From: Verrucomicrobiaceae bacterium
Lineage (GTDB): Bacteria; Verrucomicrobiota; Verrucomicrobiia; Verrucomicrobiales; Verrucomicrobiaceae
Assembly: GCA_016795365.1 (NCBI GenBank)
Contig: JAEUHN010000017.1
Location: 310,001-374,000 of the forward strand
Length of the DNA: 64,000 nt
Direction: 5' to 3'
The position numbers and the translations under genes are program-made. The notes under the pieces were generated by a model. The model was given only the letters and a program-made list of their open reading frames with translations, ran no database searches and was not told the origin of the DNA. Below are positions 1 through 64,000 of this stretch, piece by piece; position 1 is the stretch's first letter; each line of letters begins with the position of its first letter.

Positions 1-928
1 AGCAGGCCTTGAAGGCGGAGGTGTGATCGACGTCGGGGCGGAGCGTTCCACGGACGGTGGACACAAGGTGGAAGACTTGGGCAAAGCTTTCCACGGAGGC
101 AAGCTCGGGCACGTGCACGCTTCCAAATTCGCACACCTGGCCCAGATCGTTCCGCTCAAGGTCGGTGATCATGAGCAACTCGGCTTGCTCCTTGACCGAG
201 GCGGCGAGAGCGCGGGCTGATGCCTGGTCTTGAGCTGCATTGGAGGGAAATCGGGGACGAGTGCCTTTGATGGGGCGGGTTTCAATTTGCCGCCCGCTCA
301 TGCGCAGGAAGCACTCGGGCGACGACGAAAAAACGTCTGTGCCATCAAGGCTGAGGAATGCCGCAAAGGGGGCAGGGGAGGACTGCTGGAGACTGTGATA
401 GAAGGCGAGAGGATCTGATCTCTCGGGCCACTGGGCTCGCCATGGGTGGGCAAGGTTGACTTGGTAGATGTCGCCCGCAGCGATGTAGGCCTGAGCGCTT
501 TCGACGGCAGCGATAAAGACATCACGTTGCACTAGTGGCTCAAAGTGAAGCCGAGGAGCCGACGCGTGCTTTCGGGGGGCGCAATGAGTGCTCAATTGAC
601 CCAACTCCATCCAGGTCTGTTTGGCGTGATCGAAAACCAGCACCTCGGGGTAAACGCCGAAACAGAACGAGCCATCGAATCCCACCCATCCAAACAAGCC
701 GCCCGCAGGGGCGCCTTGAGGCCCAGGGATGGCGACGGAGTGGGCAGACACTTCGTTTGCGACGCGCTGCCAGTCGGTGGCAATGTTTCCGCGAATCACC
801 TGGCGAGGAGCGGCCGTGACCATCGAGTGGCCTCCTTGTCGGGTGGAAGTGGCTGTTTCGAGCAAGACTAGACCGGGAAGATGGGAGAGTTCACAAGCCA
901 GCTGAAACGGTGACCGTTCCGCAGGCAT
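1..928 (-). CDS. pabB: Aminodeoxychorismate synthase component I (partial)
   Basis: PabB aminates chorismate, with glutamine-derived ammonia, to 4-amino-4-deoxychorismate on the way to p-aminobenzoate and folate. The reading frame runs off the left edge, so only about 309 N-terminal and central residues are present. I translated the minus strand directly: the chorismate-binding core is clear, with GDIYQVNLAH, SSSPECFLR, TRPIKGTRPR and ELLMITDLERNDLGQVC, then HLVSTVRGTL near the edge. These are hallmark motifs of the anthranilate synthase/PabB family. PIKGT (Lys in place of Ala) favours PabB over TrpE. The start is the ATG at 928 (MPAERSPFQLACEL), and no upstream overlap is needed. The gene is divergent from the TPR-like gene, leaving about 90 bp for both promoters. 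Family assignment is firm; PabB over TrpE is likely. Confidence 0.9.
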   Translation of the reverse strand, partial: MPAERSPFQLACELSHLPGLVLLETATSTRQGGHSMVTAAPRQVIRGNIATDWQRVANEVSAHSVAIPGPQGAPAGGLFGWVGFDGSFCFGVYPEVLVFDHAKQTWMELGQLSTHCAPRKHASAPRLHFEPLVQRDVFIAAVESAQAYIAAGDIYQVNLAHPWRAQWPERSDPLAFYHSLQQSSPAPFAAFLSLDGTDVFSSSPECFLRMSGRQIETRPIKGTRPRFPSNAAQDQASARALAASVKEQAELLMITDLERNDLGQVCEFGSVHVPELASVESFAQVFHLVSTVRGTLRPDVDHTSAFKAC

Positions 929-1020
929 GGGTCTCCAGCCACAGGTTCTGGGGAAGGAGACAGGATTCACTTCAGCACAAGTCGGTTGCAGGATTGACAC
1001 TAAAACGCGCGGACCCTACC

Positions 1021-2328
1021 ATGGGCCGCCGTCGCTTCAACGTTATGGCAGAAACTAAAGCCATTCTCGGAACAGAACGCAGCGCGGCCGCCTCGGTCGC
1101 GCTGGTCGTTTTGTGCGCCCTGGGGCTGGTCCAGCTGGGCACCTTGATTCAGTCTGGGTGGGCTCGTTTTCGTAGCGCACCAGAGGTCTCAAGGGCTGCC
1201 CCCGCAGCCGTGAAGGCAACGGTGGCAGCTGCGCCAGCTATTCCACCCGTTCAGCCAATTGCACAGGCTGCCGTGGTGCCCTCGACTTCATCGTCGGCTG
1301 CCGGTCTGCCGCCTTTGCCTGACATCTCAGCGGTAGCGAAATCGGGGCTTCCGCCGCTGCCATCGCTAGCAGCGGACGGTTTGCCGCCTTTGCCAGTTCT
1401 GCCGGGTCAGACGTCGGAACCCTCGACAGCTTCCGCTTCACTACCCGCGCCTCGTCCGTCGATGCCCCTGCAATCTCCGAAGCCCATAGCGACCAGTTCG
1501 CCACCTCCGTCGGCCAGCATCCCAAAGACGGGCAATGCGCAGGTGGATGAATTGATTGAGGTCGCGGCCCAATCGCGAGAGCTGAACGATGCGGAAGGTG
1601 CTTTGAAGGCTCTGGATCGTGCGGACTTGATCATGCCCGATCATCCGACCGTGCTCCGGGAGAAGGCTCTGACGCTGGGCAAGTTGGGCCAGGCAGGCAA
1701 GGCGAAAGAGCTGTGGGATCGCATCTCACGGCTGGGGCCGGGTGCCGGGGCCTCGATCGTGGAAGCGCGCACGTCTTTCAGTGATGGCGCCGGTTTGCCT
1801 CCAGCCACTCCTGCAGGGCCTCTAGACAATGCTTTCGCCTCTCTTTCCGGAGGTGCCGCTCAGCCACCCGCGGGGCCGCTGAGCCTGGGGGCTTGCGCTG
1901 TTCGGCCTGATCCTGCTGTGGCTCGCGGGCAGAAGATGATTCTCACCATGCCGGTGCGGTCCAGCCCTGGAGCACAGATCGGTGTGGATGATTGGAACCT
2001 CGATGTGTTTTTCTATGACCGCGTGGACGAAGTCCGTGTGGAGCCGACCAAGTCTGACCCGGTGGTTTACAGCTTTGACATGCCAGTGGATTTCACGACG
2101 GGGGAAGAGGTGGTGACGGCTGTCTATCACATGCCCGAATTGACGCCGCAGGACGTGGTAAACATAGGTCGCCGCGAATACTATGGCTACGTGGTGAAGC
2201 TTTATTACAAGCACCGGCTGATGAGCACGGCGGCCTCGCCCCGTGACCTTCTCGATAATCCCGGCGGTGCAGGCGCGATGAACGTTCCAGCTGGCAATCC
2301 GTTGCTGCCGCTGCCGCGCCCCCAATGA
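1021..2328 (+). CDS. Membrane-anchored TPR-like protein of unknown function
   Basis: The 435-residue protein has a short basic N-terminus and one transmembrane segment (about residues 20-45, VALVVLCALGLVQLGTLI). A long Pro/Ala/Ser-rich linker with repeated LPPLP motifs follows (about 70-200). A small TPR-like stretch comes next (AQSRELNDAEGALKALDRA, about 210-265), then a compact C-terminal beta-rich domain beginning near DWNLDVFFYDRVDEV. I recognise no named family. An alternative ATG lies at 1045; a GTG at 910 would overlap pabB and is unlikely. The stop overlaps the next start (ATGA at 2325), so the receiver/pseudokinase protein downstream is probably translationally coupled and the two may act together at the membrane. 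Confidence 0.75.
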   Translation: MGRRRFNVMAETKAILGTERSAAASVALVVLCALGLVQLGTLIQSGWARFRSAPEVSRAAPAAVKATVAAAPAIPPVQPIAQAAVVPSTSSSAAGLPPLPDISAVAKSGLPPLPSLAADGLPPLPVLPGQTSEPSTASASLPAPRPSMPLQSPKPIATSSPPPSASIPKTGNAQVDELIEVAAQSRELNDAEGALKALDRADLIMPDHPTVLREKALTLGKLGQAGKAKELWDRISRLGPGAGASIVEARTSFSDGAGLPPATPAGPLDNAFASLSGGAAQPPAGPLSLGACAVRPDPAVARGQKMILTMPVRSSPGAQIGVDDWNLDVFFYDRVDEVRVEPTKSDPVVYSFDMPVDFTTGEEVVTAVYHMPELTPQDVVNIGRREYYGYVVKLYYKHRLMSTAASPRDLLDNPGGAGAMNVPAGNPLLPLPRPQ

Positions 2329-4286
2329 CAGCAAAGGATGCAGACATGGTGATACTTTTGGTTGATGGAGATGAGCAAACCCGCACAGCACGCGCGGCAT
2401 TGCTGAAGGCTCAAGGGCACGATGTGCTGCAGGCTTCTTCCGCCGTCGAGGCTGTGCATTTCGCGCAGGAAGCGGATCGTGTGGATCTGCTGGTGACCGA
2501 AGTGATTCTGGAGGAGGAGACCTTTGGTTTTGACCTGAGCGAGGCCATTCTGGCCCGACTCCCGGACATGCGGACCCTCTACACGACCCGCTTCGATTTG
2601 ACTGGCTACGAGGAGGAATTGCAGGGCCAGACTGCTGTGCTGCAGACGGCGACTGACGTTGATTTTTTGGCTGCTGTGGACCAGGTAATGTCAACCGATG
2701 CTCCGGCAGCTGCTGCCGCAGTCGCGCCAGCGGAGGAGCCAGCGATTATGCCGCCAGGGACGATGCTGGGGCACTATCAGGTGATCGATCGCCTTTACAC
2801 CGAGCCGGAGGCCGAGACTTACCGTGCGATCCAATACACGGTGCAGCGCCCCGTGGCTCTTGTTTTGCTCAAGCCGCATCTCCTGGGTGACTCGGAGGCG
2901 GTCGCGAAGTTCAAAGATCGTGAGCGCGTGAAGGCGAGTCTTTCGCATCCGCGCATTGCTCCATTGTATGAGGCAGGCGAAGCGAACGGATGGCTTTACT
3001 ACACGCGAGAGATGCCGCCCGGGCGCTCGCTGAAGGACATTGCTTCGGCGGGTGAGCAACTGGGCGAACGTGTGCTGGTCGATGTGCTCTACCGCGTGGC
3101 GGAGGCCATGAACTACGCTGTGGAGCGTGGCTATGGATACCGCACTCTTGGAACACGGGACATCTACGTCGATGGCGAGAACCAGGCCAGCATTGTCAAT
3201 GTCTTCCGCCCGCCGTCGGCGCTACCGCGTGATCAAGCGGCCGACGTCCAGGCGCTGATTGAATTGCTGGCTCCGTATGCCGCTCAAGGCAAGGCGAGGA
3301 GCATGCTCCATGATTTGAGCCTCCAGTCGCATGACTGGGCCAGGCTGGCCGCTGCGATGCATGACATCCGCGATGACATGAGTGAGCGCAGCCTACTGAA
3401 TCGTGCCAAGGATGAAGACATCGCGGTGGCGATTCCGCCGTCACGTCCGTGGCTGGTGGTGGCGATTGCTGTGGTGGTCCTCGCGGTCGTTACTTACCTG
3501 GGAGTCCTGTCTGGCGGCGGTGGCGGCGCTACCACCTTGGCAGTGAAAAGCGAGATGGTGCGTATTCCGCGGGGCACTTTCATCTATCAAAAGGATCAGA
3601 AGGCGGTGATGGAGCGCGACTTCTGGATCAGCAAGCATGAGGTCACGATCGCTCAGTATGCGGAGTTTCTCGAGGCGCTGAAGAAGGCACCTGCGGGCAC
3701 CTATGATGATCCTGTCCAGCCCGCAGGGAAGACGACTCACGAACCGGAAGGCTGGGGGGCCTATTACTCGGCGGCATCGACCAATGGTTCGCTGAATCAT
3801 CAGCAACTGTCCCTCGATTCACCCGTGTCCAATGTCGATTATTGGGATGCCGTGGCTTATGCGAAATGGAAGAAGCAACGTCTGCCGACCGAGAAGGAGT
3901 GGGAACTCGCGGCCCGTGGCAGCAAAGGATTCACATTCCCCTGGGGTAACGAGTCCCGACCTGCGGCAGCCAACCTGGGCGACGACTATGTCGCCAACGG
4001 TGAAGGAGGAAAAATCGATGGCTACACCCTGTGGTCTCCCGTTGATAAGCCTGCTGGCGACGTCAGCCCGTTCGGGGTCGTTGGGATGGCAGGTAATGTG
4101 CAGGAATGGACATCGTCATGGGAAACCCATCCCGATTATCCTCTAAAGCGGGTGCCTGTGCTTCGTGGCGGACATTTCGGAACCAAGAGCAGCGGAGACT
4201 TGCTGACTGCCCGTCATTTCGCGGCTGATGCCGACGAGCAGACGCCTGCGAGAGGCTTCCGAACGGTGTCCGACGGTCCTCCGTGA
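2325..4286 (+). CDS. Receiver - pseudokinase - TM - SUMF1-domain fusion protein
   Basis: The 653-residue protein has four visible parts. Residues 3-125 form a response-regulator receiver fold (VILLVDGDEQTRTARAALL), but the expected phospho-acceptor Asp is Glu (LLVTEVIL). Residues 140-340 resemble a Ser/Thr kinase (GHYQVIDRLY, then VALVLLK), but the HRD catalytic loop reads GYRTLGTRDIYVD and no DFG is seen, so it is a likely pseudokinase. A transmembrane helix follows (about 375-395, WLVVAIAVVVLAVV). The last 240 residues are a formylglycine-generating-enzyme/SUMF1 fold (MVRIPRGTF, WISKHEVTIAQYAEF, GNVQEW, ARGFRTV). The paired active-site cysteines of true FGE are absent from the segment before GFRTV, so this domain probably binds rather than oxidises. 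It overlaps the upstream gene by 4 nt. Confidence 0.85.
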   Translation: MTAKDADMVILLVDGDEQTRTARAALLKAQGHDVLQASSAVEAVHFAQEADRVDLLVTEVILEEETFGFDLSEAILARLPDMRTLYTTRFDLTGYEEELQGQTAVLQTATDVDFLAAVDQVMSTDAPAAAAAVAPAEEPAIMPPGTMLGHYQVIDRLYTEPEAETYRAIQYTVQRPVALVLLKPHLLGDSEAVAKFKDRERVKASLSHPRIAPLYEAGEANGWLYYTREMPPGRSLKDIASAGEQLGERVLVDVLYRVAEAMNYAVERGYGYRTLGTRDIYVDGENQASIVNVFRPPSALPRDQAADVQALIELLAPYAAQGKARSMLHDLSLQSHDWARLAAAMHDIRDDMSERSLLNRAKDEDIAVAIPPSRPWLVVAIAVVVLAVVTYLGVLSGGGGGATTLAVKSEMVRIPRGTFIYQKDQKAVMERDFWISKHEVTIAQYAEFLEALKKAPAGTYDDPVQPAGKTTHEPEGWGAYYSAASTNGSLNHQQLSLDSPVSNVDYWDAVAYAKWKKQRLPTEKEWELAARGSKGFTFPWGNESRPAAANLGDDYVANGEGGKIDGYTLWSPVDKPAGDVSPFGVVGMAGNVQEWTSSWETHPDYPLKRVPVLRGGHFGTKSSGDLLTARHFAADADEQTPARGFRTVSDGPP

Positions 4287-4444
4287 CATCATTGCCGCCG
4301 CCAAAATCCAGCCATTACATCACAGATGAGGGATGGAATTTCGGTGTAACATGGCAGGCAGCTTCGCGTTTTCTCCGACGTCTCATCCGCGCTGGAGCTA
4401 TCGCCCAGCAGGCAGGTCCGACTTTGATCCAACCCCCTCGTTCC

Positions 4445-5416
4445 ATGCTTCCTCGCTCATCTCACTCTTCATTCGTTGCAGCAGCCCTTCTGGTCATCGT
4501 GCCAGCCCTTTCGATTCGCGCCGAAGTCTCGTTTGAGAAGGACATTTTGCCGGTTTTCAAGGAACGTTGCCTCGACTGCCATCAAGCTCCTCGTGAGGTG
4601 AATGGCAAGAAGAAGGAGCCCAAAGCTGGACTGCGTCTGGACGCCGCCTGGGCGATTATGAAAGGCGGAGAGAATGGAGCCATCGTGAAACCGAAGGACT
4701 CTTCAAAAAGCTCCCTTCATGAGGTGCTGGTGCTCCCTGCTGATGATGATTCCCACATGCCACCCAAGGGTGACCCATTGACGGCGGCACAGATCGCTCT
4801 GGTGAAAAAGTGGATCGATGAAGGCGCCAACTTCGGCGAGTGGAAGGGCAGCACCGAAGGCATGCCTGCGGAACTTGCACCGACGGCTGCTGTCGCCCGC
4901 AAGCGTGAGCATGAAGAGTTTTATACAGCACTGGAGAAAGATGCCAAACCAGCGGCTGCCGATGTCCTCAAGAAGGCGCAGGCAGCGGGGGCACAGGTTT
5001 CCACACTCACGGCAACCAGCCCGCTGGTTCGAGTGGATTTTCTCACCGGTGTCTCTAACTGCACTGACGCCAAAGTGGCGGAGTTGCTTCCGATGGCTGA
5101 CAACATTGCCCATCTCGACCTCGGGCGCACGGCGATCACTGATGCTGCACTCGCTTCGGTGGCGAAGTTCAAGCGGCTTGCAAAGCTCGACCTGCGCCAG
5201 ACCAAGATCACCGACAAAGGCGTGGAGTCCCTGACAAGCCTCACCAAGCTGCAAACGCTCAACCTTTATGGCACTGAAGTGTCTGATGCTTCGCTCGACC
5301 TGCTCTCCAAGGTCAAGAGCCTGAAACAAGTGTTTCTGTGGCAGACCAAGGCAACGGAAGCAGGTGCAAAGAAGCTTCAGGGAGCCATTCCAGGAGTGGT
5401 TGTTGTCGTCAAATAA
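4445..5416 (+). CDS. PSCyt1-type cytochrome c with leucine-rich repeats, secreted
   Basis: The 323-residue secreted protein has a signal peptide (MLPRSSHSSFVAAALLVIVP, then ALSIRAE). A planctomycete-type cytochrome c domain (PSCyt1) follows, with heme motif CLDCH about 35 residues in and HMPPKGDPLT as the likely distal-ligand loop. From about residue 190 there are leucine-rich repeats of the form LAKLDLRQTKITDKGVESL repeated about four times, ending in a short Lys/Val tail. In this phylum such proteins are taken to be periplasmic electron carriers or binding proteins. The frame is open from a GTG at 4283 overlapping the previous stop, but the ATG at 4445 directly precedes the signal peptide and is preferred. 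Confidence 0.85.
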   Translation: MLPRSSHSSFVAAALLVIVPALSIRAEVSFEKDILPVFKERCLDCHQAPREVNGKKKEPKAGLRLDAAWAIMKGGENGAIVKPKDSSKSSLHEVLVLPADDDSHMPPKGDPLTAAQIALVKKWIDEGANFGEWKGSTEGMPAELAPTAAVARKREHEEFYTALEKDAKPAAADVLKKAQAAGAQVSTLTATSPLVRVDFLTGVSNCTDAKVAELLPMADNIAHLDLGRTAITDAALASVAKFKRLAKLDLRQTKITDKGVESLTSLTKLQTLNLYGTEVSDASLDLLSKVKSLKQVFLWQTKATEAGAKKLQGAIPGVVVVVK

Positions 5417-5494
5417 TCGGTCCGCAAAGGGCGAAGGCTTCCTGCGCACTTGGCGCTTTGCTCTTGCAGCAAGTTCGCTACAATCGCAGCCGCC

Positions 5495-7552
5495 ATGCCC
5501 GCCTTTCTCCGCCCTCTTATCTGGATTGCCATCTCTGCTCTCGGAGCTGGCTCGGTAGCCTTTTCCGCTCTCCACAAGGGCGAGACGATCAACGCTTTGT
5601 GGCTTGTCGTCGCCGGACTATGCTCGTTCGCGGTCGCCTACCGCTTCTACAGCAAGTGGCTGATGACGAAGGTCCTCGTGCTTGATGCTCATCGTGCACC
5701 GCCTTCGATCACTCACAAGGATGGCAAAGATTTCGTGCCGACCAATCGATGGGTGGTTTTCGGACACCACTTTGCAGCCATCGCGGGTCCAGGCCCCCTC
5801 GTTGGTCCAGTGCTTGCCGCTCAGTTCGGCTATCTGCCGGGCATGTTGTGGATTCTGATTGGGGCCACACTTGGTGGAGGAGTCCACGATGCCGTGGTGA
5901 TGTTCGCGTCCATTCGTCGTGGCGGGAAGTCAGTGGGACAAATGTTAAAGGAGGAGGTTAACCCAGTGGTTGGCTTTGTGGCCATGGTTTCGGTCTTGGC
6001 GATCATGACCATCTTGCTGGCGGTTCTGGGCCTCGTCGTTGTCAAGGCAATGGCCGAAAGTCCATGGAGCTTGTTCACCATCGCCATGACAATTCCTCTG
6101 GCGCTCATCATGGGGGTAGCCCACACGATCTTCAAAGTCAGCGTCAAAGGAGTGACAGTGTTTGGCATCGTCGGCCTTCTGGTGAGCGTCTGGGCAGGCA
6201 GCAAGCTCCACGAGTGGGGCATCCAAGGTTGGTTCGATCACGGAGGTGAATGGCAGGCCTGGGCGATCATGATCTATGGATTCGCCGCATCTGTCTTGCC
6301 GGTCTGGATGCTCCTTGCTCCCCGCGACTATTTGAGCACATTTATGAAGATCGGAACGGTGGCTGTGCTGGCGGTCGCTGTCATTTGGGTGGCTCCTGAG
6401 CTGCATATGCCGAAGCTCACCAAGTTTGTTGATGGAACCGGATTGGTGTTCGCAGGCACCGTTTTCCCTTTTGTTTTCATTACCATCGCCTGCGGTGCCG
6501 TCTCCGGCTTCCACGCACTCATCTCATCTGGCACGACTCCCAAGCTTCTCGATCGAGAAGATGCAATTCGAAGTGTGGCATACGGAGCGATGATCACAGA
6601 AATGCTCGTGGCATTGATGGCTCTCGTTGCGGCTTGTGCTTTGCAACCAGGCGAATACTTCGCCATTAACGCAGGTATCAACAAGACCATGGCACCCGAG
6701 CAGGTTGTCGGCGTGATCTCATCCGCCGGCTTCCCGGTAACGGTGGAAGGAATGAACAAGCTAGCCTCTGACATTGGTGAGAAAACGATGTTCGGGCGAG
6801 CCGGCGGAGCACCAACCTTTGCGGTCGGCATGGCGCACATGTTCGCGCGAGCCTTTGGCGAAAGCTGGATGTCCTTCTGGTATCACTTCGCTATCATGTT
6901 CGAAGCGTTGTTCATCCTCACAACCATTGATGCCGGAACTCGCGTAGGACGCTTCATCCTCCAGGATTTCCTGGGAGGTATCTGGAAGCCCCTCGGGAAT
7001 ACGAAGAGTATCTTGGCGAATATTCTTGCAAGTGCGCTGCTCGTTGCGAGTTGGGGCTACTTCCTATATCAAGGAGTAGTAGATCCCCTGGGCGGTATTA
7101 ACACCCTCTGGCCCATCTTTGGTATCGCAAACCAGCTGTTGGCGGTCATCGCCTTCTGCTTGGGGACCACAATCCTGATCAAGATGGGAAAATCCCGCTA
7201 TATCGCTGTCACAGCCGTCCCGCTTTTGTTTCTGATGAGCGCAACGTTTTCAGCTGGATATATAAAGATATTCGATCCCAACCCAAAGATGGGTTTCCTT
7301 GCTGCAGCGAGAGATTTTGGGAACAAGACAGCTAGTGGAGGCACACCGCAGCAGATCAAAGAATGGACGGCTCAGCAGCTCAACTTCCAGGTCGATGTGA
7401 TTGTGACAGCATTCTTTTTGATCGCAGTTGCGATTGTTTTTGTTGGTTGCGCGATCGAATGGGCAAGGTTGTTGAGCGGCTCAAAGAAAGTTGAAACAAA
7501 GGAGTCGCCGTATATCAAACTCGAAGATGTCCAACAATCGTCTCTTGCGTAG
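5495..7552 (+). CDS. cstA: Carbon starvation protein A (peptide/pyruvate transporter family)
   Basis: The 685-residue polytopic inner-membrane protein belongs to the CstA family, which imports peptides or pyruvate and is often induced by carbon limitation. Family motifs include [20 protein letters not shown] near residue 75 and [17 protein letters not shown] directly after. [18 protein letters not shown] lies in the middle, and [19 protein letters not shown] and [13 protein letters not shown] towards the end. I count about 16 hydrophobic helices. Length agrees with the family (about 690). An in-frame GTG/ATG 15 codons upstream (5450) is less likely because the hydrophobic N-terminus starts at [10 protein letters not shown]. 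No regulatory partner is adjacent. Confidence 0.95.
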
Positions 7553-7940
7553 CCAGAGCCCGATTTCGAAGTGACGAGCCGCCAGTTAAAAACGAACTTA
7601 ACCGAAGAGAGAAGTCGATGTGCCGCACAAGTGAAGTTCCAGGGTGGCAATGAAAACGTTCAATTTAGTAATTGGGGAACTTGATAGCTTGATTCAATCT
7701 CTGCAAAGTTGATATTTTTTGCAGATAGGGAAATTGCCTCACAAAGCTTTTAATGTTCAGCGAAAAAGCGTTGACCAAGTGACTGTTCGATTTAAAGGTG
7801 TCAACTTAATGTGACCGACGCCACGCCAACTTCCTTGGGCTCAATCTAGGATGTCTGCAAGTCATCGGAAACTCATATCGTCCAGATTTAATCAGACAGC
7901 CTCTCCCATGCTGATTCTCAGAAACTTTCTAACATTTAAG
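7553..7940. other. Intergenic stretch, no gene seen
   Basis: About 390 AT-rich bases between cstA and the small membrane protein. No RNA gene, repeat or convincing terminator was found. It probably holds the promoter of the exopolysaccharide locus that starts downstream, but I cannot place boxes with confidence. Confidence 0.4.
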
Positions 7941-8213
7941 ATGGCATCGTTTATTGATGCGCATCTTTTGTTGCTGTCTGCGGTATGGATTGTGCTTGCG
8001 GTGGTTGGGATGTGGAGTGTTTTTTCCCGCCCCATGAACTCAATCGCAAAATTTATCTGGATTGTCGCAATATTTTGCTTGCCCGTTCTTGGGCTCACCG
8101 TTTACGTGTTCAATTGTTTATTGAATGCTGATTGGGACTTGTTGAGGCAGATGGGCTTTTTCCCTGGTGGAAAGAAAGTTCTCAACCCCAACTCCAATTC
8201 TTCGAAGATTTAA
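7941..8213 (+). CDS. Small PLDc_N-like membrane protein
   Basis: The 90-residue protein has two transmembrane helices (LLLSAVWIVLAVVGMWSVF and FIWIVAIFCLPVLGLTVYVF). The pattern of a helix, a short polar turn, then W-x(6)-LPxLG and a second helix resembles the phospholipase-D-nuclease N-terminal (PLDc_N) domain found alone in many small membrane proteins. The function is unknown. Starts at 7908 (101 residues) or 7851 (120 residues) are also open. It sits 12 nt upstream of the beta-barrel gene and may be co-transcribed with the polysaccharide locus. Confidence 0.6.
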   Translation: MASFIDAHLLLLSAVWIVLAVVGMWSVFSRPMNSIAKFIWIVAIFCLPVLGLTVYVFNCLLNADWDLLRQMGFFPGGKKVLNPNSNSSKI

Positions 8214-8225
8214 ATTTGTGATGCC

Positions 8226-9890
8226 ATGACTTTCTTCAATTCATCAGTAAGGCACTTCAGTGTCACTGTTTCTGCCTTTGCTGCGTCCCTGGGCCTTGGT
8301 GCTGCTGAGCTGGATGTGGTTTCTGAGCAGGCGGTTGGATACTATCCGACTTATCAAGAAAGTGGACTAATTAGTTCGGGCACTTACGACTATGAGAGGA
8401 GTGTTGGCGGGCCTGTGGGCGGGCCTGATTTGGATAGGTTGGCTGCTACTGGCGGAATTTGGCCATACGAGTATAGTGCAGGCCAGCTCAGTCGTCTCCA
8501 GCGGTTCATGCAACCGGTCGACTATATCTTGCGCCCGTTGACGCCAGGTGAAACGATTGCGTTTCAGGGCCCGACTGCCGAGTCTTGGTTTCAGATAGGT
8601 GGTGCATTTCCCTTCCTGACTCGCACATATCATACCGAAAAGTCGTCATTCGCTGACCTTTTCGGCATGGAGGCCACGCAATACTCACCCTTCTTCTTTG
8701 ACATCCTTAACATCAGTGCACATGGAATTTATGTCGATGAGTCGGGGGTTGGCAATGAAGTCGAGGCTGAGCGGCTTGATGGTTCATTTTATTCTGCCTT
8801 GAGCATGAGTTTCAGAGTTGGCTGGGGACTTACAGATCGAACGTCAATCGTAGTCGGCGGACAAATATTCCTCATATTGACCGACGAAACTGATTTCAGG
8901 TTTTACGCCGATGCTGGTGGTCTGGGGGCGTTGGTCAGTTTCAACTATCAGGCTGAGCTTGGTGGATGGGATTTGCGAGTATTTGATAATCTTACTCCTT
9001 TCTCCCAGAGGTTGTTGAGCTTTGACGAATCGTATAGCGGCGACCTTAGCTGGGGCGGAAGCAACTGGATTGGCATTCCCCAAGACATAAGTTCCGGTGA
9101 TTGGTGGGATTCTGATTCGTATCTTTTGGTTAACACTGCGGGGCTCACGGCTGGAACGTTCATTGGGGACAGTTTGCGTTTCCTTGCTGGATTTAGCCGA
9201 ATTGACACAATGCGCTTCAATGACTTGGGTGATGGAGAAGGGAGCGAGATTGCCTCTGCTGGATTGTTTTACGATGGATATGATCTCTGGATTGCTCCAT
9301 CGGTGACATACACTCTTTACACGCATGATTTCGAGGATCCTCAGCACTTGGTAATGTTGAATGGGGTTGCTCCATTGTCGCCAAACATCACGGCCCATGC
9401 GGGTGTTGGTTACAGTTGGGGGGATAGCTATGATGGAATGAACTGGTCTGTATCGGTTAATTATCTCCAGACTGCCCGCCTCACTCATCAATTCTCATAT
9501 CAGAGTGGTTACCAAAACGCGATTACAGGCGAAGATTTGATTGGGACTCGGATAGATTACGGAGTGCAGTATCAACTTGGACCCAGGCTGACGCTCGGTG
9601 GTTATGCTGGATGGTTTGACTCCGATGATGGGACGGAGGCAATACATATCGGCGGGTCTGTTAACTTGGCCTTGGGTAATTACTCCTGGCTAAGAATTGT
9701 CGGAGGATACCTGGATCGTAGTGGCGGTTCATCCGGAATTGATTTGAACGAATACTTTTACAATGTGACCCTTTCGCGGCGTTTGGCCGAGCGACTGGAA
9801 GGCCAGTTGTCATATGAGTTTATCAAGAGTGAAGGCATTGGTAATCGAGATCGATCAATCATGATGCTAAGGCTCACGAGAACATTCTGA
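8226..9890 (+). CDS. Outer-membrane beta-barrel protein of the exopolysaccharide locus
   Basis: The 554-residue protein has a signal peptide (ending near FAASLGLGAAE). About 400 residues of alternating hydrophobic/polar beta-strands rich in Gly, Tyr, Trp and Ser follow, with a terminal phenylalanine (LRLTRTF), the classic beta-signal for outer-membrane insertion. I recognise no named family. Standing just before a secreted protein, a Wza-like lipoprotein and a Wzc-like kinase, it could be the outer-membrane pore for polymer export, as in Gram-negative lineages that lack a full Wza barrel. That role is inferred from context. The codons are richer in A/T than in the flanking genes, as throughout 7.8-14.4 kb. 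Confidence 0.75.
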   Translation: MTFFNSSVRHFSVTVSAFAASLGLGAAELDVVSEQAVGYYPTYQESGLISSGTYDYERSVGGPVGGPDLDRLAATGGIWPYEYSAGQLSRLQRFMQPVDYILRPLTPGETIAFQGPTAESWFQIGGAFPFLTRTYHTEKSSFADLFGMEATQYSPFFFDILNISAHGIYVDESGVGNEVEAERLDGSFYSALSMSFRVGWGLTDRTSIVVGGQIFLILTDETDFRFYADAGGLGALVSFNYQAELGGWDLRVFDNLTPFSQRLLSFDESYSGDLSWGGSNWIGIPQDISSGDWWDSDSYLLVNTAGLTAGTFIGDSLRFLAGFSRIDTMRFNDLGDGEGSEIASAGLFYDGYDLWIAPSVTYTLYTHDFEDPQHLVMLNGVAPLSPNITAHAGVGYSWGDSYDGMNWSVSVNYLQTARLTHQFSYQSGYQNAITGEDLIGTRIDYGVQYQLGPRLTLGGYAGWFDSDDGTEAIHIGGSVNLALGNYSWLRIVGGYLDRSGGSSGIDLNEYFYNVTLSRRLAERLEGQLSYEFIKSEGIGNRDRSIMMLRLTRTF

Positions 9891-9967
9891 TACAAACCAC
9901 AAAGTATTCGAGTCACCTTGTTAACTGATGTAGTAATTTGTCTATTAAAGAGATTGGAGAGCTAGAT

Positions 9968-10792
9968 ATGAAAACCAAAAAAGAAAGAAATCAGAAAATT
10001 AGGCTTCCTCTAGTTGTTGCTGCGACCGTAATCGCATCAATTTCTCCAGTGGTGGCCCAAGATTCGAGCGTTGCCGTTAAGCCGACTCCTACTGACATGG
10101 ATTTAGCTGGAGATGTCAGCAGGTATTTTGGGCAACGTGCCAATCTGTATCGAGACAACAATCGTAAGCTTGCCAAGATTGACCTTGATGCAGACTTTAA
10201 TTACGATGGCACAATCAACAACGACGACCCTGCAGACGGTGGGGCGTTCGAGCAAACTCCCCCTGGTCTTGTGGTGGGCGTAGGTGAACTGGCGAAGCTG
10301 GTGCTTCGATTGACTCCATATAAGATCGATTATCAGGGGCGCGCCAAAGTTAAGCTGCAAGTCGATGGTATCAATCGCGACTCTAAGAGCGGCAAGTTTG
10401 ATGATGGCGCTGAGAAAGGCGGGATGGGACACATCATTGTTTGGCGTGATTCAACGAAGAAAGAGAAGATCCTGGACTCGAGAGATCCGAACTTGAGATC
10501 GTTTGAGTGGACACTCGATCAGAGAACGCCTGCAAATTTGCAAATTATTCCAAGGACGCTCTATGTGGAAGGTGTGACCCCCTCTCCGAAACACGCTGGT
10601 GATGTTCGTCTGTTGATTTCTTGTTACGATGATAACCCAAATTACGAGGTGAATCCCAAAATGGACCCACGTCGATGGGTAAAAACATTCCGTCCTAGTT
10701 TTGATCACATTCTTTTGACTGTTCGTCCCCAGCCTCAGGAAAAGAATTTTGTGAATGAGAACTCTGAGGGTGTTTGGCTTGGAAAGCGTTAA
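9968..10792 (+). CDS. Secreted protein of the exopolysaccharide locus, unknown
   Basis: The 274-residue protein has a signal peptide (a basic start followed by LPLVVAATVIASISPVVAQ). After it comes an acidic EF-hand/dockerin-like calcium loop (DLDADFNYDGTINNDD, about residues 70-90), then a beta-rich region with many Asp/Asn/Pro turns. I know no family for it. The ATG at 9968 is preceded by a good GGAGA ribosome-binding site, so the upstream in-frame start at 9938 is rejected. It lies between the beta-barrel gene and the export lipoprotein gene in the same direction, so a part in polymer secretion or attachment is plausible but unproven. Confidence 0.65.
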   Translation: MKTKKERNQKIRLPLVVAATVIASISPVVAQDSSVAVKPTPTDMDLAGDVSRYFGQRANLYRDNNRKLAKIDLDADFNYDGTINNDDPADGGAFEQTPPGLVVGVGELAKLVLRLTPYKIDYQGRAKVKLQVDGINRDSKSGKFDDGAEKGGMGHIIVWRDSTKKEKILDSRDPNLRSFEWTLDQRTPANLQIIPRTLYVEGVTPSPKHAGDVRLLISCYDDNPNYEVNPKMDPRRWVKTFRPSFDHILLTVRPQPQEKNFVNENSEGVWLGKR

Positions 10793-10859
10793 GCCAGTTT
10801 ATACTCAGCTCAAAGAGCGGAATTAGCTTCCAGTTCGATTCCGTTCAGAATTAGATCAG

Positions 10860-11546
10860 ATGACCAAGCTTCGCTTTAGTTTCACCTCTACCTTTGTCAT
10901 CCTGGCAGCACTCGCGTGTCCTTCTTGCAAGACGGAAGATGTTTCTCGTCGGATGATCGAATCACCGATTAGGGTTCCAAAGCAGACTCCTGTTCTTCAG
11001 AATCGGGATGCCCTTCAGGTTGGTGATACCCTTGAGGTGTTCGTGATGGAAGACTCCTCTTTCAATGGTGTCTTCAAGGTCAGGGAGAAAGGAGACATTA
11101 TCATACCCAAAGTGGGAAGGGTTGGCGTCCTTGGATTGTCTGTTGATGCGGTTCAGGAAAGAATCAAGAAGACTCTTGAAGCTTCTCAATTGACATCGGC
11201 AACGGTGATTGCAGATCGGCTTTCGTCTGCAGCAGCTGCTCCTATTTCATTTGAAGAGACTCCGAAAATCTTGGTTTATCTAACTGGGAAAGTCAGTCGT
11301 CCTGGGCAGCATATGCTCGCAATCAATAATGGTGAATCCATAAGCGCCTTTGAGGCTGTCCTCATTGCCGGAGGGGTGGCACCTTTTGCTGACGAACGGG
11401 ATGCCTACATCCTGAGGCGCTCTGGAGGCGGTAGTCGTGCAAAGATTCCTCTTGATTTACGGGCAATCAGGCAAGGCAAGGCTGTAGATATTCCCCTCGT
11501 TAATGGCGACATGATTTGTGTTCCTGAACGCAGATTTGCACTCTGA
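10860..11546 (+). CDS. Polysaccharide export lipoprotein (Wza-like, SLBB domain)
   Basis: The 228-residue protein has a lipoprotein signal (FVILAALACPSC, lipidation at the second Cys). A poly-export domain follows (DALQVGDTLEVFVMEDSSFN through GDIIIPKVGRVGVLGLSVDA), then an SLBB domain (ILVYLTGKVSRPGQH to NGDMICVPERRFAL). Wza-family proteins form the periplasmic/outer-membrane channel for capsular or exopolysaccharide and work with a Wzc partner, which is the next gene here (82 nt downstream). The length is below that of full Wza (about 380) and lacks the C-terminal amphipathic helix that forms the outer-membrane barrel, consistent with the separate beta-barrel protein upstream supplying the pore. 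Confidence 0.9.
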   Translation: MTKLRFSFTSTFVILAALACPSCKTEDVSRRMIESPIRVPKQTPVLQNRDALQVGDTLEVFVMEDSSFNGVFKVREKGDIIIPKVGRVGVLGLSVDAVQERIKKTLEASQLTSATVIADRLSSAAAAPISFEETPKILVYLTGKVSRPGQHMLAINNGESISAFEAVLIAGGVAPFADERDAYILRRSGGGSRAKIPLDLRAIRQGKAVDIPLVNGDMICVPERRFAL

Positions 11547-11627
11547 TTTCTTGAATTAGCGGGTTTGGACAGGCTCTACTTGGTAGAGTCTGTCTTGTAT
11601 TTGATAATAACGCAGAGGTTGATCCCA

Positions 11628-13862
11628 ATGGCTGTGGACAAAAAAAATAAACCAAGGTTAGATGTGGCGAGCATGCTTCAGCGTGTGCTGTCGCTTGGTC
11701 AACACCTGCGATTGATGCTGATTCTCGCCTGCATTGGTTCAATGGGAGGGCTGATTGCATTTTGCTACTCCACACCCATTTATTACTCGAGCACGTTGGT
11801 TAACTGGCAGGTTTTTGGCTTGCCTTTCCATGATGAGACCGAGAATCGCTCTGGTCCTGCGTCCTATGCTAATCTCTGGCGTGAACTCAAGATCGGTCTT
11901 GAAGCTAACAGTCTATTGAAGGATGCCGCAGTGAAGATGGGCGTTGCTCATGTTGGTGATGACATCGATACAGTGCGAGGCGTCATTCGTGTGAGTCGAT
12001 TCTTCTTTCGAGATACACGAACATTGGTTCATGAAGTAATGTCAAGTGATCCGAAGGTGGTCCGTGATTTGACTTCTGTGTTGATCCAAGTTTACGAAGA
12101 GAATCAGGCGAAAGGTCGGAAGGAGTATCGAGAGAAGGCCGCTGAGAAGTATCTCAGTGAAGTCGATCAGTTGAAGAATAAAATCAATGAGGGCCTGCAA
12201 AGCAGGCTCGAGTTTGAGAAGCAGTCACAGTCAGCGACTTTAACTCTTCGACAGGAGAGGCTATTGAAGCTTCCTGTCGATATTGAGAGGTGCAAAGCGC
12301 AGGTTAGTCGAATGACTGAGATCTACGAAGATTTCAAGAAAGCCGGTGAAGGTCTCGATACGATAGGAAAGCTTTCACTACTCTCTGCTTTCGACAAAGA
12401 ATGGCGGGATGGCGAAAAGGCTCAGACAGGCGACGTTGTTCGTCGGGCGCCAAATACCTCTGCGAGCACGCCTTTCATGCCCGCCATGCCCTCTCCGACA
12501 AAAGTGGACGTCACAGTGGTTGGGCCCGATGTGGCGCAGGCGACTGAGACTTGGCGCAAGCTGGAGAAAGAAGCGCGTGAAATTGAGGAGGAGATAAAGT
12601 CCAAGTCGGCCGATTACTTGCCCGGTCATGCTTTAATGAAAGGGTTGCAGTCTCGGCTCGACGATGTTCGCCGGAACCTCGAAGGTGAACTAGTTTTGGC
12701 CATGAAGAGGTTTGGGGTTGAGTTCGAGCGAGTCAAGAATCGCCTGCCAGAGCTTGAAGCGCAGTTGCCGGAATATTACAAAACGGTGAAGGAGTATGAA
12801 CAGTTCCGTAAGGACTATGCACTCTTGGAGCGCGGACAAGAAGACTGGAGCGCTGCTCATAGCGAACTTTCGAAAAGAATCGCTGCTATTCAGTTTGGTG
12901 ACCAAAAAAACCAGATTGATTTAAAGGTGTCCACTCAGGAGGTTCTTGAAGACAGGGTTCCAGTGTCGCCGACTTTCTCAAAGTCACTAATGATCAGTGT
13001 CGCTCTCTCCTTGGGGCTAGGAATTGGAATTCCGTTTTTGCTGGAGGTTGCTAACTCTACAGTGTCGCGACTTCCGCAGCTTGAAAGCCGTCTAGGTATC
13101 ACGGGCTTGGGCATGGTTCCAAACAGTTCCAAAGAACTGCTTGAGCAGATATTCAGATCTCCAGCTTTGGGATCGAAGGTTCCAAATTTCCTTTTGGAGT
13201 GTTTTCGAGTCATTCGAAGCAATATCATTTTGCACCCAGGAAGAGAGGGGAGATCTCAAGTAGTTATGGTGACAAGTGCCCGACCTTCGGAAGGCAAGAG
13301 CACAAATGCAGCGAATCTGGCCTGGGCATTCTTTTCGATGGGGGATCGCACCCTATTGATCGACACAGATTTGAGAAGAGGCCGCGTTCACACCATGCTT
13401 GGAATGAACAATGAGCTAGGATTGTCCAGTTACTTCTCTGCGAAGGCCAAGATTGAGGATGTGATCCAAAAAACGGAGAACCCAAATCTTGACGTGATTC
13501 CGCGCGGTCCGTTTGTTCCTGGGGCTTCGGAGTATTTGTGCCGAGAGATTTTTGAGAAGTTGATCAATGGCCTTCGGGGAAAATACGACAGGATAATCTT
13601 GGATGCGCCGCCTGTATTGGGTCTGAGTGAAACCGTTGCGACCCAGAGGGTTGCTGACGGAGTGGTTTTGGTCGTGAGGGCAGAGAACACAACAATGACC
13701 GATGTGGACACTACGGTTGAGCAGTTGAGGCGTTCTGATACTGAGTTTTTTGGATTCATACTTAACAGGCTAGACTTGTCGAAACCTTCGAACCACTATT
13801 TCTATTACTACTCAAGCCCCTACTACTACAGCGACTTCGACGATGGCAAGGAGGGGGCCTAG
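11628..13862 (+). CDS. Wzc-like polysaccharide co-polymerase with tyrosine autokinase
   Basis: The 744-residue inner-membrane protein regulates polymer length and export. There is a Wzz-type N-terminal domain with a transmembrane helix (about 28-48, LMLILACIGSMGGLIAFCY) and a long periplasmic coiled coil (about 150-420). A second membrane helix lies near 460-480 (SLMISVALSLGLGIGIPFLL). The cytoplasmic BY-kinase domain has Walker A SARPSEGKSTNAANLA, Walker A' TLLIDTDLRRGR and Walker B YDRIILDAPPV. The last 25 residues are a tyrosine cluster (HYFYYYSSPYYYSDFDD), the autophosphorylation tail. The ATG at 11628 is chosen because the upstream frame is not protein-like. It pairs with the Wza-like gene. 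Confidence 0.95.
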   Translation: MAVDKKNKPRLDVASMLQRVLSLGQHLRLMLILACIGSMGGLIAFCYSTPIYYSSTLVNWQVFGLPFHDETENRSGPASYANLWRELKIGLEANSLLKDAAVKMGVAHVGDDIDTVRGVIRVSRFFFRDTRTLVHEVMSSDPKVVRDLTSVLIQVYEENQAKGRKEYREKAAEKYLSEVDQLKNKINEGLQSRLEFEKQSQSATLTLRQERLLKLPVDIERCKAQVSRMTEIYEDFKKAGEGLDTIGKLSLLSAFDKEWRDGEKAQTGDVVRRAPNTSASTPFMPAMPSPTKVDVTVVGPDVAQATETWRKLEKEAREIEEEIKSKSADYLPGHALMKGLQSRLDDVRRNLEGELVLAMKRFGVEFERVKNRLPELEAQLPEYYKTVKEYEQFRKDYALLERGQEDWSAAHSELSKRIAAIQFGDQKNQIDLKVSTQEVLEDRVPVSPTFSKSLMISVALSLGLGIGIPFLLEVANSTVSRLPQLESRLGITGLGMVPNSSKELLEQIFRSPALGSKVPNFLLECFRVIRSNIILHPGREGRSQVVMVTSARPSEGKSTNAANLAWAFFSMGDRTLLIDTDLRRGRVHTMLGMNNELGLSSYFSAKAKIEDVIQKTENPNLDVIPRGPFVPGASEYLCREIFEKLINGLRGKYDRIILDAPPVLGLSETVATQRVADGVVLVVRAENTTMTDVDTTVEQLRRSDTEFFGFILNRLDLSKPSNHYFYYYSSPYYYSDFDDGKEGA

Positions 13863-13952
13863 TTTTGTCGGTTTGACTGTGAATCTTAGTTACTTGGTCG
13901 ATGCCCTTTGCTAAAGCAGGAACGGTAAACAAATATTGAGAACCAGAGCTAT

Positions 13953-14126
13953 ATGAAAAAAGAACCAGTATCGAAAAAGTGCTTCATTCTGGCGTTAGTC
14001 ATTTGCGCAGGGGCGGCTTTAACGAGTTGCAATTCGACTCTCCACAACCCAAATGATTGGGCCTTCCGGAAAGGCGCAAGTCCGGAGCACGTTCCTCTAC
14101 AGGTATCCAAGAAAGTGTATCGCTAA
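13953..14126 (+). CDS. 57-residue lipoprotein
   Basis: This small ORF encodes a textbook lipoprotein: a basic start (MKKEPVSKKC), a hydrophobic core (FILALVICAGAALTSC) with lipobox LTSC, and a mature part of only about 34 residues ending in VPLQVSKKVYR. Its stop codon directly abuts the ATG of the next small gene (14127), so the two are probably one translational unit. I recognise no family. It sits between the Wzc-like kinase and the glycosyltransferase in the polymer locus, so an accessory role in export or assembly is conceivable. Confidence 0.7.
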   Translation: MKKEPVSKKCFILALVICAGAALTSCNSTLHNPNDWAFRKGASPEHVPLQVSKKVYR

Positions 14127-14330
14127 ATGATACCGTCCATCATGCTCAGTAAACCAAACGACGGCCAGTTGGGGTGCAATCAAACCTCCAATAGAGGATT
14201 TTCGCTGATTGAGAGTATCGCCATGTTGGTCGCAATTGGTGTTTTTTCTTGGATTTGCCTTGGTGTATTGAAGCTGAAGAAGCTCTGGCCTTTTGATAAG
14301 GCTGTTTCAGTTGAGGTGCAGAAGCGCTGA
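14127..14330 (+). CDS. 67-residue prepilin-like protein (micro-pseudopilin)
   Basis: A type IV prepilin cleavage motif is plain (RGFSLIESIAMLVAIGVF), with the Gly/Phe cleavage site and Glu at +5 of the mature protein. A hydrophobic helix follows, and then only about 15 residues (KLWPFDKAVSVEVQKR) instead of the usual globular head. The mature protein would be about 43 residues. A start at 14142 is possible. The gene abuts the micro-lipoprotein gene without spacing. It may be a minor pseudopilin, or a helix-only protein that uses the prepilin peptidase for processing. No other pilus gene is in the window. Confidence 0.65.
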   Translation: MIPSIMLSKPNDGQLGCNQTSNRGFSLIESIAMLVAIGVFSWICLGVLKLKKLWPFDKAVSVEVQKR

Positions 14331-14408
14331 TCGTTTTCAAAGAGGAACCTCGTCGGCGCCCGATCTTGATGCGCTGAAACCGAGCGTTTCATTCGAGTGA
14401 TTTCAACG

Positions 14409-15590
14409 ATGAGCGGATACCACGACGAAGCAGTTCCGGGTCAGAAAGCGCTGACATTTGTGTTTCCGTGCCTCAATGAAGAAGGCACTCTCGAAATATG
14501 CGTGACGGCAGTGAGACGTGCGTTAGCTCCGTTAGGGGCTGATTGCGAGATCGTCGTTGCAGACAATGGAAGCAAAGATCGTTCGAGAGAAATCGCCCAG
14601 GGACTTGGCTGTCGAGTGGTAGCTGTGGCCGAGCGAGGTTATGGCGCTGCCTTGCGTGGAGGAATCGAGGCTGCTGACGGAAAGTATGTGATGTTTGCCG
14701 ATTGCGACAACACGTATGTTTATTCCGATGCACTCAGGTTGTTCGAAGCTGCGAAAACGGAAAACGCGGGGATGGCGATCGCCTCTCGAATGACAGGAGA
14801 GATTGAGGAAGGTGCGATGCCTGCCTTGCATCGGCACCTTGGAACCCCGGTCCTCACGACCCTGATCAATCTGTTGTTTGGCGGAAACCTGTCTGATTGC
14901 AATTCGGGATTCCGCTGTGTGGAGAAGAGCCAATACCTACAGTGGAACATCCGGTCATCGGGAATGGAGTTTGCGTCTGAGTTGCTGATTAAGGCGCTCA
15001 AAGCTCGAACCCGCATGGTGGAGATCAAGTCAGGACTTCGATGTGGTCCGCCTGATCGTGTTGCTCATCTGCGAACATGGCGGGATGGAATGCGGCATTT
15101 GTTGTTCATCTTTTCTGAGAAGCCGTTTCTTTTCGAGGCACTTGGATTGTTATCAATGTTGCCGGCGCTGGTTCTCCAGATTGCGGCATGGTTAACAGGG
15201 CCAACCCGTTTTTTGGGGATGAATGTTTTTGATCTCCACACTCAGGCAGTTTTGTTGCTGATCGGCATCATCGGGGTTCAGTTTTACGTTTTTGGGTGCA
15301 GCCTTTACCTATCATCGGGTGACCGACCTCTGGGCGTCACCAGGTGGCTGATCAGACTGGATGAGGGTGTTTTGTTCTTTTTGCTGCTGGCAGTTCTCGC
15401 CGCCAGCTTTCTTTCCGTCGTGGCGTTGTTTGCTGTGTGGGCAGCGGGTGGATATGGAGGTATTCATCAGGCAAATACATTGATTCTTGAGGTTCACCTT
15501 TTGGGGACCGTTGGTATGGCGGCGTTTGGGTTACTCTCTGTCCACACTCTGAAGAAAGCCTTCGCAGGTGGGCACAAGGGGCACTCGTAG
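14409..15590 (+). CDS. Family 2 glycosyltransferase, polyprenyl-phosphate type, with membrane tail
   Basis: The 393-residue protein has an N-terminal GT-A domain (LTFVFPCLNEEGTLEICV, EIVVADNGSKDRS, YGAALRGGIEAADGKYVMFA) and the metal-binding DxD as DCDNTY. Four C-terminal transmembrane helices follow (about 245-385). This layout matches dolichol/polyprenol-phosphate sugar transferases of the GtrB/DPM1 type, which load a sugar onto a lipid phosphate for later transfer outside the membrane. GTG at 14397 is an alternative start four codons upstream. As the last gene of the polysaccharide locus it probably supplies a precursor or modifies the polymer. Confidence 0.85.
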   Translation: MSGYHDEAVPGQKALTFVFPCLNEEGTLEICVTAVRRALAPLGADCEIVVADNGSKDRSREIAQGLGCRVVAVAERGYGAALRGGIEAADGKYVMFADCDNTYVYSDALRLFEAAKTENAGMAIASRMTGEIEEGAMPALHRHLGTPVLTTLINLLFGGNLSDCNSGFRCVEKSQYLQWNIRSSGMEFASELLIKALKARTRMVEIKSGLRCGPPDRVAHLRTWRDGMRHLLFIFSEKPFLFEALGLLSMLPALVLQIAAWLTGPTRFLGMNVFDLHTQAVLLLIGIIGVQFYVFGCSLYLSSGDRPLGVTRWLIRLDEGVLFFLLLAVLAASFLSVVALFAVWAAGGYGGIHQANTLILEVHLLGTVGMAAFGLLSVHTLKKAFAGGHKGHS

Positions 15591-15637
15591 ACGGTATCGG
15601 TGGCAAGCAAGTCGTCGTTCGGTGCGTTCATTGCTAG

Positions 15638-18262
15638 GTGAAGAACGTCACGCTCAACATCATTGCACTCATTTGTGCCTCTGCTCATTATCTGGCGGGT
15701 GAAGAAATCTTACCGACTAAGCTGCTCGCCCACTATAAGCTTCCGGAAGGCGTGACGCTGAAGGACTCGAAGGGCGACGACAATGGCGTGCGCTTCATCG
15801 ACTTGAATGGCGATGGCTATGACGACCTCGTGTTCTCGAATCGCGAGCGCTATGGCGTGTATCTCTTCAACTCGGTGGAGAAGAAGAACCTGCAATGGTT
15901 CCTCGGCTGGACCTACGTGCTGCGGGAGGGCAAGGCGGCTGATGCGAATTCATTACCCGTGCTCGCAGGCACCGAGGCGAAGTTTGAAAACAAGGAACTC
16001 GTCGCGGGCGACAAACGCATCCCATTTAGCGAGCTGCTGCGCATGCCCAGCCCGGCACCGAAGTCGCCGGAGGATTCGCTGAAAGCCATCCACGTCGCGA
16101 AGGGCTACGAAGTGAAACTCATCGCCAGCGAGCCGCTGGTGCAGGACCCGGTGTTTGTTGATTGGGATGCGAAGGGTCGCCTATGGGTCGTGGAGATGGG
16201 CGACTATCCGTTCGCGCCGGGTGAGACGACGAAGGATGGCAAGGTCGGCCAGGGGAAGGTCAGCGACCTGCAGCAGGGCCGCATCAAGATCCTCGAAGAC
16301 ACGAACGGCGATGGCGTGATGGACACGGCGACGCTTTTCCTCGACGGACTGAAGCATCCCACCGGACTCGCCTTCTGGAAGGGCGGCGTCTTCGTCTCCG
16401 CGATCCCGGACATCTTCTACGCCGAGGACACCGATGGCGATGGCAAGTGCGACAAGCGCGAGGTGTGGTTCACCGGCTTCACGGCGGGCAATCCGCAGCA
16501 TCTCGTCAACGGCTTCTGCTGGGGCCTCGACGGCTGGTATCACGGCGCGAACGGCGACAGCGGCGGCAAGATCAAAGCCACCAAAACGGGCAAGGAATAT
16601 GACCTGAGCGCCAATGATTTCCGCTTCGATCCGAAGACCGGTGAGTTCGCGCTCGAAGCGGGTCGCAGCCAATACGGCAAGTGGCGCGACGACTACGGCA
16701 ACTGGTTCGGCAACAACAACGTCACCTGGGCCTGGCACTACTGGCTGCCGCTCGATGACCTGAAGCGCAATCCCGATCTCGCCGTGAAAAGCATCCGCGA
16801 AGAGACGAACCCGGACAAACGCATCTACCCCGTGAGCCCCGCCGTGCGTCGCTTCAATCAAGCGAGCACCGCAGGCACGCTTACCTCCGGCTGCTCGCCC
16901 ATGCCCGCGCGCTCACCGCTGTTCCCGGACACGATGTTCATCTGCGAACCCGCGAACAACCTCGTGCATCGCGAGGTCATCGACTACACCGGCACGGTGA
17001 TCAAAACGCATCGCCACGCGGACGATGCGAGCAGTGAGTTCTTCGCCAGCGAAGACAACTGGTTCCGCCCCACGATGGCCCGCTGCGGTCCCGATGGCGC
17101 GCTGTATGTCGTCGATATGTATCGCCTCGTGATGGAGCATCCCGAGTGGATTCCGGCGGAGATCGTGAAGGCGACAGCTGTGCGCGCTGGGGAGAAGATG
17201 GGGAGGATTTATCGGGTGGCACCAAGAGGCAGTAAATACGAACCCTACAAGTTAACCGAACTTGGAGATAATCAGCTAGGACTGACTGTCGCACGGTTGA
17301 ACTGGTTTGAACGCGATACTGCTCACCGAATGATTGCTGCGAAGGGATCAAATGAAGCGATAGAGTTCGTCAGAAAGGTTGCCGTGAAAGGTGATTCGAG
17401 TGAAGGGCGCATCCAAGCGCTGTGGACGTTGGCTGGATATGGCGAGTTAAAGTTTGAAAGGTTACTATCATCTCTGCGGCAACCTATGCTTCATGAGCAG
17501 ATTAATGCTCTGAGGATGTTTCAGCTGCGGCCTGGCAAACTCGACGCATCGACGACGGAGCTACTCGTCGGCAATCCGTTACCTTCCGCCATTCTCCAAC
17601 TCGCCCTCATCGCAGGCGCGCTACCCGAGCCGCAGCGCTACGACATCCTCGAACCGCTGATCAAGAACAACGCCAGCGATCCTTACATTCTCACCGCCGC
17701 GCGCACGTCGTTTGGTCCGAACGTGCCGAAGGCGCTCAAGGAACTCGCGGAAGCCTCCGTGAAGAAAGCGTCGCAAGCACCCGCCGCGCAGCAGCTTCCC
17801 ACCATCACGAATCAAAACCCCGATCGCGACAAGGTTGTGAAGTCGTATGCCAGCGTCGCCACGTTGACCGGCGATGCGAAGCGCGGTCATGCGATGGTCG
17901 CGCTCTGCCTGGCCTGCCACAAACTCAAGGGCGAAGGCAACGACGTTGGTCCCGACCTCGGCACCGTGGCGAACAAGCCCATCGACCAGTTGATTGAGTC
18001 CATCCTTGACCCGAACCGCGCCGTCGAGCAGCGCTACGTCACGCAGAGTCTCAAGCTCAAGGACGGCAGCGAGAAGACCGGCATCATCCTCGAGGAGAAC
18101 CCGAACAACGTCACCCTGCGCACGCTTGTCGGCGTCGAACTCGTGCTGACCAAAGACATCGCCAGCCGCAAGAGCACGAATCGCTCCCTCATGCCCGATG
18201 GACTGGAGACGGCGCTCAAGCCGCAGGACATCGCCGACATCCTCGCGTGGATGAAGAACTGA
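15638..18262 (+). CDS. PVC-type heme-binding membrane dehydrogenase
   Basis: The 874-residue protein has a signal peptide after a GTG start (VKNVTLNIIALICASAHYLA). A short FG-GAP/VCBS segment follows (FIDLNGDGYDDLVF). Next comes the large beta-propeller dehydrogenase domain typical of planctomycetes and verrucomicrobia (HVAKGYEVKLIASEPLV, GRLWVVEMGDYPF, LVDRH-like turns), an alpha-helical repeat region, and a C-terminal cytochrome c domain with CLACH near residue 765. In the family these are periplasmic oxidoreductases of unknown substrate. Bases about 17220-17540 use markedly different, more AT-rich codons than the rest, suggesting a recombination patch. A paralogue lies at 54112-56595. Confidence 0.85.
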   Translation: MKNVTLNIIALICASAHYLAGEEILPTKLLAHYKLPEGVTLKDSKGDDNGVRFIDLNGDGYDDLVFSNRERYGVYLFNSVEKKNLQWFLGWTYVLREGKAADANSLPVLAGTEAKFENKELVAGDKRIPFSELLRMPSPAPKSPEDSLKAIHVAKGYEVKLIASEPLVQDPVFVDWDAKGRLWVVEMGDYPFAPGETTKDGKVGQGKVSDLQQGRIKILEDTNGDGVMDTATLFLDGLKHPTGLAFWKGGVFVSAIPDIFYAEDTDGDGKCDKREVWFTGFTAGNPQHLVNGFCWGLDGWYHGANGDSGGKIKATKTGKEYDLSANDFRFDPKTGEFALEAGRSQYGKWRDDYGNWFGNNNVTWAWHYWLPLDDLKRNPDLAVKSIREETNPDKRIYPVSPAVRRFNQASTAGTLTSGCSPMPARSPLFPDTMFICEPANNLVHREVIDYTGTVIKTHRHADDASSEFFASEDNWFRPTMARCGPDGALYVVDMYRLVMEHPEWIPAEIVKATAVRAGEKMGRIYRVAPRGSKYEPYKLTELGDNQLGLTVARLNWFERDTAHRMIAAKGSNEAIEFVRKVAVKGDSSEGRIQALWTLAGYGELKFERLLSSLRQPMLHEQINALRMFQLRPGKLDASTTELLVGNPLPSAILQLALIAGALPEPQRYDILEPLIKNNASDPYILTAARTSFGPNVPKALKELAEASVKKASQAPAAQQLPTITNQNPDRDKVVKSYASVATLTGDAKRGHAMVALCLACHKLKGEGNDVGPDLGTVANKPIDQLIESILDPNRAVEQRYVTQSLKLKDGSEKTGIILEENPNNVTLRTLVGVELVLTKDIASRKSTNRSLMPDGLETALKPQDIADILAWMKN

Positions 18263-18290
18263 GCACTCCCCACCGTTGCCTCACACGATC

Positions 18291-19196
18291 ATGCACAAGC
18301 TCATCGCCCTTCTCCTCGCCTGCGCCGCCTTCGTCTCCGCGCAAACACCGGCCCCCAAGGCAGCACCTTCCAACAACGGCCCCAAGTTCAAAGGCCTCAA
18401 GCCCTCGACGCCTGCGGGCTTCACACTGAAGACGTTGCTGGTCGAGGCGCACCCGGAGCACAATGTCGAGCTGTATGTGTATGTGCCGGACAAGGACGGC
18501 GTTTGGCCTTGCATCCTGGACATTCACGGCGGCGGCTGGAAGTCGCGCCAGGTGGAGAACGACAAGCCGATGATGGAGCGACTCGCGCAACGTGGCTTCG
18601 TCACCGCGCTGGTCAGCTATCGACTCAGCACCGAAGCGAAATACCCAGCCGCGCTCCATGATTGCAAGGCGGCCATTCGGTGCCTCAAGTCGCACGCGAA
18701 GGAACTCAAGCTCGATCCCAATCGCATTGGCGTGATGGGCGGCTCGGCAGGGGGCCACCTCACAGGCCTCGTGTCCATGACCACGGGCAAGAAGGAGTTC
18801 GATGGCGATGGGCCGTTCAAGGATCAGAACACCGACATCCGCTCCGCCATCGTGCTCGCGGGTCCAGCGGACATCCTCACGATGAACAAGGACAAGACCG
18901 GCGAGGGCTCGATGCTCTTCTTTGGCGTGTCAGCACAGGAGAATCCCACGCTGTATGCTCAGGCCTCTGCGATCACGCATGTGCGCTCGGGTGTGCCGCC
19001 CACGATCTTTATCGAAGGCGAGAAGGACACGGTCAAAATTGGCCGTGCCGAGATGATGGAGAAGCTCAAGGCACTGGGCATCGAGACCTCGTTGCATACG
19101 CTGAAGGACGCACCGCATCCCTTCTGGATGAGCGACCCGTGGTGCGCGGAGACCGTGGACATCGCGGATGAGTTCTTCAAGCGCACACTGAAGTGA
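18291..19196 (+). CDS. Secreted alpha/beta-hydrolase (esterase/lipase, BD-FAE type)
   Basis: The 301-residue protein has a signal peptide (MHKLIALLLACAAFVSAQ). The alpha/beta-hydrolase fold shows the oxyanion-hole HGGGWKSRQ near residue 80, the nucleophile elbow IGVMGGSAGGHLTG near 150, and acid and His late (EGEKDTVKIG; DAPHPFWMSD). The HGGG motif points to the hormone-sensitive-lipase/BD-FAE group that deacetylates carbohydrates. The gene follows the PVC dehydrogenase by 28 nt and may be co-transcribed. Its 3' end overlaps the convergent ygfZ-like gene by 20 nt. Confidence 0.88.
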   Translation: MHKLIALLLACAAFVSAQTPAPKAAPSNNGPKFKGLKPSTPAGFTLKTLLVEAHPEHNVELYVYVPDKDGVWPCILDIHGGGWKSRQVENDKPMMERLAQRGFVTALVSYRLSTEAKYPAALHDCKAAIRCLKSHAKELKLDPNRIGVMGGSAGGHLTGLVSMTTGKKEFDGDGPFKDQNTDIRSAIVLAGPADILTMNKDKTGEGSMLFFGVSAQENPTLYAQASAITHVRSGVPPTIFIEGEKDTVKIGRAEMMEKLKALGIETSLHTLKDAPHPFWMSDPWCAETVDIADEFFKRTLK

Positions 19197-20037
19197 TCAA
19201 AGTAGCGCCGCTGGTAGTGCTGAGAGGGCCCGAAGTGCCTTGTTTGATATAGGCGAGTCCTGCACTCAGCCGACTCACAGGATGCACCGTGGCGCTGGTG
19301 ATTGCGCCCGCGGCCTTCTCTTCGCTAACGACGACATCACCCACCGCCACAGGATGCTCGGAGGTCCATCGAATCAGGGCTCGCGGCATCTTCCCGGTAG
19401 TGCGAATGCGCGAGAGCACTTCTTGTCCCACGTAGCAGCCTTTGGTGTAGCTCATGGCTGTTGCTTCGAGTCCCGCTTCGGGCGGGAACGCGTCGCCGTT
19501 CAGTTCGTTTGGGTAGCGCGGAATGCCGCGAAGGATGCGACAGGTCTCGAAATCGTCAGCTGAAATGGTGGTTCTCGCAAACGATGGACGAGCGCTCGAT
19601 GATGGCAGCCAGAGATCAATTCCCGGAGTGCCAAGACGATTCGACTTCACTTGAATAGCATCGTCGATGCTCTGCTCCGAAGTGGGTCCGAAAATGTGCC
19701 ACAAACTCCAGTCACTCGTGATGTCGGTGAGTTCCGCATCGTCGGCGATGATGTAGCGCTCGAGCCGAGGTCCGAGAATGTCGCGAAGGTCAGGCTCGGC
19801 ATCAAGGATCAGACTTTCACCTTCGGCGTGGATGTAGAGGTTACCCACGATCTTCCCTTTGAGGTCGGTGACACATGCGTAGAGCGACTGGTCCTGCCTG
19901 GCTGATCGCACATCGTTGGTTACCTGACCATTCAGGTAGCGAACACGATCAGCCCCGGTGAGCCGGAATTTGGCGCGCGCAGACAGATCGACGGCAGCAC
20001 CCTCTGTTTCGATTTGTTGGAAGAGTTCCGGTGTCAT
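19177..20037 (-). CDS. YgfZ/GcvT-family folate-binding protein
   Basis: The 286-residue protein of the YgfZ (IbaG-like) family binds tetrahydrofolate and supports repair or assembly of iron-sulfur clusters. The family signature KGCYVGQEVLSR is present near residue 200, and RYLNGQVTNDVRS near residue 35 is the typical N-terminal folate-fold motif. The length is normal. It is the last gene of a minus-strand operon (rhomboid, parvulin, reductase, ygfZ) and overlaps the reductase gene by 4 nt. It overlaps the convergent esterase tail by 20 nt. Confidence 0.9.
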   Translation of the reverse strand: MTPELFQQIETEGAAVDLSARAKFRLTGADRVRYLNGQVTNDVRSARQDQSLYACVTDLKGKIVGNLYIHAEGESLILDAEPDLRDILGPRLERYIIADDAELTDITSDWSLWHIFGPTSEQSIDDAIQVKSNRLGTPGIDLWLPSSSARPSFARTTISADDFETCRILRGIPRYPNELNGDAFPPEAGLEATAMSYTKGCYVGQEVLSRIRTTGKMPRALIRWTSEHPVAVGDVVVSEEKAAGAITSATVHPVSRLSAGLAYIKQGTSGPLSTTSGATLITSVCA

Positions 20038-20876
20038 GGTTGCAGGCCGATCACGGAGAAGTCTTTGTCGCCATGGCCTGCGTCCAGCTGGCTGCGCATG
20101 GCGTTTGCCATGGCATCGATCGCGGGCACGCTTAGTCCCGCTTTGGCGGCGAGATCGCGTGCGAAGTCAGCGTCCTTGAGCATGTTGCGCAGCGAGAAGT
20201 GCGCCTCAAAGTCCTGCTGAATCATGGCTGGCAGTTTCATGCCGATGAGGGGCGCGTAGTTGGCATTGGGCTGAAGTGCTTCGAGGAGCTTTTGCGGCTC
20301 GATGCCCTGGGCACGGGTAATGGCGAGGGCTTCTGCCACACCTTTCACGGTGACGGCGGTGATCGCGTTAGTGGCGATCTTGAGCACTGTGGCATCGCCG
20401 ATCTTGCCCACGTGCATCACTTGAGTGCCACTGGCTGAGAGGATGTCCCGCACCTGATCGAGGAGGGTCTCGTCGCCGCCGATGTAGTAAACGATCTTGG
20501 CGTTTTGGGCTGCCATCTTGCTTCCAGTGAAGGGAGCATCAAGGAATCCGGCGCCCTGCCGAGTTGCGATCTCGGCAGCTTTCAAGGTGGCCTGGGGGCT
20601 GACGGTGGCGTGATTCATTACGATGTGGCGAGGCGTGAGTGCAGGCTGCATGTCGTTCATCGCTGCCAGCAGAGCGGCGTCGTCACGGACGAAGATCTGC
20701 AAGATGGTGGTCGTCTCGGCTACCTCGCGAGGACTGGAGAGAAAGTTTGGCACGGCGTGTGGCGACCGGCTCCAGACATACACTTCATGCCCTGCCTTGG
20801 CCACGTTGGCTGCGACCCGGCTGCCGATGATGCCGAGTCCAATGACGCCTACTTGCTTGGTGGTGGAGTTGCTCAT
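20034..20876 (-). CDS. NAD(P)-dependent beta-hydroxyacid dehydrogenase family
   Basis: The 280-residue protein of the 3-hydroxyisobutyrate/glyoxylate-succinic-semialdehyde reductase family has the N-terminal Rossmann motif VGVIGLGIIGSRVAANVAKAG. The substrate-binding segment is FLDAPFTGSKMAAQNAKIVY, and the conserved catalytic lysine lies in KIGDATVLKIATNAITA (about residue 170). The GS-K-A segment resembles succinic-semialdehyde/glyoxylate reductases, but the substrate cannot be fixed from sequence. It is translationally coupled to the ygfZ-like gene (4-nt overlap) and follows the parvulin gene by 34 nt. Confidence 0.9.
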   Translation of the reverse strand: MSNSTTKQVGVIGLGIIGSRVAANVAKAGHEVYVWSRSPHAVPNFLSSPREVAETTTILQIFVRDDAALLAAMNDMQPALTPRHIVMNHATVSPQATLKAAEIATRQGAGFLDAPFTGSKMAAQNAKIVYYIGGDETLLDQVRDILSASGTQVMHVGKIGDATVLKIATNAITAVTVKGVAEALAITRAQGIEPQKLLEALQPNANYAPLIGMKLPAMIQQDFEAHFSLRNMLKDADFARDLAAKAGLSVPAIDAMANAMRSQLDAGHGDKDFSVIGLQP

Positions 20877-20910
20877 GTTTTGATTTCAATAGCGATGCTG
20901 CGCTGAGTTC

Positions 20911-21903
20911 TCAAGGTGTGGGAGTCGTCGCGTTAATGATGCCGTCGTGGCGCTCGATTGCAGCAGTGCTTCGTAGCTTCGATAGAACGCCTTCGATGGA
21001 ATGACGTCGTTGTTCGGCCAGGAGGTGGCAGGTGATCTCTTCGCGGACTTCTTCAAAGCTGAGATCTCTCGCGTTCTTCGAGTCGAGAAGCTTTAGCAGA
21101 TGCCAGCCGAGTTTCGTTTCGATTGGGGGGCTGACAGCGCCCAGACGAAGGGACTCCACGGCTTGGATGAAGTCGGCAGGCATCCTTGAGCTTCCAAACC
21201 ATCCGAGGTCGCCCCGACGTGCCTTGGTTCTTTCGTCTTCCGAGTGCTGGGCTACGAGTTCGTCAAAGGTCGCTAGCCCGCTGATCAGCATGGTGGAGAG
21301 CCGTTGAATCTCTTCAGTTCGATCGGGCTTTGCGGGATCATGATTGGAAAGAAACAGATGAGCCACTCGCCAGACCCGAGGTGAATTCATGTCATGACGG
21401 TGCTGGTCGAACCATGCGCGAGCCGTGGCGTCATCGACCGATGAGGCAGTGAGAGCTTCGAGTGCTGCTCCAGCCCGAAGTTGATGCTCCATTCGATCGT
21501 GAAGCTCTGCTTCGGTGAGATGCTGGCTGGTGAGAGCTGTTGAGTAGCGCGTGGTCTCGAATGCGAGTTGGCCTTGGAACCAACGAAGTTCCTCATCGGC
21601 TTGCGTTGTTGCCGATGTGCCGGGTTGCGGGAGTAGCTGACAATCGATGAGATGATTGAGAGTTTGTTGGCGCAGTTCATCGGCGGCTTCGCGTGTCAGT
21701 GATTCCCAGGATTCTCCACATCGCCACAGCCGCTCTCGCATGGCGGTGGCCAGACTCTCTCGGGTGATGGCGTGGCCGTTCACGGACGCGACCGCGGCAC
21801 CAGTCCGCAGCCACGATTCCAGAGCCTTTTGCCATGGTCCTAGCAGGCCGATGCAGAGACTTGCAATTACGATCCAAAGGACTGCCTTGGTGACCCGACT
21901 CAT
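20911..21903 (-). CDS. Membrane-anchored parvulin-type peptidyl-prolyl isomerase
   Basis: The 330-residue protein has an N-terminal anchor (AVLWIVIASLCIGLLGPW). A SurA-like chaperone N-domain follows (about 30-165). A parvulin domain spans about 180-290, with RVAHLFLSNHD, the family hallmark RRGDLGWFGSSRMPADFIQA, and LGWHLLKLLD. It is probably a periplasmic folding helper. The start overlaps the 3' end of the rhomboid gene by 4 nt, so the two membrane proteins are translated in tandem. One parvulin domain is visible, where SurA usually has two. Confidence 0.88.
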   Translation of the reverse strand: MSRVTKAVLWIVIASLCIGLLGPWQKALESWLRTGAAVASVNGHAITRESLATAMRERLWRCGESWESLTREAADELRQQTLNHLIDCQLLPQPGTSATTQADEELRWFQGQLAFETTRYSTALTSQHLTEAELHDRMEHQLRAGAALEALTASSVDDATARAWFDQHRHDMNSPRVWRVAHLFLSNHDPAKPDRTEEIQRLSTMLISGLATFDELVAQHSEDERTKARRGDLGWFGSSRMPADFIQAVESLRLGAVSPPIETKLGWHLLKLLDSKNARDLSFEEVREEITCHLLAEQRRHSIEGVLSKLRSTAAIERHDGIINATTPTP

Positions 21904-22877
21904 GGTTTCTCGGATGTCGATTTGCGTCGGCTGAGATCACGGCTGGCGGCATCCAGGATGCGGCGCTCGTCTTCATTGAGCGTCTCGATGCCATGGGTGT
22001 TGATCTTGTCCAGGATGCGATCCACTTCATCCATCAGTGAGCTGGCGCTGCGATGGGGGCTTTGGCGCGAGCGGCGGAGAGCATCCTCATCAAACTCAGG
22101 CATGGCGCGCTCGCGGCGGATTCGAGCGACTTCTCGGCGACGTTTCTGCCGTGTGGGCTGGCGTTCACGCCACAGGCGTTCGTAGGTCATCGGGTTGCCG
22201 CCGTAGCCCATGAGGCGCACATAGTTCCAGCCTGCGAGTGCTCCGCCAATATGGGCGAAGTAGGCATTATTGCCCCAATGCTCAGCAGCGAAGGCCCAGA
22301 GCAAGGTGCTTGCGCCGAGCACGGCCTCAAGAGCCATCAGGCCCGTGGCCAAGGTCCACAGCCGTGCGTTGATGGGCAGGATGAAGTAGATGCGCTCAAT
22401 GATGTTTTCCTCAGGCAGGATCGACGCATACGCCATCATCACTCCGCAGAAACACGCGGAGGCTCCGATGATGTCGGGACCTCCACCACCTCTGGCGTAG
22501 TGGCCGATCACCATTTCCAAACAAGCGCCGACGACGCCAGAGACCACGTAGATCAGAACGAAGCTGCGCGCGCCCACGAGGGCCTGGAGGCGGACGCCGA
22601 AGAAGCCGATCAGCAGCATGTTGCCGATCAGATGCAGAGGCTCATCGTGAACGAACATGTAGGTGAAGATCGACCAGAAGCGTCCTTCCATCAGAGCCTG
22701 GATGCTGACCCCCAGCTTGTGTCCTGTGGCACCAACCTCGCTCAACATGCCCAGGCTTTGCAGGGTGAAGACCACAATGTTCAAGCCGATGATCCAGTGC
22801 AATGGCGTCCATCCTGGCAGCCATCGTTGTGGCCTGTCAGGGGGCGGGCGCATGTAATCGCGGTTGTCGAGGGCCAT
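21900..22877 (-). CDS. Rhomboid-family intramembrane serine protease
   Basis: The 325-residue polytopic protein has six helices. The rhomboid motifs are HLIGNMLLIGFFG (helix 2), the catalytic serine in DIIGASACFCGVMM, and the catalytic histidine in AYFAHIGGALAGW. The residue after the serine is Ala rather than the usual Gly. A basic cytosolic tail of about 90 residues follows (Arg-rich, with DEDALRRSRQ and LMDEVDRILDKI), resembling the C-terminal domain of other verrucomicrobial rhomboids. The ATG at 22877 is chosen; an upstream ATG 13 codons earlier is possible. It heads the minus-strand operon. Confidence 0.9.
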   Translation of the reverse strand: MALDNRDYMRPPPDRPQRWLPGWTPLHWIIGLNIVVFTLQSLGMLSEVGATGHKLGVSIQALMEGRFWSIFTYMFVHDEPLHLIGNMLLIGFFGVRLQALVGARSFVLIYVVSGVVGACLEMVIGHYARGGGGPDIIGASACFCGVMMAYASILPEENIIERIYFILPINARLWTLATGLMALEAVLGASTLLWAFAAEHWGNNAYFAHIGGALAGWNYVRLMGYGGNPMTYERLWRERQPTRQKRRREVARIRRERAMPEFDEDALRRSRQSPHRSASSLMDEVDRILDKINTHGIETLNEDERRILDAASRDLSRRKSTSEKP

Positions 22878-23005
22878 GGTCTTGAGCAGAAGATGGGATG
22901 GGGGAGGAAATGTCAACCTCGCAGGCTTCCCATTTGACGCCCATTATAGCAGGGGCTAGAACGTCCGCGCCCTGGAAAGAACAGTTATCCAAAGCCCCCT
23001 TTGTT

Positions 23006-23692
23006 ATGCGTCACACTCCCAGTTTTCTCGGCGGCATCCGCTTCCTTCTCGCAGCCTCCCTGGTTATCGCCACCTCACAAGGCATGCAGGTTCGGGCAGA
23101 GAATCTGCCCCTCACGCATCCGACTGTCGAGTTAGTGAAGAAGTATTTCGAGTTGGTGGTGGATCAGGATTGGAAGACCGCTGCCAAGATGATCCGTCCG
23201 GCTTCGATTGAGCGGAAGAAGCGCGAAACTCTCGCGATCATCAAGTCGGCTCCAACGATGTCTGAGGAAGCCGCGATGCTGGGCAAGCTCGGAGCCAAGG
23301 ACATCAAGTCTCTCGAGAGCATGACGGCGGAAGAGTTTTACGTGGCCGATCGCCAGAGCTTCCATAATCCAGCTCGCAACGATGATGAGAAGGAACGCCA
23401 AAAGAAGGTGCAGGAACAAAAGAAGGGCAGCCTGAAGATTGATGTTCTCGGCGTGATCGGCGAGCAGGGAGGCAAGGTGGCTCACCTCGCGGTGCGCACC
23501 AGCCAGGACGTGATCGACCAGCGAATCAATGAGTTGTTCTTTATCTCGTTCATTCAGGATGAAGCTGATGCCACCAAGTGGCTGATCGCCCCCGATATGC
23601 AGCGTCCAGTGACCGAGCCGCTTAGTGGTGCTGCACCTGCTCCGGCCTCTGATGCAAAGGCTTCCGATGCGGAGAAGACTGACAAGAAATAG
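23006..23692 (+). CDS. Secreted protein of unknown function
   Basis: The 228-residue protein has a signal peptide (FLGGIRFLLAASLVIATSQ). A helical Lys/Glu-rich domain follows, beginning HPTVELVKKYFELVVDQDW, which resembles NTF2/DUF4878-like small domains that measure a growing residue pair (inference only). The tail is Ala/Lys/Asp-rich and disordered. A longer frame starts at 22898 but would overlap the divergent rhomboid promoter, so 23006 is preferred. Confidence 0.65.
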   Translation: MRHTPSFLGGIRFLLAASLVIATSQGMQVRAENLPLTHPTVELVKKYFELVVDQDWKTAAKMIRPASIERKKRETLAIIKSAPTMSEEAAMLGKLGAKDIKSLESMTAEEFYVADRQSFHNPARNDDEKERQKKVQEQKKGSLKIDVLGVIGEQGGKVAHLAVRTSQDVIDQRINELFFISFIQDEADATKWLIAPDMQRPVTEPLSGAAPAPASDAKASDAEKTDKK

Positions 23693-23779
23693 CTTCGCTA
23701 GGCGCACTCAAATCGTGCGGTCGGTGAAGTTTGTGATTGGCAGCGACGTTTGGCCTTCATAGCATTCCCCAATATCCTC

Positions 23780-24163
23780 ATGATTCGCCGCATGATACGT
23801 CTGGTTGTATTGACCGCGCTCCTCCTGAGCGTGGGCGGACACTGGGCGTTGATTCAGTCGGCGGCGTGGGCGGGCATGTTCCTCAAGTTTGCCAAGCAGG
23901 GATCGCTGCGCAGTGCGGTGATCAAGACATTCGATGGCAAACACCCTTGCCACTTGTGCCAGTGGGTCGATCAGGAGCAGAAAAAGGAGTCGAAGCCTGG
24001 ATCGAAAGCGCCTGATCATAAGAACGACATGCAGCTTTATGCTGAAGTTCTAGGGTTGTTCTGGATCGTCGAGAACACGGATGTCAATCCGCCCGTCTGC
24101 TGGAGCATTAAAGCCCAGATTCGAGGTGATCAGCCACAGCACTCGCCGCCACGAGTGGGCTGA
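23780..24163 (+). CDS. Small membrane/secreted protein with HPCxxC motif
   Basis: The 127-residue protein has an N-terminal hydrophobic segment (LVVLTALLLSVGGHWALIQ). The short exposed motif KHPCHLCQWVD near residue 58 could bind a metal or heme. A Lys-rich stretch follows, then a second hydrophobic patch and one more Cys (NPPVCWSIKAQ). I know similar short proteins next to outer-membrane metal genes in this phylum but no named family. The next gene encodes a histidine-rich outer-membrane protein, which supports a metal-related role. Confidence 0.6.
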   Translation: MIRRMIRLVVLTALLLSVGGHWALIQSAAWAGMFLKFAKQGSLRSAVIKTFDGKHPCHLCQWVDQEQKKESKPGSKAPDHKNDMQLYAEVLGLFWIVENTDVNPPVCWSIKAQIRGDQPQHSPPRVG

Positions 24164-24325
24164 TCTTCTCTTCGACTCTTCACGCCGTCGCAATAGCGGA
24201 CGTGATGAGACGGTTTGATTCTGGCTGCAGACTCCTTGGCATGTCCACGGAGCGGCGAATGCCGGGTCACCGTCTCCAGACCAGGCGCTCATGCATCGTG
24301 CCTAAATCTCTTTCCCCCTTTTTTA

Positions 24326-25141
24326 ATGAAACTTTTTTCGTCTCTCTTTACCGCATCTCTTATCGCCGTTTCCTCTTCTTTCGCTCACCACGGCCAGGAC
24401 TTCATCTTGCTCAAGGACTACCATATTCCATCCGTAGGCGCGGGTCACCTCATGACCAACTTCGAGTGGGAGAATGGCTCAGAAGGGGATGAATTTGGCT
24501 TCTCTCCATCGCTCATGTTTGGCGTTCTGTCGCAGGTGGCTCTCAGTGTGGAAACGGACTTCAGGAATGAAGTCACCAGTGACTGGGAGTATGCCAGTGT
24601 GACTCCGGCGCTGCACATTCAGCTTTCTCCGCCAGACTCGAAGTCACCTTTCCGCTTCGGGTTGAGCGCTGGCTATCAGTTTGGAAACCTCAGCACTGAA
24701 GCCCCAGCTGCCGAGGAAAAGGAGGCCGATGCCGACCATGCCGAAGAAGGCGATCATCACCACGAGGCAGAGCACGACCACGCGGAGCACAGTCACGGTG
24801 GCAGCAGTGTCCACGCCCATGGGGTGGATGCATTCGTGGGGCGCTTCGTCGTCGAGGGAGACTTCGGCGCAACGAAAGTGGTGCTCAACCTCCTTAGCTT
24901 GGTGGACGATAACGAGGCCAACTGGGGGTATGCCGCAGGTGTGCGACACAAGGTGGCCGACCAGGTGGCCTTGGGTGTCGAGGCGATGGGAGATTTCGAG
25001 AGCGATGGCTGGCACGAGATCGTCGCTGGGGCCTACGTTGAGCCGATTCATTCTCTGACTTTGAAAGTTGGAGTTGGCTTTGGCCTTACTGAGGCAACGC
25101 CCGATTTCACCCTCCGCACAGGCCTGATCTACCGCTTCTAA
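24326..25141 (+). CDS. Outer-membrane beta-barrel protein with histidine-rich loop
   Basis: The 271-residue protein has a signal peptide (MKLFSSLFTASLIAVSSSFA). The mature sequence is beta-rich and ends in the outer-membrane signal RTGLIYRF. Residues about 128-170 form a strongly acidic, histidine-rich loop (DHAEEGDHHHEAEHDHAEHS) that is very likely a transition-metal binding loop. Proteins of this kind accompany copper/zinc handling genes. It stands between the HPCxxC small protein and a small cytochrome, so a role in metal capture or tolerance is inferred. The upstream ATG-less extension to 24215 is rejected because the signal peptide starts at 24326. Confidence 0.75.
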   Translation: MKLFSSLFTASLIAVSSSFAHHGQDFILLKDYHIPSVGAGHLMTNFEWENGSEGDEFGFSPSLMFGVLSQVALSVETDFRNEVTSDWEYASVTPALHIQLSPPDSKSPFRFGLSAGYQFGNLSTEAPAAEEKEADADHAEEGDHHHEAEHDHAEHSHGGSSVHAHGVDAFVGRFVVEGDFGATKVVLNLLSLVDDNEANWGYAAGVRHKVADQVALGVEAMGDFESDGWHEIVAGAYVEPIHSLTLKVGVGFGLTEATPDFTLRTGLIYRF

Positions 25142-25249
25142 TCGAACTCTTTCCTGCTTTGTCTCACCAGAGTGGAAAACGAATCGCCAGCCCCTTAACC
25201 GGGCTCCTGGCAAGTCAGTGAAACATACATAACGAACCATATACCCTCC

Positions 25250-25600
25250 ATGAAACTCACCCTCCTTACCCTCGTTGCCGTGGCGTTTTCCGCCTCCTTC
25301 GTTCGCGCTGATGACGTGATCGAAGAAGCTATGAAGAAGTTCCACAAAGGCGATACCGCTCCTTGCAAGAAGGTCGCCGCCGGCACCGCCAGCGACGCTG
25401 AGCTGGCCGACATCCTGAAGTCCTATCAGGCCATGTGCGGAGCCAAGCCGCCCAAGGGCACCCAGGCCAGCTGGACTGAGAAATGCCAGGCTCTGATCGC
25501 TGCCGTGAAGCAACTCCAAGCCAAAGATGCCTCCGGTGCCGCCGCCTTCAAGAAGGCTGTGAACTGCAAGGCCTGCCACGAAGTGCACAAGGGCAAGTAA
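25250..25600 (+). CDS. Small periplasmic c-type cytochrome
   Basis: The 116-residue protein has a signal peptide (LLTLVAVAFSASFVRA). A helical domain ends in the heme motif CKACH about six residues before the C-terminus, as in cytochrome c' and similar four-helix c-type cytochromes, where heme attachment is C-terminal. Two further Cys (APCKK and AMCGA) could form a disulfide. It is followed by a strong rho-independent terminator, so transcription ends here, separately from the rhodanese gene. Confidence 0.8.
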   Translation: MKLTLLTLVAVAFSASFVRADDVIEEAMKKFHKGDTAPCKKVAAGTASDAELADILKSYQAMCGAKPPKGTQASWTEKCQALIAAVKQLQAKDASGAAAFKKAVNCKACHEVHKGK

Positions 25601-25659
25601 GGGCTCTCGTGGTCGTCGTTTGGCCCGGTTCTAAACCCGTGTCGGATGAGACCTCTCCA

Positions 25660-25706
25660 AGCCTGTCTGGCTGTTCTCGCGAGAGATTTGCCGGGCAGGC
25701 TTTTTT
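25660..25706 (+). terminator. Rho-independent terminator after the small cytochrome
   Basis: A 12-bp stem (25660-25671 with 25690-25701, including two G-T pairs) is followed by six T residues. Confidence 0.85.
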
Positions 25707-25816
25707 GCAGACTCTGCGGATTTTATTGACCAAATCCAGAGTCGAAGTCGTTTAATGGAAGCAGGTCGAGGCTATTGCCGAGGCCCGATAAGATAACAAA
25801 CACGCTAAACCTAACC

Positions 25817-26200
25817 ATGAAGAAACTGCTCGCTACTCTGTGCGCTCTCGCACTTACCGCCGTGTCCGTCATTGCTGGTGACTATCCTGACATCAGCATC
25901 GCTGAACTGAAGAAGGCCATCGCTGAGAAGAAGGTCACCGTCATCGATGTGAACGGTTCCACCTCCTACAGCAAGGGGCATGTGCCCACCGCGCTGAACT
26001 TTGCTGACGTGAAGGACAGCCTCGCTGCAAAGCTTCCTGCCGACAAGGGAGCCCTCGTCGTTGCCTATTGCGGCGGCCCTTCCTGCTCCGCTTACACCCG
26101 TGCAGCCAATGCTGCCAAGGAACTGGGCTACACCAACGTGAAGCACCTGTCCGCTGGCATCAGTGGCTGGCTGCAGGCTGGTGAAGCCACCGAGAAGTAA
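25817..26200 (+). CDS. Periplasmic rhodanese-like protein
   Basis: The 127-residue protein has a signal peptide (LLATLCALALTAVSVIAG). A single rhodanese domain follows: VTVIDVNGSTSYSKGHVPTA, then the active-site loop VAYCGGPSCSAYTRAANAA and GISGWLQAG. The catalytic Cys is present, but the loop CGGPSCSA differs from the usual CxxGxR. A second Cys five residues later could form a redox pair. It is probably a periplasmic sulfur-transfer or redox protein. The upstream in-frame start at 25775 is rejected because the signal peptide begins at 25817. Confidence 0.85.
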   Translation: MKKLLATLCALALTAVSVIAGDYPDISIAELKKAIAEKKVTVIDVNGSTSYSKGHVPTALNFADVKDSLAAKLPADKGALVVAYCGGPSCSAYTRAANAAKELGYTNVKHLSAGISGWLQAGEATEK

Positions 26201-26220
26201 TCGCCTTCACTCATGAATCT

Positions 26221-26261
26221 ACGGGCTGCTGTGGCTGACAAGCTGTAGCAGCCCGTTTTTT
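26221..26261 (+). terminator. Rho-independent terminator after the rhodanese gene
   Basis: A perfect 10-bp stem (26221-26230 with 26247-26256) is followed by a run of T residues. Confidence 0.9.
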
Positions 26262-26272
26262 GCAATCTCATC

Positions 26273-27523
26273 ATGTCTCATCGTCACCTTCTCGTTGTCT
26301 CACTTGTGCTCGCCGCCACGAGTTGCCTTGTGGGTGCTGAGGAGGTGAAGGAGAAGAGGTTCAGCGAACCGCCTCACGACTACTACACACGTCCGCCTCA
26401 TGATGCCTTCACGCTCTGGTCGCAGCGGTTTCAAAAGGGGGATGAGAAGCTGGACTTTAGCAGCGAGAAATCCCGTCTGGTCAGCCTGCTGAAAGCTCTC
26501 GATGTGTCAGTGACTTCGCAGTTGCTCGTTTACTCGGCCACCAGTCTTCAAGCTGGATTGATACGTCCGTCCAATCCTCGGGCTCTCTACTTCAACGAGG
26601 AGGTTTACATTGGTTATGTGCCGGGAGGCAAACTGGAGATCGCCGCGATCGACCCCGAACTGGGGCCAGTGTTTTCGATTTTCAATACGGCATTCAGCAG
26701 CAGTCCCACGCCGGAGATCACGCGCACAGAGCGATGCATGAACTGTCATGCGGGCACTGTGTCATGGCGATTGCCAGGATTCACCGCAGAGTCCGTGATA
26801 GCGATGAACAGCGGTGGCAGTCTCGATGGATTTCGTCGCGACATCGTGGGACACACGATTCCGATCTCAGAGCGCCTCGGCGGCTGGCACGTCACGGGAG
26901 CCCACGAGAAAGGCGACCACCATGGGAACCTGCTCGGCACCTCAGCTCCAGGTGGCTACAAAACGCTGCCCAATCCTCCTGGGCGATCATTTGACTGGGA
27001 CAATTATCCAGTGCAGACGAGTGACCTTTTCACCCACCTGATTCACGAGCATCAGCTGGGTTTTCATAACCTTGTCACGTTGGCGGTGTATCGGACTCGT
27101 GAGTTCAAGGAGGCAGGACGTGGCATGATCGGTAGTGATGATGCGGCGAAGCTCAATGACATCGCCCGGCAGCTCGTGCGCTATGTCTTGTTCGCTGGAG
27201 AGGCTAGCCTGCCCTCGGGTGGCGTGAAGCCGGATCCTGCCTATCAGAAGGACTTCCTCGCCCGACGGAAAGCAATCTCGAATGGCGCTTCGCTACGAGA
27301 CCTCGATCTGAGGTCGCGCTTGTTTCGCTATCGATGCAGCTACCTTGTTCACACGCCATCGTTTGCGGGGTTGCCAAAGGAATTCAAGGATCGCGTGCTC
27401 GCAGGTCTGACTTCGGCTCTGCGAGAGCAAGGTGGTCCCCCCGAGTTTAACTACCTGCCTGGGACGGAGAAGCGCGCCATCAGAGCAATCCTCGTCGAGA
27501 CCGGAGTGCTCGCGGAAAAGTGA
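26273..27523 (+). CDS. Secreted cytochrome-like conserved protein
   Basis: The 416-residue protein has a signal peptide (LLVVSLVLAATSCLVGA). A heme-attachment motif CMNCH lies near residue 158. Several strongly conserved-looking motifs surround it (VYSATSLQAGLIRPSNPRAL, YFNEEVYIGYVPGGKLEIAA). I know similar proteins as uncharacterised c-type cytochromes in verrucomicrobia and acidobacteria. The Cys at the end of the signal region (TSC) could also make it a lipoprotein. No function is proposed beyond periplasmic electron transfer. Confidence 0.75.
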   Translation: MSHRHLLVVSLVLAATSCLVGAEEVKEKRFSEPPHDYYTRPPHDAFTLWSQRFQKGDEKLDFSSEKSRLVSLLKALDVSVTSQLLVYSATSLQAGLIRPSNPRALYFNEEVYIGYVPGGKLEIAAIDPELGPVFSIFNTAFSSSPTPEITRTERCMNCHAGTVSWRLPGFTAESVIAMNSGGSLDGFRRDIVGHTIPISERLGGWHVTGAHEKGDHHGNLLGTSAPGGYKTLPNPPGRSFDWDNYPVQTSDLFTHLIHEHQLGFHNLVTLAVYRTREFKEAGRGMIGSDDAAKLNDIARQLVRYVLFAGEASLPSGGVKPDPAYQKDFLARRKAISNGASLRDLDLRSRLFRYRCSYLVHTPSFAGLPKEFKDRVLAGLTSALREQGGPPEFNYLPGTEKRAIRAILVETGVLAEK

Positions 27524-27619
27524 TGTGGGTTGTGCTGGTGTCATGCACAGGCACAATGGTATCAAAACACGGCATCCGAGGCGGAGCAGCACAGAGACCG
27601 CTTTTCACCTTCCACACTT

Positions 27620-28894
27620 ATGGACCACATTCCCACGATCAAGATTGCACTCGCAGGCGCCGGCATGTTCGGCGGAGATGTTCATGCACGCGCTTACGCG
27701 GATCTGCAACGCTTTGGAATCGCGGGACAGCTCGCTCGTGTGGGTCTGGATAAACACTCGCGCGATCTCGCGCCGGTGAAGTTTGATCTCGTGGCTGTGG
27801 CCACCCGTTCGGAGAAGTCAGCGAAAAGTGCAGCTGCCAACTTCAAAGCCCTCACCGGTCACGAACCGAAGGCTTATCATGGTGAAGAGCCGTGGAATGA
27901 CATCCTGCGCGACTTCCCGGATTTGGATGTGCTGGCGGTCGCGACGCCGGATCATCTGCACACGCAGCCCATCCTTGCCGCGCTGGCGAAGGGCGTGCAT
28001 GTGCTCACGGAGAAGCCGATGTGTCTCACGATTCACGAGGCGGATGAGATCATCGCTGCCGCGCACGCACAGAATCGCGTGGTCGCGGTGGACATGCACA
28101 AGCGCTACGACCCGGATCATCTGCGCATCCGCGATGACATTCAGAACCGCATCGGCGCGCCGCTGTATGGCACGGCGTATCTTGAGGAGCCTCTGGAGGT
28201 TTCGACGAGCACTTTCAAGTGGGTGGAGTCGAGTGATCCCTTCAGCTACGTGGGTCCGCACTGGACCGATTTGATCTGGAGCTACTACCGCAGCAAGCCG
28301 GTGAGCCTCACCGCTGTCGGTCAGAAGAAGCGCCTCGTGCGCGATGGCATCAATGCCTTCGATGCCGTGCAGGTGCGCGTGGACTTCGACAACGGCATGT
28401 CGATCAACTTCCACAACAACTGGATCACGCCCGCTGACTTTGAGGGGCCGGTGAATCAAGGCCACGAGATCGTCGGAGCCGATGGCAAGGTGGAGAGCGA
28501 TCAGCAGTATCGCGGCTTCCGCTGGTGGAATGCCGGCGGCGGCTCGCGCACGAGCAACAACCACTTCACGCGTGAAGTCACACGCCCCGACGGCACGAAG
28601 GGCTACATCGGCTACGGTGTGGACAGCCTCACGGTGGGTCTCGTGGCGATCTGCCAGATCAAGTTCCAGAACGCGAAGCTGCCCGACGTGATGCACCTCT
28701 ATCCCACAGCGGAGGATGCGCGCATCACCTGCGCGATCGTGGACGCAGCGGCGCGTGTGCGGGATCTGAACTTCCAATACATGAGCGAAGGCAAGGGTGC
28801 GACCGTGACTGCGCGCTTCGGCAACGATGGCATCACAATCATTGACCCGAACTCGCCGGCCGTGTTCGACAGGATCTACGACAAGCCTCTTTGA
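27620..28894 (+). CDS. Gfo/Idh/MocA-family oxidoreductase
   Basis: The 424-residue NAD(P)-dependent sugar or inositol oxidoreductase has the N-terminal Rossmann motif KIALAGAGMFGGDVHARAY. DVLAVATPDHLHTQPI and the family hallmark GVHVLTEKPMCLTIHEAD (EKP lysine) follow, with AVDMHKRYDPDH in the catalytic half. There is no signal peptide, so it is cytoplasmic. The substrate is unknown. The start at 27620 (MDHIPTIKIALAG) is preferred over frames open from 27530. It is 6 nt upstream of the MoaD/ThiS-like gene and likely co-transcribed with it and the BNR protein gene. Confidence 0.9.
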   Translation: MDHIPTIKIALAGAGMFGGDVHARAYADLQRFGIAGQLARVGLDKHSRDLAPVKFDLVAVATRSEKSAKSAAANFKALTGHEPKAYHGEEPWNDILRDFPDLDVLAVATPDHLHTQPILAALAKGVHVLTEKPMCLTIHEADEIIAAAHAQNRVVAVDMHKRYDPDHLRIRDDIQNRIGAPLYGTAYLEEPLEVSTSTFKWVESSDPFSYVGPHWTDLIWSYYRSKPVSLTAVGQKKRLVRDGINAFDAVQVRVDFDNGMSINFHNNWITPADFEGPVNQGHEIVGADGKVESDQQYRGFRWWNAGGGSRTSNNHFTREVTRPDGTKGYIGYGVDSLTVGLVAICQIKFQNAKLPDVMHLYPTAEDARITCAIVDAAARVRDLNFQYMSEGKGATVTARFGNDGITIIDPNSPAVFDRIYDKPL

Positions 28895-28900
28895 TCCATC

Positions 28901-29170
28901 ATGCCTCGCGTCGAGTTCACGCCCAACCTTGCGAACCAAACGCACGCTCCGGCGTGTGAAGTGGCAGGCACGACCGTGGCGGAGGCTTTGAGTGCGGTGT
29001 TCGATCAGGCTCCGAAGCTTCGCAGCTATGTGCTCGATGATCAGGGCGCGGTGCGAACTCACGTGGTGATCTTTGTTGATGGCACGGCGATTCGAGATCG
29101 CGCTCGACTCTCAGATGCGCTTCGCCCAGACTCGGAAGTTTTTGTCATGCAAGCCCTGTCCGGAGGATGA
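28901..29170 (+). CDS. MoaD/ThiS-family small sulfur-carrier-like protein
   Basis: The 89-residue protein has a beta-grasp pattern and the diagnostic C-terminal Gly-Gly (EVFVMQALSGG). In MoaD/ThiS the terminal Gly is adenylated and thiocarboxylated to donate sulfur. The middle carries THVVIFVDGTAIRDRARLSD, typical of the family. No ThiF/MoeB-like activating enzyme or molybdopterin gene is in the window. It sits 4 nt before a BNR-repeat gene, an association I have seen in other phyla, which suggests a specialised rather than cofactor role. Confidence 0.8.
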   Translation: MPRVEFTPNLANQTHAPACEVAGTTVAEALSAVFDQAPKLRSYVLDDQGAVRTHVVIFVDGTAIRDRARLSDALRPDSEVFVMQALSGG

Positions 29171-29174
29171 ACTC

Positions 29175-30287
29175 ATGAGCACGAAACTGTATCTCGGAAC
29201 TCGCAAAGGATTGATCGAAGCCGAACGCTGTGATGGTCGCTGGCAGCTCACACGCAATTCGTTCCGTGGGGTGCAGGTGCCGATGCTTCTGCCAGATGTG
29301 CGCGATGGACGGCTTTATGCAGCAGTGAATCATGGCCACTTCGGCACGAAGGTGCATGTTTCGACCGATGCAGGTGCGACCTGGTCAGAAGTCGCGTGTC
29401 CGACATATCCACCGAAGCCTGACGATGTGCCCGACGTCATCAATCCGATGAGCCAGGAGCCAACACCCTGGACACTGAAGCTGATCTGGTCGCTGGAGGC
29501 CGGTGGGAAAGATGAGCCCGGCGTGCTTTGGTGCGGGACGATCCCTGGTGGTTTGTTCAAGTCGATGGACTCGGGCGCGTCGTGGTCACTGGTGACTTCG
29601 CTTTGGAATCATCCGGCGCGCGCGCATTGGTTCGGCGGCGGAGCCGATTGGCCGGGCATTCACTCCATCGTCGTTGATCCGCGCGACTCGCGGCATGTGC
29701 AGCTCGCGGTGTCCTGCGCTGGCGTGTGGGAGACCCGCGATGGCGGAGAGACTTGGGCGTGCATCGGCGAGGGCATGTTCGCGGACTTCATGCCGCCGGA
29801 TCAGCGCTTCAATCCGGGGATTCAGGACCCGCATCGGATGGTGGCCTGTCCTTCATCGCCTGATTATCAATGGGTGCAGCATCACAACGGCATCTTCCAC
29901 TCAACGGACGGTGGCCAGCACTGGCAGCATTGCGACAAGGTGAATCCTTCGGGCTTCGGCTTCGCTGTGGTGGTGCATCCGACCGATCCGCAGACGGCAT
30001 GGTTTGTGCCTGGTGTGAAGGATGAGATGCGGGTGCCGGTGGACGATGCGTTGTGCGTGATGCGCACGCGCGACGGTGGGGCCAGCTTTGAGCCGCTACG
30101 CAAAGGGCTGCCGCAGGAGCACTCTTATCATCTGATCTACCGCCACGCGCTGGACATCAGTGGCGATGGCCGAACGCTGGCATTTGGTTCCACTACAGGC
30201 TCGGTATGGATCAGTGAGGACGGTGGCGATTCTTGGGAACGCCTGAGCGCTGAGTTTCCGCCTGTCTATGTGGTGAGGTTTGGCTAG
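29175..30287 (+). CDS. BNR/sialidase-type beta-propeller protein
   Basis: The 370-residue protein has multiple Asp-box/BNR repeats (HVSTDAGATWSE, KSMDSGASWSLV, ETRDGGETWACI, HSTDGGQHWQHC, MRTRDGGASFEP, ISEDGGDSWERL), giving a six- or seven-bladed propeller. No signal peptide is seen, unlike secreted sialidases. It resembles glycosyl-hydrolase BNR proteins and PSII-assembly-factor-like proteins of unknown cellular role. The frame is open upstream to 29073, but that region is the 3' part of the MoaD-like gene; the ATG at 29175 follows a GGAGG ribosome-binding site. Confidence 0.85.
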   Translation: MSTKLYLGTRKGLIEAERCDGRWQLTRNSFRGVQVPMLLPDVRDGRLYAAVNHGHFGTKVHVSTDAGATWSEVACPTYPPKPDDVPDVINPMSQEPTPWTLKLIWSLEAGGKDEPGVLWCGTIPGGLFKSMDSGASWSLVTSLWNHPARAHWFGGGADWPGIHSIVVDPRDSRHVQLAVSCAGVWETRDGGETWACIGEGMFADFMPPDQRFNPGIQDPHRMVACPSSPDYQWVQHHNGIFHSTDGGQHWQHCDKVNPSGFGFAVVVHPTDPQTAWFVPGVKDEMRVPVDDALCVMRTRDGGASFEPLRKGLPQEHSYHLIYRHALDISGDGRTLAFGSTTGSVWISEDGGDSWERLSAEFPPVYVVRFG

Positions 30288-30967
30288 CGAGATCCGAAGA
30301 TTGCGCTGCCGACTCGCACAATGGTGGAACCTTCCTCAATCGCGACCTCGAAGTCGTGGCTCATGCCCATGCTCAGTTTCGGTAAAGGCGCGCCGCCTTG
30401 AATTTGAAGCTCATCACGCAACTCACGCAGCACAACGAAGTAGTGGCGAGTGTTTTCCGCGTTGGCATCGAACGGCGGGATGCACATCAGCCCCTGAATG
30501 AAGAGGCGGTCGAGGGAGTAGAGTTCATCCAGGCTTTGCTTGAGGTGCTCTGGCTTGAATCCGTATTTTGTGCTTTCCGCAGCCAGGTTGACCTCGAGAT
30601 ACACTTTCGGAAAAAGGCCGAGCTCGGACGCGATGCGATTGATGTCACGCGCCAGGTCGATCGAATCCACGCTGTGAATGGCATCCACAACGGACAAGCA
30701 TTTGCGCACCTTGTTCGATTGAAGGTGGCCGATGAGATGCCAGCGCAGTTTGGAGGAGAGAAGCGGCTGCTTGGCGAGGAGTTCCTGCACCTTGTTCTCA
30801 CCGAAAAGCAACTGACCTGCATCGGCGGCCTCCTGGATTTGCTCGACAGGAAACGTCTTCGAGACCGCCAGCAATTCCACATCGGATGGCGAACGACCTG
30901 CACGCTCGGCTGCTAGTGCGACTCGCTGTCGAATCGCGTCGATGTTGTCAGCGATAGAGGACATCAC
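30284..30967 (-). CDS. yggS: YggS-family pyridoxal-phosphate homeostasis protein
   Basis: The 227-residue PLP-binding protein is the bacterial PLPBP/YggS/YlmE type that buffers pyridoxal 5'-phosphate and affects amino-acid metabolism. The PLP lysine lies in VELLAVSKTFPVEQI. LLFGENKVQE, LRWHLIGHLQSNKVR and KLSMGMSHDFEVAIEEGST (phosphate-binding) are the conserved motifs. The length is normal. The start overlaps the DUF1080 gene's stop by 4 nt, and the 3' end overlaps the convergent BNR gene by 4 nt. Confidence 0.95.
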   Translation of the reverse strand: MMSSIADNIDAIRQRVALAAERAGRSPSDVELLAVSKTFPVEQIQEAADAGQLLFGENKVQELLAKQPLLSSKLRWHLIGHLQSNKVRKCLSVVDAIHSVDSIDLARDINRIASELGLFPKVYLEVNLAAESTKYGFKPEHLKQSLDELYSLDRLFIQGLMCIPPFDANAENTRHYFVVLRELRDELQIQGGAPLPKLSMGMSHDFEVAIEEGSTIVRVGSAIFGSR

Positions 30968-31626
30968 TTGGCGGAGCTGAGCTTCGTCACCTTGATGTTT
31001 TTGTAGGCTGCACGCGTTTGGTAGGTAGTCAGCGACAAGGGTAGATAGCTTTCGATGGGACCTGGGCGAACTCCGAGCTTCTTGCCCTCGATATCAACAT
31101 TCACCACCTCTTTGCCATCAATCCACACGTGCAATTCTTTGGGCGTCACCTGCAGACGGACTTTATACCAGGTATTGTCGGCGAAACGCTGGAAGCTGGA
31201 CGTGCTGTTCTCGCTGGCATCCATGCCATCAATGCTGCTGATCCCCGTGACAGCTCCACCCCAGCCGCCGAGCACCAGCGTGAGGCAGGTCTTGAGGTCT
31301 CCCACTGGAAAAGTCAGTCCACAGAAGAAGTCCGCTCCTTCCACACGCATGGTTTCAAGCGATATCTCATAGTTCTGAAGCGGCAGGTCCTTGGCCTTCT
31401 TGTAAACCGCACCGCTCACGCTTTCGCCTTGAGCGACGACCAGTTCGCCCTCTTCAACGCTGACTTCACCGCTGCCTCCGATATCGACCTTCTCCCAGTC
31501 ACCTAGCGACTTGCCGTCAAACAGGACAATGGTGTCTTTGTTGCCTTCTTTCGATGGAGTTGGGTCGGCAGCAAAGGTCCAGGCGGAGATGCAGGTGACA
31601 GCAAAAAGTGTGAGCGAGGATTTCAT
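30964..31626 (-). CDS. Secreted DUF1080 (3-keto-disaccharide hydrolase-like) protein
   Basis: The 220-residue protein has a signal peptide (MKSSLTLFAVTCISAWTFAA) and a concanavalin-like beta-sandwich. Typical DUF1080 motifs are TIVLFDGKSLGDWEKVD at the start and TWYKVRLQVTPKELHVWIDG in the second half. The family is greatly expanded in planctomycetes and verrucomicrobia and is linked to carbohydrate processing. The gene overlaps yggS by 4 nt, an odd pairing suggesting only shared transcription. Confidence 0.85.
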   Translation of the reverse strand: MKSSLTLFAVTCISAWTFAADPTPSKEGNKDTIVLFDGKSLGDWEKVDIGGSGEVSVEEGELVVAQGESVSGAVYKKAKDLPLQNYEISLETMRVEGADFFCGLTFPVGDLKTCLTLVLGGWGGAVTGISSIDGMDASENSTSSFQRFADNTWYKVRLQVTPKELHVWIDGKEVVNVDIEGKKLGVRPGPIESYLPLSLTTYQTRAAYKNIKVTKLSSAK

Positions 31627-31747
31627 GACAAGCGATGATGGCGAAGTGCTACGTGCAAGCCAACAGAAAAACCTCGACCATCGTTGACAAAGGAGAGTCG
31701 TCGTTTATTCTCATTGCCCTGTCCGCGATCAATCGCAGACAGATTTT

Positions 31748-31821
31748 GCACCCGTAGCTCAATGGATTAGAGCGTCTGACTACGGATCAGAAGGTTACAG
31801 GTTCGAGTCCTGTCGGGTGTA
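31748..31821 (+). tRNA. tRNA-Arg(ACG), canonical
   Basis: A full cloverleaf: acceptor 31748-31754 with 31814-31820 (first pair G-U), D-arm with the normal GG in the loop, anticodon ACG read from loop CTACGGA, T-loop TTCGAGT, discriminator A. CCA is not encoded. It serves as an internal reference for a normal tRNA of this genome, in contrast to the array at 42.6-44.8 kb. Confidence 0.95.
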
Positions 31822-31929
31822 TATGATCGACCACAAAGTGGTGATCAACAATCGGTGGACATGGTCCCGACGATCACACATAGATCGCGGTCCTGCATGT
31901 GCGGGACAAACCCCACCCTTTTTCCACCG

Positions 31930-32544
31930 ATGATTTCTCTGCGCCTTCTGCCTCTCATGCTGGCTGCCGGCTTGTTGATCCTTCTTCCTTCTTGCCGTTC
32001 GACCTCGTCCTCCATGGCTGGCCAGACTCAGTATCTGGATATGTTCGATCCCAACACGATTCCTCAGAGCAACAATGCCGAAGTGGACACCGTGTCCTAC
32101 TGGGACGGCGACAACTTTTCGGGTCCTGCGCGAGTGGTGCTCGATCTAAGCGATCAGAAAGCCTACTTCTACAAAGGTGAGCACTTGGCCGGCGTGTCGA
32201 TGATTTGTTCCGGTGACGAAAACCATCCGACGAAGACGGGCAGCTTCAAAGTGATCCAGAAGGATCGCTGGCACAAATCCAACCTCTATGGCGACTTCGT
32301 TGATGGCGCTGGAAACATCGTGAAGGCGAACATCGACATCACGAAAGACAAGGCCCCTCCTGGCACGCGATTCGATGGATCGAAGATGCACTGGTTCATG
32401 CGTTTCAATGGAGGCGCAGGCATGCACGAGGGCTTCATGGCTGGCTACCCGGCGTCTCATGGATGCGTTCGCATGCCCACACGCATGGCTGACATCTTCT
32501 TCCAGAACGTTCAGGTGGGAACACCGGTGCGCGTGCAGCCGTGA
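31930..32544 (+). CDS. L,D-transpeptidase lipoprotein (YkuD family)
   Basis: The 204-residue protein has a lipoprotein signal (LMLAAGLLILLPSC, lipobox LPSC). The YkuD domain shows ARVVLDLSDQKAYFYKGEHL at its start and the catalytic motif GYPASHGCVRMPTRMAD near residue 180 (His, then Cys as nucleophile). Such enzymes form 3-3 peptidoglycan cross-links or attach lipoproteins to the wall. The last codons overlap the rhodanese-like gene by 4 nt (GTGA). The tRNA-Arg lies about 110 nt upstream. Confidence 0.92.
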   Translation: MISLRLLPLMLAAGLLILLPSCRSTSSSMAGQTQYLDMFDPNTIPQSNNAEVDTVSYWDGDNFSGPARVVLDLSDQKAYFYKGEHLAGVSMICSGDENHPTKTGSFKVIQKDRWHKSNLYGDFVDGAGNIVKANIDITKDKAPPGTRFDGSKMHWFMRFNGGAGMHEGFMAGYPASHGCVRMPTRMADIFFQNVQVGTPVRVQP

Positions 32545-32876
32545 GTCCCTGGCCCACGGAGCTTGGGGTGGATGAAGTCGAGGAGCTGCGTCAGTCAGAC
32601 TGCCCGCCTCGGTTGATTGACTGTCGGGAGCTTGATGAGTGGCACATCTGCAAGATCGATGGTGCGCAGCTCATTCCGCTAAGCCAGTTTGCGGAGCTTG
32701 CCCCGATGAAGCTCGGCGACAAGTCGCAGCACCTGATTGTCTATTGCCATCACGGTGTGCGCTCGATGAGAGTCACCCTTTGGCTGCGCCAGCAGGGTTA
32801 CGAGAAGGCGCAGAGCATGAGAGGTGGTATCGACTTGTGGTCTGAGTTGATTGATCCCGAGGTGCCACGTTATTGA
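32541..32876 (+). CDS. Cytoplasmic single-domain rhodanese
   Basis: The 111-residue rhodanese has ELGVDEVEELRQ at the start, RLIDCRELDEWHICKIDGA, and the active-site loop LIVYCHHGVRSMRVTLWL, a canonical CxxGxR. There is no signal peptide. It starts with GTG overlapping the transpeptidase stop, so the two are translationally coupled although their products work in different compartments. Confidence 0.9.
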   Translation: MSPWPTELGVDEVEELRQSDCPPRLIDCRELDEWHICKIDGAQLIPLSQFAELAPMKLGDKSQHLIVYCHHGVRSMRVTLWLRQQGYEKAQSMRGGIDLWSELIDPEVPRY

Positions 32877-32910
32877 AGAACTGAGTGTTCCCCCACGTTT
32901 CTCACTCACC

Positions 32911-33960
32911 ATGAATCGTCGTCATTTCCTCCAGTCCGCCGCCGTTGCTGCCGCCAGTTCTGCTTTGCCTCAGGTTCACGCTGCGGCGAGCAGCAAGGTC
33001 ATGGTCGGCATGGATCACTTTGCCGTTCGTAGCGCAGGCATGAAAGCTCCCGCGCTCATCGATTACGCCGCTTCGATCAAGGTGGACATCTTGTTCATCA
33101 GCGAACTCGGGCCGCTCGAGTCGCAGGATGACGAGTATCTCAAGAAGCTCAAGACTCAGGCAGACGCTGCCGGCATCAAGCTCTACACGGGCGGCATGAG
33201 TATCTGCAAAACCTCAAACACCTGGAAGGCGGAGCAAGGTAATCCCGAGGAGTATCTCGCAGGGCTGATCCGAATCGCAAAGACCTGCGGTTCGCCCGTG
33301 GCCCGCTGTGTCTTGGGCAATGCCAAGGACCGAACCACCGACGGAGGAATCGAAAAGCATATCGAGGAGTGTGTGAAGGTGCTGAAAGCGGTGAAGACTC
33401 GCTGTGAAACCGAAGGCGTGAAGATTGCCATCGAGAACCATGCGGGCGATATGCAGAGCCAGGAATTGCGCGAGTTGATTGAGGCAGCAGGCAAAGGGCA
33501 TGTGGGAGCCAACATTGATCCAGGCAACGCCGTCTGGGCACTGGAAGACCCGATGCACAACCTCGAGGTGCTGGGACCCGTGACCATCTGCTCCAGCGTG
33601 CGTGACAGCATGATCTGGGAGACGGATGAAGGAGCCATGGTTCAATGGACAGCCGTGGGAGAGGGACTCGTGGACTTCAATGCCTATGCGAAGCGGTATG
33701 CTGAACTGGCTCCCGGTGCTCCGCTGAATATTGAGACGATCAGCGGCTTCGCCAAGCCCTTCCCTTTCCTCAAGGATGAGTTCTGGAAGCCCTACGCGAA
33801 AGCTCCGGCGGCTTCATTTGCTGGCTGGTTGGCGATGATGAAGCGAGGCAAGAAGATTGATCCCTTCAAGGCTCCGAACAAGGAAGCCGAAGCCGTTTAT
33901 CAGAAAGGTGAACTGGAGCGCAGTGTGAAAGTTCTGCGATCAGCGACGGCTGCCCTGTAA
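32911..33960 (+). CDS. Secreted sugar-phosphate isomerase/epimerase-like TIM barrel
   Basis: The 349-residue protein has a twin-arginine-type signal (MNRRHFLQSAAVAAASSALP). The TIM barrel is of the AP-endonuclease-2/xylose-isomerase-like superfamily, with VKIAIENHAGDMQSQEL (metal-binding Glu), HVGANIDPGNAVWALEDP and LNIETISGF carrying the expected metal ligands. Secreted members are common in this phylum and their substrates are mostly unknown. The start at 32911 is fixed by the Tat-type signal. Confidence 0.88.
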   Translation: MNRRHFLQSAAVAAASSALPQVHAAASSKVMVGMDHFAVRSAGMKAPALIDYAASIKVDILFISELGPLESQDDEYLKKLKTQADAAGIKLYTGGMSICKTSNTWKAEQGNPEEYLAGLIRIAKTCGSPVARCVLGNAKDRTTDGGIEKHIEECVKVLKAVKTRCETEGVKIAIENHAGDMQSQELRELIEAAGKGHVGANIDPGNAVWALEDPMHNLEVLGPVTICSSVRDSMIWETDEGAMVQWTAVGEGLVDFNAYAKRYAELAPGAPLNIETISGFAKPFPFLKDEFWKPYAKAPAASFAGWLAMMKRGKKIDPFKAPNKEAEAVYQKGELERSVKVLRSATAAL

Positions 33961-33982
33961 CGAGAGCAGGGCGAGCCAGCCT

Positions 33983-34501
33983 TCAGGGCTCCTTCTGCTT
34001 CTTGTGGGTGATGACACCCTCAAGGGTGACTTGACCTGCATCACCGGTGAAAGTGACGTGACTGGAGAGGGTTTCCCGTTTCTCGTCGGCGAACTCTTCT
34101 TTCACGGTGATGGAACTGTTGGTGCCCGTGATGGCTTTGAGTTCAATCGTGCAGTTTACGTCGCTGATGCTGGCTTCAAAGCGAAGTGGCTGGTCACCAT
34201 CCTGTCCTGTGAGCACTGCATCGAAGGTGTCGGTTGCCGGGTTGTGGGTGAATGTCCATTTGAAGGTCTTGGTCTCGCCATTGAGCGTTCGTGTGCCGTC
34301 AATCAAGAACGTGCCGTCACTTCCAGCGCTGCCTTTCCAGTCTTCCGCGATAGTCACGACCTTGTTGTCCTCACCCTTGAGTTCACCATCAGCTTTCCAT
34401 GTGCCAATGAGATGCTTGAACACCAAGTGCTTGCCAAGCTCGGCGGGTTGTTGAGCAAGGGCGATGGTGATCGATAGCGAAAAGGCGATGATGAATCTCA
34501 T
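33983..34501 (-). CDS. Small secreted protein, unknown
   Basis: The 172-residue protein has a signal peptide (MRFIIAFSLSITIALAQ) and a beta-rich mature part opening with KHLVFKHLIGTWKADGELKG. This resembles lipocalin-like domains that begin with an x-G-x-W motif, but I cannot name a family. It lies 10 nt downstream of the amidohydrolase-like gene on the same strand and is probably co-transcribed. Confidence 0.65.
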   Translation of the reverse strand: MRFIIAFSLSITIALAQQPAELGKHLVFKHLIGTWKADGELKGEDNKVVTIAEDWKGSAGSDGTFLIDGTRTLNGETKTFKWTFTHNPATDTFDAVLTGQDGDQPLRFEASISDVNCTIELKAITGTNSSITVKEEFADEKRETLSSHVTFTGDAGQVTLEGVITHKKQKEP

Positions 34502-34511
34502 GCGGCTGAAG

Positions 34512-35336
34512 CTATCGAGCCGAGTCGCAGATGGCGAGAGCATTTCCACTTCGGATGGCGGTGGCTTGATCCTCGCTTAGCTCGGATTCCAGGAGCTTGA
34601 GGCCATTCGCCTCCCAGTAGAACCAGGGTGAGTGTGAGCCGAAGACGAGTTGTTCCTGGGGCCATGATTTGAGCAGGTTCTCGAGTCCGCCCACGCCTTC
34701 GATGAAGGCTGTGTCGATCACTGCCTTCTTGCCACGCAGCCCTGTGAGGACGTGAGACGCATTGGCATTGAGAACCATGATCCAGGCATCCTTGGCTAGC
34801 GGTTTAAGATCCACATCGGGCACCTGGAGCAAGGGATGTTGCGTGCGCTGGTCTTCGAGCTGCACAGCTATTTGGACGAGAAGTCTGTGTTGGTGGGCTA
34901 GATTCAACAACTCCTGGAATCGTGGATCTTCCAGTGTGTATCCGTGGTAACCTGGCAGCAGCCGGATGGCGTGCATGTGGTGTGTCTCGGCGCAATGAAC
35001 GAGGTCCTGTTGCCAATCGGGAAGAGTGGGGTTGATCGCTCCCACAGGGCGCACGAGCCCGCTGGTGGCGGTGCACTGGCGCGCGAGTTCGTCGTTGGCT
35101 GAACGAAGGTCTCTGTGGAGGATGGCGTCGAAGGTGCTGGCCCACGCTTGCGTCACACCATGGCGTTGGAGTTGAACTGCAAGCCTAGCGGCATCGCGCC
35201 AGGGCAGGTGGCGATTGGGGTGCTCACCGATCCAGACGTTGCAGTCGATGAACGTCTGCTGACGTGCCGCCTGCGTTCCGGCAGCGACGACGGCGGGCAG
35301 TGCTAGGGCGGATCGGAGCAGAGTGCGGCGGTTCAT
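34512..35336 (-). CDS. Secreted amidohydrolase-family (TIM-barrel) protein
   Basis: The 274-residue protein has a twin-arginine-like signal (MNRRTLLRSALALPAVVAAG). The barrel resembles amidohydrolase_2 members: FIDCNVWIGEHPNRHLPW at the start, VRPVGAINPTLPDWQQ and MHAIRLLPGYHGYTLEDP in the middle, and FGSHSPWFYWEANGLKLLES near the end. The initial H-x-H metal motif is replaced by CNVWIGEH, so catalysis is uncertain. The start at 35336 is fixed by the signal. Confidence 0.75.
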   Translation of the reverse strand: MNRRTLLRSALALPAVVAAGTQAARQQTFIDCNVWIGEHPNRHLPWRDAARLAVQLQRHGVTQAWASTFDAILHRDLRSANDELARQCTATSGLVRPVGAINPTLPDWQQDLVHCAETHHMHAIRLLPGYHGYTLEDPRFQELLNLAHQHRLLVQIAVQLEDQRTQHPLLQVPDVDLKPLAKDAWIMVLNANASHVLTGLRGKKAVIDTAFIEGVGGLENLLKSWPQEQLVFGSHSPWFYWEANGLKLLESELSEDQATAIRSGNALAICDSAR

Positions 35337-35383
35337 GATTTGCGAAACGGCTGAAGCCATGCGGCTCTCACGAAAACGAGCAA

Positions 35384-35418
35384 TAAAAAAGCCGTCCGCA
35401 GGTCGTGCGGACGGCTTT
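35384..35418 (-). terminator. Rho-independent terminator of the FKBP gene
   Basis: A near-perfect 12-bp GC-rich hairpin (35389-35400 with 35406-35417) is followed, on the minus strand, by a T-run. It is placed 16 nt beyond the FKBP stop. Confidence 0.9.
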
Positions 35419-35433
35419 GAGGATTAGACGGCC

Positions 35434-36186
35434 CTATTTGCCTTTGATTTCGAGAAGCTCGACTTCAAAGACCAGCACTTCATTGGGGCCGATTTTGGGT
35501 GGGCTGCCTTGTTCGCCGTAAGCCAGCTTGCCTGGAATGACGAACTTGAACTTACTGCCCTTGTTCATGAGCTGAACGCCTTCGGTCCAGCCAGGAATCA
35601 CGCCGTTAAGCGGGAACTCGGCGGGCTCGTTGCGGGAGTAGCTGCTGTCGAACTCATCGCCATTGGTCAGCGTGCCCTTGTAGTGGACCTTGACCGTGTC
35701 TGTCGCTGCTGGCTTGGGGCCTTCGGCGGCCTTGAGCACTTCATACTGGAGGCCGCTGGCGGTGGTGGTCACGCCTTTCTTCTTCGCGTTCTCAGCGAGG
35801 AAAGCTTCGCCTGCCTTGGCTGATTCGGCGCGCTTGCGGGCATCGACTTCCTGCATGGCTGCTTGGAACTGTTCCATGGCGGCACGCATCTCAGCTTCGG
35901 GATACTTGGCGTCCTTGCCGTTGAAGGAATCCTGGAGGCCGTTTTTCAGGGCATCGAAGTCTGGCTTGAATCCCTGGCCGCTCATCTGCTTGCCGATGTT
36001 GCGTCCGATGAAGTAGCTCACCTTGTCCATGGGGACGCTTGCAAGCGGGTCTTCGCCAGGTGCGAACTTGGGCTTGGTCAATTCTGCGGCACCGGCAGGG
36101 GCGGCGGGGGCATTGTCTTGGGCGCTAGCCATAAATGGAACGGCCGTCGCTGCGGCCACGAGGGTGAGGATGCGTAGGTTCATCAA
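35434..36186 (-). CDS. Periplasmic FKBP-type peptidyl-prolyl isomerase (Mip/FkpA-like)
   Basis: The 250-residue protein has a signal peptide (ILTLVAAATAVPFMASA). A helical dimerisation domain spans about 45-140 (VSYFIGRNIGKQMSGQGF). The FKBP domain spans about 145-250 (TDTVKVHYKGTLTNGDEFDS, GVIPGWTEGVQLMNKGSKFK, AYGEQGSPPKIGPNEVLVFE). Catalytic-site aromatic and Asp residues are present. This layout is that of Mip/FkpA, periplasmic folding catalysts. It has its own terminator. Confidence 0.95.
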   Translation of the reverse strand: MMNLRILTLVAAATAVPFMASAQDNAPAAPAGAAELTKPKFAPGEDPLASVPMDKVSYFIGRNIGKQMSGQGFKPDFDALKNGLQDSFNGKDAKYPEAEMRAAMEQFQAAMQEVDARKRAESAKAGEAFLAENAKKKGVTTTASGLQYEVLKAAEGPKPAATDTVKVHYKGTLTNGDEFDSSYSRNEPAEFPLNGVIPGWTEGVQLMNKGSKFKFVIPGKLAYGEQGSPPKIGPNEVLVFEVELLEIKGK

Positions 36187-36330
36187 AGGAGCCTAAGCGC
36201 CGCAGGATGGCTGGTCAAAGTGAAAGGCATTTTTCCTGGCCTGCGTCTGAGGTGGTTTGGCCGCAGTCTCGCAGTGTCGGTTCAGTTTGAGCTGAAACAT
36301 TCGCCGTCTCGCGGTCGTCTGCACGGCTGC

Positions 36331-37749
36331 ATGATCCGATTTGTCCTCGCGCTTGCGCTGCTCTCAACTTCAGCCGCTTTGGCGCAGCGGCCTAACATCA
36401 TTTACATCCTGGCGGATGATCTCGGCATTGGAGACCTGAGCTGTTACGGCCAGAAGATGCTCACGACGCCTCACATCGATCGGCTGGCGAGCGAGGGCAT
36501 GAAGTTCACCAGGCACTATGCGGGCAACACTGTGTGCGCGCCTTCGCGTTGTGTGCTGATGACGGGCCTGCACACAGGGCACTGTCGAGTGCGGGGCAAT
36601 GGTCTGTGGACTATTCCTGACTCCGATTTGACGGTGCCAAAGGTCGTGAAACAAGCTGGATACGCGACGGCTTGCTTTGGCAAGTATGGACTCGGGAAGC
36701 CGTTGCCAGAGGACGATCCTCAGAGGAAGGGATTCGACGAGTTTTTTGGATACGTGGACACCAGCCATGCGCACAATTTCTATCCCACATTCCTGGTTCA
36801 TAACGGTTCGCGAGTGAAGTTGCCGAATGTGACAATTCCCCAGAGCGGCGGCCATGGGCATGAAGACTCGGGGGTGGCCACGAAGGATGGACGCAAGATC
36901 TGGGCACCTGCCTTGATTGCTCAGAAAGTGCAGGGCTTTCTGGACACGCAGTCCAAAGAGAAGCCCTTTTTTCTCTACTATGCTCTCAATCTGCCTCACG
37001 CGAACAACGAGGCGAAAAAGGGTTCTCCCTTGGGGCATGGACTGGAATCACCTGACTATGGCGAGTTTGCAAATCGAGACTGGCCTGATGTGGAGAAGGG
37101 ATTCGCGCAGTTTGTCCGATTCGTGGATGACCAAGTAGGTGCTGTGCTGGCAAAGCTACGGGAAAGAGGGCTGGATGACTCAACCTTGGTGTTCTTCTCG
37201 AGTGACAATGGTGCTCACGCGGAGGGTTTGCACGACAGCGACTTCTTCAACAGCAATGGAGATTACTCGGGCATCAAGCGAAGCATGACTGATGGTGGTA
37301 TCCGAACTCCGCTGCTGGCTCGCTGGCCCGGGAAGATCAAGGCGGGGACCGTGAACGATCATGTCAGTGGATTCCAGGATTTGATGCCTACCGTGGCTGC
37401 TCTGAGCGGAGCCACATTGGATGTTGGAACGGACGGAATCTCGATGGTGCCGACCTTGACAGGGCAGGGGACCCAGCGGCAGCACGAGTATTTGTATTGG
37501 AACTTCGATGAGCAAGGGGGTAAGCGGGCAGTGCTGCAGTGGCCGTGGAAGCTCATTCACCTCAATACCGGCGAGGGTAAGAAGCAGGGGAAATCCAAAG
37601 GCAGGGGGCAGCCTCTACAGGTGCAGTTGTTCAATCTCGACACTGATGTCGCCGAGCAGACCAACGTCGCATCCAGTCACCCTGACATCGTGACCCGGCT
37701 GGAGGCGAAAATGAGGGAGGCGTGGCAGGAACCGGTCGTAGCGCCCTGA
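36331..37749 (+). CDS. Secreted sulfatase (arylsulfatase type)
   Basis: The 472-residue protein has a signal peptide (MIRFVLALALLSTSAALAQ). The sulfatase fold shows NIIYILADDLGIGDLSCYG (metal-binding Asp pair), the formylglycine motif VCAPSRCVLMTGLHTG (C-x-P-x-R) and later VFFSSDNGAHAEG. A Cys-type sulfatase needs a formylglycine-generating enzyme. The SUMF1 domain at 2325-4286 lacks the catalytic cysteines, so the true activator must lie outside the window. The upstream in-frame start at 36220 is not preferred. Confidence 0.92.
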   Translation: MIRFVLALALLSTSAALAQRPNIIYILADDLGIGDLSCYGQKMLTTPHIDRLASEGMKFTRHYAGNTVCAPSRCVLMTGLHTGHCRVRGNGLWTIPDSDLTVPKVVKQAGYATACFGKYGLGKPLPEDDPQRKGFDEFFGYVDTSHAHNFYPTFLVHNGSRVKLPNVTIPQSGGHGHEDSGVATKDGRKIWAPALIAQKVQGFLDTQSKEKPFFLYYALNLPHANNEAKKGSPLGHGLESPDYGEFANRDWPDVEKGFAQFVRFVDDQVGAVLAKLRERGLDDSTLVFFSSDNGAHAEGLHDSDFFNSNGDYSGIKRSMTDGGIRTPLLARWPGKIKAGTVNDHVSGFQDLMPTVAALSGATLDVGTDGISMVPTLTGQGTQRQHEYLYWNFDEQGGKRAVLQWPWKLIHLNTGEGKKQGKSKGRGQPLQVQLFNLDTDVAEQTNVASSHPDIVTRLEAKMREAWQEPVVAP

Positions 37750-37787
37750 CGCTTGACGGATCAAGCATCCAGAGCCATGAGCCCACC

Positions 37788-38117
37788 ATGAAATGCATCG
37801 AGAGAATCGCCTTGGCCTGCTGCTCTATCATGTCTGTGGCTGGTTGCGTCGGGCCAGGGGGACTGCCATTTCCTCCGCCACCACCGCCGCTTCCCCCTTT
37901 GCCAGGATTCTCTTCGCAGCAGCCATCATATCCCGCCAGCGAGCCGCCGGAGTTGATTGCCGAGTATCGGAGTGGTTACGACATCGGAAGCCAGGATCGC
38001 GGTTACGGGTATCCTCAGGATGCCGGACGTGCCTATCAGCGCTTTGGGAGGAGTTATGAAAACGCCTTCAGAGAGGGCTATTTCGATGGCTACTCAGGGC
38101 GTCCGATGCAGCGATAA
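37788..38117 (+). CDS. Small proline-rich lipoprotein
   Basis: The 109-residue protein has a lipoprotein signal (LACCSIMSVAGC, lipobox VAGC) and a proline-rich stretch (PFPPPPPPLPPLPGF) that probably acts as a spacer. A Tyr/Gly/Arg-rich tail follows with repeats like GYDIGSQDRGYGYPQD and REGYFDGYSGRP. The tail resembles short YGxxxG repeats of envelope lipoproteins. Its last 50 nt overlap the convergent DUF4126 gene. No function can be assigned. Confidence 0.65.
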   Translation: MKCIERIALACCSIMSVAGCVGPGGLPFPPPPPPLPPLPGFSSQQPSYPASEPPELIAEYRSGYDIGSQDRGYGYPQDAGRAYQRFGRSYENAFREGYFDGYSGRPMQR

Positions 38118-38763
38118 ACCGAAGGTCAAGCTTCCTTACGGCAGCGAAGGCTGAGACTCGGCGCCATTCTTCACTCGTCAAGATGCGGCGGCCCGAGCTT
38201 CGAAGGACTCGCCAAACTCGAGGCAAGACGAGCCAAAGCACCACTAACGCGATCACGAAGATGAAGAACGCTGCGACCGGCGCGAGGAAAGCCAAGGCTG
38301 AGCCGCCAACCACCGCAGCATCCTCACCAACGCTGAGGGCGATATTGCTTACGGGTTCGGGCGAGTGATTGGCCAGCAGGCGCGTGCCCGCTTTGGTGGC
38401 ATGAGTAGTCAATGCAGCACCGCCCGCCAGGAGACCAGCGATGACTTGTATTTCGGGGGACATGTCGCCGAGTGCCTGAAGGGCCAGCAATGTGCCCCCA
38501 GCCGGGCGAATGAGGGTGTGGACCGTATCCCAGAGAGAATCAACCCAGGGAACCTTGTCGGCAAAAAACTCCACAAGGTAAAGGACACCCGCCACGCCGA
38601 TGACCCATGGGTGGCCTAGCACGGCCAGCTCGTGATGTTGGTCGGCCAGATGAAGCAAATTGAAGTGCATCAAGATGCCGGAGAGAAAGACCGTCAGGTA
38701 GAGGTTCAAGCCTGCAAGGGAGGCAAGTCCTAGCGCAAGACCGAGTTGTTCGAGAATGTGCAT
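38068..38763 (-). CDS. DUF4126-family membrane protein
   Basis: The 231-residue inner-membrane protein has about five helices. The N-terminus GLALGLASLAGLNLYLTVFL and the segment WVIGVAGVLYLVEFFADKVP followed by SLWDTVHTLIRPAGGTLLAL are characteristic of DUF4126, a widespread family of unknown role. The C-terminal 35 residues are basic and cytosolic. It is convergent and overlapping with the small lipoprotein gene. Confidence 0.85.
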   Translation of the reverse strand: MHILEQLGLALGLASLAGLNLYLTVFLSGILMHFNLLHLADQHHELAVLGHPWVIGVAGVLYLVEFFADKVPWVDSLWDTVHTLIRPAGGTLLALQALGDMSPEIQVIAGLLAGGAALTTHATKAGTRLLANHSPEPVSNIALSVGEDAAVVGGSALAFLAPVAAFFIFVIALVVLWLVLPRVWRVLRSSGRRILTSEEWRRVSAFAAVRKLDLRFIAASDALSSHRNSPL

Positions 38764-38966
38764 GGCTAGCGATTATCATGGATCGTGTGTCCGGCGATTC
38801 CAAGTTCCGAGTTGCTTTCTAGGGTGCTCTGATCGTGGCACTCGAGCTTGAGTGGGAACTTCACATTCTCCTTGCCAAAGCTATCTTCTGTGGTTGACTC
38901 GCGGCTCCCAAAACCGAAATAAACACACGTCGGCCAAGGAGGTCGATAAAAGATAAAGATAACACA

Positions 38967-39227
38967 ATGAGCCAAGTCGTTTTCCAGGATACCAAGTCGT
39001 TCAAACTGCATGATAAAGACACCGGCAGCGCCGATGTGCAGGTGGTTCGTCTGACGGATCGTATCAATCATCTCACGCAGCACCTTGCTACCAATGCTAA
39101 GGATCATAGCTCCCGTCGTGGGCTGCTGCAGATGGTTGCTCGTCGTCGTAAATTGCTCGACTACCTGAAGGCTCATTCCGAAGAGCGTTACAAGACGCTT
39201 CTCACCAGCCTCAAGCTGCGTCGCTAA
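38967..39227 (+). CDS. rpsO: 30S ribosomal protein S15
   Basis: The 86-residue primary rRNA-binding protein of the small subunit has the family motifs [20 protein letters not shown] and [20 protein letters not shown], and a normal length. It directly precedes pnp as in many bacteria, but a strong hairpin follows it, so much of the rpsO message ends before pnp. Autoregulation through its leader is known for S15; I did not identify the element here. Confidence 0.98.
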
Positions 39228-39238
39228 ATAAACTTTTT

Positions 39239-39274
39239 CGAAGGGTGATGGTCTCCATCACCCTTCGGTCGTTT
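39239..39274 (+). terminator. rpsO-pnp intergenic terminator/processing hairpin
   Basis: A perfect 13-bp stem (39239-39251 with 39255-39267) has a 3-nt loop and is followed by GGTCGTTTT. In other bacteria this position carries a terminator and an RNase III site controlling pnp. Confidence 0.85.
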
Positions 39275-39452
39275 TAGAGGGCTGCGTTTTCCGCCGGGAG
39301 CGGACCGCCAAGTTGCCCTGCTAGACGATCTTCAGCAGCAGCGGAGATTCCATAGTAGCACTGGGTTCTACATGACCTTGCTCTTCTTTCATGGTGCCTC
39401 CGTGCCTTGATGCTTTCCCACCCAAACCAAAACACAACACAACAGCCAAACT

Positions 39453-41600
39453 ATGGCCATCTACAAACAAACAGTCCAGCTCGGAGCTGGCTCCCTCGAA
39501 ATCGAAACCGGCAAGTTCGCAAAGCTTGCTGACGGCGCCGTCACCGTGCGCATCGGCGATACCATCGTCATCGTCACCGCCGTCTCGGCGACCAAAGTCA
39601 AAGATGGGCAGGACTTCTTCCCGCTCTCCGTCGAATACAAAGAAAAAGCCTCCGCAGCAGGCCGCTTCCCCGGCGGTTACTTCAAGCGCGAAGGCCGCCC
39701 GACCGAAAAGGAAATCCTCACCTGCCGCATGACGGACCGCCCATTGCGTCCGTTGTTCCCGAAGGGCTACTACTACGACACTCAGGTCGTCGCCATTCTG
39801 CTCAGCGCTGACGGCGAGAACGATCCTGACATCTGCGCCATGAACGGTGCTTCCGCCGCGCTTTGCGTGTCGGACATCCCGTTCGCAGGCCCTGTCGGTG
39901 CCGTGCGCATCGGCCGCATCAATGGCGAGTTCATCGTCAACCCTACCCAGACCCAGCGTCTCGATAGCGATCTCGACCTCGTTTACGTCGGCAACAAGAC
40001 CGACGTCATCATGATCGAAGGCGCTGCCAATGAACTCCCAGAAGCCGACTTCGTGAAGGCTCTCCACTTCGCCCAGAGCGAAGTCGTGAAGATCGTCGCC
40101 GCTCAGGAAGAACTCACCAAGCTCGCGGGCAAGCCCAAGCGCGAAGTGCCGCTCATGCTCGTGAAGGACGAACTGCTCGAAGTTGCGTATGCCGTCGCTG
40201 GCGATCGCATCGAAGCCGCTCTCTACACCCCTTCCAAGGTCGCTCGCGGCAAGGCCGTCGGCGCTCTCAAGGATGAAGTCAGCGAAGCCATCAAGGCCAA
40301 GTTCCCAGAAGCCACCAGCTTCGAGATCAGCCAGGCCTTCGATTACCTCCAAAAGAAAGCCTTCCGCATCTCCATCCTCGACAAGAAGAACCGTTGCGAC
40401 GGCCGCGGCATCGACCAGATCCGCCCGCTCTCCGGTGAAGCCTCCGTGCTTCCCCGCACGCACGGCTCCGCCACCTTCACCCGCGGCGAAACGATGGCTC
40501 TTGCCATCGCCACGCTGGCCCCGGCTGACGAAGCCCAGGAAATGGACACCTACGCCGGTGGCCCTGAGTCCAAGCGCTTCATCCTGCACTACAACTTCCC
40601 TCCGTTCTCCGTCGGTGAGACCGGTCGCTTCGGCGGCCAGAACCGTCGTGAAATCGGCCACGGCGCGCTCGCCGAGCGCTCCATCGCTCCGGTCATTCCG
40701 AGCAAGGAACAGTTTCCGTATGCAATCCGCGTCAGCAGCGAAGTCATGGAGTCCAACGGCTCCACCTCGATGGCCTCGGTTTGCTCCGGCGTCATGGCCC
40801 TCATGGACGCAGGCGTGCCAATCAAGCGCCCCGTCGCTGGTATCAGCGTTGGCCTCGTCTCCGAATACGAAGGCGAGAAGATGAGCCGCTACCTGACGAT
40901 GCTCGACATCATCGGCAGCGAAGACCACTTCGGCGACATGGACTTCAAGCTCTGCGGCACCACCGAAGGCGTCACCGGCTACCAGCTTGACCTCAAGCTC
41001 CCCGGCATCCCCCTCGCCATCCTCGAAGAAGCCATCGTCAAGGCCGTCAAGGGCCGCACCGAAGTCCTCTCCGCGATGAACGCTGGCATTAGCGAAATCA
41101 AGCCGCTCAGCCCGTATGCACCGCGCATCGAAGTGGTGAAGATCAACCCCGACAAGATCGGCGAACTCATCGGACCTGGCGGCAAGAACATCAAGGGCAT
41201 CCAGGCTGAGTCCGGCGCTGAAATCAGCATCGAAGACGACGGCACGGTTTACATCTACGCGAACCGCAAGGAGTCGCTGGAGCGCGCCATCGAGATGATC
41301 TCCGGCACCTCGCAGGAAATCGAGATCGGCAAGACCTACACCGGCAAGATCGTGAGCACGACCAACTTCGGCGCGTTCATGAACCTTGGCGGCAAGAAGG
41401 ACGGCCTCATCCACATCAGCGAACTCGCCGACTTCCGCGTCAACAAGACCGAAGACGTCGTCAAGGTCGGCGACATCGTCACCGCCAAGTGCATCGGCGT
41501 CGATGACAAGGGCCGCGTGAAGATGAGCCGCAAGATCGCCATGAAGGAGAAAGACGCCGCCGCGAAAGCCGCTGCTGGCGAAGCTCCTGCCGCTGAGTAA
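39453..41600 (+). CDS. pnp: Polyribonucleotide nucleotidyltransferase
   Basis: The 715-residue PNPase is a phosphorolytic 3'-5' exoribonuclease. Two RNase PH domains are seen ([39 protein letters not shown]), separated by an all-helical domain. The C-terminus has a KH domain ([20 protein letters not shown]) and an S1 domain ([33 protein letters not shown]). The length is typical. In other bacteria PNPase partners Ro60 and Y RNA in an RNA-degradation machine, which gives the Ro60-Y RNA locus a few kilobases downstream added interest. Confidence 0.98.
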
Positions 41601-41627
41601 TCACGGCCTGACCACCATCCAACCAAG

Positions 41628-41657
41628 AACGGCAGCCAGACGACTGGCTGCCGTTTT
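41628..41657 (+). terminator. pnp terminator
   Basis: A perfect 12-bp stem (41628-41639 with 41644-41655) with a tetraloop, followed by TTCC. Confidence 0.9.
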
Positions 41658-41791
41658 CCTTGTGTGCTTTGTGATACTTGCTTACTCAGGTCGGCGCCGG
41701 TTTGTGAACGACGTTTCACAGGTCCGCTCTTCATGTCATGTGGTGCGGTCAGTGACTTACCTACCGTTCAAAAACATAAAGATAAAAAAAG

Positions 41792-41827
41792 ATTTGACGA
41801 AGCTTGGAGACTGATTAGACTCCGCGC
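41792..41827 (+). promoter_or_regulatory. Putative sigma-70 promoter before an unassigned RNA
   Basis: The -35-like TTGACG near 41793 is followed after about 16 nt by TAGACT (-10-like). An AT-rich tract rich in A precedes it. It would start a transcript of about 200 nt ending at the 42023 hairpin. The boxes are seen by eye only. Confidence 0.4.
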
Positions 41828-41829
41828 AC

Positions 41830-42059
41830 CTTCATAGACTATGAACTCAATCCACCCCGCCATGATTACAGCCGCCTCCGTCAGGGGCGTATTGTGCTGG
41901 CAGGGTATGCCGATACTTGGTGGCAGTTATCAACTGCGTGCAGGGGAGAAATCTAACCCGACCACCACTTCAGCGAGCGCGCGACCGTAGAGTCGCATCG
42001 AGTTCCACAATAAGGATTTTCGAACCCCGCTCGCCCTCCGGCCAGCGGGGTTTCTTTTT
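41830..42059 (+). ncRNA. Putative structured small RNA of about 200 nt
   Basis: Between the promoter-like boxes and a strong terminator no ORF looks coding on either strand. Small hairpins are visible (GGCA...TGCC near 41900; GCAGTT...AACTGC near 41922-41936; GCGAC...GTCGC near 41980). I could not match it to tmRNA, 6S, SRP or RNase P RNA. It lies directly upstream of the tRNA-like array and could be its leader or an independent sRNA. Confidence 0.35.
42023..42059 (+). terminator. Rho-independent terminator
   Basis: A 9-bp GC-rich stem (42023-42031 with 42044-42052) is followed by TCTTTTTG. Confidence 0.8.
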
Positions 42060-42629
42060 GGGTCCGATGGCCCACAAGCAAGCAACCGCAAGTATTCCAG
42101 ACCATGACTTAGCATTTCATTATTCCATCAGGGCAACAAAAAGCCCCGTCACCGGCGGCAACCGATGACGAGGCAGAACGGCCACTGAGCACGAACAGTT
42201 TAGCGACTGCACCTCGAACTCCGTAACCTGATCGCAGGTTACCCAGTCATCACCCTTCGTCAACCCATCGCCCTGCGCGATGCGCGTGTGAGACGAGGTC
42301 TCTGATGGCAATCGATGTCCGTGTTCACTGCCGCTTTGGAGCCTCCAAAAGTTTCCAATTCTCCAACGGCTTGAGTGATCACGCTGATAGGTATTCCATG
42401 TATCTGTCCGCGACCCCAGATCAGTCACGGGAGGTGTGCCACAAACACCGAAACATCCGCCACGTAAATCCAGCGGGTGCGATCTCTGAAACACGAGATG
42501 GCAGCGGTGTCGGTCCATTTTTTCAAATAGCCCGGACATCCCCTCAAGGGTGCCGGGAACAGTTCTTTGTTCAATCAACTGGGCGCGCGTGCGACGATGC
42601 AAGTTGTGCGCGCGCCCGGACTTTCTGAA
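42060..42629. other. Non-coding stretch with many perfect hairpins
   Basis: No ORF here reads like a protein; the long minus-strand frame 42120-42734 has shadow composition. Visible palindromes include GTAACCTG/CAGGTTAC around 42226-42245, TTTGGA/TCCAAA around 42336-42350, and GGGCGCGCG/CGCGCGCCC around 42581-42617. T-loop-like strings (TGCGAC, TGCAAGT) occur near 42590-42606. It may hold further degenerate tRNA-like units or a separate RNA, but none could be folded convincingly. Confidence 0.4.
42136..42174 (-). terminator. Minus-strand rho-independent terminator
   Basis: Read on the minus strand, a 13-position stem (11 paired; 42162-42174 with 42143-42155) is followed by TTTTTG. A TTGACG promoter-like box lies about 120 nt upstream on the same strand, so a short antisense-direction RNA is possible. 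Confidence 0.5.
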
Positions 42630-42704
42630 ACGGAGGTGGCAGACAAGCAATGCAGCGCGACTCCAAATCCGCCGATGTGGGAGCGTTACCCACCCTCCGT
42701 GCCA
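42630..42704 (+). tRNA. tRNA-Trp(CCA), non-canonical elbow
   Basis: The acceptor ACGGAGG (42630-42636) pairs perfectly with CCTCCGT (42694-42700). Discriminator G and encoded CCA follow. The D-arm GCA/TGC has loop GACAAGCAA (no GG). The anticodon loop CTCCAAA gives CCA at 42663-42665; the anticodon stem has a bulged C. The T-arm GTGGG/CCCAC has loop AGCGTTA instead of TTCRANY. G73 and an A1-U72 pair are the bacterial Trp identity elements. It is the first clear member of the array. Confidence 0.8.
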
Positions 42705-42870
42705 GGTGTCCGAAGAGAATTCACAAGACTGCAAGGAAGGCTACGCCATCGGGCCGGACGGTTTGGATGGGAGAGAGAAGAGCCGTTGAAGCAACAGCAC
42801 GCCCGAGAAGCGACGCTGATGCTGTCCGGTGGGTGTGCGCGGTCCCTTGTGGTCTTTTGGATTCTTTATT
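42705..42870 (+). other. Array interval without a resolved tRNA
   Basis: 166 nt between the Trp and Met genes. The hairpin ACAGCA/TGCTGT near 42794-42825 is visible, but no complete acceptor/T-arm set could be found. It may contain a further degenerate or insertion-bearing unit. Confidence 0.35.
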
Positions 42871-42943
42871 GGCGGGAAGGAGGAGTCTCCAGCCAGGTCT
42901 CATAAGCCCGGCTTTCTGTGTGCGACTCACAGTCCCGCAACCA
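42871..42943 (+). tRNA. tRNA-Met(CAT), non-canonical elbow
   Basis: The acceptor GGCGGGA (42871-42877) pairs with TCCCGCA (42933-42939) in six of seven positions. Discriminator A and encoded CCA follow, then the linker TTTCATT that recurs in the array. The anticodon loop CTCATAA gives CAT at 42901-42903, with a stem of four pairs in five. The T-arm CTGTG/CACAG has loop TGCGACT. The D-arm is reduced (GGAG/CTCC with loop GAGT). It ends 23 nt before the GNAT gene. Confidence 0.65.
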
Positions 42944-42966
42944 TTTCATTCAACATCAACAACACC

Positions 42967-43494
42967 ATGTTCACCGAACTAACCCTCCCCATCAGTCGCG
43001 GACGCCTTCGACGGGCTTGCGATGAAGACCTTCATGATTTGGTCCGCCATGCCAACAACCCGAAGTTGATTCATTGGCTGGTGGACGCCTTCCCGCATCC
43101 ATACACCGAGGCTCATGGCCGTGCTTTCTTGAAGCGAGTCGCGGAGGATCGAAGCGAAGAAGTTTTCGCCATCGAGATTGCCGGCAAGTTAGCTGGCGAG
43201 ATTGGCCTTCGTCCGGGTCAACACGAGCGACGTTTCGTCTGCGGCATCGGTTACTGGCTTGCCGAAGAGTTTTGGGGCCACGGCATCATGAGCGAGGCCG
43301 TGCGTGTCACGACGGATCATTTGCTGAGCGACCTTGGCTTTGTCCGCATCGAGACGGATGTCTATGAGCCCAACGTCGGCTCGCAACGAGTGCTCTTGAA
43401 GGCTGGCTTTCAGCTGGAGTCACGTCGTCGAAAGGCCGTCGTGAAGCACGGCACGATCTACGATTGCCTGCACTTCGCAAAGCTCCGTGATTGA
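42967..43494 (+). CDS. GNAT N-acetyltransferase (RimJ/RimL type) inside the tRNA array
   Basis: The 175-residue acetyltransferase has ISRGRLRRACDEDLHDLVRH at the start, and the acetyl-CoA site GIGYWLAEEFWGHGIMSEAV, where the usual R/QxxGxG/A loop is modified. ETDVYEPNVGSQRVLLKAGF is the conserved RimL-type C-terminal motif. It lies between tRNA-Met and tRNA-Ile genes, with the same spacer style (CCATTTCATT), so it is probably co-transcribed with the array. RimJ/RimL proteins modify protein N-termini, and other GNATs act on charged tRNA. A role for this one in handling the array's aminoacyl-tRNAs is a guess from position. Start at 42967; the frame is open upstream through the tRNA. Confidence 0.85.
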   Translation: MFTELTLPISRGRLRRACDEDLHDLVRHANNPKLIHWLVDAFPHPYTEAHGRAFLKRVAEDRSEEVFAIEIAGKLAGEIGLRPGQHERRFVCGIGYWLAEEFWGHGIMSEAVRVTTDHLLSDLGFVRIETDVYEPNVGSQRVLLKAGFQLESRRRKAVVKHGTIYDCLHFAKLRD

Positions 43495-43517
43495 TCCCAG
43501 GCACTCATTTCTCAATT

Positions 43518-43591
43518 CCCTCCGTAGCTCAAAAGCAGAGCCGTCCGTTGATAACGGACAGACCGAGGCGCGATACCTCGCGGAGGGACCA
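43518..43591 (+). tRNA. tRNA-Ile(GAT), non-canonical elbow
   Basis: The acceptor CCCTCCG (43518-43524) pairs with CGGAGGG (43581-43587), then A and encoded CCA. The D-arm GCTC/GAGC has loop AAAAGCA (no GG). The anticodon stem GTCCG/CGGAC has loop TTGATAA, anticodon GAT at 43550-43552. The T-arm CGAGG/CCTCG has loop CGCGATA (G55, C56). All arms pair perfectly. Confidence 0.88.
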
Positions 43592-43603
43592 TTTCAATTT
43601 CAT

Positions 43604-43679
43604 CGCTGGATGACGTAGTTAGTCTGCGCGTCTCCCTGAAGAGGAGAAGGTCTTGGTGCAATTCCAAGTCCAGCGGCCA
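43604..43679 (+). tRNA. tRNA-Phe(GAA), non-canonical elbow
   Basis: The acceptor CGCTGGA (43604-43610) pairs with TCCAGCG (43669-43675), then G and encoded CCA. The anticodon stem TCTCC/GGAGA has loop CTGAAGA, anticodon GAA at 43638-43640. The T-arm CTTGG/CCAAG has loop TGCAATT. The D-arm is unusual and can be drawn as CGTA/TGCG around GTTAGTC. Discriminator G73 differs from the A73 expected for bacterial Phe tRNA. Confidence 0.85.
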
Positions 43680-43686
43680 ACTCATC

Positions 43687-43818
43687 GCGCTATTGGTGTA
43701 ACAGTAACACGCCGGTTTTCCAAACCGATGTCGTCAGGGCAACGCCTTGCCGCAGCAGCGGCATCCATGAAGCGAAGCCAAACTGCATGGGCGAAGCCAA
43801 CACTGACATAGCGCACCA
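43687..43818 (+). tRNA. tRNA-Gly(TCC) with about 60-nt insertion in the T-loop
   Basis: The acceptor GCGCTAT (43687-43693) pairs perfectly with ATAGCGC (43808-43814), followed by A and encoded CCA. The D-arm GTGT/ACAC has loop AACAGTA. The anticodon loop TTTCCAA gives TCC at 43719-43721. The T-stem GTCAG (43733-43737) pairs with CTGAC (43803-43807), but the enclosed loop is 65 nt instead of 7. The loop starts GGCAACG and contains hairpins TGCCGC/GCGGCA, CCATG/CATGG and two GCGAAGC-type mini-hairpins. A homologous insertion sits in the Leu(CAA) unit. Whether it is spliced or retained is unknown. Confidence 0.75.
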
Positions 43819-43827
43819 CTTCATCAT

Positions 43828-43904
43828 TCCCTTCGTGGTGTCATCAGTCAGCACTCGACCCTGTGAAGGTCGCGGAGCCGGTGCGAATCCGGCCGAGGGA
43901 ACCA
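43828..43904 (+). tRNA. tRNA-His(GTG), non-canonical elbow
   Basis: Acceptor TCCCT(T)CG (from 43828) pairs with CGAGGGA (43894-43900) with one bulged T, then A and encoded CCA. The D-arm GTGT/GCAC has loop CATCAGTCA. The anticodon stem CGACC/GGTCG has loop CTGTGAA, anticodon GTG at 43863-43865. The T-arm GCCGG/CCGGC has loop TGCGAAT. The bacterial His hallmark (G-1 opposite C73) is missing: the discriminator is A. Confidence 0.82.
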
Positions 43905-43911
43905 TTTCATC

Positions 43912-43986
43912 CATGCGCAAGGCAAAGAGACCAGCCACTGCGCTGCAACCGCAGGCTACTCGGTGCAAGTCCGAGGCGCATGTCCA
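43912..43986 (+). tRNA. tRNA-Cys(GCA), non-canonical elbow
   Basis: The acceptor CATGCGC (43912-43918) pairs perfectly with GCGCATG (43976-43982). The discriminator is T, the key Cys identity base, followed by encoded CCA. The D-arm is GGC/GCC with a ten-base loop lacking GG. The anticodon stem CTGCG/CGCAG has loop CTGCAAC, anticodon GCA at 43945-43947. The T-arm CTCGG/CCGAG has loop TGCAAGT. Confidence 0.88.
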
Positions 43987-43994
43987 CTTTTCAA

Positions 43995-44070
43995 CGGATA
44001 CGAGGGAGTCAGCAAACCCGCTCGGCTTGGGACCGAGAGATACCGAGGGCAGCACTCGGGTGTCCGACCA
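43995..44070 (+). tRNA. tRNA-Pro(TGG), non-canonical elbow
   Basis: The acceptor CGGATAC (43995-44001) pairs with GTGTCCG (44060-44066; one G-U), then A and encoded CCA. The D-arm is GGG/CCC with loop AGTCAGCAAA. The anticodon stem CTCGG/CCGAG has loop CTTGGGA, anticodon TGG at 44028-44030. The T-arm CCGAG/CTCGG has loop GGCAGCA, the most divergent T-loop of the set but still with G55 and C56. Confidence 0.82.
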
Positions 44071-44076
44071 TTTCAT

Positions 44077-44151
44077 CCCCTTGTAGCCCAATGCAGAGGC
44101 ACTTGCCTCAGAAGCAAGTCAGTGCGGGTGCGACTCCTGCCAAGGGGACCA
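44077..44151 (+). tRNA. tRNA-Leu(CAG) with short variable loop, non-canonical elbow
   Basis: The acceptor CCCCTTG (44077-44083) pairs perfectly with CAAGGGG (44141-44147), then A and encoded CCA. The anticodon stem CTTGC/GCAAG has loop CTCAGAA, anticodon CAG at 44109-44111. The T-arm GCGGG/CCTGC has loop TGCGACT. The variable region is only five bases (TCAGT), whereas Leu tRNAs of bacteria carry a long variable arm. Either LeuRS recognition differs or the tRNA is charged with something else. Confidence 0.82.
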
Positions 44152-44161
44152 ATTTCCAAAT

Positions 44162-44237
44162 GCTCTCGTAGCTCAATAGACAGAGTGCCGCGCTTCGAAC
44201 GCGGAGGTTGCGGGTGCAAGTCCTGCCGAGAGCGCCA
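44162..44237 (+). tRNA. tRNA-Arg(TCG), non-canonical elbow
   Basis: The acceptor GCTCTCG (44162-44168) pairs perfectly with CGAGAGC (44227-44233), then G and encoded CCA. The D-arm GCTC/GAGT has loop AATAGACA. The anticodon stem CCGCG/CGCGG has loop CTTCGAA, anticodon TCG at 44195-44197. The T-arm GCGGG/CCTGC has loop TGCAAGT. Confidence 0.88.
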
Positions 44238-44243
44238 ATCAAA

Positions 44244-44336
44244 GGAGCGTGACCACGACAAGCGAGCGTGCGTGGTTTGCTAAGCCAACGGTGCCACATC
44301 TTGCGGCATGAGGTGCAAGTCCTCCGCGCTCCGCCA
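44244..44336 (+). tRNA. tRNA-Ser(GCT), class II, non-canonical elbow
   Basis: The acceptor GGAGCGT (44244-44250) pairs with GCGCTCC (44326-44332; one G-U), then G and encoded CCA. The D-arm CACG/CGTG has loop ACAAGCGAG. The anticodon loop TTGCTAA gives GCT at 44279-44281. A long variable arm (TGCC/GGCA) marks class II as expected for Ser. The T-arm has four pairs and loop TGCAAGT. Confidence 0.82.
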
Positions 44337-44345
44337 TTTCTTCTT

Positions 44346-44421
44346 CACCGCGTCGTCTAGCCAGACAGGACGTCGGCCTTTCAAGCCGAGAACACGGGAG
44401 CGAAACCCGTCGCGGTGGCCA
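44346..44421 (+). tRNA. tRNA-Glu(TTC), non-canonical elbow
   Basis: The acceptor CACCGCG (44346-44352) pairs perfectly with CGCGGTG (44411-44417), then G and encoded CCA. The D-arm GTCT/GGAC has loop AGCCAGACA. The anticodon stem TCGGC/GCCGA has loop CTTTCAA, anticodon TTC at 44380-44382. The T-arm ACGGG/CCCGT has loop AGCGAAA. Confidence 0.88.
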
Positions 44422-44428
44422 TTTCATC

Positions 44429-44502
44429 GGACCTCAAGCATTGAAGTGATGCAGCGTGCTTTTAACGCGCAGAGCAGGGAGCGTTACCCTGGTGGTCCAC
44501 CA
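44429..44502 (+). tRNA. tRNA-Lys(TTT), non-canonical elbow
   Basis: The acceptor GGACCTC (44429-44435) pairs with GTGGTCC (44492-44498) in six of seven positions, then A and encoded CCA. The D-arm GCAT/ATGC has loop TGAAGTG. The anticodon stem GCGTG/CGCGC has loop CTTTTAA, anticodon TTT at 44461-44463. The T-arm CAGGG/CCCTG has loop AGCGTTA, identical to the Trp unit. Confidence 0.85.
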
Positions 44503-44520
44503 ATCGTCAAAACCTCACAC

Positions 44521-44544
44521 GGCAGTGAGATCGGAGTTACTTCG
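44521..44544 (+). repeat. GGCAGTGAG...GTTACTTCG element, copy 1
   Basis: The first of three copies of a motif GGCAGTGAG - 3 to 5 nt - GGRGTTACTTCG (others at 44719-44741 and 44862-44884). The GTGAG half pairs with CTCAC just upstream to form a small hairpin with loop ACGGCA. Each copy stands directly before an aberrant tRNA-like unit. Confidence 0.6.
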
Positions 44545-44669
44545 TAGCTCAAGAGTAGAGCAGCGGCTCAAAACCGTTGGTTGCAGGTGCGAGCGCCATG
44601 CCGCGGAGCGGTATTTCAAAACGCGAAGCGCAAAATGCACAGGCGAAGCCAATCCTGCCAAGCGCTTCC
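44538..44669 (+). tRNA. tRNA-like unit Leu(CAA) with T-loop insertion, acceptor unresolved
   Basis: The D-arm GCTC/GAGC has loop AAGAGTA. The anticodon loop CTCAAAA gives CAA at 44569-44571. The T-stem GCAGG (44583-44587) pairs with CCTGC (44654-44658), enclosing 66 nt that begin TGCGAGC and are homologous to the insertion in the Gly unit (shared GCCxTGCCGC, AGCGG, GCGAAGC, GGCGAAGCCAA). No clean 7-bp acceptor or CCA is visible. The 5' strand TACTTCG belongs to the repeated GTTACTTCG element. It may be non-functional as an adaptor. Short variable loop again despite the Leu anticodon. Confidence 0.5.
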
Positions 44670-44725
44670 GCGCATCATACCTCCGATCGTCTTTCTCCGC
44701 GTTCCAATCATCGCCAGGGCAGTGA

Positions 44726-44768
44726 GGCGGGAGTTACTTCGCTGTTAACGAAACCAAACCTCCCGCCA
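44726..44768 (+). tRNA. Armless mini-tRNA-like element, anticodon Asn(GTT)
   Basis: Only two stems are present. The outer stem GGCGGGAG (44726-44733) pairs with CTCCCGCC (44760-44767). An inner stem TTCG/CGAA (44738-44741, 44749-44752) carries the loop CTGTTAA, a perfect anticodon loop for GTT. D- and T-arms are absent. The 3' end can be read as G73 followed by CCA (44765-44768). It is preceded by the GGCAGTGAG element. It could be an armless tRNA, a processing signal or a degenerate remnant. Confidence 0.4.
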
Positions 44769-44800
44769 GCGTTTCTCCCTGGCATTCTATTTCTAATTGT

Positions 44801-44857
44801 TGTCTGCGGGCAGAATGCCCGCCGCACTTGGGACAGGCAAGATGCCTGTCCTACTTC
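44801..44857. repeat. Twin palindromic intergenic repeat
   Basis: Two adjacent perfect hairpins: GCGGGCA/TGCCCGC (44806-44822) and GGACAGGCA/TGCCTGTCC (44831-44851), each with a 3-nt loop. The sequence style (GGACAGGCAAGATGCCTGTCC) is that of dispersed palindromic repeats I know from several environmental phyla. Confidence 0.75.
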
Positions 44858-44860
44858 ACG

Positions 44861-44984
44861 AGGCAGTGAGCATCGGGTTACTTCGACTCAAGATCGCGTG
44901 GTCGCCGGTTCGAATCCGGCTCGTCCCAACTTCGACGGGACGATAGCTCAGTGGTAGAGCGCGTAACGTCCCGCTGCACTTTTC
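44861..44984 (+). ncRNA. YrlA-type Y RNA candidate with circularly permuted tRNA-like module
   Basis: The 3' half of a canonical-looking tRNA precedes its 5' half. The T-arm GCCGG-TTCGAAT-CCGGC (44904-44920) and acceptor strand TCGTCCC (44921-44927) are joined by a 9-nt loop to acceptor strand GGGACGA (44937-44943). The D-arm GCTC-AGTGGTA-GAGC (44946-44960) follows. The open ends pair as an extended stem: GCAG/CTGC (44863-44866, 44974-44977), CGGG/CCCG (44874-44877, 44970-44973) and TTAC/GTAA (44878-44881, 44963-44966), with asymmetric bulges. Bacterial YrlA RNAs are known to join a Ro-binding helix to exactly such a permuted tRNA mimic, and a Ro60 gene lies downstream. A T-rich tract (ACTTTTCT) follows. 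Confidence 0.7.
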
Positions 44985-45008
44985 TCCTCGTGGTTGTGAA
45001 GGTCGGCT

Positions 45009-45740
45009 TTACTGGGCGGGTTTGAGAGAAATCTCAGCCCACCCTTCTTGCTTGTCGTTCAGCAGCCAGAACGTTTCCTGGAGTCCGTCCGTGAGTGTGG
45101 TTGGCGCGTGCTTGGGATTCGTTTCCCAGTAGCCGCTCGCTACTGCAGTCGCTCCTAACAGGATGTTCTTGCCGCCACGCAGCACTTCCACTTCTGCCAA
45201 CCCACCACGCTGATTTACAAGCTCAGCAACCTCGATGCGAATTTTGTCCCATTTGATCGCAGGAATCTCAAATTCATCCTTTGTTTGCTTGTCTGGATTC
45301 CACGTCAGTTTCAGGCCCTTTTGTTTCCAAACCTCTCGTCCGCTTTCGCTAAGGATCACGTTGATCTTCTTCGTCCCCCGATCGCCTTTGCCTCCATTGT
45401 TTTGGTTCCAGATCACGAGCTTGTCATGAAGTGCACCTGCAGCAATGGCGGGTAGAAGCCCGAGGCTATCGATCTCTTTTTGTATGGTCGCAGAAGCCGA
45501 CACGTCGCCTTTGCTGCCATAAGCCTTCTTTAATGCCTCAAGGAAATCTGCGTAACGCTTCTTGATGGGATCAGTAGCGGCCTTCATTTGCTGATCATAT
45601 CCTATGCGAGCCTTGGCAAGCTCTGGAGGCTCTGAACCAACAGACTGTGCACAGACTTGAGAGAATGAAACGCTGAAAACCACCACGGCGAGCAGCTCGC
45701 TACTCAGCGACAAACGAGACGGAGGAGGATTCGAATTCAT
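45009..45740 (-). CDS. Secreted protein with C-terminal F5/8-type (discoidin-like) domain
   Basis: The 243-residue protein has a signal peptide (LSSELLAVVVFSVSFSQVCA). A helical region about 35-105 is Lys/Glu-rich (KARIGYDQQMKAATDPIKKR). A beta-sandwich-like C-terminal part follows with the discoidin pattern GATAVASGYWETNPKHAPTT and TDGLQETFWLLNDK. This helix-plus-discoidin type is common in planctomycetes and verrucomicrobia and uncharacterised. It lies on the opposite strand between the Y RNA candidate and the Ro60 gene. The start at 45740 is fixed by the signal; longer frames are open upstream. Confidence 0.75.
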   Translation of the reverse strand: MNSNPPPSRLSLSSELLAVVVFSVSFSQVCAQSVGSEPPELAKARIGYDQQMKAATDPIKKRYADFLEALKKAYGSKGDVSASATIQKEIDSLGLLPAIAAGALHDKLVIWNQNNGGKGDRGTKKINVILSESGREVWKQKGLKLTWNPDKQTKDEFEIPAIKWDKIRIEVAELVNQRGGLAEVEVLRGGKNILLGATAVASGYWETNPKHAPTTLTDGLQETFWLLNDKQEGWAEISLKPAQ

Positions 45741-45858
45741 AAAATCGCGCCAAGGGTGATTCCCGAGCCGCAATAACTCAAGCCTATAAATCATTAAACT
45801 CAGCCCCGAGTGGGGCGGAATAACAAAGCGAAGGGCACAGCCCTGAAAACACCACCAC

Positions 45859-45864
45859 AGGAGG
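45859..45864 (+). promoter_or_regulatory. Strong ribosome-binding site of the Ro60 gene
   Basis: AGGAGG lies seven bases before the ATG at 45872, stronger than at most starts in the window. It fixes this start. Confidence 0.8.
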
Positions 45865-45871
45865 ATCAACT

Positions 45872-47299
45872 ATGTTCTTCAATACCCAACGCAAAGCCCC
45901 CACCAAAACCACCAACCTCGCCGGCGGCGAAGCTTTCACCGAGACGCCGAAGCTCGAACTCGTGTCCGTGCTGCTCACCAGCACGCTCAAGGACGAGTTC
46001 TACCGCAAGGCCGATGCGACCGTGAAGCGCGTGAAGCAGCTCGTGGCCGAGATCCCGGACAAGTCGTTCAGCGCGAAGGCCGCTGTGTATGCCCGCAATG
46101 AAGCGGGGATGCGCAGCGTGACGCACCTCGTCGCGGGTGAGATCGCGAAGGCCGTCAAAGGCCAGGCGTGGACCGCGCCTTTCTATCGCAAACTCTGCCG
46201 TCGCCCGGATGACGCGCTCGAAATCCTCGCGTGCTACACCGCGCAGTATGGCCGCCCGATCCCGAACGCCCTCAAAAAGGGTCTCGGTCAGGCGCTTGCC
46301 GAGTTCGATGGGTATCAGCTCGCCAAGTATCGTCGTCAGGGTGCCGAGCTTTCGCTCGTGGACTTGGTGAATCTCGTTCACCCGCCCCACAGCGAACCGC
46401 TGGCGCAACTCATGAAGGGCTCTCTCGCTCCTGCGGAAACGTGGGAGACCAAGCTCACGCAGGCTGGCCAGAAGGCCGAGTCGGAAGACGAAGCCGAGGC
46501 CAACAAAGCGGAAGCCTGGGAGCAGCTCATCACCTCGCGCAAGTTGGGCTACTTCGCCCTGCTGCGGAACCTGCGGAACATCCTCACCGCCGTGCCGCAC
46601 CTCATCGACGATGTGATTGCGCTGCTCACGGATGAACGCCTCATCAAGCGTTCGCTCGTGCTGCCGTTCCGATACACGACCGCCTTCGAGGCGCTGGAGA
46701 AGGATCATCCAAACGGAGTTCTGCGAGTGATCGCAGCGCTCAGTGAGGCGGTGGATTTTTCGTTGCAAAACGTGCCGAAGTTCCCGGGCAAGACCTTGGT
46801 CGCGCTCGATGGGTCCGGTTCGATGATGGGACGTCCGATCAAGATCGGCTCCCTCTTCGCGGCGGTGCTGGCGAAAGCCAACGACGCCGACGTGATGCTC
46901 TTCAGCGACGACGCGAAGTATGTCGCGCTCAACAAACGCGACAGCACGCTCACGCTCGCCCGCTGGCTGGAAAGCCAGTGCGCCTCCGCCGGGACGAACT
47001 TCCACGCCATCTTCCAGCGCGCGAACCGCGCCTACGATCGCGTGCTCATCCTCAGCGACATGCAAGGCTGGATCGGAGGCCACGCGCCAACGGCAACGTT
47101 CGCGCAGTGGAAGGCGAAGCACTCGGCGAACCCGAAGGTCTTCTCCTTCGACCTCAACGGCTACGGCACCCTTCAGTTCCCTGAACGCGAAGTGTATGCC
47201 CTCGCCGGCTGGTCGGACAAGAGCCTGGAGATGCTCCAGTTCCTCGACGCCGACAAACGGGCGCTGATCAACGAGATCGAGAAGATCCAGTTGGTGTAG
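45872..47299 (+). CDS. rsr: Ro60/TROVE-domain RNA-binding protein (Rsr)
   Basis: The 475-residue bacterial Ro60 orthologue is a ring of helical HEAT-like repeats (about 25-320) that binds Y RNA on its outer face and misfolded RNA 3' ends in its hole. TROVE motifs include TLKDEFYRKADATVKRVKQL, SFSAKAAVYARNEAGMRSVT and HLVAGEIAK. The C-terminal von Willebrand A domain (about 325-475) has an intact metal site: KTLVALDGSGSMMGRP (DxSxS), AGTNFHAIFQ and ILSDMQGW. In known systems Ro60 and Y RNA tether PNPase; pnp lies about 4 kb upstream. The Y RNA candidate and tRNA array lie immediately upstream, with one opposing gene between. Confidence 0.95.
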   Translation: MFFNTQRKAPTKTTNLAGGEAFTETPKLELVSVLLTSTLKDEFYRKADATVKRVKQLVAEIPDKSFSAKAAVYARNEAGMRSVTHLVAGEIAKAVKGQAWTAPFYRKLCRRPDDALEILACYTAQYGRPIPNALKKGLGQALAEFDGYQLAKYRRQGAELSLVDLVNLVHPPHSEPLAQLMKGSLAPAETWETKLTQAGQKAESEDEAEANKAEAWEQLITSRKLGYFALLRNLRNILTAVPHLIDDVIALLTDERLIKRSLVLPFRYTTAFEALEKDHPNGVLRVIAALSEAVDFSLQNVPKFPGKTLVALDGSGSMMGRPIKIGSLFAAVLAKANDADVMLFSDDAKYVALNKRDSTLTLARWLESQCASAGTNFHAIFQRANRAYDRVLILSDMQGWIGGHAPTATFAQWKAKHSANPKVFSFDLNGYGTLQFPEREVYALAGWSDKSLEMLQFLDADKRALINEIEKIQLV

Positions 47300-47402
47300 C
47301 GCGAGACAGTTCAACCTTTAACCAATCGTGTTGTCCCGGTGTCATGCCGGGGCAGCACGACCTCATGGACCGACACCGCTGCTCAAACTCAGCAGCATCG
47401 TC

Positions 47403-47984
47403 ATGAAAATATCCATCCACCAATCCACCGTCCTCGTCCTCAACAAGTGCTGGCAGGCTATCGACACGAAGACGCCTGCGCAGGCTTTCTGCATGATGGC
47501 GGGCGATAGTGCTACAGCGCTCGACATTGGCGACGACGGCACCATGACGCCCGCGCGGTGGGAGGATTGGCTGAAGCTGCCGGTGCGCGCTCGGGATACC
47601 AGCGTGGGGACGGCGCGCGGTTTGATCCGTGTGCCGACGGTGATCGTGCTCGCGCGATTCGCGAAGGTGCCGAAGCGTCGGCCTCGGTTCTCGCTGCACA
47701 ATGTGTGGGAACGCGATGGCGGCAGGTGCCAATACACGGGCCGCAAGCTGAAGCCGAGCGAAGGCAACATCGACCACATCGTGCCGCGCTCGCGTGGAGG
47801 CTCGACATCGTGGGAAAACTGCGTGCTCGCGCACCGCGAGATCAACACGAAGAAGGCCGACCGCACGCCGGAGGAAGCGGGGCTCAAGTTGTTGCGTGCG
47901 CCATCGGTGCCGAAGGAACTGCCCATGCACCTGTTCATCTCCAATCATCACGGTGTGCGTGACTGGGAGATGTTCATTGAATAA
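47403..47984 (+). CDS. HNH endonuclease
   Basis: The 193-residue protein has an N-terminal domain of about 95 residues (QSTVLVLNKCWQAIDTKTPA). An HNH nuclease domain follows: NVWERDGGRCQYTGRKLKPSEG, then NIDHIVPRSRGGSTSWENCVLAHREINTKKAD, with the DHI-P, GG-x-W-x-N and H residues intact. The usual second zinc-ligand CxxC pair is partly replaced (CQYTG has one Cys). Similar HNH proteins are stand-alone nucleases of unknown target. It follows the Ro60 gene by 103 nt in the same direction and may belong to the same unit. The ATG at 47403 is chosen over an open frame from 47328. Confidence 0.85.
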   Translation: MKISIHQSTVLVLNKCWQAIDTKTPAQAFCMMAGDSATALDIGDDGTMTPARWEDWLKLPVRARDTSVGTARGLIRVPTVIVLARFAKVPKRRPRFSLHNVWERDGGRCQYTGRKLKPSEGNIDHIVPRSRGGSTSWENCVLAHREINTKKADRTPEEAGLKLLRAPSVPKELPMHLFISNHHGVRDWEMFIE

Positions 47985-48086
47985 CCACACCCGGATGTCG
48001 AATGTTGAAGAAGGCGCTGCCGACTTTGATGTTCGACATTCGGCATTTCTTCGTCATCCATCATTCCGCATTCATCATTCACCACC

Positions 48087-48518
48087 ATGAGCTTCCCCAT
48101 TCGTTCCCCTCGCGACCGCGTCCGCAGCATTGCTGTCTTTGGTCGTATCCTCGACAAGATCCGTCTTCAAGCCAAGGAGGGCAAATTGCCCGAGGGCTAT
48201 CATCTTGGCCTTATCGCAGGCAGCCGCACCTTTGATGATCGCATCTGCAAGCTGCTCAACGTGGAGTTCGAAGCCTTGCAGGCTCGCACGCTCGAAGGTG
48301 GCACCGATGAAGAGATCCTGGAGTGGTGTTTTCAAACGGGCCGCAAACCAGACATCGAGCACATCGAGATCTTCAACGGGTTCATGGAGAAGCGCGGATG
48401 GAATGATGTGGCGACGCCGGGCTTCATCAAGCAGAAGGCTGAAGCTGGTCTCGCTGACCGCGATGACATCGTGACCTTCTTTGATCTGATGGACGTCGAG
48501 GAAGGACGGAAACCTTGA
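48087..48518 (+). CDS. DUF5069 domain protein
   Basis: The 143-residue protein matches the DUF5069 pattern: SPRDRVRSIAVFGRILDKIR at the start, LPEGYHLGLIAGSRTFDDRI in the middle and EIFNGFMEKRGWNDV near the end. It is soluble and predicted cytoplasmic. The family occurs mostly in verrucomicrobia and cyanobacteria and has no known function. It follows the HNH gene by 102 nt, and the shared terminator at 48554 ends the unit. Confidence 0.85.
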   Translation: MSFPIRSPRDRVRSIAVFGRILDKIRLQAKEGKLPEGYHLGLIAGSRTFDDRICKLLNVEFEALQARTLEGGTDEEILEWCFQTGRKPDIEHIEIFNGFMEKRGWNDVATPGFIKQKAEAGLADRDDIVTFFDLMDVEEGRKP

Positions 48519-48553
48519 TTCGCGAACGGTGCTTCAATTCAGATTACCAATGC

Positions 48554-48592
48554 AAAGAACCCATCCAGCTCGCACTGGATGGGTTCTTTGTT
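48554..48592. terminator. Bidirectional terminator between DUF5069 and gltB
   Basis: A perfect 15-bp stem (48554-48568 with 48575-48589) is flanked by A-rich and T-rich ends. It serves both convergent genes. Confidence 0.9.
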
Positions 48593-48608
48593 AATGGGGA
48601 TCGAACCT

Positions 48609-51600
48609 TTAGGCGCTGGCCTTGGGCGGCCCGAGCGGACGGGTTTCGGGAAGTGTGGACTCGTCTTCGGGTGGCACTTCGACTGGTTGAGCCTTGCTCG
48701 TCACCTTGACGAACAATGGTTCATACTTGGCCCAGTCGGCAAGGATGGCCTTGGAACGAGGGCTGTCAGTTTTTTCGAGGTGATCAAAGATCTGCTTCTT
48801 CAGTTGATTGATGTCCTCAGGATCGCTGAGCTTTTCACCGCGGATCATCTCAGGGTTGTGCAGCTGGTCGAACATACCGTGCTCATCAAGCAGGTAAGCG
48901 ACACCGCCGCTCATGCCGGCACCGAAGTTCTTGCCGAAGCTGCCGAGCACCACCACGAGCCCGCCGGTCATGTATTCGCAGCCATGGTCTCCCACGCCTT
49001 CGACGACTGCGGTGGCCCCTGAGTTGCGCACGCAGAAGCGTTCGCCTGCGCGACCCGCTGCATACAAGCGACCGCTGGTGGCTCCATACATGACGGTGTT
49101 GCCCATGATGCTGTTCTCCCAGGTCTGGTAGTCGGAACTGAGCTTGCGTCCTGGCTTGAGGATGATTTCGGCACCACAGAGGCCTTTGCCCACATAATCG
49201 TTGGCTTCGCCTACGAGAGTCAGCTTGAGGCCGCCGCAGGCAAACGCGGCGAAGGATTGGCCAGCACTGCCTTCGCAGGTGACGTCGATGGTGCCATCGG
49301 CAAGGCCATGGTTGCCATGATGCAGAGCGATTTGACCGGAGAGCTTGGTGCCGATGTTGCGGAAGGTGTTCTTCACCTTGTAGGTGAGGGGAGCGGCCTT
49401 GCGCTTGTCGCTGATGGAGACGCTTACGGCCTGGATGATCTTGTCATCGAGCGGATGCTCATCGAGACCATCGTTGCGATTCATCTGGCAGATGCGCGGC
49501 GCGTCGTGGCCGAGTTCCTTGCCCACATCGCGCAGTATCGGCTTGAGGTCCAGGAGGTTGGCCTTGGGATGACCGGGCACTTCGCGCTGACGCAAGAATT
49601 CGGTGTGGCCGATCATGTCGTCCAGCTTGCTCACGCCGAGGGAGGCCATGATTTCGCGGACTTCCTGGGCAACACCATTGAAGAAATTCACCACATACTC
49701 GGGCTTGCCTTTGAACTTCTGGCGGAACTTCGGATCGGTGGTGGCAACGCCCACCGGGCAGTTGTTGAGGTGGCACTGGCGCACATACACGCAACCCAGG
49801 GCGATGAGAGCGATGGTGCCGAAGTTGAACTCTTCAGCGCCGAGCAGAGCGGCGATGGCGATGTCGCGACCATTGCGAAGGCCACCATCCGTGCGGAGCG
49901 TGACGCGCTCGCGCAGACCATTGAGCATGAGCACTTGCTGAGCCTCGGCGAGACCGAGCTCCCATGGCAGGCCGGCGTGCTTGATGGAGGACAAGGGCGA
50001 GGCCCCGGTGCCACCATCGTGACCACTCACAAGGATGATGTCAGCGTTCGCTTTGGCGACGCCTGCGGCAACGGTGCCCACGCCGCTTTCAGCGACGAGC
50101 TTCACGCACACACGAGCACGAGGGTTGGCTTCCTTCAGGTCGTGAATGAGTTGGGCGAGGTCTTCGATGGAATAGATGTCGTGGTGCGGAGGCGGGCTGA
50201 TGAGCATCACGCCAGGCGTCGTGTGACGCAGGCGGGCGATCATGCGGTTCACCTTCATGGCGGGCAGCTGTCCGCCTTCGCCAGGCTTGGCACCTTGCGC
50301 CATCTTGATCTCGAGTTCCCAGGCATTGGCCAGGTATTCCGCCGTGACGCCGAAGCGTCCGCTGGCAACCTGCTTGATCTTACTGTTGGCCCAGTCGCCG
50401 TTTTCATAGGGCTTGAAGCGCTTTGGATCTTCGCCGCCTTCGCCCGAGTCAGACTTGCCGCCGATGCGGTTCATCGCGATGGCGAGTGCTTCGTGAGCTT
50501 CGGGGCTGATCGCGCCGAGTGACATGGCTGCCGTGGTGAAACGCACGCGAATGTCTTCGATGGGTTCCACTTCATCGATCGGGATCGGACCATCGGCTGA
50601 GGGCACGAAGTCCATCATGTCCTTGAGCGCCACGGGCGTGTTCTTTAGACTCTCATCGACATACTTCTTGTAGTCGTCAGCGGTGCCGGTCTTGACGAAG
50701 GTATGGAAGTTCTTGATCACCGGGCCCGTGACTGCGTGCATCTCGCCTTTCTGACGAGGACGGAAGTAGCCAGGGTCGCCGAGGTCGATGCTGGTTTGTC
50801 CTTCGGGCAAAGCGGCACCGTAACCCGCGGTGTGGCGTGCGAGGGACTCGGATGCGATCTCGGCAAAGCCGATGCCGCTGATCTGCGAAGGCGTGCCGGT
50901 GAATGCGAAGTTCATGACTTCCTTGCCCACGCCGATGGCTTCGAAGATCTGCGCACCCGTGTAGCTGCTGAGCACGCTGATGCCCATCTTGGACATGATC
51001 TTGAGCACGCCCTTTTCTAGGCCCTTGCGGTAGTTGTTGAGCGCCTTGGCGAAGTCGAAACCCTCGAACAGCGGCTTCTTGGAGGTCTTATCCTGTTCGA
51101 GCGATTCCTGAATCGTGTCAAAGGCGACGTAAGGGCAGATCGCGCTCGCGCCAAAGCCGAAGAGGCAGGCCATTTGATGCGTGTCGCGCGCCTCGCCGGT
51201 CTCGACCACCAAGCTCATGCGCATGCGCACCTGCTTGCGGTTGAGATGATGATGCACAGCGCCGGTGGCGAGCAGCGCGGGGATCGCCACGCGATCATGA
51301 TCCACGGCCCGATCACTGATGATCAGGATGCGCACGGCATCGTTCACAGCGGCTTCGGCTTCGTAGCAGAGGCGATCCAGGGCCTTCTTCAATCCGGCAG
51401 GGCCTTCGCTGACGGGCCAGGTGGCATCGATCACGCGATGCTTGAAGTCGCCGAGACCCTTGAGGGTTTCGAGTTCGTTCTCGAACAAGAAGGGCGAGGT
51501 GAGATGCACCACGTTCGCGTGCTCGGGGGTTTCGCCCAGCCAGTTGCGCTGCCAGCCGAGCACCACATCGAGCGACATCACAGCGCGCTCGCGGATGGGG

Positions 51601-53198
51601 TCGATCGGAGGATTGGTCACCTGTGCGAAGAGCTGCTTGAAGTAGCTGCTGAGCAGACGCGGACGAGTGGAGAGCACACTCAGGGACGCATCGTCACCCA
51701 TCGAATACACGGGTTCTTCGCCCTTCTGCACCATGGGCAGAATGGACATGTCGATCTCTTCCTTCGTCCAACCGAAGGCGGCCTGACGTTGCGAAAGTCC
51801 GAGGATGTCGAGTTCAGGCTTGGGTGGTTGCGGGGCCTGGGCGGTGAGTTCCTTGCGGCCCTTGAGCCACTCGCCGTAGGGCTGGCGGCTGGCGAGTTCG
51901 GCCTTGATCTCGTCATTGAAACGAAGCGTGCCTTTGACCACGTCGATGGCGAGCATCTCACCGGGGGCGAGACGGCCCTTCTTGATCACCTTGGCGTCGT
52001 CGATGGCGATGATGCCGACCTCCGATCCGAGGGCAAAGATGCCATCGCTCGTCAGCTTGAAGCGGGAAGGGCGCAAACCGTTGCGGTCCAGGCTGGCGGC
52101 CACGGTGCGTCCATCGGTGAAGACCATGGCAGCGGGACCATCCCAGGGCTCGCTGAAGCACTCGTGGAACTCGTAGAAGCTCTTCAGCTCGCTCGATGTG
52201 GTCGGGTCAATGCCATAAGCGCTCGGCACCAGCATCGCCATTGCATGGGCCGGATCACGTCCGCTGAGGACGAGAAGTTCCAGCGCCTGGTCAAGGCTGG
52301 CCGAGTCTGAGCTGTTCGCATCCACGAGGTCCTTGAGGAGGCGCTCTTCTCCATTCCAGCATTCGTTCTCGAAGTCGCTCGCACGGCTGGCGAGCCAGTT
52401 GCGATTGCCGCGCACGGTGTTGATCTCACCATTGTGCGCCAGCATGCGGAACGGATGGCTGAGCGCCCAGGTGGGGAAGGTGTTGGTGCTGAAGCGTTGA
52501 TGGAAGAGCGCGAGGGCGGTCTCATAATCATCGCTCTGAAGATCGGTGTAGAACTTCATCAACGAGGAGGGCAGCAGCAGTGCCTTGTAAACGATCGTGC
52601 GGTGCGAGATCGAGGGCGTGTAGAAGTCCGCGAGCTTCTGCTCCTTCGACTTCATGCGCATCTCGCGGCGTGCGAGGTAGAGCTGGCGCTCGAAAGGACC
52701 ATCATCCATGCCTTTCGGACGCTCCATGAGGAGTTGCTGAATGAAGGGCATGGTGCGGCGCGCCTTGTCGCCCAGTTCATTCGGGTTCACCGGCACATCG
52801 CGCCAGCCAATCACCTTGATGCCGCGATTGCGGACCACGCCTTCCACCACGAGCTGAATCTTGAGCCGCTCGGTCTGGTCCTGAGGGAGGAAAAATACGC
52901 CCACAGCGAGGTCCAGCGGATGCTCCAGCTTGTAGCCCATCTGCTCGATGACCGGCATGAAAAGCTTGTGCGGAATCTGGGTGAGCACTCCAGCACCATC
53001 GCCTGTGACACGGTCGGCATCGACAGCGCCGCGGTGCTGCACGTTGCAGACGCCACAGATGGCCATGTCGAGGATCTCGCGGCTGCGTTTACCATGAATG
53101 TTCGCAACGAAACCGACACCGCAGGCGTCTTTTTCGTTCTCGATGAGGTGAAGGCTGCCTTCGTTGGGGATGTTCTCGTCGTAGAATGCGTATTTCAT
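48609..53198 (-). CDS. gltB: Glutamate synthase large (alpha) subunit
   Basis: The 1529-residue ferredoxin/NADPH-type GOGAT large chain converts glutamine plus 2-oxoglutarate to two glutamate. The N-terminal glutaminase domain begins with the catalytic Cys in DACGVGFVANIHGKRSRE, with about 24 residues before it as a propeptide. A central domain, the FMN-binding synthase domain (GEGGEDPKRF, KLVAESGVGTVAAGVAKANA, DGGTGASPLSS) and the 3Fe-4S cysteines (CHLNNCPVGVATTDP) follow. The C-terminus is the GXGXG beta-helix (GGLVVVLG, GMSGGVAYLLDE). ATG at 53198 is chosen (MKYAFYDENIPNEGS). The small subunit gene is not in the window. Confidence 0.97.
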   Translation of the reverse strand: MKYAFYDENIPNEGSLHLIENEKDACGVGFVANIHGKRSREILDMAICGVCNVQHRGAVDADRVTGDGAGVLTQIPHKLFMPVIEQMGYKLEHPLDLAVGVFFLPQDQTERLKIQLVVEGVVRNRGIKVIGWRDVPVNPNELGDKARRTMPFIQQLLMERPKGMDDGPFERQLYLARREMRMKSKEQKLADFYTPSISHRTIVYKALLLPSSLMKFYTDLQSDDYETALALFHQRFSTNTFPTWALSHPFRMLAHNGEINTVRGNRNWLASRASDFENECWNGEERLLKDLVDANSSDSASLDQALELLVLSGRDPAHAMAMLVPSAYGIDPTTSSELKSFYEFHECFSEPWDGPAAMVFTDGRTVAASLDRNGLRPSRFKLTSDGIFALGSEVGIIAIDDAKVIKKGRLAPGEMLAIDVVKGTLRFNDEIKAELASRQPYGEWLKGRKELTAQAPQPPKPELDILGLSQRQAAFGWTKEEIDMSILPMVQKGEEPVYSMGDDASLSVLSTRPRLLSSYFKQLFAQVTNPPIDPIRERAVMSLDVVLGWQRNWLGETPEHANVVHLTSPFLFENELETLKGLGDFKHRVIDATWPVSEGPAGLKKALDRLCYEAEAAVNDAVRILIISDRAVDHDRVAIPALLATGAVHHHLNRKQVRMRMSLVVETGEARDTHQMACLFGFGASAICPYVAFDTIQESLEQDKTSKKPLFEGFDFAKALNNYRKGLEKGVLKIMSKMGISVLSSYTGAQIFEAIGVGKEVMNFAFTGTPSQISGIGFAEIASESLARHTAGYGAALPEGQTSIDLGDPGYFRPRQKGEMHAVTGPVIKNFHTFVKTGTADDYKKYVDESLKNTPVALKDMMDFVPSADGPIPIDEVEPIEDIRVRFTTAAMSLGAISPEAHEALAIAMNRIGGKSDSGEGGEDPKRFKPYENGDWANSKIKQVASGRFGVTAEYLANAWELEIKMAQGAKPGEGGQLPAMKVNRMIARLRHTTPGVMLISPPPHHDIYSIEDLAQLIHDLKEANPRARVCVKLVAESGVGTVAAGVAKANADIILVSGHDGGTGASPLSSIKHAGLPWELGLAEAQQVLMLNGLRERVTLRTDGGLRNGRDIAIAALLGAEEFNFGTIALIALGCVYVRQCHLNNCPVGVATTDPKFRQKFKGKPEYVVNFFNGVAQEVREIMASLGVSKLDDMIGHTEFLRQREVPGHPKANLLDLKPILRDVGKELGHDAPRICQMNRNDGLDEHPLDDKIIQAVSVSISDKRKAAPLTYKVKNTFRNIGTKLSGQIALHHGNHGLADGTIDVTCEGSAGQSFAAFACGGLKLTLVGEANDYVGKGLCGAEIILKPGRKLSSDYQTWENSIMGNTVMYGATSGRLYAAGRAGERFCVRNSGATAVVEGVGDHGCEYMTGGLVVVLGSFGKNFGAGMSGGVAYLLDEHGMFDQLHNPEMIRGEKLSDPEDINQLKKQIFDHLEKTDSPRSKAILADWAKYEPLFVKVTSKAQPVEVPPEDESTLPETRPLGPPKASA

Positions 53199-53367
53199 GG
53201 GGCAAAAAACCCCTCGCGCGGGTTGGTCGGGCGAGGGGGCGGAGTTTTTAGCTTCGCTGTGTGAAATGCGCAAGCAGCACGTTCGATGCCAAGCCTTGCC
53301 GCGAGAATCGGCGAAACACCCTCACGCAACGCCAGAACCGTGGAGTCCAAGGCTTAATCTGGCCCTG

Positions 53368-54081
53368 TCAGGGGGAGGGGATTTCTGAGATCTCAATGCC
53401 GAAGACAGCCGACAAGTCGTCCGCCGGAATGACGGCACTGTTCTCCCGACAAGAAGCTGTTGCCTCCAAGGACCGCGATGCCTCATCGACCAGCTCGACC
53501 GCATTGACGGCCCTCAGCTTGAAGAACAACTCCGGGTTCGCATCGAACCGCAGACCTGCCGCATACAAGGTGGCGGCTCCGTGCGGGCAGAGGTCGGACT
53601 CATCGGTGCAATCGCAGAGGATGCGGATGTCACGGCGATCAGGGAAAAGGCAGTGTTCCGGGCTGCTGACAATCTTCATCACCTCGTCACCGAGCGAGCC
53701 AGACAGAAGATCGAGCAGACTGCCCACCCGTCCTTTGCAGGCCGCGCGCAACTCCACCCAGGACTCAGGATCGAGGGGGGCAATTTTGACGATCACGTCA
53801 TGAAGCGCCGTTCCAGCCACCACCGAGGTGATCTCGCCCTCCGCAATCGTGAGGTCCATCACCTTGCCCTGCCTCAGCATCGTGCGTGACTTCGGCAACC
53901 GGGAGTGGTAGTCCGCATACGTCTCCAGATGGTGCTGCCACGCGATGCCCCAGAAGTGCTGCGCCAGCTTGCTACCCTTGGCCTGGGGAACCACGGGTTC
54001 CAAAGCCTCCCCACGACCGCGCCGACGCTCGATCGCGCGTGCGACGGTCTCCTTGCTGTCATCTTCGTCCTGCCAGGGCAT
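53368..54081 (-). CDS. SWIM zinc-finger protein
   Basis: The 237-residue protein has a start motif AQHFWGIAWQHHLETYADYH and central KVMDLTIAEGEITSVVAGT. The SWIM zinc finger is ILCDCTDESDLCPHGAATLYAAG (C-x-C-x(n)-C-x-H, about 155-180). These proteins often sit beside a SWI2/SNF2 helicase gene, but none is adjacent here. It probably binds DNA or protein. Minus strand between gltB and the PVC dehydrogenase gene. Confidence 0.9.
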   Translation of the reverse strand: MPWQDEDDSKETVARAIERRRGRGEALEPVVPQAKGSKLAQHFWGIAWQHHLETYADYHSRLPKSRTMLRQGKVMDLTIAEGEITSVVAGTALHDVIVKIAPLDPESWVELRAACKGRVGSLLDLLSGSLGDEVMKIVSSPEHCLFPDRRDIRILCDCTDESDLCPHGAATLYAAGLRFDANPELFFKLRAVNAVELVDEASRSLEATASCRENSAVIPADDLSAVFGIEISEIPSP

Positions 54082-54111
54082 GGCGGAGCGAAGTCGCGGA
54101 CAGCGCTCGGA

Positions 54112-56595
54112 TCAAGGAGCTTTCGGCACCGAACGCAGGAAGGCGATGATGTTCGCGATCTGGTCGGGCTTCAGCGCGTCGCCGAGTCCGGCGGGCATGA
54201 GGGAGACGTTGCGGATCGTGCGAATGTCGGCGCGCTTGCGCAGCACGGTGCGCTCAACGCCGCCGGGCAGGTGCAAGGTGAGGCTCGTGGGCGAGTCGGA
54301 GGCCGTGATGCCGAGCAGGGTCTCGCCGCGCTGCGTCTTCACCATCATCGTCTCGTAGCCAGGGCGGGCGGCTTCGCTGGGGAAAAGGACGTCCCGCAGG
54401 ATGACCTCGGGCGCGCGCTGGAACTCGGCATCCAGGTCCGGCCCCACGGTGAAGCCCATGCCGTGCGAGCGATGGCAAGCGGCGCAGATGCTTTGGAACA
54501 AGACCTTGCCCGCATCAAGATCGGGCTTCTGCTTCAAGGCCGCGAGCACCTCGGGCACTCGCTTCTCCCAGCCTGCGATCTGCTCGGCGGTCGGAGCCGT
54601 GGGCGCGGGCACATCAACCTTCGAGGCGAGCGGCTTCGTGTCTTCGAGGCCGAGCTTGAGGACTTCGAGTGCTTTGCCTTGGAAGCTCGCGGCTTCGAGC
54701 GCGGCGATGGACTCGGTGATCTCCTTCTCGTCGCCACGGGCAGCGATGATGCCCGCGAGGTTGGTCATGACGGGGGCGGATTTGCTGGGCGCTCTCGCAA
54801 GGTCGGAGAGGATTGCTCGCTCTCGCTTGTGGGCCGAACTTGCGATCGCCGCATCCATCCAGCGAAGGTCTCCGTGGTCTCGCGCCAAGCCGAGGAGCAA
54901 CTTCGAGCCTGCGTCTTGATCAGTGAAATCTCCAGCGAGGAGAGCCAGCGAGAATTGTGATGCCTCCGGCATCATCCCTCGGCCCATCTTGAGCAGTCGC
55001 ATCGCTTGATCGTGCGCACTCAGTTCACCCAGGTCGCTCAGCATCATCATCGCCTGAGTATCACCCGAATCCATCCGCTGGCGTAGTTCAGGCACGAGCG
55101 CTGGCGACTTTTGTTCAATCAGCATCCGCTGCGCCGTGCGCCGCCGCCACGACAGGTCGCTGCTCAGCTCCTTCACCAGCGCCGCATCGTCCAGCGCGGC
55201 CAGATTGATCGATGCACTCTTCGGCTTCGTCTCCGGCACCAGCTTCCAGATGCGCCCGCGGTCGCGACCGTTGATGACGCCGTATTGCTGCTGGAGGTGG
55301 CGGGGGATGGCCGAGTAGTCCTCGATAATCTCGCGGTAGAAATCCACGATCGCCACGCAGCCATCGGGCGTGGTCGCGAGGCTCATCGGATGGAACCACG
55401 CATCGCGCGACGCCAGGAACTCGCTGTGCTCCTCGCCTTTCACGCGTTGCAGGCGCAAGCGCGTGCCATCGCGAATGATCTCGGAGCGATGCACCAGATT
55501 CTGCGCGGGCTCGCAGACCAGGTAGTGACCATGCAGGCCCGGCAGCATCGAGTCGTGATACACCAGCGGACTGCACGCCGACGTGAAGTAACCCGAGGCC
55601 GCCGCGTCGCTGAGGCTGATCTTCCGGTAGAAGGCAAAGTATTCCGCGTGCTGCTCGCGCTTCAGCCGCCACGGATGCGTGGGCGCGATCGGATACACCT
55701 TCGTGTCATCGCTCGCGGGCGAGTCGAGCACTGGCGCTGCCGCATCGGGATTGCGCGCGAGGTATCGCCACGGGATCGGCGTCACGAACAAACCTGGATG
55801 CGTCGTCGTCGCCACGAAGCGGTCGCCACCTTCCGTGAAGGCCATGCCGATCGTCTTCGTGCTGCCGCTCACGGGTTCGACGGCCGAGCCATCGGCACGA
55901 ATGCGGAAGTCCGTCGCGGGCAGCGTCACCGGCTTCGCCAGATGCGGCCCCGTGATACTGCCGCCGTTCCAGCCGCGACCGAAATACAGCCAGTTGTCCG
56001 GCCCCCACGTCGGCGCATTGATGCCGCGCTCCAGCGCACCAGTGCCGAAACCCGTGAAGAGCTTCTCCTGCACGTCCGGCTTGTTGTCGCCGTCCGTGTC
56101 CTTGAGAAACACGATATCCGGTGCGCACGCCACGATGATGCCGCCATTCCCCGGAGCAAGGCCATAGCACGGCGGCAGGCGATCCGCCCAGACCTCCGCC
56201 TTGTCCATCACCCCATCGCCATCGGTATCGAGCACCAACTTCACAGTGCCGTAGGTCTCGGCCTCCGCCTTCTTCTTCGACGCCTCGCTCGCCTGAATGC
56301 GCCGCACTTCGAGATCGAGTTCACCCGACTTGTTCAGCTCATCGATGTCATGCTGGCCTTCCACATTGTAGCCGTGCAACTCGCACACAAACATCCGCCC
56401 CCGCTCATCCCAGCACACGCCCGAGGGCTCGTGAATCAGTGGCTCGCTCGCCAGTAGTTCGATCTTGATCCCGGCGGGCAAAGCAAAAGCCTTCGCGCTC
56501 TCGGCGGGCGACAGCGGCTTCGGTGCGTCATCGGGATGCGGGATGACAGCGAGCGCCGTGACGGCAACGAACAGCGAAATGAGGTGGCGAAGCAT
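54112..56595 (-). CDS. PVC-type heme-binding membrane dehydrogenase (second copy)
   Basis: The 827-residue protein has a signal peptide (LISLFVAVTALAVIP). The propeller domain includes FALPAGIKIELLASEPLIHE, GVCWDERGRMFVCELHGYNV, YGLAPGNGGIIVACAPDIVF and YFTSACSPLVYHDSMLPG. A helical repeat part follows, then a cytochrome c domain (ICAACHRSHGMGFTVGPDLD) near residue 745. It is clearly paralogous to the protein at 15638-18262 (same order, same heme position) but with no VCBS segment. Substrate unknown. The ATG at 56595 directly precedes the signal peptide. Confidence 0.88.
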   Translation of the reverse strand: MLRHLISLFVAVTALAVIPHPDDAPKPLSPAESAKAFALPAGIKIELLASEPLIHEPSGVCWDERGRMFVCELHGYNVEGQHDIDELNKSGELDLEVRRIQASEASKKKAEAETYGTVKLVLDTDGDGVMDKAEVWADRLPPCYGLAPGNGGIIVACAPDIVFLKDTDGDNKPDVQEKLFTGFGTGALERGINAPTWGPDNWLYFGRGWNGGSITGPHLAKPVTLPATDFRIRADGSAVEPVSGSTKTIGMAFTEGGDRFVATTTHPGLFVTPIPWRYLARNPDAAAPVLDSPASDDTKVYPIAPTHPWRLKREQHAEYFAFYRKISLSDAAASGYFTSACSPLVYHDSMLPGLHGHYLVCEPAQNLVHRSEIIRDGTRLRLQRVKGEEHSEFLASRDAWFHPMSLATTPDGCVAIVDFYREIIEDYSAIPRHLQQQYGVINGRDRGRIWKLVPETKPKSASINLAALDDAALVKELSSDLSWRRRTAQRMLIEQKSPALVPELRQRMDSGDTQAMMMLSDLGELSAHDQAMRLLKMGRGMMPEASQFSLALLAGDFTDQDAGSKLLLGLARDHGDLRWMDAAIASSAHKRERAILSDLARAPSKSAPVMTNLAGIIAARGDEKEITESIAALEAASFQGKALEVLKLGLEDTKPLASKVDVPAPTAPTAEQIAGWEKRVPEVLAALKQKPDLDAGKVLFQSICAACHRSHGMGFTVGPDLDAEFQRAPEVILRDVLFPSEAARPGYETMMVKTQRGETLLGITASDSPTSLTLHLPGGVERTVLRKRADIRTIRNVSLMPAGLGDALKPDQIANIIAFLRSVPKAP

Positions 56596-56782
56596 GGCAC
56601 CCAATACACTGGCGGTCGGGCGGCTGTTGCAGCGGGGTTTCTGTTGGACCACCGCAGCAGAATTGCGAACGCCGGCATTTGGCACCGCAGTCTTTGGCCC
56701 TCGATAACTGCCGCTAGTGATTCGTTGACAAAAGGACCAACTCCATCAGGTCTGTGGTCGACTTGCAAAAGTTCGCTGCGCC

Positions 56783-57504
56783 TTACTTCGTTTCCGGTTT
56801 CATGGCCGACGGTGCGGGTGCCGTTTGAGGAGTTGGCGATGCGGAGGGCGTAACCGTTTTGGCATCTGGGGCTGAAACAGGTGGGCGAGGCGGGAGTGCG
56901 GTGGGCGTTGCGCTGCCGCTACGAATCGCGGCTGCGGCCTTGGGTGGCAGGGGAGGTGGCATCGTCCGGATGGACGGTGACACGGTGCCTGGAGCGGGAT
57001 TCGTGCCGTATGGTGCAGTGGCCGATGAACCACAACTGCTACCGCATCCACCACCCGAGCCGCTACCACATCCGCTGCCAGATGATCCGCAACCTCCTCC
57101 GCTGCCGCAGCCAGAGCCGCAGCCACCTTGAGGGCGGGCGTTGGGCACAGGTTGATGAGCAGCAAGGTGAGTCATGGCTTTCGAAGGCGCGATGCCTGCG
57201 GGGGGGGGGGTGTGGCTACTACGCCCGTCATTATCAGCATTCCCATATAGAAGGGTAGATTCGCCGGTGCCAGCAACGCTACCGCCATCTTCACCCATGA
57301 CTGCCCGCCCATCACCGACGCCTCTGCCAGCCACGTCCCAGTGAGCAGCAGGAGGCTCAGCGGCAACCCAGCAGACGTGCCCTGGGGGTGGACCGTGAGA
57401 AGCAAGAGAAGTGTCAATACGATGACGAACCGGGAAATGCTACGGGTAAACGTGGTCTCGGACACAGGAAGGTTGGACGGCGATGTTTGAGGTGGCGTTG
57501 TCAT
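56783..57504 (-). pseudogene. Membrane/Cys-rich protein split at a poly-C tract (possibly phase-variable)
   Basis: Two overlapping frames meet at a run of 11 C on the minus strand (57200-57210). The upstream frame (57172-57504, 110 residues) encodes two hydrophobic segments (SRFVIVLTLLLLLTV; VALLAPANLPFYMGMLIMTG) and stops soon after the tract. The downstream frame continues with PSKAMTHLAAHQPVPNA, then a striking Gly-Ser-Cys repeat (GCGSGCGSGGGCGSSGSGCG) and a Pro-rich tail. With 12 C the two would fuse into one protein of about 240 residues. It could be a frameshift error, a pseudogene, or a contingency locus switched by slippage. I do not recognise the family. Confidence 0.6.
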
Positions 57505-57544
57505 GAGTGGGTGGATTGGGATTCTCTCAATATCGAGCCATCGA

Positions 57545-58042
57545 TTACGGCGGGCTCAGCGTCAGGCTTTGCCACCGCTCCCTCATCTCCTGGATGGCTT
57601 TATCGGAAATGTCGTCGTCCAATACCGAGACGTCGTCAGGCTTGCGGGCCGCTTGATCAAGGAAAGCCAAAGCCTTCTCCTTGTCGCGCCTATTTAGACT
57701 AACGCGTGCAGCCAATACCAGGCTATCGCGGGTGCTATGGGCCTTCTTCGCGTAAGCTAGAATCGCCTCATCGGCATCGATCAAGTCCTCCAGACTGTCT
57801 CGTCGAAACCCAGCCAGAAGCGCCTCATTGATCATACCTGTTTGGGCTTGTTTGAGCCCAAGCTCGCGTATGCGAAGGAGCACCAATCGCTCCCAAATAG
57901 ACAGCGAATGAAATCGGACGTGGATAGAAGAGAGCGCGTCAATTGAATTCCAGGCCGACGCCGCCACTATCACCAGGAGGGCCGCAGAAACCACCATGGA
58001 AACGAGGCACGTTACTGCTGCTCTTTGGAACTTGATCGACAT
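57545..58042 (-). CDS. Membrane-anchored protein, unknown
   Basis: The 165-residue protein has an N-terminal membrane helix (AVTCLVSMVVSAALLVIVAA). A helical mature part follows (WERLVLLRIRELGLKQAQTG; LEDLIDADEAILAYAKKA), with TPR-like spacing near the end (AARVSLNRRDKEKALAFLDQAA). No family is recognised. It lies in a minus-strand row of small membrane-anchored proteins downstream of the giant repeat protein and may be part of the same operon. Confidence 0.6.
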   Translation of the reverse strand: MSIKFQRAAVTCLVSMVVSAALLVIVAASAWNSIDALSSIHVRFHSLSIWERLVLLRIRELGLKQAQTGMINEALLAGFRRDSLEDLIDADEAILAYAKKAHSTRDSLVLAARVSLNRRDKEKALAFLDQAARKPDDVSVLDDDISDKAIQEMRERWQSLTLSPP

Positions 58043-58181
58043 AAAACTGGGCTGGAGTTTGAACAGTTAGTTTCTAGGTCGCAGTGAACTCAAGGTGGAC
58101 ATGGACGAAGCCCCATGTCCATACTTCGGCGACAGATGCGGGACGTGAATAAGGTCAACTTCTTGTAAGTCCAGAGTATGG

Positions 58182-58424
58182 TTATACTGGTCGATCAGCA
58201 AGTTTGCCCGGCTTACTGCAACGCCGATGGTCCACTTGTTCACAAACAACTCCTCGAAGAAAACGTCGATGATCAAAGAAGTCGTTCGCTGTTCGATAGC
58301 TTTCAGCAATCAAAACGAAAGTGGCAGTGGTCTCGAGCGTCACACATGCGGCTATTAGTGTCAGTATTGCTACCCACAGAATTGAGGTCCGTTTCACGGG
58401 TGGGTCATCTCGTTTTCCAGTCAT
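58182..58424 (-). CDS. Small membrane-anchored protein, possibly frameshifted
   Basis: The 80-residue frame has a clear membrane helix (ILWVAILTLIAACVTLETTA). After AESYRTANDFF the sequence becomes Arg/Cys-rich and less protein-like. A better-looking continuation (IIDVFFEELFVNKWTIGVAV, then YNHTLDLQEVDLIHVPH) lies in another frame down to 58067, so one frameshift near 58270 may have split a gene of about 120 residues. The start overlaps the upstream gene's end by 20 nt. Confidence 0.4.
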   Translation of the reverse strand: MTGKRDDPPVKRTSILWVAILTLIAACVTLETTATFVLIAESYRTANDFFDHRRFLRGVVCEQVDHRRCSKPGKLADRPV

Positions 58425-58854
58425 GGCTACCAGTAATAATGCTGTCGACGTATTTTCCGGCATTGAATCCCTGTGGCACTAGTGGGTGATTAGCCTGTTT
58501 GTTGGGTTGGTCAAAGACAGTGGACTGTAGCTTATAATCCAAAATCAATCTCCTGGACGATCTTATGGCATCAAGAGTCATGTTCGCCTCGCGTGGGATG
58601 ACGTTTGTTGAGTCTGCTATTTCATCAAGACACCGCGCACTAAACAACACTTGGTCGTATAGCAACGTTATCAACCATTCCCTGGATGCTCCAGGTGGTG
58701 CGCCTTGGATTGCTTTCTGAGTCACGCCAAGTGTGCTGGGAGCAAAATATTGCACATGAAGTCGGGAATAAGCATGGGCCGCCGATTCCTTTGTCATCCA
58801 ACACGCCCCGAACCCGACCAGAACGCCAGCTAAAAAAATGATGTTCCTTCTCAT
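58405..58854 (-). CDS. Small membrane-anchored protein, unknown
   Basis: The 149-residue protein has an N-terminal helix (IIFLAGVLVGFGACWM) and an alpha-helical mature part (YSRLHVQYFAPSTLGVTQKA; VLFSARCLDEIADSTNVIPR). It starts 6 nt after the end of the giant Cys-rich protein gene, so it is likely in the same transcript. No family is recognised. Confidence 0.6.
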   Translation of the reverse strand: MRRNIIFLAGVLVGFGACWMTKESAAHAYSRLHVQYFAPSTLGVTQKAIQGAPPGASREWLITLLYDQVLFSARCLDEIADSTNVIPREANMTLDAIRSSRRLILDYKLQSTVFDQPNKQANHPLVPQGFNAGKYVDSIITGSHDWKTR

Positions 58855-58860
58855 CTGGTT

Positions 58861-61800
58861 CTATTGTTTGGTTTGCTCTATCTGAAGTGTTGTCTTGATA
58901 ATTTGCTCGATCTTGTTTTTTACATCATATGTGCCCCACAGGGGAAGATATAGAGTGTCGCCACCAGCTTCGTCTTCGACGAACGCTGAAGGTGGGGGCG
59001 TAATGAGAGACGAGGCGAGAATCTCGCCATCGCAACTCACACTGTTGACTTGAGTATTCACGATGATTTCAAGTTGGAACGCGGTGCCGTTGCTCAATAA
59101 TGACGCTCCAATGCCATTTCGTGCAGCGATTAGAAGTAGGCCCCATGTTCCAGGAGCTGGGGGGGGTCCGGTGGTGACGAATGTAGCGATAGTAGTCGCT
59201 AGCGTGGAGACTTGCGCGACCGTAACTTGCTCTCCATTCACCCACACTTTTGCATCAACACTTGCCAACTCGACAACATGCTTGTTGGCAACTTTTTCGG
59301 ACGCACCGCACTCACATTCTGCTGTCCCACAAGGGCACTTGCAATGAGGGCGACAGTTTGCGGGAGCAAGGAGGCCGCCACTATAGCCACATTGCGGAGG
59401 CGCTGGGGTAGGGGAGCAGCTAGATGGGCACGCGCATGCGCTGCCCGGGCAATCACATTTTGTTCCATTACCTTTGCAACTGTCTGGTCTCATGTTCGAG
59501 CAATCGCATGTGTTCCCTGCGTTTGGGCACCCGCATTTAGCACATTGACCTTCGTTTCCTGAACAATCTGCCGACATGGTGCAGGTGCAAGACGGGTTCG
59601 CTGCATTTCCCCTGCTAGAGTATTGACAGGCGCATGCCGCGCACTCGTCATTGGCACACTTTTTTCCTGAACATTTGCAGATCGGCTGGCCGTCAGGTGC
59701 AAAGCGGGTATAAACGCAATCACAGGTAGTCGCACCGGTGTCCGAGCAAACAGTGGTTGCGTCACAGGTGCCTTTGGAGCATAGGGTGCCCTTCTCGCAC
59801 CCAGCGTTGGCGCACTGGCAGTTGTTCACGACGCTACAGCTACAGTCAGCGGTCGATGCGGGGGGATTGGTTGTGGAGGCATTCGGGCAACTTGAGCCTT
59901 TGGTGCAGCCGCAGCCGCAGGAGGCGGTGCGGAAGTCGCAGTTCGAGCCGCATCCAGCGCAGGAGGTGTCGTGGGGGCAGTTGTTGCTGCTGGAGCAGGT
60001 GCAGGGCTGGGGCGGTGTGTAACAGTTCCCGCTGCAGAAATTTTCGGGGCTGGTGCACGTGGTGCAAAGGTTGCTGCCATTGGTGGCCCATTGACATTGG
60101 CAGGCTGTGACGGGATGGCACCCGCAGTTCCCTGGGTTCTTGACGTTGACGCAGTGGAGTCCCTCACAGAAACCGCCCTGGCCATCACTACGTCCGCAGG
60201 TGCAGGGGGTGATGAGGTAGCTAAAGTTTGTGAGTGTGGTGCTGCCGGCATAGAGCACGTTGCCGGAGGTCAACGTAACGCCTTGAGTGAGCACGTTGCG
60301 CATGGTGTCAGCAGGCAGGTCGGGCGGGGGCACGCTACTTGCATTGTCGATGACGGCGTTGAACACGCGGGGGCTGGTGCCTAAAAGGAGGAGTTCGTCA
60401 CGGTTGCTGATGCCATCGCCATCCCAGTCGGCCTCGGCGCTGGCGCGGCTGTCTGCGTGGGATTGCAGTTCATACCAGAACTGGCCGGTGATGGCGGTGA
60501 ATGCCTCCTCTGAGGTGATGGCCTCCGTCAGGGGGACGCCAGCGGCAGCCCGTTCGCGGTTCAGGACATAAGGATCGTAGAGTGAGATGGGATGGTTTTC
60601 ATCGCCGTCGGTTCGGGTAAAGGCGGCGTCCTCGGGATTAACGGGGTTAAGACCGTAGCGCATCTCGTAGGCATCTCCGATGCCATCACCATCCACATCA
60701 TCGCTGGCAGTGAAAGGCTGGTCCAGGGGGCGAGGCTGGCCGTAAGTGGCAACAAAATACCATGCCTGAAGATAGGTGACGCCGTCACTACGCTCGAGTG
60801 CAGCGTCGTCCGGATTGATCATGCTGAGCACCGTGGGATACATGACTTCGGTGGAGTCTGGGATGCCATCACCATCGGTGTCGTTTTGATTGTATTTGTC
60901 CCCAGGCAACGGATCGACGCTGTCGGGAATGCCGTCTTCATCCTGGTCAGCCATGCTGCCATCCGCATTGAGATCGCTCTTCCCGAAGTGTGTCGGATAG
61001 AACGGCCAGTCTCCGTTCATGATTCGTGCCACATACTGATTCTCGTAACCTTCTTTGTTGCCCAGCATCGTGGGCGTCGGCCAGAAGAAACCGTGATTGT
61101 TTGTGGCGTCCTCCGGATAGGGATCGACGGCAGAAGGTAGGCCATCACCGTCGGGATCAGGTGAATTGGCGGGAATCCAAACGCTGCTGCCATCTGCTGG
61201 CACTTGCTGCGGCACATCATCAATCATCAACAAGGTGCCTAAGCCTGACCAGCTGAGGCTGTTGTTATTCTCGTCATAGGGCCAGGGGTCGGTAGCATCA
61301 GGAATCGTGTCGGCATCAGCATCCGCATCTGGATAATCGCCTTCGTAGAACGTTCGCAACACACCATCAATGCGGAATTCACCGCCATTCCAATGAATTG
61401 AAGATGGCGGAGGATCGCCACCTCCCGTGGTGTTGCCATTATTGCTGTCATTGGGGTAATCATCGAGAGAATCCGGCAGGTTATCACCATCGGAATCCGT
61501 TATCGCAGTGACAAAAGCGGTTGATCCCTCAAGCCACGCTCCGGCGAAAGGCACGTCTTGATTGTTGATTCTATAGGTGCCGCCCGGAAACCAGAAGCGT
61601 GGCCAGTTGTCGTCAAAACTTGGCCAGGGATCAATGTCATCAGGCAGACCATCGTTGTCGCTGTCACTGGCGTTTGCTTGGTGCATCCGGGCTGGCAGAG
61701 GGCCATAATACGCGCCCCGGCAGTAAAGGGAACCACCGGGCCACATGATGGAGTTGTTGTTTGGATCCGATGAATGCCTATCGGCTGGATCGGGGATACC

Positions 61801-62340
61801 GTCGCCGTCACCGTCGGCTACAAGGCCGGGATAAGTGGCACCGGGTAAAGCTGTCCATACACCATCAATCCAGAACTCCCCGCCTGGGAACCAGTAATAC
61901 GTGCCATTCCACGGATCATGGTCGTCGGGATCAAACTCTTCCGGGATGTCGTCCTCATCCGCATCGACGATGCCTGCTGCCCAGTGTTGGACTCCAGGCA
62001 AGCTGGTGAACTGGCCATTGATGAATATGAAAGCGCCTGCCCATGTTTGGAGCGAGACCTCAGCGTGACTGGAATTAGGATCGAACCATGACATCAAGAC
62101 AGCTGGCACGGGATTGCCGCCGTCAAAGGTTGACCCGGCAGTATCAGGGGATGTGTGTCCACTATACCATCCGCTCCGGAATGCATGATAGATGCCATGC
62201 ACGGTGAACTGCCCTCCATCGAAGTAGAACGAGTTGTTCGCGGGGTCTGAAGGATGGTCGTCCCAAATGTCAGGCAGGCCATCCTGGTCGGCGTCCACCA
62301 TGACGGGCGTCTGGTTCGTCGCATCGGGAACTGCGGGCAC
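58861..62340 (-). CDS. Giant calcium-repeat and cysteine-rich protein (main frame)
   Basis: The 1159-residue protein starts at a GTG directly after an in-frame TGA (62341-62343). Residues about 1-640 are thrombospondin-type-3-like calcium repeats (DADQDGLPDIWDDHPSD, DGDGDGIPDPADRHSSD, DSDNDGLPDDIDPWP and more). Between them are short beta-units with a W/F-x-G-G-x-F-x-I-x-G core. About 700-1020 is an extraordinary Cys-rich stretch with more than 70 Cys, built of short CxC, CxxxxCxxC modules (GCGCTKGSSCPNAS, CDCPGSACACPSSC). The last 130 residues are beta-rich. There is no signal peptide in this frame. It is probably an extracellular adhesive or matrix protein by composition. Confidence 0.7.
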   Translation of the reverse strand: MPAVPDATNQTPVMVDADQDGLPDIWDDHPSDPANNSFYFDGGQFTVHGIYHAFRSGWYSGHTSPDTAGSTFDGGNPVPAVLMSWFDPNSSHAEVSLQTWAGAFIFINGQFTSLPGVQHWAAGIVDADEDDIPEEFDPDDHDPWNGTYYWFPGGEFWIDGVWTALPGATYPGLVADGDGDGIPDPADRHSSDPNNNSIMWPGGSLYCRGAYYGPLPARMHQANASDSDNDGLPDDIDPWPSFDDNWPRFWFPGGTYRINNQDVPFAGAWLEGSTAFVTAITDSDGDNLPDSLDDYPNDSNNGNTTGGGDPPPSSIHWNGGEFRIDGVLRTFYEGDYPDADADADTIPDATDPWPYDENNNSLSWSGLGTLLMIDDVPQQVPADGSSVWIPANSPDPDGDGLPSAVDPYPEDATNNHGFFWPTPTMLGNKEGYENQYVARIMNGDWPFYPTHFGKSDLNADGSMADQDEDGIPDSVDPLPGDKYNQNDTDGDGIPDSTEVMYPTVLSMINPDDAALERSDGVTYLQAWYFVATYGQPRPLDQPFTASDDVDGDGIGDAYEMRYGLNPVNPEDAAFTRTDGDENHPISLYDPYVLNRERAAAGVPLTEAITSEEAFTAITGQFWYELQSHADSRASAEADWDGDGISNRDELLLLGTSPRVFNAVIDNASSVPPPDLPADTMRNVLTQGVTLTSGNVLYAGSTTLTNFSYLITPCTCGRSDGQGGFCEGLHCVNVKNPGNCGCHPVTACQCQWATNGSNLCTTCTSPENFCSGNCYTPPQPCTCSSSNNCPHDTSCAGCGSNCDFRTASCGCGCTKGSSCPNASTTNPPASTADCSCSVVNNCQCANAGCEKGTLCSKGTCDATTVCSDTGATTCDCVYTRFAPDGQPICKCSGKKCANDECAACACQYSSRGNAANPSCTCTMSADCSGNEGQCAKCGCPNAGNTCDCSNMRPDSCKGNGTKCDCPGSACACPSSCSPTPAPPQCGYSGGLLAPANCRPHCKCPCGTAECECGASEKVANKHVVELASVDAKVWVNGEQVTVAQVSTLATTIATFVTTGPPPAPGTWGLLLIAARNGIGASLLSNGTAFQLEIIVNTQVNSVSCDGEILASSLITPPPSAFVEDEAGGDTLYLPLWGTYDVKNKIEQIIKTTLQIEQTKQ

Positions 62341-62619
62341 TCACTGACCAGTGAAGGCGATGAGTTGCCCATCAATAGCCCACGTGCCACCCTGCCAGAA
62401 CGCGATGGACCCATTATCGCGGGCGGCTTCGAACTGAGTTAACCAGACGGGCTTCCCCACAGGATTTCCCTCCGGGTCCAGCATGGGGGACCAATCTGGC
62501 CCCGACGGCTCGGGGTCAGGATTCAACATCGGCTGCCACAGGGGATCGCCGTTGCTACCAGGCACGTAGAGCGCACGGACTGGGGAGTTTGGCGGGAACA
62601 TCGTGGCTACAGCTGCCAA
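62341..62619 (-). pseudogene. 5' fragment of the giant repeat protein, separated by an in-frame TGA
   Basis: This 92-codon frame ends in FWQGGTWAIDGQLIAFTGQ, the same beta-unit that recurs through the downstream protein, and continues in the same frame after the stop (codon TGA, then GTG). So the two are one interrupted gene. The start (TTG at 62619 or ATG at 62601) shows no signal peptide, so the true 5' end may also be lost. Stop-codon readthrough, pseudogenisation or a sequence error are all possible. Confidence 0.6.
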
Positions 62620-63019
62620 GACCTGAATTCAGCGGATGGAGGACCTACGGATATGGCTAAGTGGCGTGCGCTGATGAGACGATAGTTCTCGGTTGCCCTG
62701 CGGGTCAGTTTGCATGGCTTTAAGAGGTTGATGAGTTGATGACTGCGGAAAACCGGTATTTTCCTCAGCGGATTGATGGTCTAACAAATATCCTGAGCTG
62801 ATGTCGATGAAAATCTCTGGAGTAGTGAGTTTTTGTTTGGCGGCATGAGATTGAGAGATGGCTTTGCCTGGGTTTGGTGGTCAGCTGGTTAGGTCTGTTG
62901 TTTAATCCGACAGCAGGGCGCTGGCGAGGGCTCGTCAAATGAACGGCCGCCAGTTGCAGAGCCCTCGCCTTTGAGCTAAGCGGGGCGGCTTCCGTTTCCC
63001 TTCTGGTCAAGCTCCTCCC
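62620..63019. other. Intergenic stretch between divergent genes, nothing recognised
   Basis: About 400 nt between the interrupted repeat-protein gene (minus) and the MBOAT gene (plus). No RNA, repeat or terminator was recognised. Confidence 0.4.
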
Positions 63020-64000
63020 GTGTTATTCAACAGTTACCTCTTCTGGCTTTTCTTCGCGATTGTCGCGCTCGTTTACTGGCGGCTGGAACGTCGCGCGCAG
63101 AACGTCTGGCTGCTAACGGTGAGCTATGTGTTCTACGCCTGCTGGGACTGGCGGTTCACCTGGCTGCTGGCATTGGCGACAGCGCTGACCTACCACTGCG
63201 CGCTGGCGATTGACAAGCCAGACGCCACGGACAGGCAACGCAAGCTCTGGCTGACCATCGGCCTTGTGTGGAATCTCGGCAGCCTGTTCTTCTTCAAGTA
63301 TTGCGGCTGGTTCGTGGACAGCCTCGGCGCGCTGATGCAGGTCGCGGGGATGCCAGCACCGGGATGGGTCGTTCACATCGCCCTGCCGGTGGGTATCTCG
63401 TTCTTCAGTTTCCAGCTCGTGAGCTACCTCGCGGACGTCTATCGGCAGAAGTCGCCCGCCACCACCGACTGGCTGAGCTTTGGGTTGTATGCCGCCTTTT
63501 TCCCCAAGCTGGTCGCGGGACCGATCGAGCGTCAGGACCGGCTGCAACCGCAATTTGAGGAAGCCCGTCCACCCATGACGGAGGAGACCTTCCGCGAGGG
63601 CTTGTTCCATGTGCTCACGGGTTTGTTTAAGAAGGTGGTGATCGCGGACAACCTCGCGGTGATCGCCAATCATGTGTATGACCGGCCAGCGGGCGACGTG
63701 CCGTTTCCCGAGTTCATCATCGGCACGTATGCGCTGGCGTTTCAGGTCTATGGCGACTTCTCGGGTTACAGTTCGATTGCTCAGGGCGTGGCCAAGTGGC
63801 TGGGCATCGACTTGATGACGAACTTCAAGAACCCCTACTTCTCGGAGAACCCGAGCGAGTTCTGGAAGCGCTGGCATGTCAGCCTCTCGTCGGCGCTGCG
63901 CGATTACATCTTCATGCCGCTGAGCTTTCAGCGGAACACCTTGTTCTACAACTGCCGCAACCTCATGATCACGATGCTGCTGGGCGGTCTGTGGCATGGC
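63020..64000 (+). CDS. MBOAT O-acyltransferase (AlgI/DltB type), partial
   Basis: 327 codons run off the right edge. Translation from the GTG at 63020 gives VLFNSYLFWLFFAIVALVYW with further helices, then VGISFFSFQLVSYLADVYR, VAGPIERQDRLQPQF and YGDFSGYSSIAQGVAKWLGI. The MBOAT signature follows: FWKRWHVSLSSALRDYIFMPL, then LGGLWHG at the very end, where the last His is the expected catalytic residue. Such enzymes transfer acyl (often acetyl) groups to extracellular polysaccharides or teichoic acids. GTG is chosen because it starts the first helix; no RBS is obvious. Confidence 0.92.
   Translation, partial: MLFNSYLFWLFFAIVALVYWRLERRAQNVWLLTVSYVFYACWDWRFTWLLALATALTYHCALAIDKPDATDRQRKLWLTIGLVWNLGSLFFFKYCGWFVDSLGALMQVAGMPAPGWVVHIALPVGISFFSFQLVSYLADVYRQKSPATTDWLSFGLYAAFFPKLVAGPIERQDRLQPQFEEARPPMTEETFREGLFHVLTGLFKKVVIADNLAVIANHVYDRPAGDVPFPEFIIGTYALAFQVYGDFSGYSSIAQGVAKWLGIDLMTNFKNPYFSENPSEFWKRWHVSLSSALRDYIFMPLSFQRNTLFYNCRNLMITMLLGGLWHG

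Follow-up and report, generated by a model that had tools for sequence, protein, structure and literature searches.

The window, as we call the whole stretch of 64,000 nucleotides analysed here from a Verrucomicrobiaceae genome, contains a tRNA array followed, in this order, by three Y RNAs, a Ro60 gene and a gene for an HNH endonuclease, the locus extending to position 47984. Its features, all of which lie on the + strand, are as follows:

42630-42704 (+): Trp(CCA) unit, from the sequence; T-loop AGCGTTA, D-loop ACAAGCA, CCA; one-base insertion in the anticodon stem
42871-42943 (+): Met(CAT) unit, from the sequence; T-loop TGCGACT, CCA; D-loop shortened to four bases, 1:72 mismatch
42967-43494 (+): GNAT acetyltransferase gene, within the array (Pfam PF13302, 5.6e-25)
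43518-43591 (+): Ile(GAT) unit, by Rfam/ARAGORN and the cloverleaf finder; D-loop AAAAGCA, T-loop CGCGATA, CCA
43604-43679 (+): Phe(GAA) unit; T-loop TGCAATT, CCA
43687-43760 (+): Gly(TCC) remnant, Rfam 23.4 bits (sub-cut-off); D-loop AACAGTA, T-loop beginning GGCA
43829-43904 (+): His(GTG) unit; T-loop TGCGAAT, CCA
43912-43986 (+): Cys(GCA) unit; D-loop AAGAGACC, T-loop TGCAAGT, U73, CCA
43995-44070 (+): Pro(TGG) unit; D-loop GTCAGCAA, T-loop GGCAGCA, CCA
44077-44151 (+): Leu(CAG) unit; variable region short, D-loop AATGCAG, T-loop TGCGACT, CCA
44162-44237 (+): Arg(TCG) unit; D-loop AATAGACA, T-loop TGCAAGT, CCA
44244-44336 (+): Ser(GCT) unit, type II, from the sequence; T-loop TGCAAGT, CCA
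44346-44421 (+): Glu(TTC) unit; D-loop AGCCAGACA, T-loop AGCGAAA, CCA
44429-44502 (+): Lys(TTT) unit; D-loop TGAAGTG, T-loop AGCGTTA, CCA
44516-44712 (+): Y RNA 1, by motif and fold; Ro60-binding-type motif GGCAGTGAG...GTTAC and an inserted tRNA-like module
44715-44784 (+): Y RNA 2, a short stem-loop, by motif and fold; motif as in Y RNA 1
44855-44995 (+): Y RNA 3, YrlA-like, by motif; RF02553 39.6 bits, E 1.4e-6, below the gathering score
45872-47299 (+): Ro60 (TROVE domain) gene, by PF05731 (1.3e-17) and family alignment
47328-47984 (+): HNH endonuclease gene (PF13395)

G18-Psi55 is regarded as a near-universal feature of tRNA. A cloverleaf finder which is blind to the loops, scoring stems, anticodon features and CCA and ignoring the letters of the T-loop, returned nine intact units from 43518 to 44499, most of which were recovered independently by Rfam and ARAGORN. 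All nine possess a T-loop of the form xGC-R, a D-loop without GG and an encoded CCA after the unit, which bears out an earlier, sequence-only reading that had claimed an array with G55-C56-R57 T-loops and no GG in the D-loop. All 40 ordinary tRNAs read in the same genome have a T-loop with TTC and a D-loop with GG, as does the Arg-ACG tRNA at 31748, which that reading had rightly taken to be ordinary. The units depart from the canonical consensus of G18G19 with T54U55C56: G55 stands in 289 of the 311 units of our first set and U55 in the other 22. It had been stated that position 18 is A in every member; A18/G55 is indeed general, but the Leu(CAG) unit, with the D-loop AAUGCAG, has U18 and an intact G19-C56.

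The stems had been described as otherwise intact, which is true of these nine units but not of the Trp, Met and Gly units of the window. The insertion in Trp, the four-base D-loop of Met and the loss from Gly of the 3' side of the T-arm and of the acceptor indicate partial decay of the window's array. The Trp unit is intact in three relatives (L032, L034 and L042) and the Gly unit in a sister genome (L031), and larger arrays than this one are kept in relatives. In the window's genome the module has a reduced form, in which Ro60, Y RNAs and HNH remain but part of the units are in decay. The search of this genome for RtcB gave nothing convincing, its match of 20.6 bits falling under the cut-off.

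The TROVE gene of the window is adjacent to Y RNA, and three Y motifs are present; the motif occurs at 21 of 28 related loci versus 2 occurrences in a 1.26 Mb control. The tRNA-like module of Y RNA 1, at about 44545-44612, had been counted as a Leu-CAA member of a 14-unit array. The tRNA run stands, but this member sits in the Y RNA and outside the run. The corresponding module of Y RNA 3 has canonical loops (TTCGA and GG). The array is flanked by PNPase and glutamate synthase, and no phage structural gene was noticed in the stretch of the window read. PNPase, 1 kb upstream here, was rejected as a conserved neighbour since it is without match at related loci, and the GNAT gene as a core gene since it was found at few loci only.

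Our array-pattern search covered Verrucomicrobiota and viral contigs. The signature is present in all 16 of the other Ro60-linked loci of the family that were read at length, and a control with the reversed pattern gave zero matches in 388 genomes, so that the signature is far above chance. Arrays upstream of Ro60 are conserved in those 16 loci and also in Opitutaceae and Chthoniobacter, and nearly all Verrucomicrobiota Ro60 genes of this clade are accompanied by a rewired array. The prospect that such loops would prove to be those of random decayed tRNAs, without conservation in related genomes, was tested and failed. Each array has many or all isotypes, CCA is encoded in 91% of the Verrucomicrobiota units, and canonical Glu, Met and Arg-TCT units are retained in some arrays. 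At Ro60 loci of Bacteroidota and Chloroflexota the arrays are canonical. HNH was found at 20/28 Ro60 loci and 8/12 other loci drawn by the array pattern, and RtcB at 16/28 and 7/12, respectively; RlaP is among the RNA-repair genes of the module. The proposed linkage to Ro60 is therefore that of a frequent partner but not an obligatory one, since arrays without Ro60 exist, usually adjoining HNH and RtcB RNA ligase. The HNH family of the window recurs next to rewired arrays in both Verrucomicrobiota and phages.

The rewired elbow makes up, or shares, the arrays of many viral contigs. One phage fragment (L330) carries RtcB, 30 rewired units, HNH, a head protease and a portal gene. All 81 Verrucomicrobiota units tested were nearer to a viral G55 unit than to the same-isotype tRNA of the window's genome, the viral pool being the larger. 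The closest match to the Verrucomicrobiota units is a viral contig (L329/L248) in which the one protein searched revealed no phage gene; it is possibly a bacterial fragment, and the phage case was therefore rested on L330 and L302. In mixed viral arrays each isotype was seen in both elbow states, which rules out an isotype-specific pressure. The 28 tRNAs recovered from Xanthomonas phage XacN1 all have U55 and a canonical T-loop, and Myrna, Phosso and one 635 kb huge phage also have U55 tRNAs, with four ATCGTAA T-loops in the last. Blastn with a rewired array gave short matches only, and we identified no such set in an isolate phage. Wide occurrence in phages lies beyond what the sequence-only reading could see from one stretch.

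About 1,000 distinct G55 units, from Verrucomicrobiota and viral contigs, represent all twenty amino acids. Positions 18/55 are strongly coupled, reading A/G 588, G/U 371, G/G 4 and A/U 40 in the viral arrays and A/G 451, G/U 21, G/G 4 and A/U 5 in Verrucomicrobiota (Fisher p about 1e-215 and 3e-21). The tertiary pair 54:58 covaries (MI 0.94 and 0.86 versus shuffled maxima of 0.044 and 0.032), as do 8:14 and 15:48, and 20 Ile units show two-sided change at 14 pairs, equalled by 0/500 shuffles; these tests pool related units, whose counts are not independent events, and the finder selects for paired stems. The tertiary pairs of the L-shape (8:14, 15:48, 54:58 and 19:56) are thus present, with 18:55 in the altered form A-G, and the cloverleaf stems are conserved and covarying. 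In a sister-genome comparison 28 stem pairs have changed, 20 by double compensatory change and 7 while still paired, with 1 broken. The rewired units keep G19-C56, R57, G53-C61 and the T-stem, and their 51-63 pair spectrum broadly resembles that of canonical viral units.

The units also bear marks of amino-acid identity. G3:U70 is present in 21/22 and 24/24 Ala units of the two sets (together 45/46) and in 5/465 and 4/542 non-Ala units (together 9/1,007). Discriminators are 100% in both sets for Cys (U), Asp (G) and Ile, Pro and Val (A), and the acceptor pairs U1-A72 of Asn, C1-G72 of Pro and A1-U72 of Trp are kept. Identity elements are therefore in place for Ala, Cys, Asp, Ile, Pro, Val, Trp and Asn and partially so for His, Gly, Met and Phe: G-1:C73 is often missing from His units, A73 occurs in many Gly units, and the acceptor ends of Met units vary. 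The long variable arm is absent from many Leu units and, as leucine identity in E. coli is partly set by G18:U55 (PMC9976931), their leucylation is uncertain. On these sequence features the array units are probably aminoacylatable. The joint 18/55 switch, the covariation, the compensated stems and the identity marks, taken as comparative evidence, lead us to conclude that they are tRNAs under selection and not debris, and that 18 and 55 changed jointly across the whole set, as had been proposed.

The best explanation, to which we give a probability of about 0.5, is that the array is a mobile, near-complete replacement tRNA set escaping damage directed at the T-loop or elbow. It would consist of real, aminoacylatable tRNAs whose elbow has exchanged G18-U(Psi)55 for A18-G55 while retaining G19-C56, and would belong to an RNA-damage module, common to phages and Verrucomicrobiota, of HNH nuclease, RtcB/RlaP/RNA ligase and often Ro60 with Y RNAs. 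Once ordinary tRNAs were damaged the array set would presumably take over decoding. Agents recognising the T-loop or elbow of all tRNAs would be blind to the entire set because G55 cannot become pseudouridine and there is no TPsiC sequence, and such evasion would account for the change of all isotypes and not of one. We infer both that the set serves translation and why its elbow was rewired; the elbow-directed attacker is putative, none having been identified at any locus. The uncertain leucylation, the incomplete His, Gly and Met identity, the canonical units retained in some Verrucomicrobiota arrays and the decay within the window count against this reading. A tRNase cutting between T and Psi of the T-loop is known (PMC9086364), an RtcB-Ro60-Y RNA operon is induced by tRNA damage (PMC7790460), and phage tRNAs counter tRNA-cleaving defences (PMC11555353, PMC10264068).

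One might go further, and rather doubtfully, to suggest that the elbow is a self/non-self code, in which the HNH of the module, or a partner effector, destroys canonical G18/Psi55 tRNAs, the A18/G55 set is the immune replacement keeping the translation of its owner (phage or bacterium) running, and the resulting debris is repaired or cleared by RtcB, RlaP and Ro60. If true, the array tRNAs would decode in parallel with the ordinary ones, marked by a molecular passport of their own.

It is possible, if hardly probable, that no attacker is required and that A18-G55 is a modification-independent elbow, stable without Psi55 or m5U54, which would let spare or phage tRNAs fold fast whenever modification enzymes are limiting. 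Psi55 is the only chemistry strictly removed by G55, and 54:58 has diversified into several covarying pairs, as if modification at 54 were dispensable. The host genome, however, has TruB, and the named phage tRNA sets read keep U55, which argues that missing modification is not a general problem. We think it unlikely that the units are decoys, which would mimic tRNA so as to bind or saturate Ro60, RNA-repair enzymes or tRNA-cleaving effectors while taking no part in decoding. The linkage to Ro60 and Y RNAs and the short-variable Leu units would suit a decoy, but it would need neither the encoded CCA nor the Ala G3:U70, the Asn, Pro and Trp acceptor pairs and the isotype-specific discriminators, all of which are kept.

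Dedicated non-ribosomal aminoacyl donors in the style of staphylococcal peptidoglycan synthesis are very improbable. A few cell-wall-dedicated tRNAs of altered sequence are known (PMC9976931) and a GNAT gene lies within some arrays, but the arrays span every isotype and occur also in phages, their T-stem, G19-C56 and G53-C61 are normal, and we recognised none of the recurrent locus genes as a peptidyl or aminoacyl transferase. With R57 and the Ala, Asn, Pro and Trp identities kept as well, the parallel that the sequence-only reading drew with the staphylococcal tRNAs is not supported; the retained contacts, isotypes and identity elements argue for charged, decoding-competent tRNAs and not for ones excluded from EF-Tu and the ribosome. 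Decay of ordinary tRNA copies, visible locally in the damaged Trp, Met and Gly units of this genome, is scarcely credible for the array family as a whole and is refuted there by compensatory change, by the covarying tertiary pairs and by conservation in different families and in phages.

About a thousand natural A18-G55 tRNAs indicate that the buried 18-55 contact is exchangeable and the exposed G19-C56 face is not, and they offer a natural experiment on the role of U55/Psi55. The anticodon nucleases known so far are, to our knowledge, isotype-specific; unlike these, the rewired sets point to selection on all tRNAs simultaneously. Our search of openly available literature turned up no account of tRNAs of this kind or of tRNA arrays linked to Ro60, in keeping with the earlier supposition that a set like this is undescribed.

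A single module here connects phage tRNA sets, Ro60-Y RNA particles and RtcB repair. Phage and bacterial tRNA arrays such as that of XacN1 are likewise dense, same-strand and of many isotypes, often with RNA-repair genes, but XacN1 has canonical T-loops whereas here the elbow is rewired set-wide. Phage tRNAs which escape anticodon nucleases (PMC10264068), or stand in for the tRNATyr that PtuAB removes (PMC11555353), are similarly supplied for surviving attack on tRNA; they rely on anticodon-loop change or dosage in particular isotypes, whereas here the T-loop/D-loop contact is altered in all. The Salmonella Rsr-YrlBA-RtcBA operon (PMC7790460) shares Ro60, a Y RNA with a tRNA-like domain and RtcB, and responds to damaged tRNAs; tRNA genes are unmentioned in the text searched of that paper, whereas here the tRNA set is central and is joined by HNH and RlaP. 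The staphylococcal non-proteinogenic tRNA-Gly (PMC9976931) is also off-consensus and no ordinary elongator, but it is one isotype with EF-Tu determinants lost, in contrast to all isotypes with G19-C56 and T-stem kept. Finally, tRNA-Pyl and mitochondrial tRNAs without GG/TPsiC (PMC7609411) have a likewise non-canonical elbow; those are one special tRNA or organellar sets, whereas the arrays described here carry a paired A18/G55 replacement in which G19-C56 is kept.

In the window (G000:C32:310001-374000, from a genome of 6.7 Mb) nine intact tRNAs were recovered between 43518 and 44499 by a cloverleaf finder whose score rests on stems, anticodon-loop features, U8, A14 and CCA and ignores the T-loop letters. 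Most were also found independently by ARAGORN and Rfam. All nine possess an xGC-R T-loop (G55, C56, purine 57), lack GG in the D-loop and are followed by CCA; the 40 other tRNA genes read in this genome all have the canonical TTC and GG. The sequence-only reading, which had described this rewired elbow in the array and an ordinary tRNA-Arg(ACG) at 31748, is borne out on both points. Its count of 14 units stands only in part: the Ser unit is also intact by eye, the Trp, Met and Gly units are damaged, and "Leu-CAA" lies inside a Y RNA. Nor is A18 found in every member, since Leu-CAG has U18. A strong inverted repeat (gggcgcgcg...cgcgcgccc, 42580–42618) immediately 5' of the first unit is possibly a leader hairpin.

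Downstream of the array the Y-RNA-type motif GGCAGTGAG(N)GTTAC occurs three times, each copy in a stem-loop, followed by two genes:
44516–44712, Y RNA stem-loop 1, with motif
44715–44784, Y RNA stem-loop 2, with motif
44855–44995, Y RNA stem-loop 3, with motif, a sub-threshold Rfam YrlA match and canonical TTCGA and GG loops
45872–47299, Ro60 gene
47328–47984, HNH gene
The motif is present at 21 of 28 related Ro60 loci versus two occurrences in 1.26 Mb of control sequence. The HNH family (also L330:5364–5945, on a viral contig) shows weak similarity to the HNH domains of Cas9/IscB and PtuB, and recurs next to rewired arrays in phages and Verrucomicrobiota.

Within the family, the array is always upstream of same-clade Ro60 (56–95% identity), and 9–31 units, most with G55, were recovered at each of loci L031–L046. 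A strict two-T-arm pattern matched 13 of 388 Verrucomicrobiota genomes (reversed control, zero matches), including loci without Ro60 yet with HNH and RtcB. Conservation in relatives and linkage to Ro60 are confirmed. A scan of named genomes revealed further rewired arrays in Opitutaceae, Chthoniobacter flavus Ellin428 and Brevifollis gellanilyticus; at three Opitutaceae Ro60 loci no array was found in the flanking DNA examined. The Ellin428 Ro60 (L092:10001–11436) has an apparent frameshift as deposited, its match length not being a multiple of three and its translation containing stops. Glu(TTC), Met and Arg(TCT) frequently retain the canonical elbow inside rewired Verrucomicrobiota arrays (L032, L041, L045 and others). 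A second, divergent Ro60 lineage of the same family (L018–L029, about 30% identity) had no tRNA detectable by ARAGORN in the adjoining DNA examined. In the Ro60 tree the 25 Verrucomicrobiota rows all fall on one side of a branch (100/99), with two changes of elbow state among the scored rows. In Bacteroidota and Chloroflexota the tRNA arrays at Ro60 loci have ordinary elbows (G18/U55 in 61 of 79 units, A18/G55 in one).

The strict pattern is also present in viral contigs among the matches listed. There, among 74 viral arrays of at least five units, the G55 share reaches 90% or more in 19 and 40 are mixed, counts which are not prevalence figures because the search pattern selects for G55. L330, part of a 28.9 kb viral record, combines RtcB and 30 G55 tRNAs with genes for HNH, a head maturation protease and a portal protein; another contig (L302) carries tail fibre, portal, Ro60 and an array. 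In the 635 kb phage LR745206.1 (L346, 17899–18894), 4 of 20 recovered tRNAs have the T-loop ATCGTAA or ATCGTTA, retaining U55 with the 54:58 pair changed from U-A to A-U.

Positions 18 and 55 change jointly in the listed viral arrays (A/G 588, G/U 371, A/U 40, G/G 4). Position 54:58 is U-A, G-G, A-U or C-A, with mutual information of 0.86–0.94 versus shuffled maxima below 0.05, and 8:14 and 15:48 covary too. Between the window genome and its sister (Ro60 95% identical) 28 stem pairs have changed, 20 by double compensation, 7 preserving pairing and 1 breaking it, the Glu pair in this comparison being probably not orthologous. Across 20 Ile units pairing holds in 97.6% of cells, 14 of 21 pairs show two-sided change and 0 of 500 shuffles were as good; such pairing and covariation counts are inflated by related rows and finder selection, though slid controls collapse nonetheless. 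The coupled states, tertiary covariation and compensatory stem changes rule out decay as the origin of the rewired family as a whole and uphold the proposal that the joint 18/55 change was selected. Judged by sequence, the array tRNAs are real and under selection.

Among the charging marks, G3:U70 occurs in 45 of 46 Ala units versus 9 of 1,007 others, and for Cys, Asp, Ile, Pro and Val the discriminator always matches the isotype, in Verrucomicrobiota and viral sets alike. Identity marks are weaker for His, Gly, Met and Phe. Many Leu units of Ro60-linked and phage arrays (L033, L034, L072, L105) have a 5-nt variable region in place of the long arm; in E. coli the variable arm is reported to be uncorrelated with leucylation, but G18:U55 does matter for leucine (PMC9976931).

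The rewired set retains the G19-C56 pair, which forms the face that RNase P and the ribosome recognise (PMC4810234); the swap is limited to the buried 18-55 contact. Psi55 is no longer possible in these units, the TruB of the host notwithstanding. The change extends to every isotype, which makes an anticodon nuclease improbable as its cause; one tRNase directed at the T-loop has been described (PMC9086364), and RNA-repair genes adjoin the arrays. Taken together, these features favour a replacement tRNA set which would be shielded from T-loop- or elbow-directed damage, with a putative attacker acting on ordinary tRNAs and the set presumably expressed and used in translation.

No description of rewired tRNA sets was found in the subset of publications searched. 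We file the array as a variant of the tRNA sets within an RNA-repair module common to phages and bacteria. Ordinary phage sets of the XacN1 type differ, being canonical (28 of 28 tRNAs in XacN1) as against the rewired elbow of L330-type arrays.
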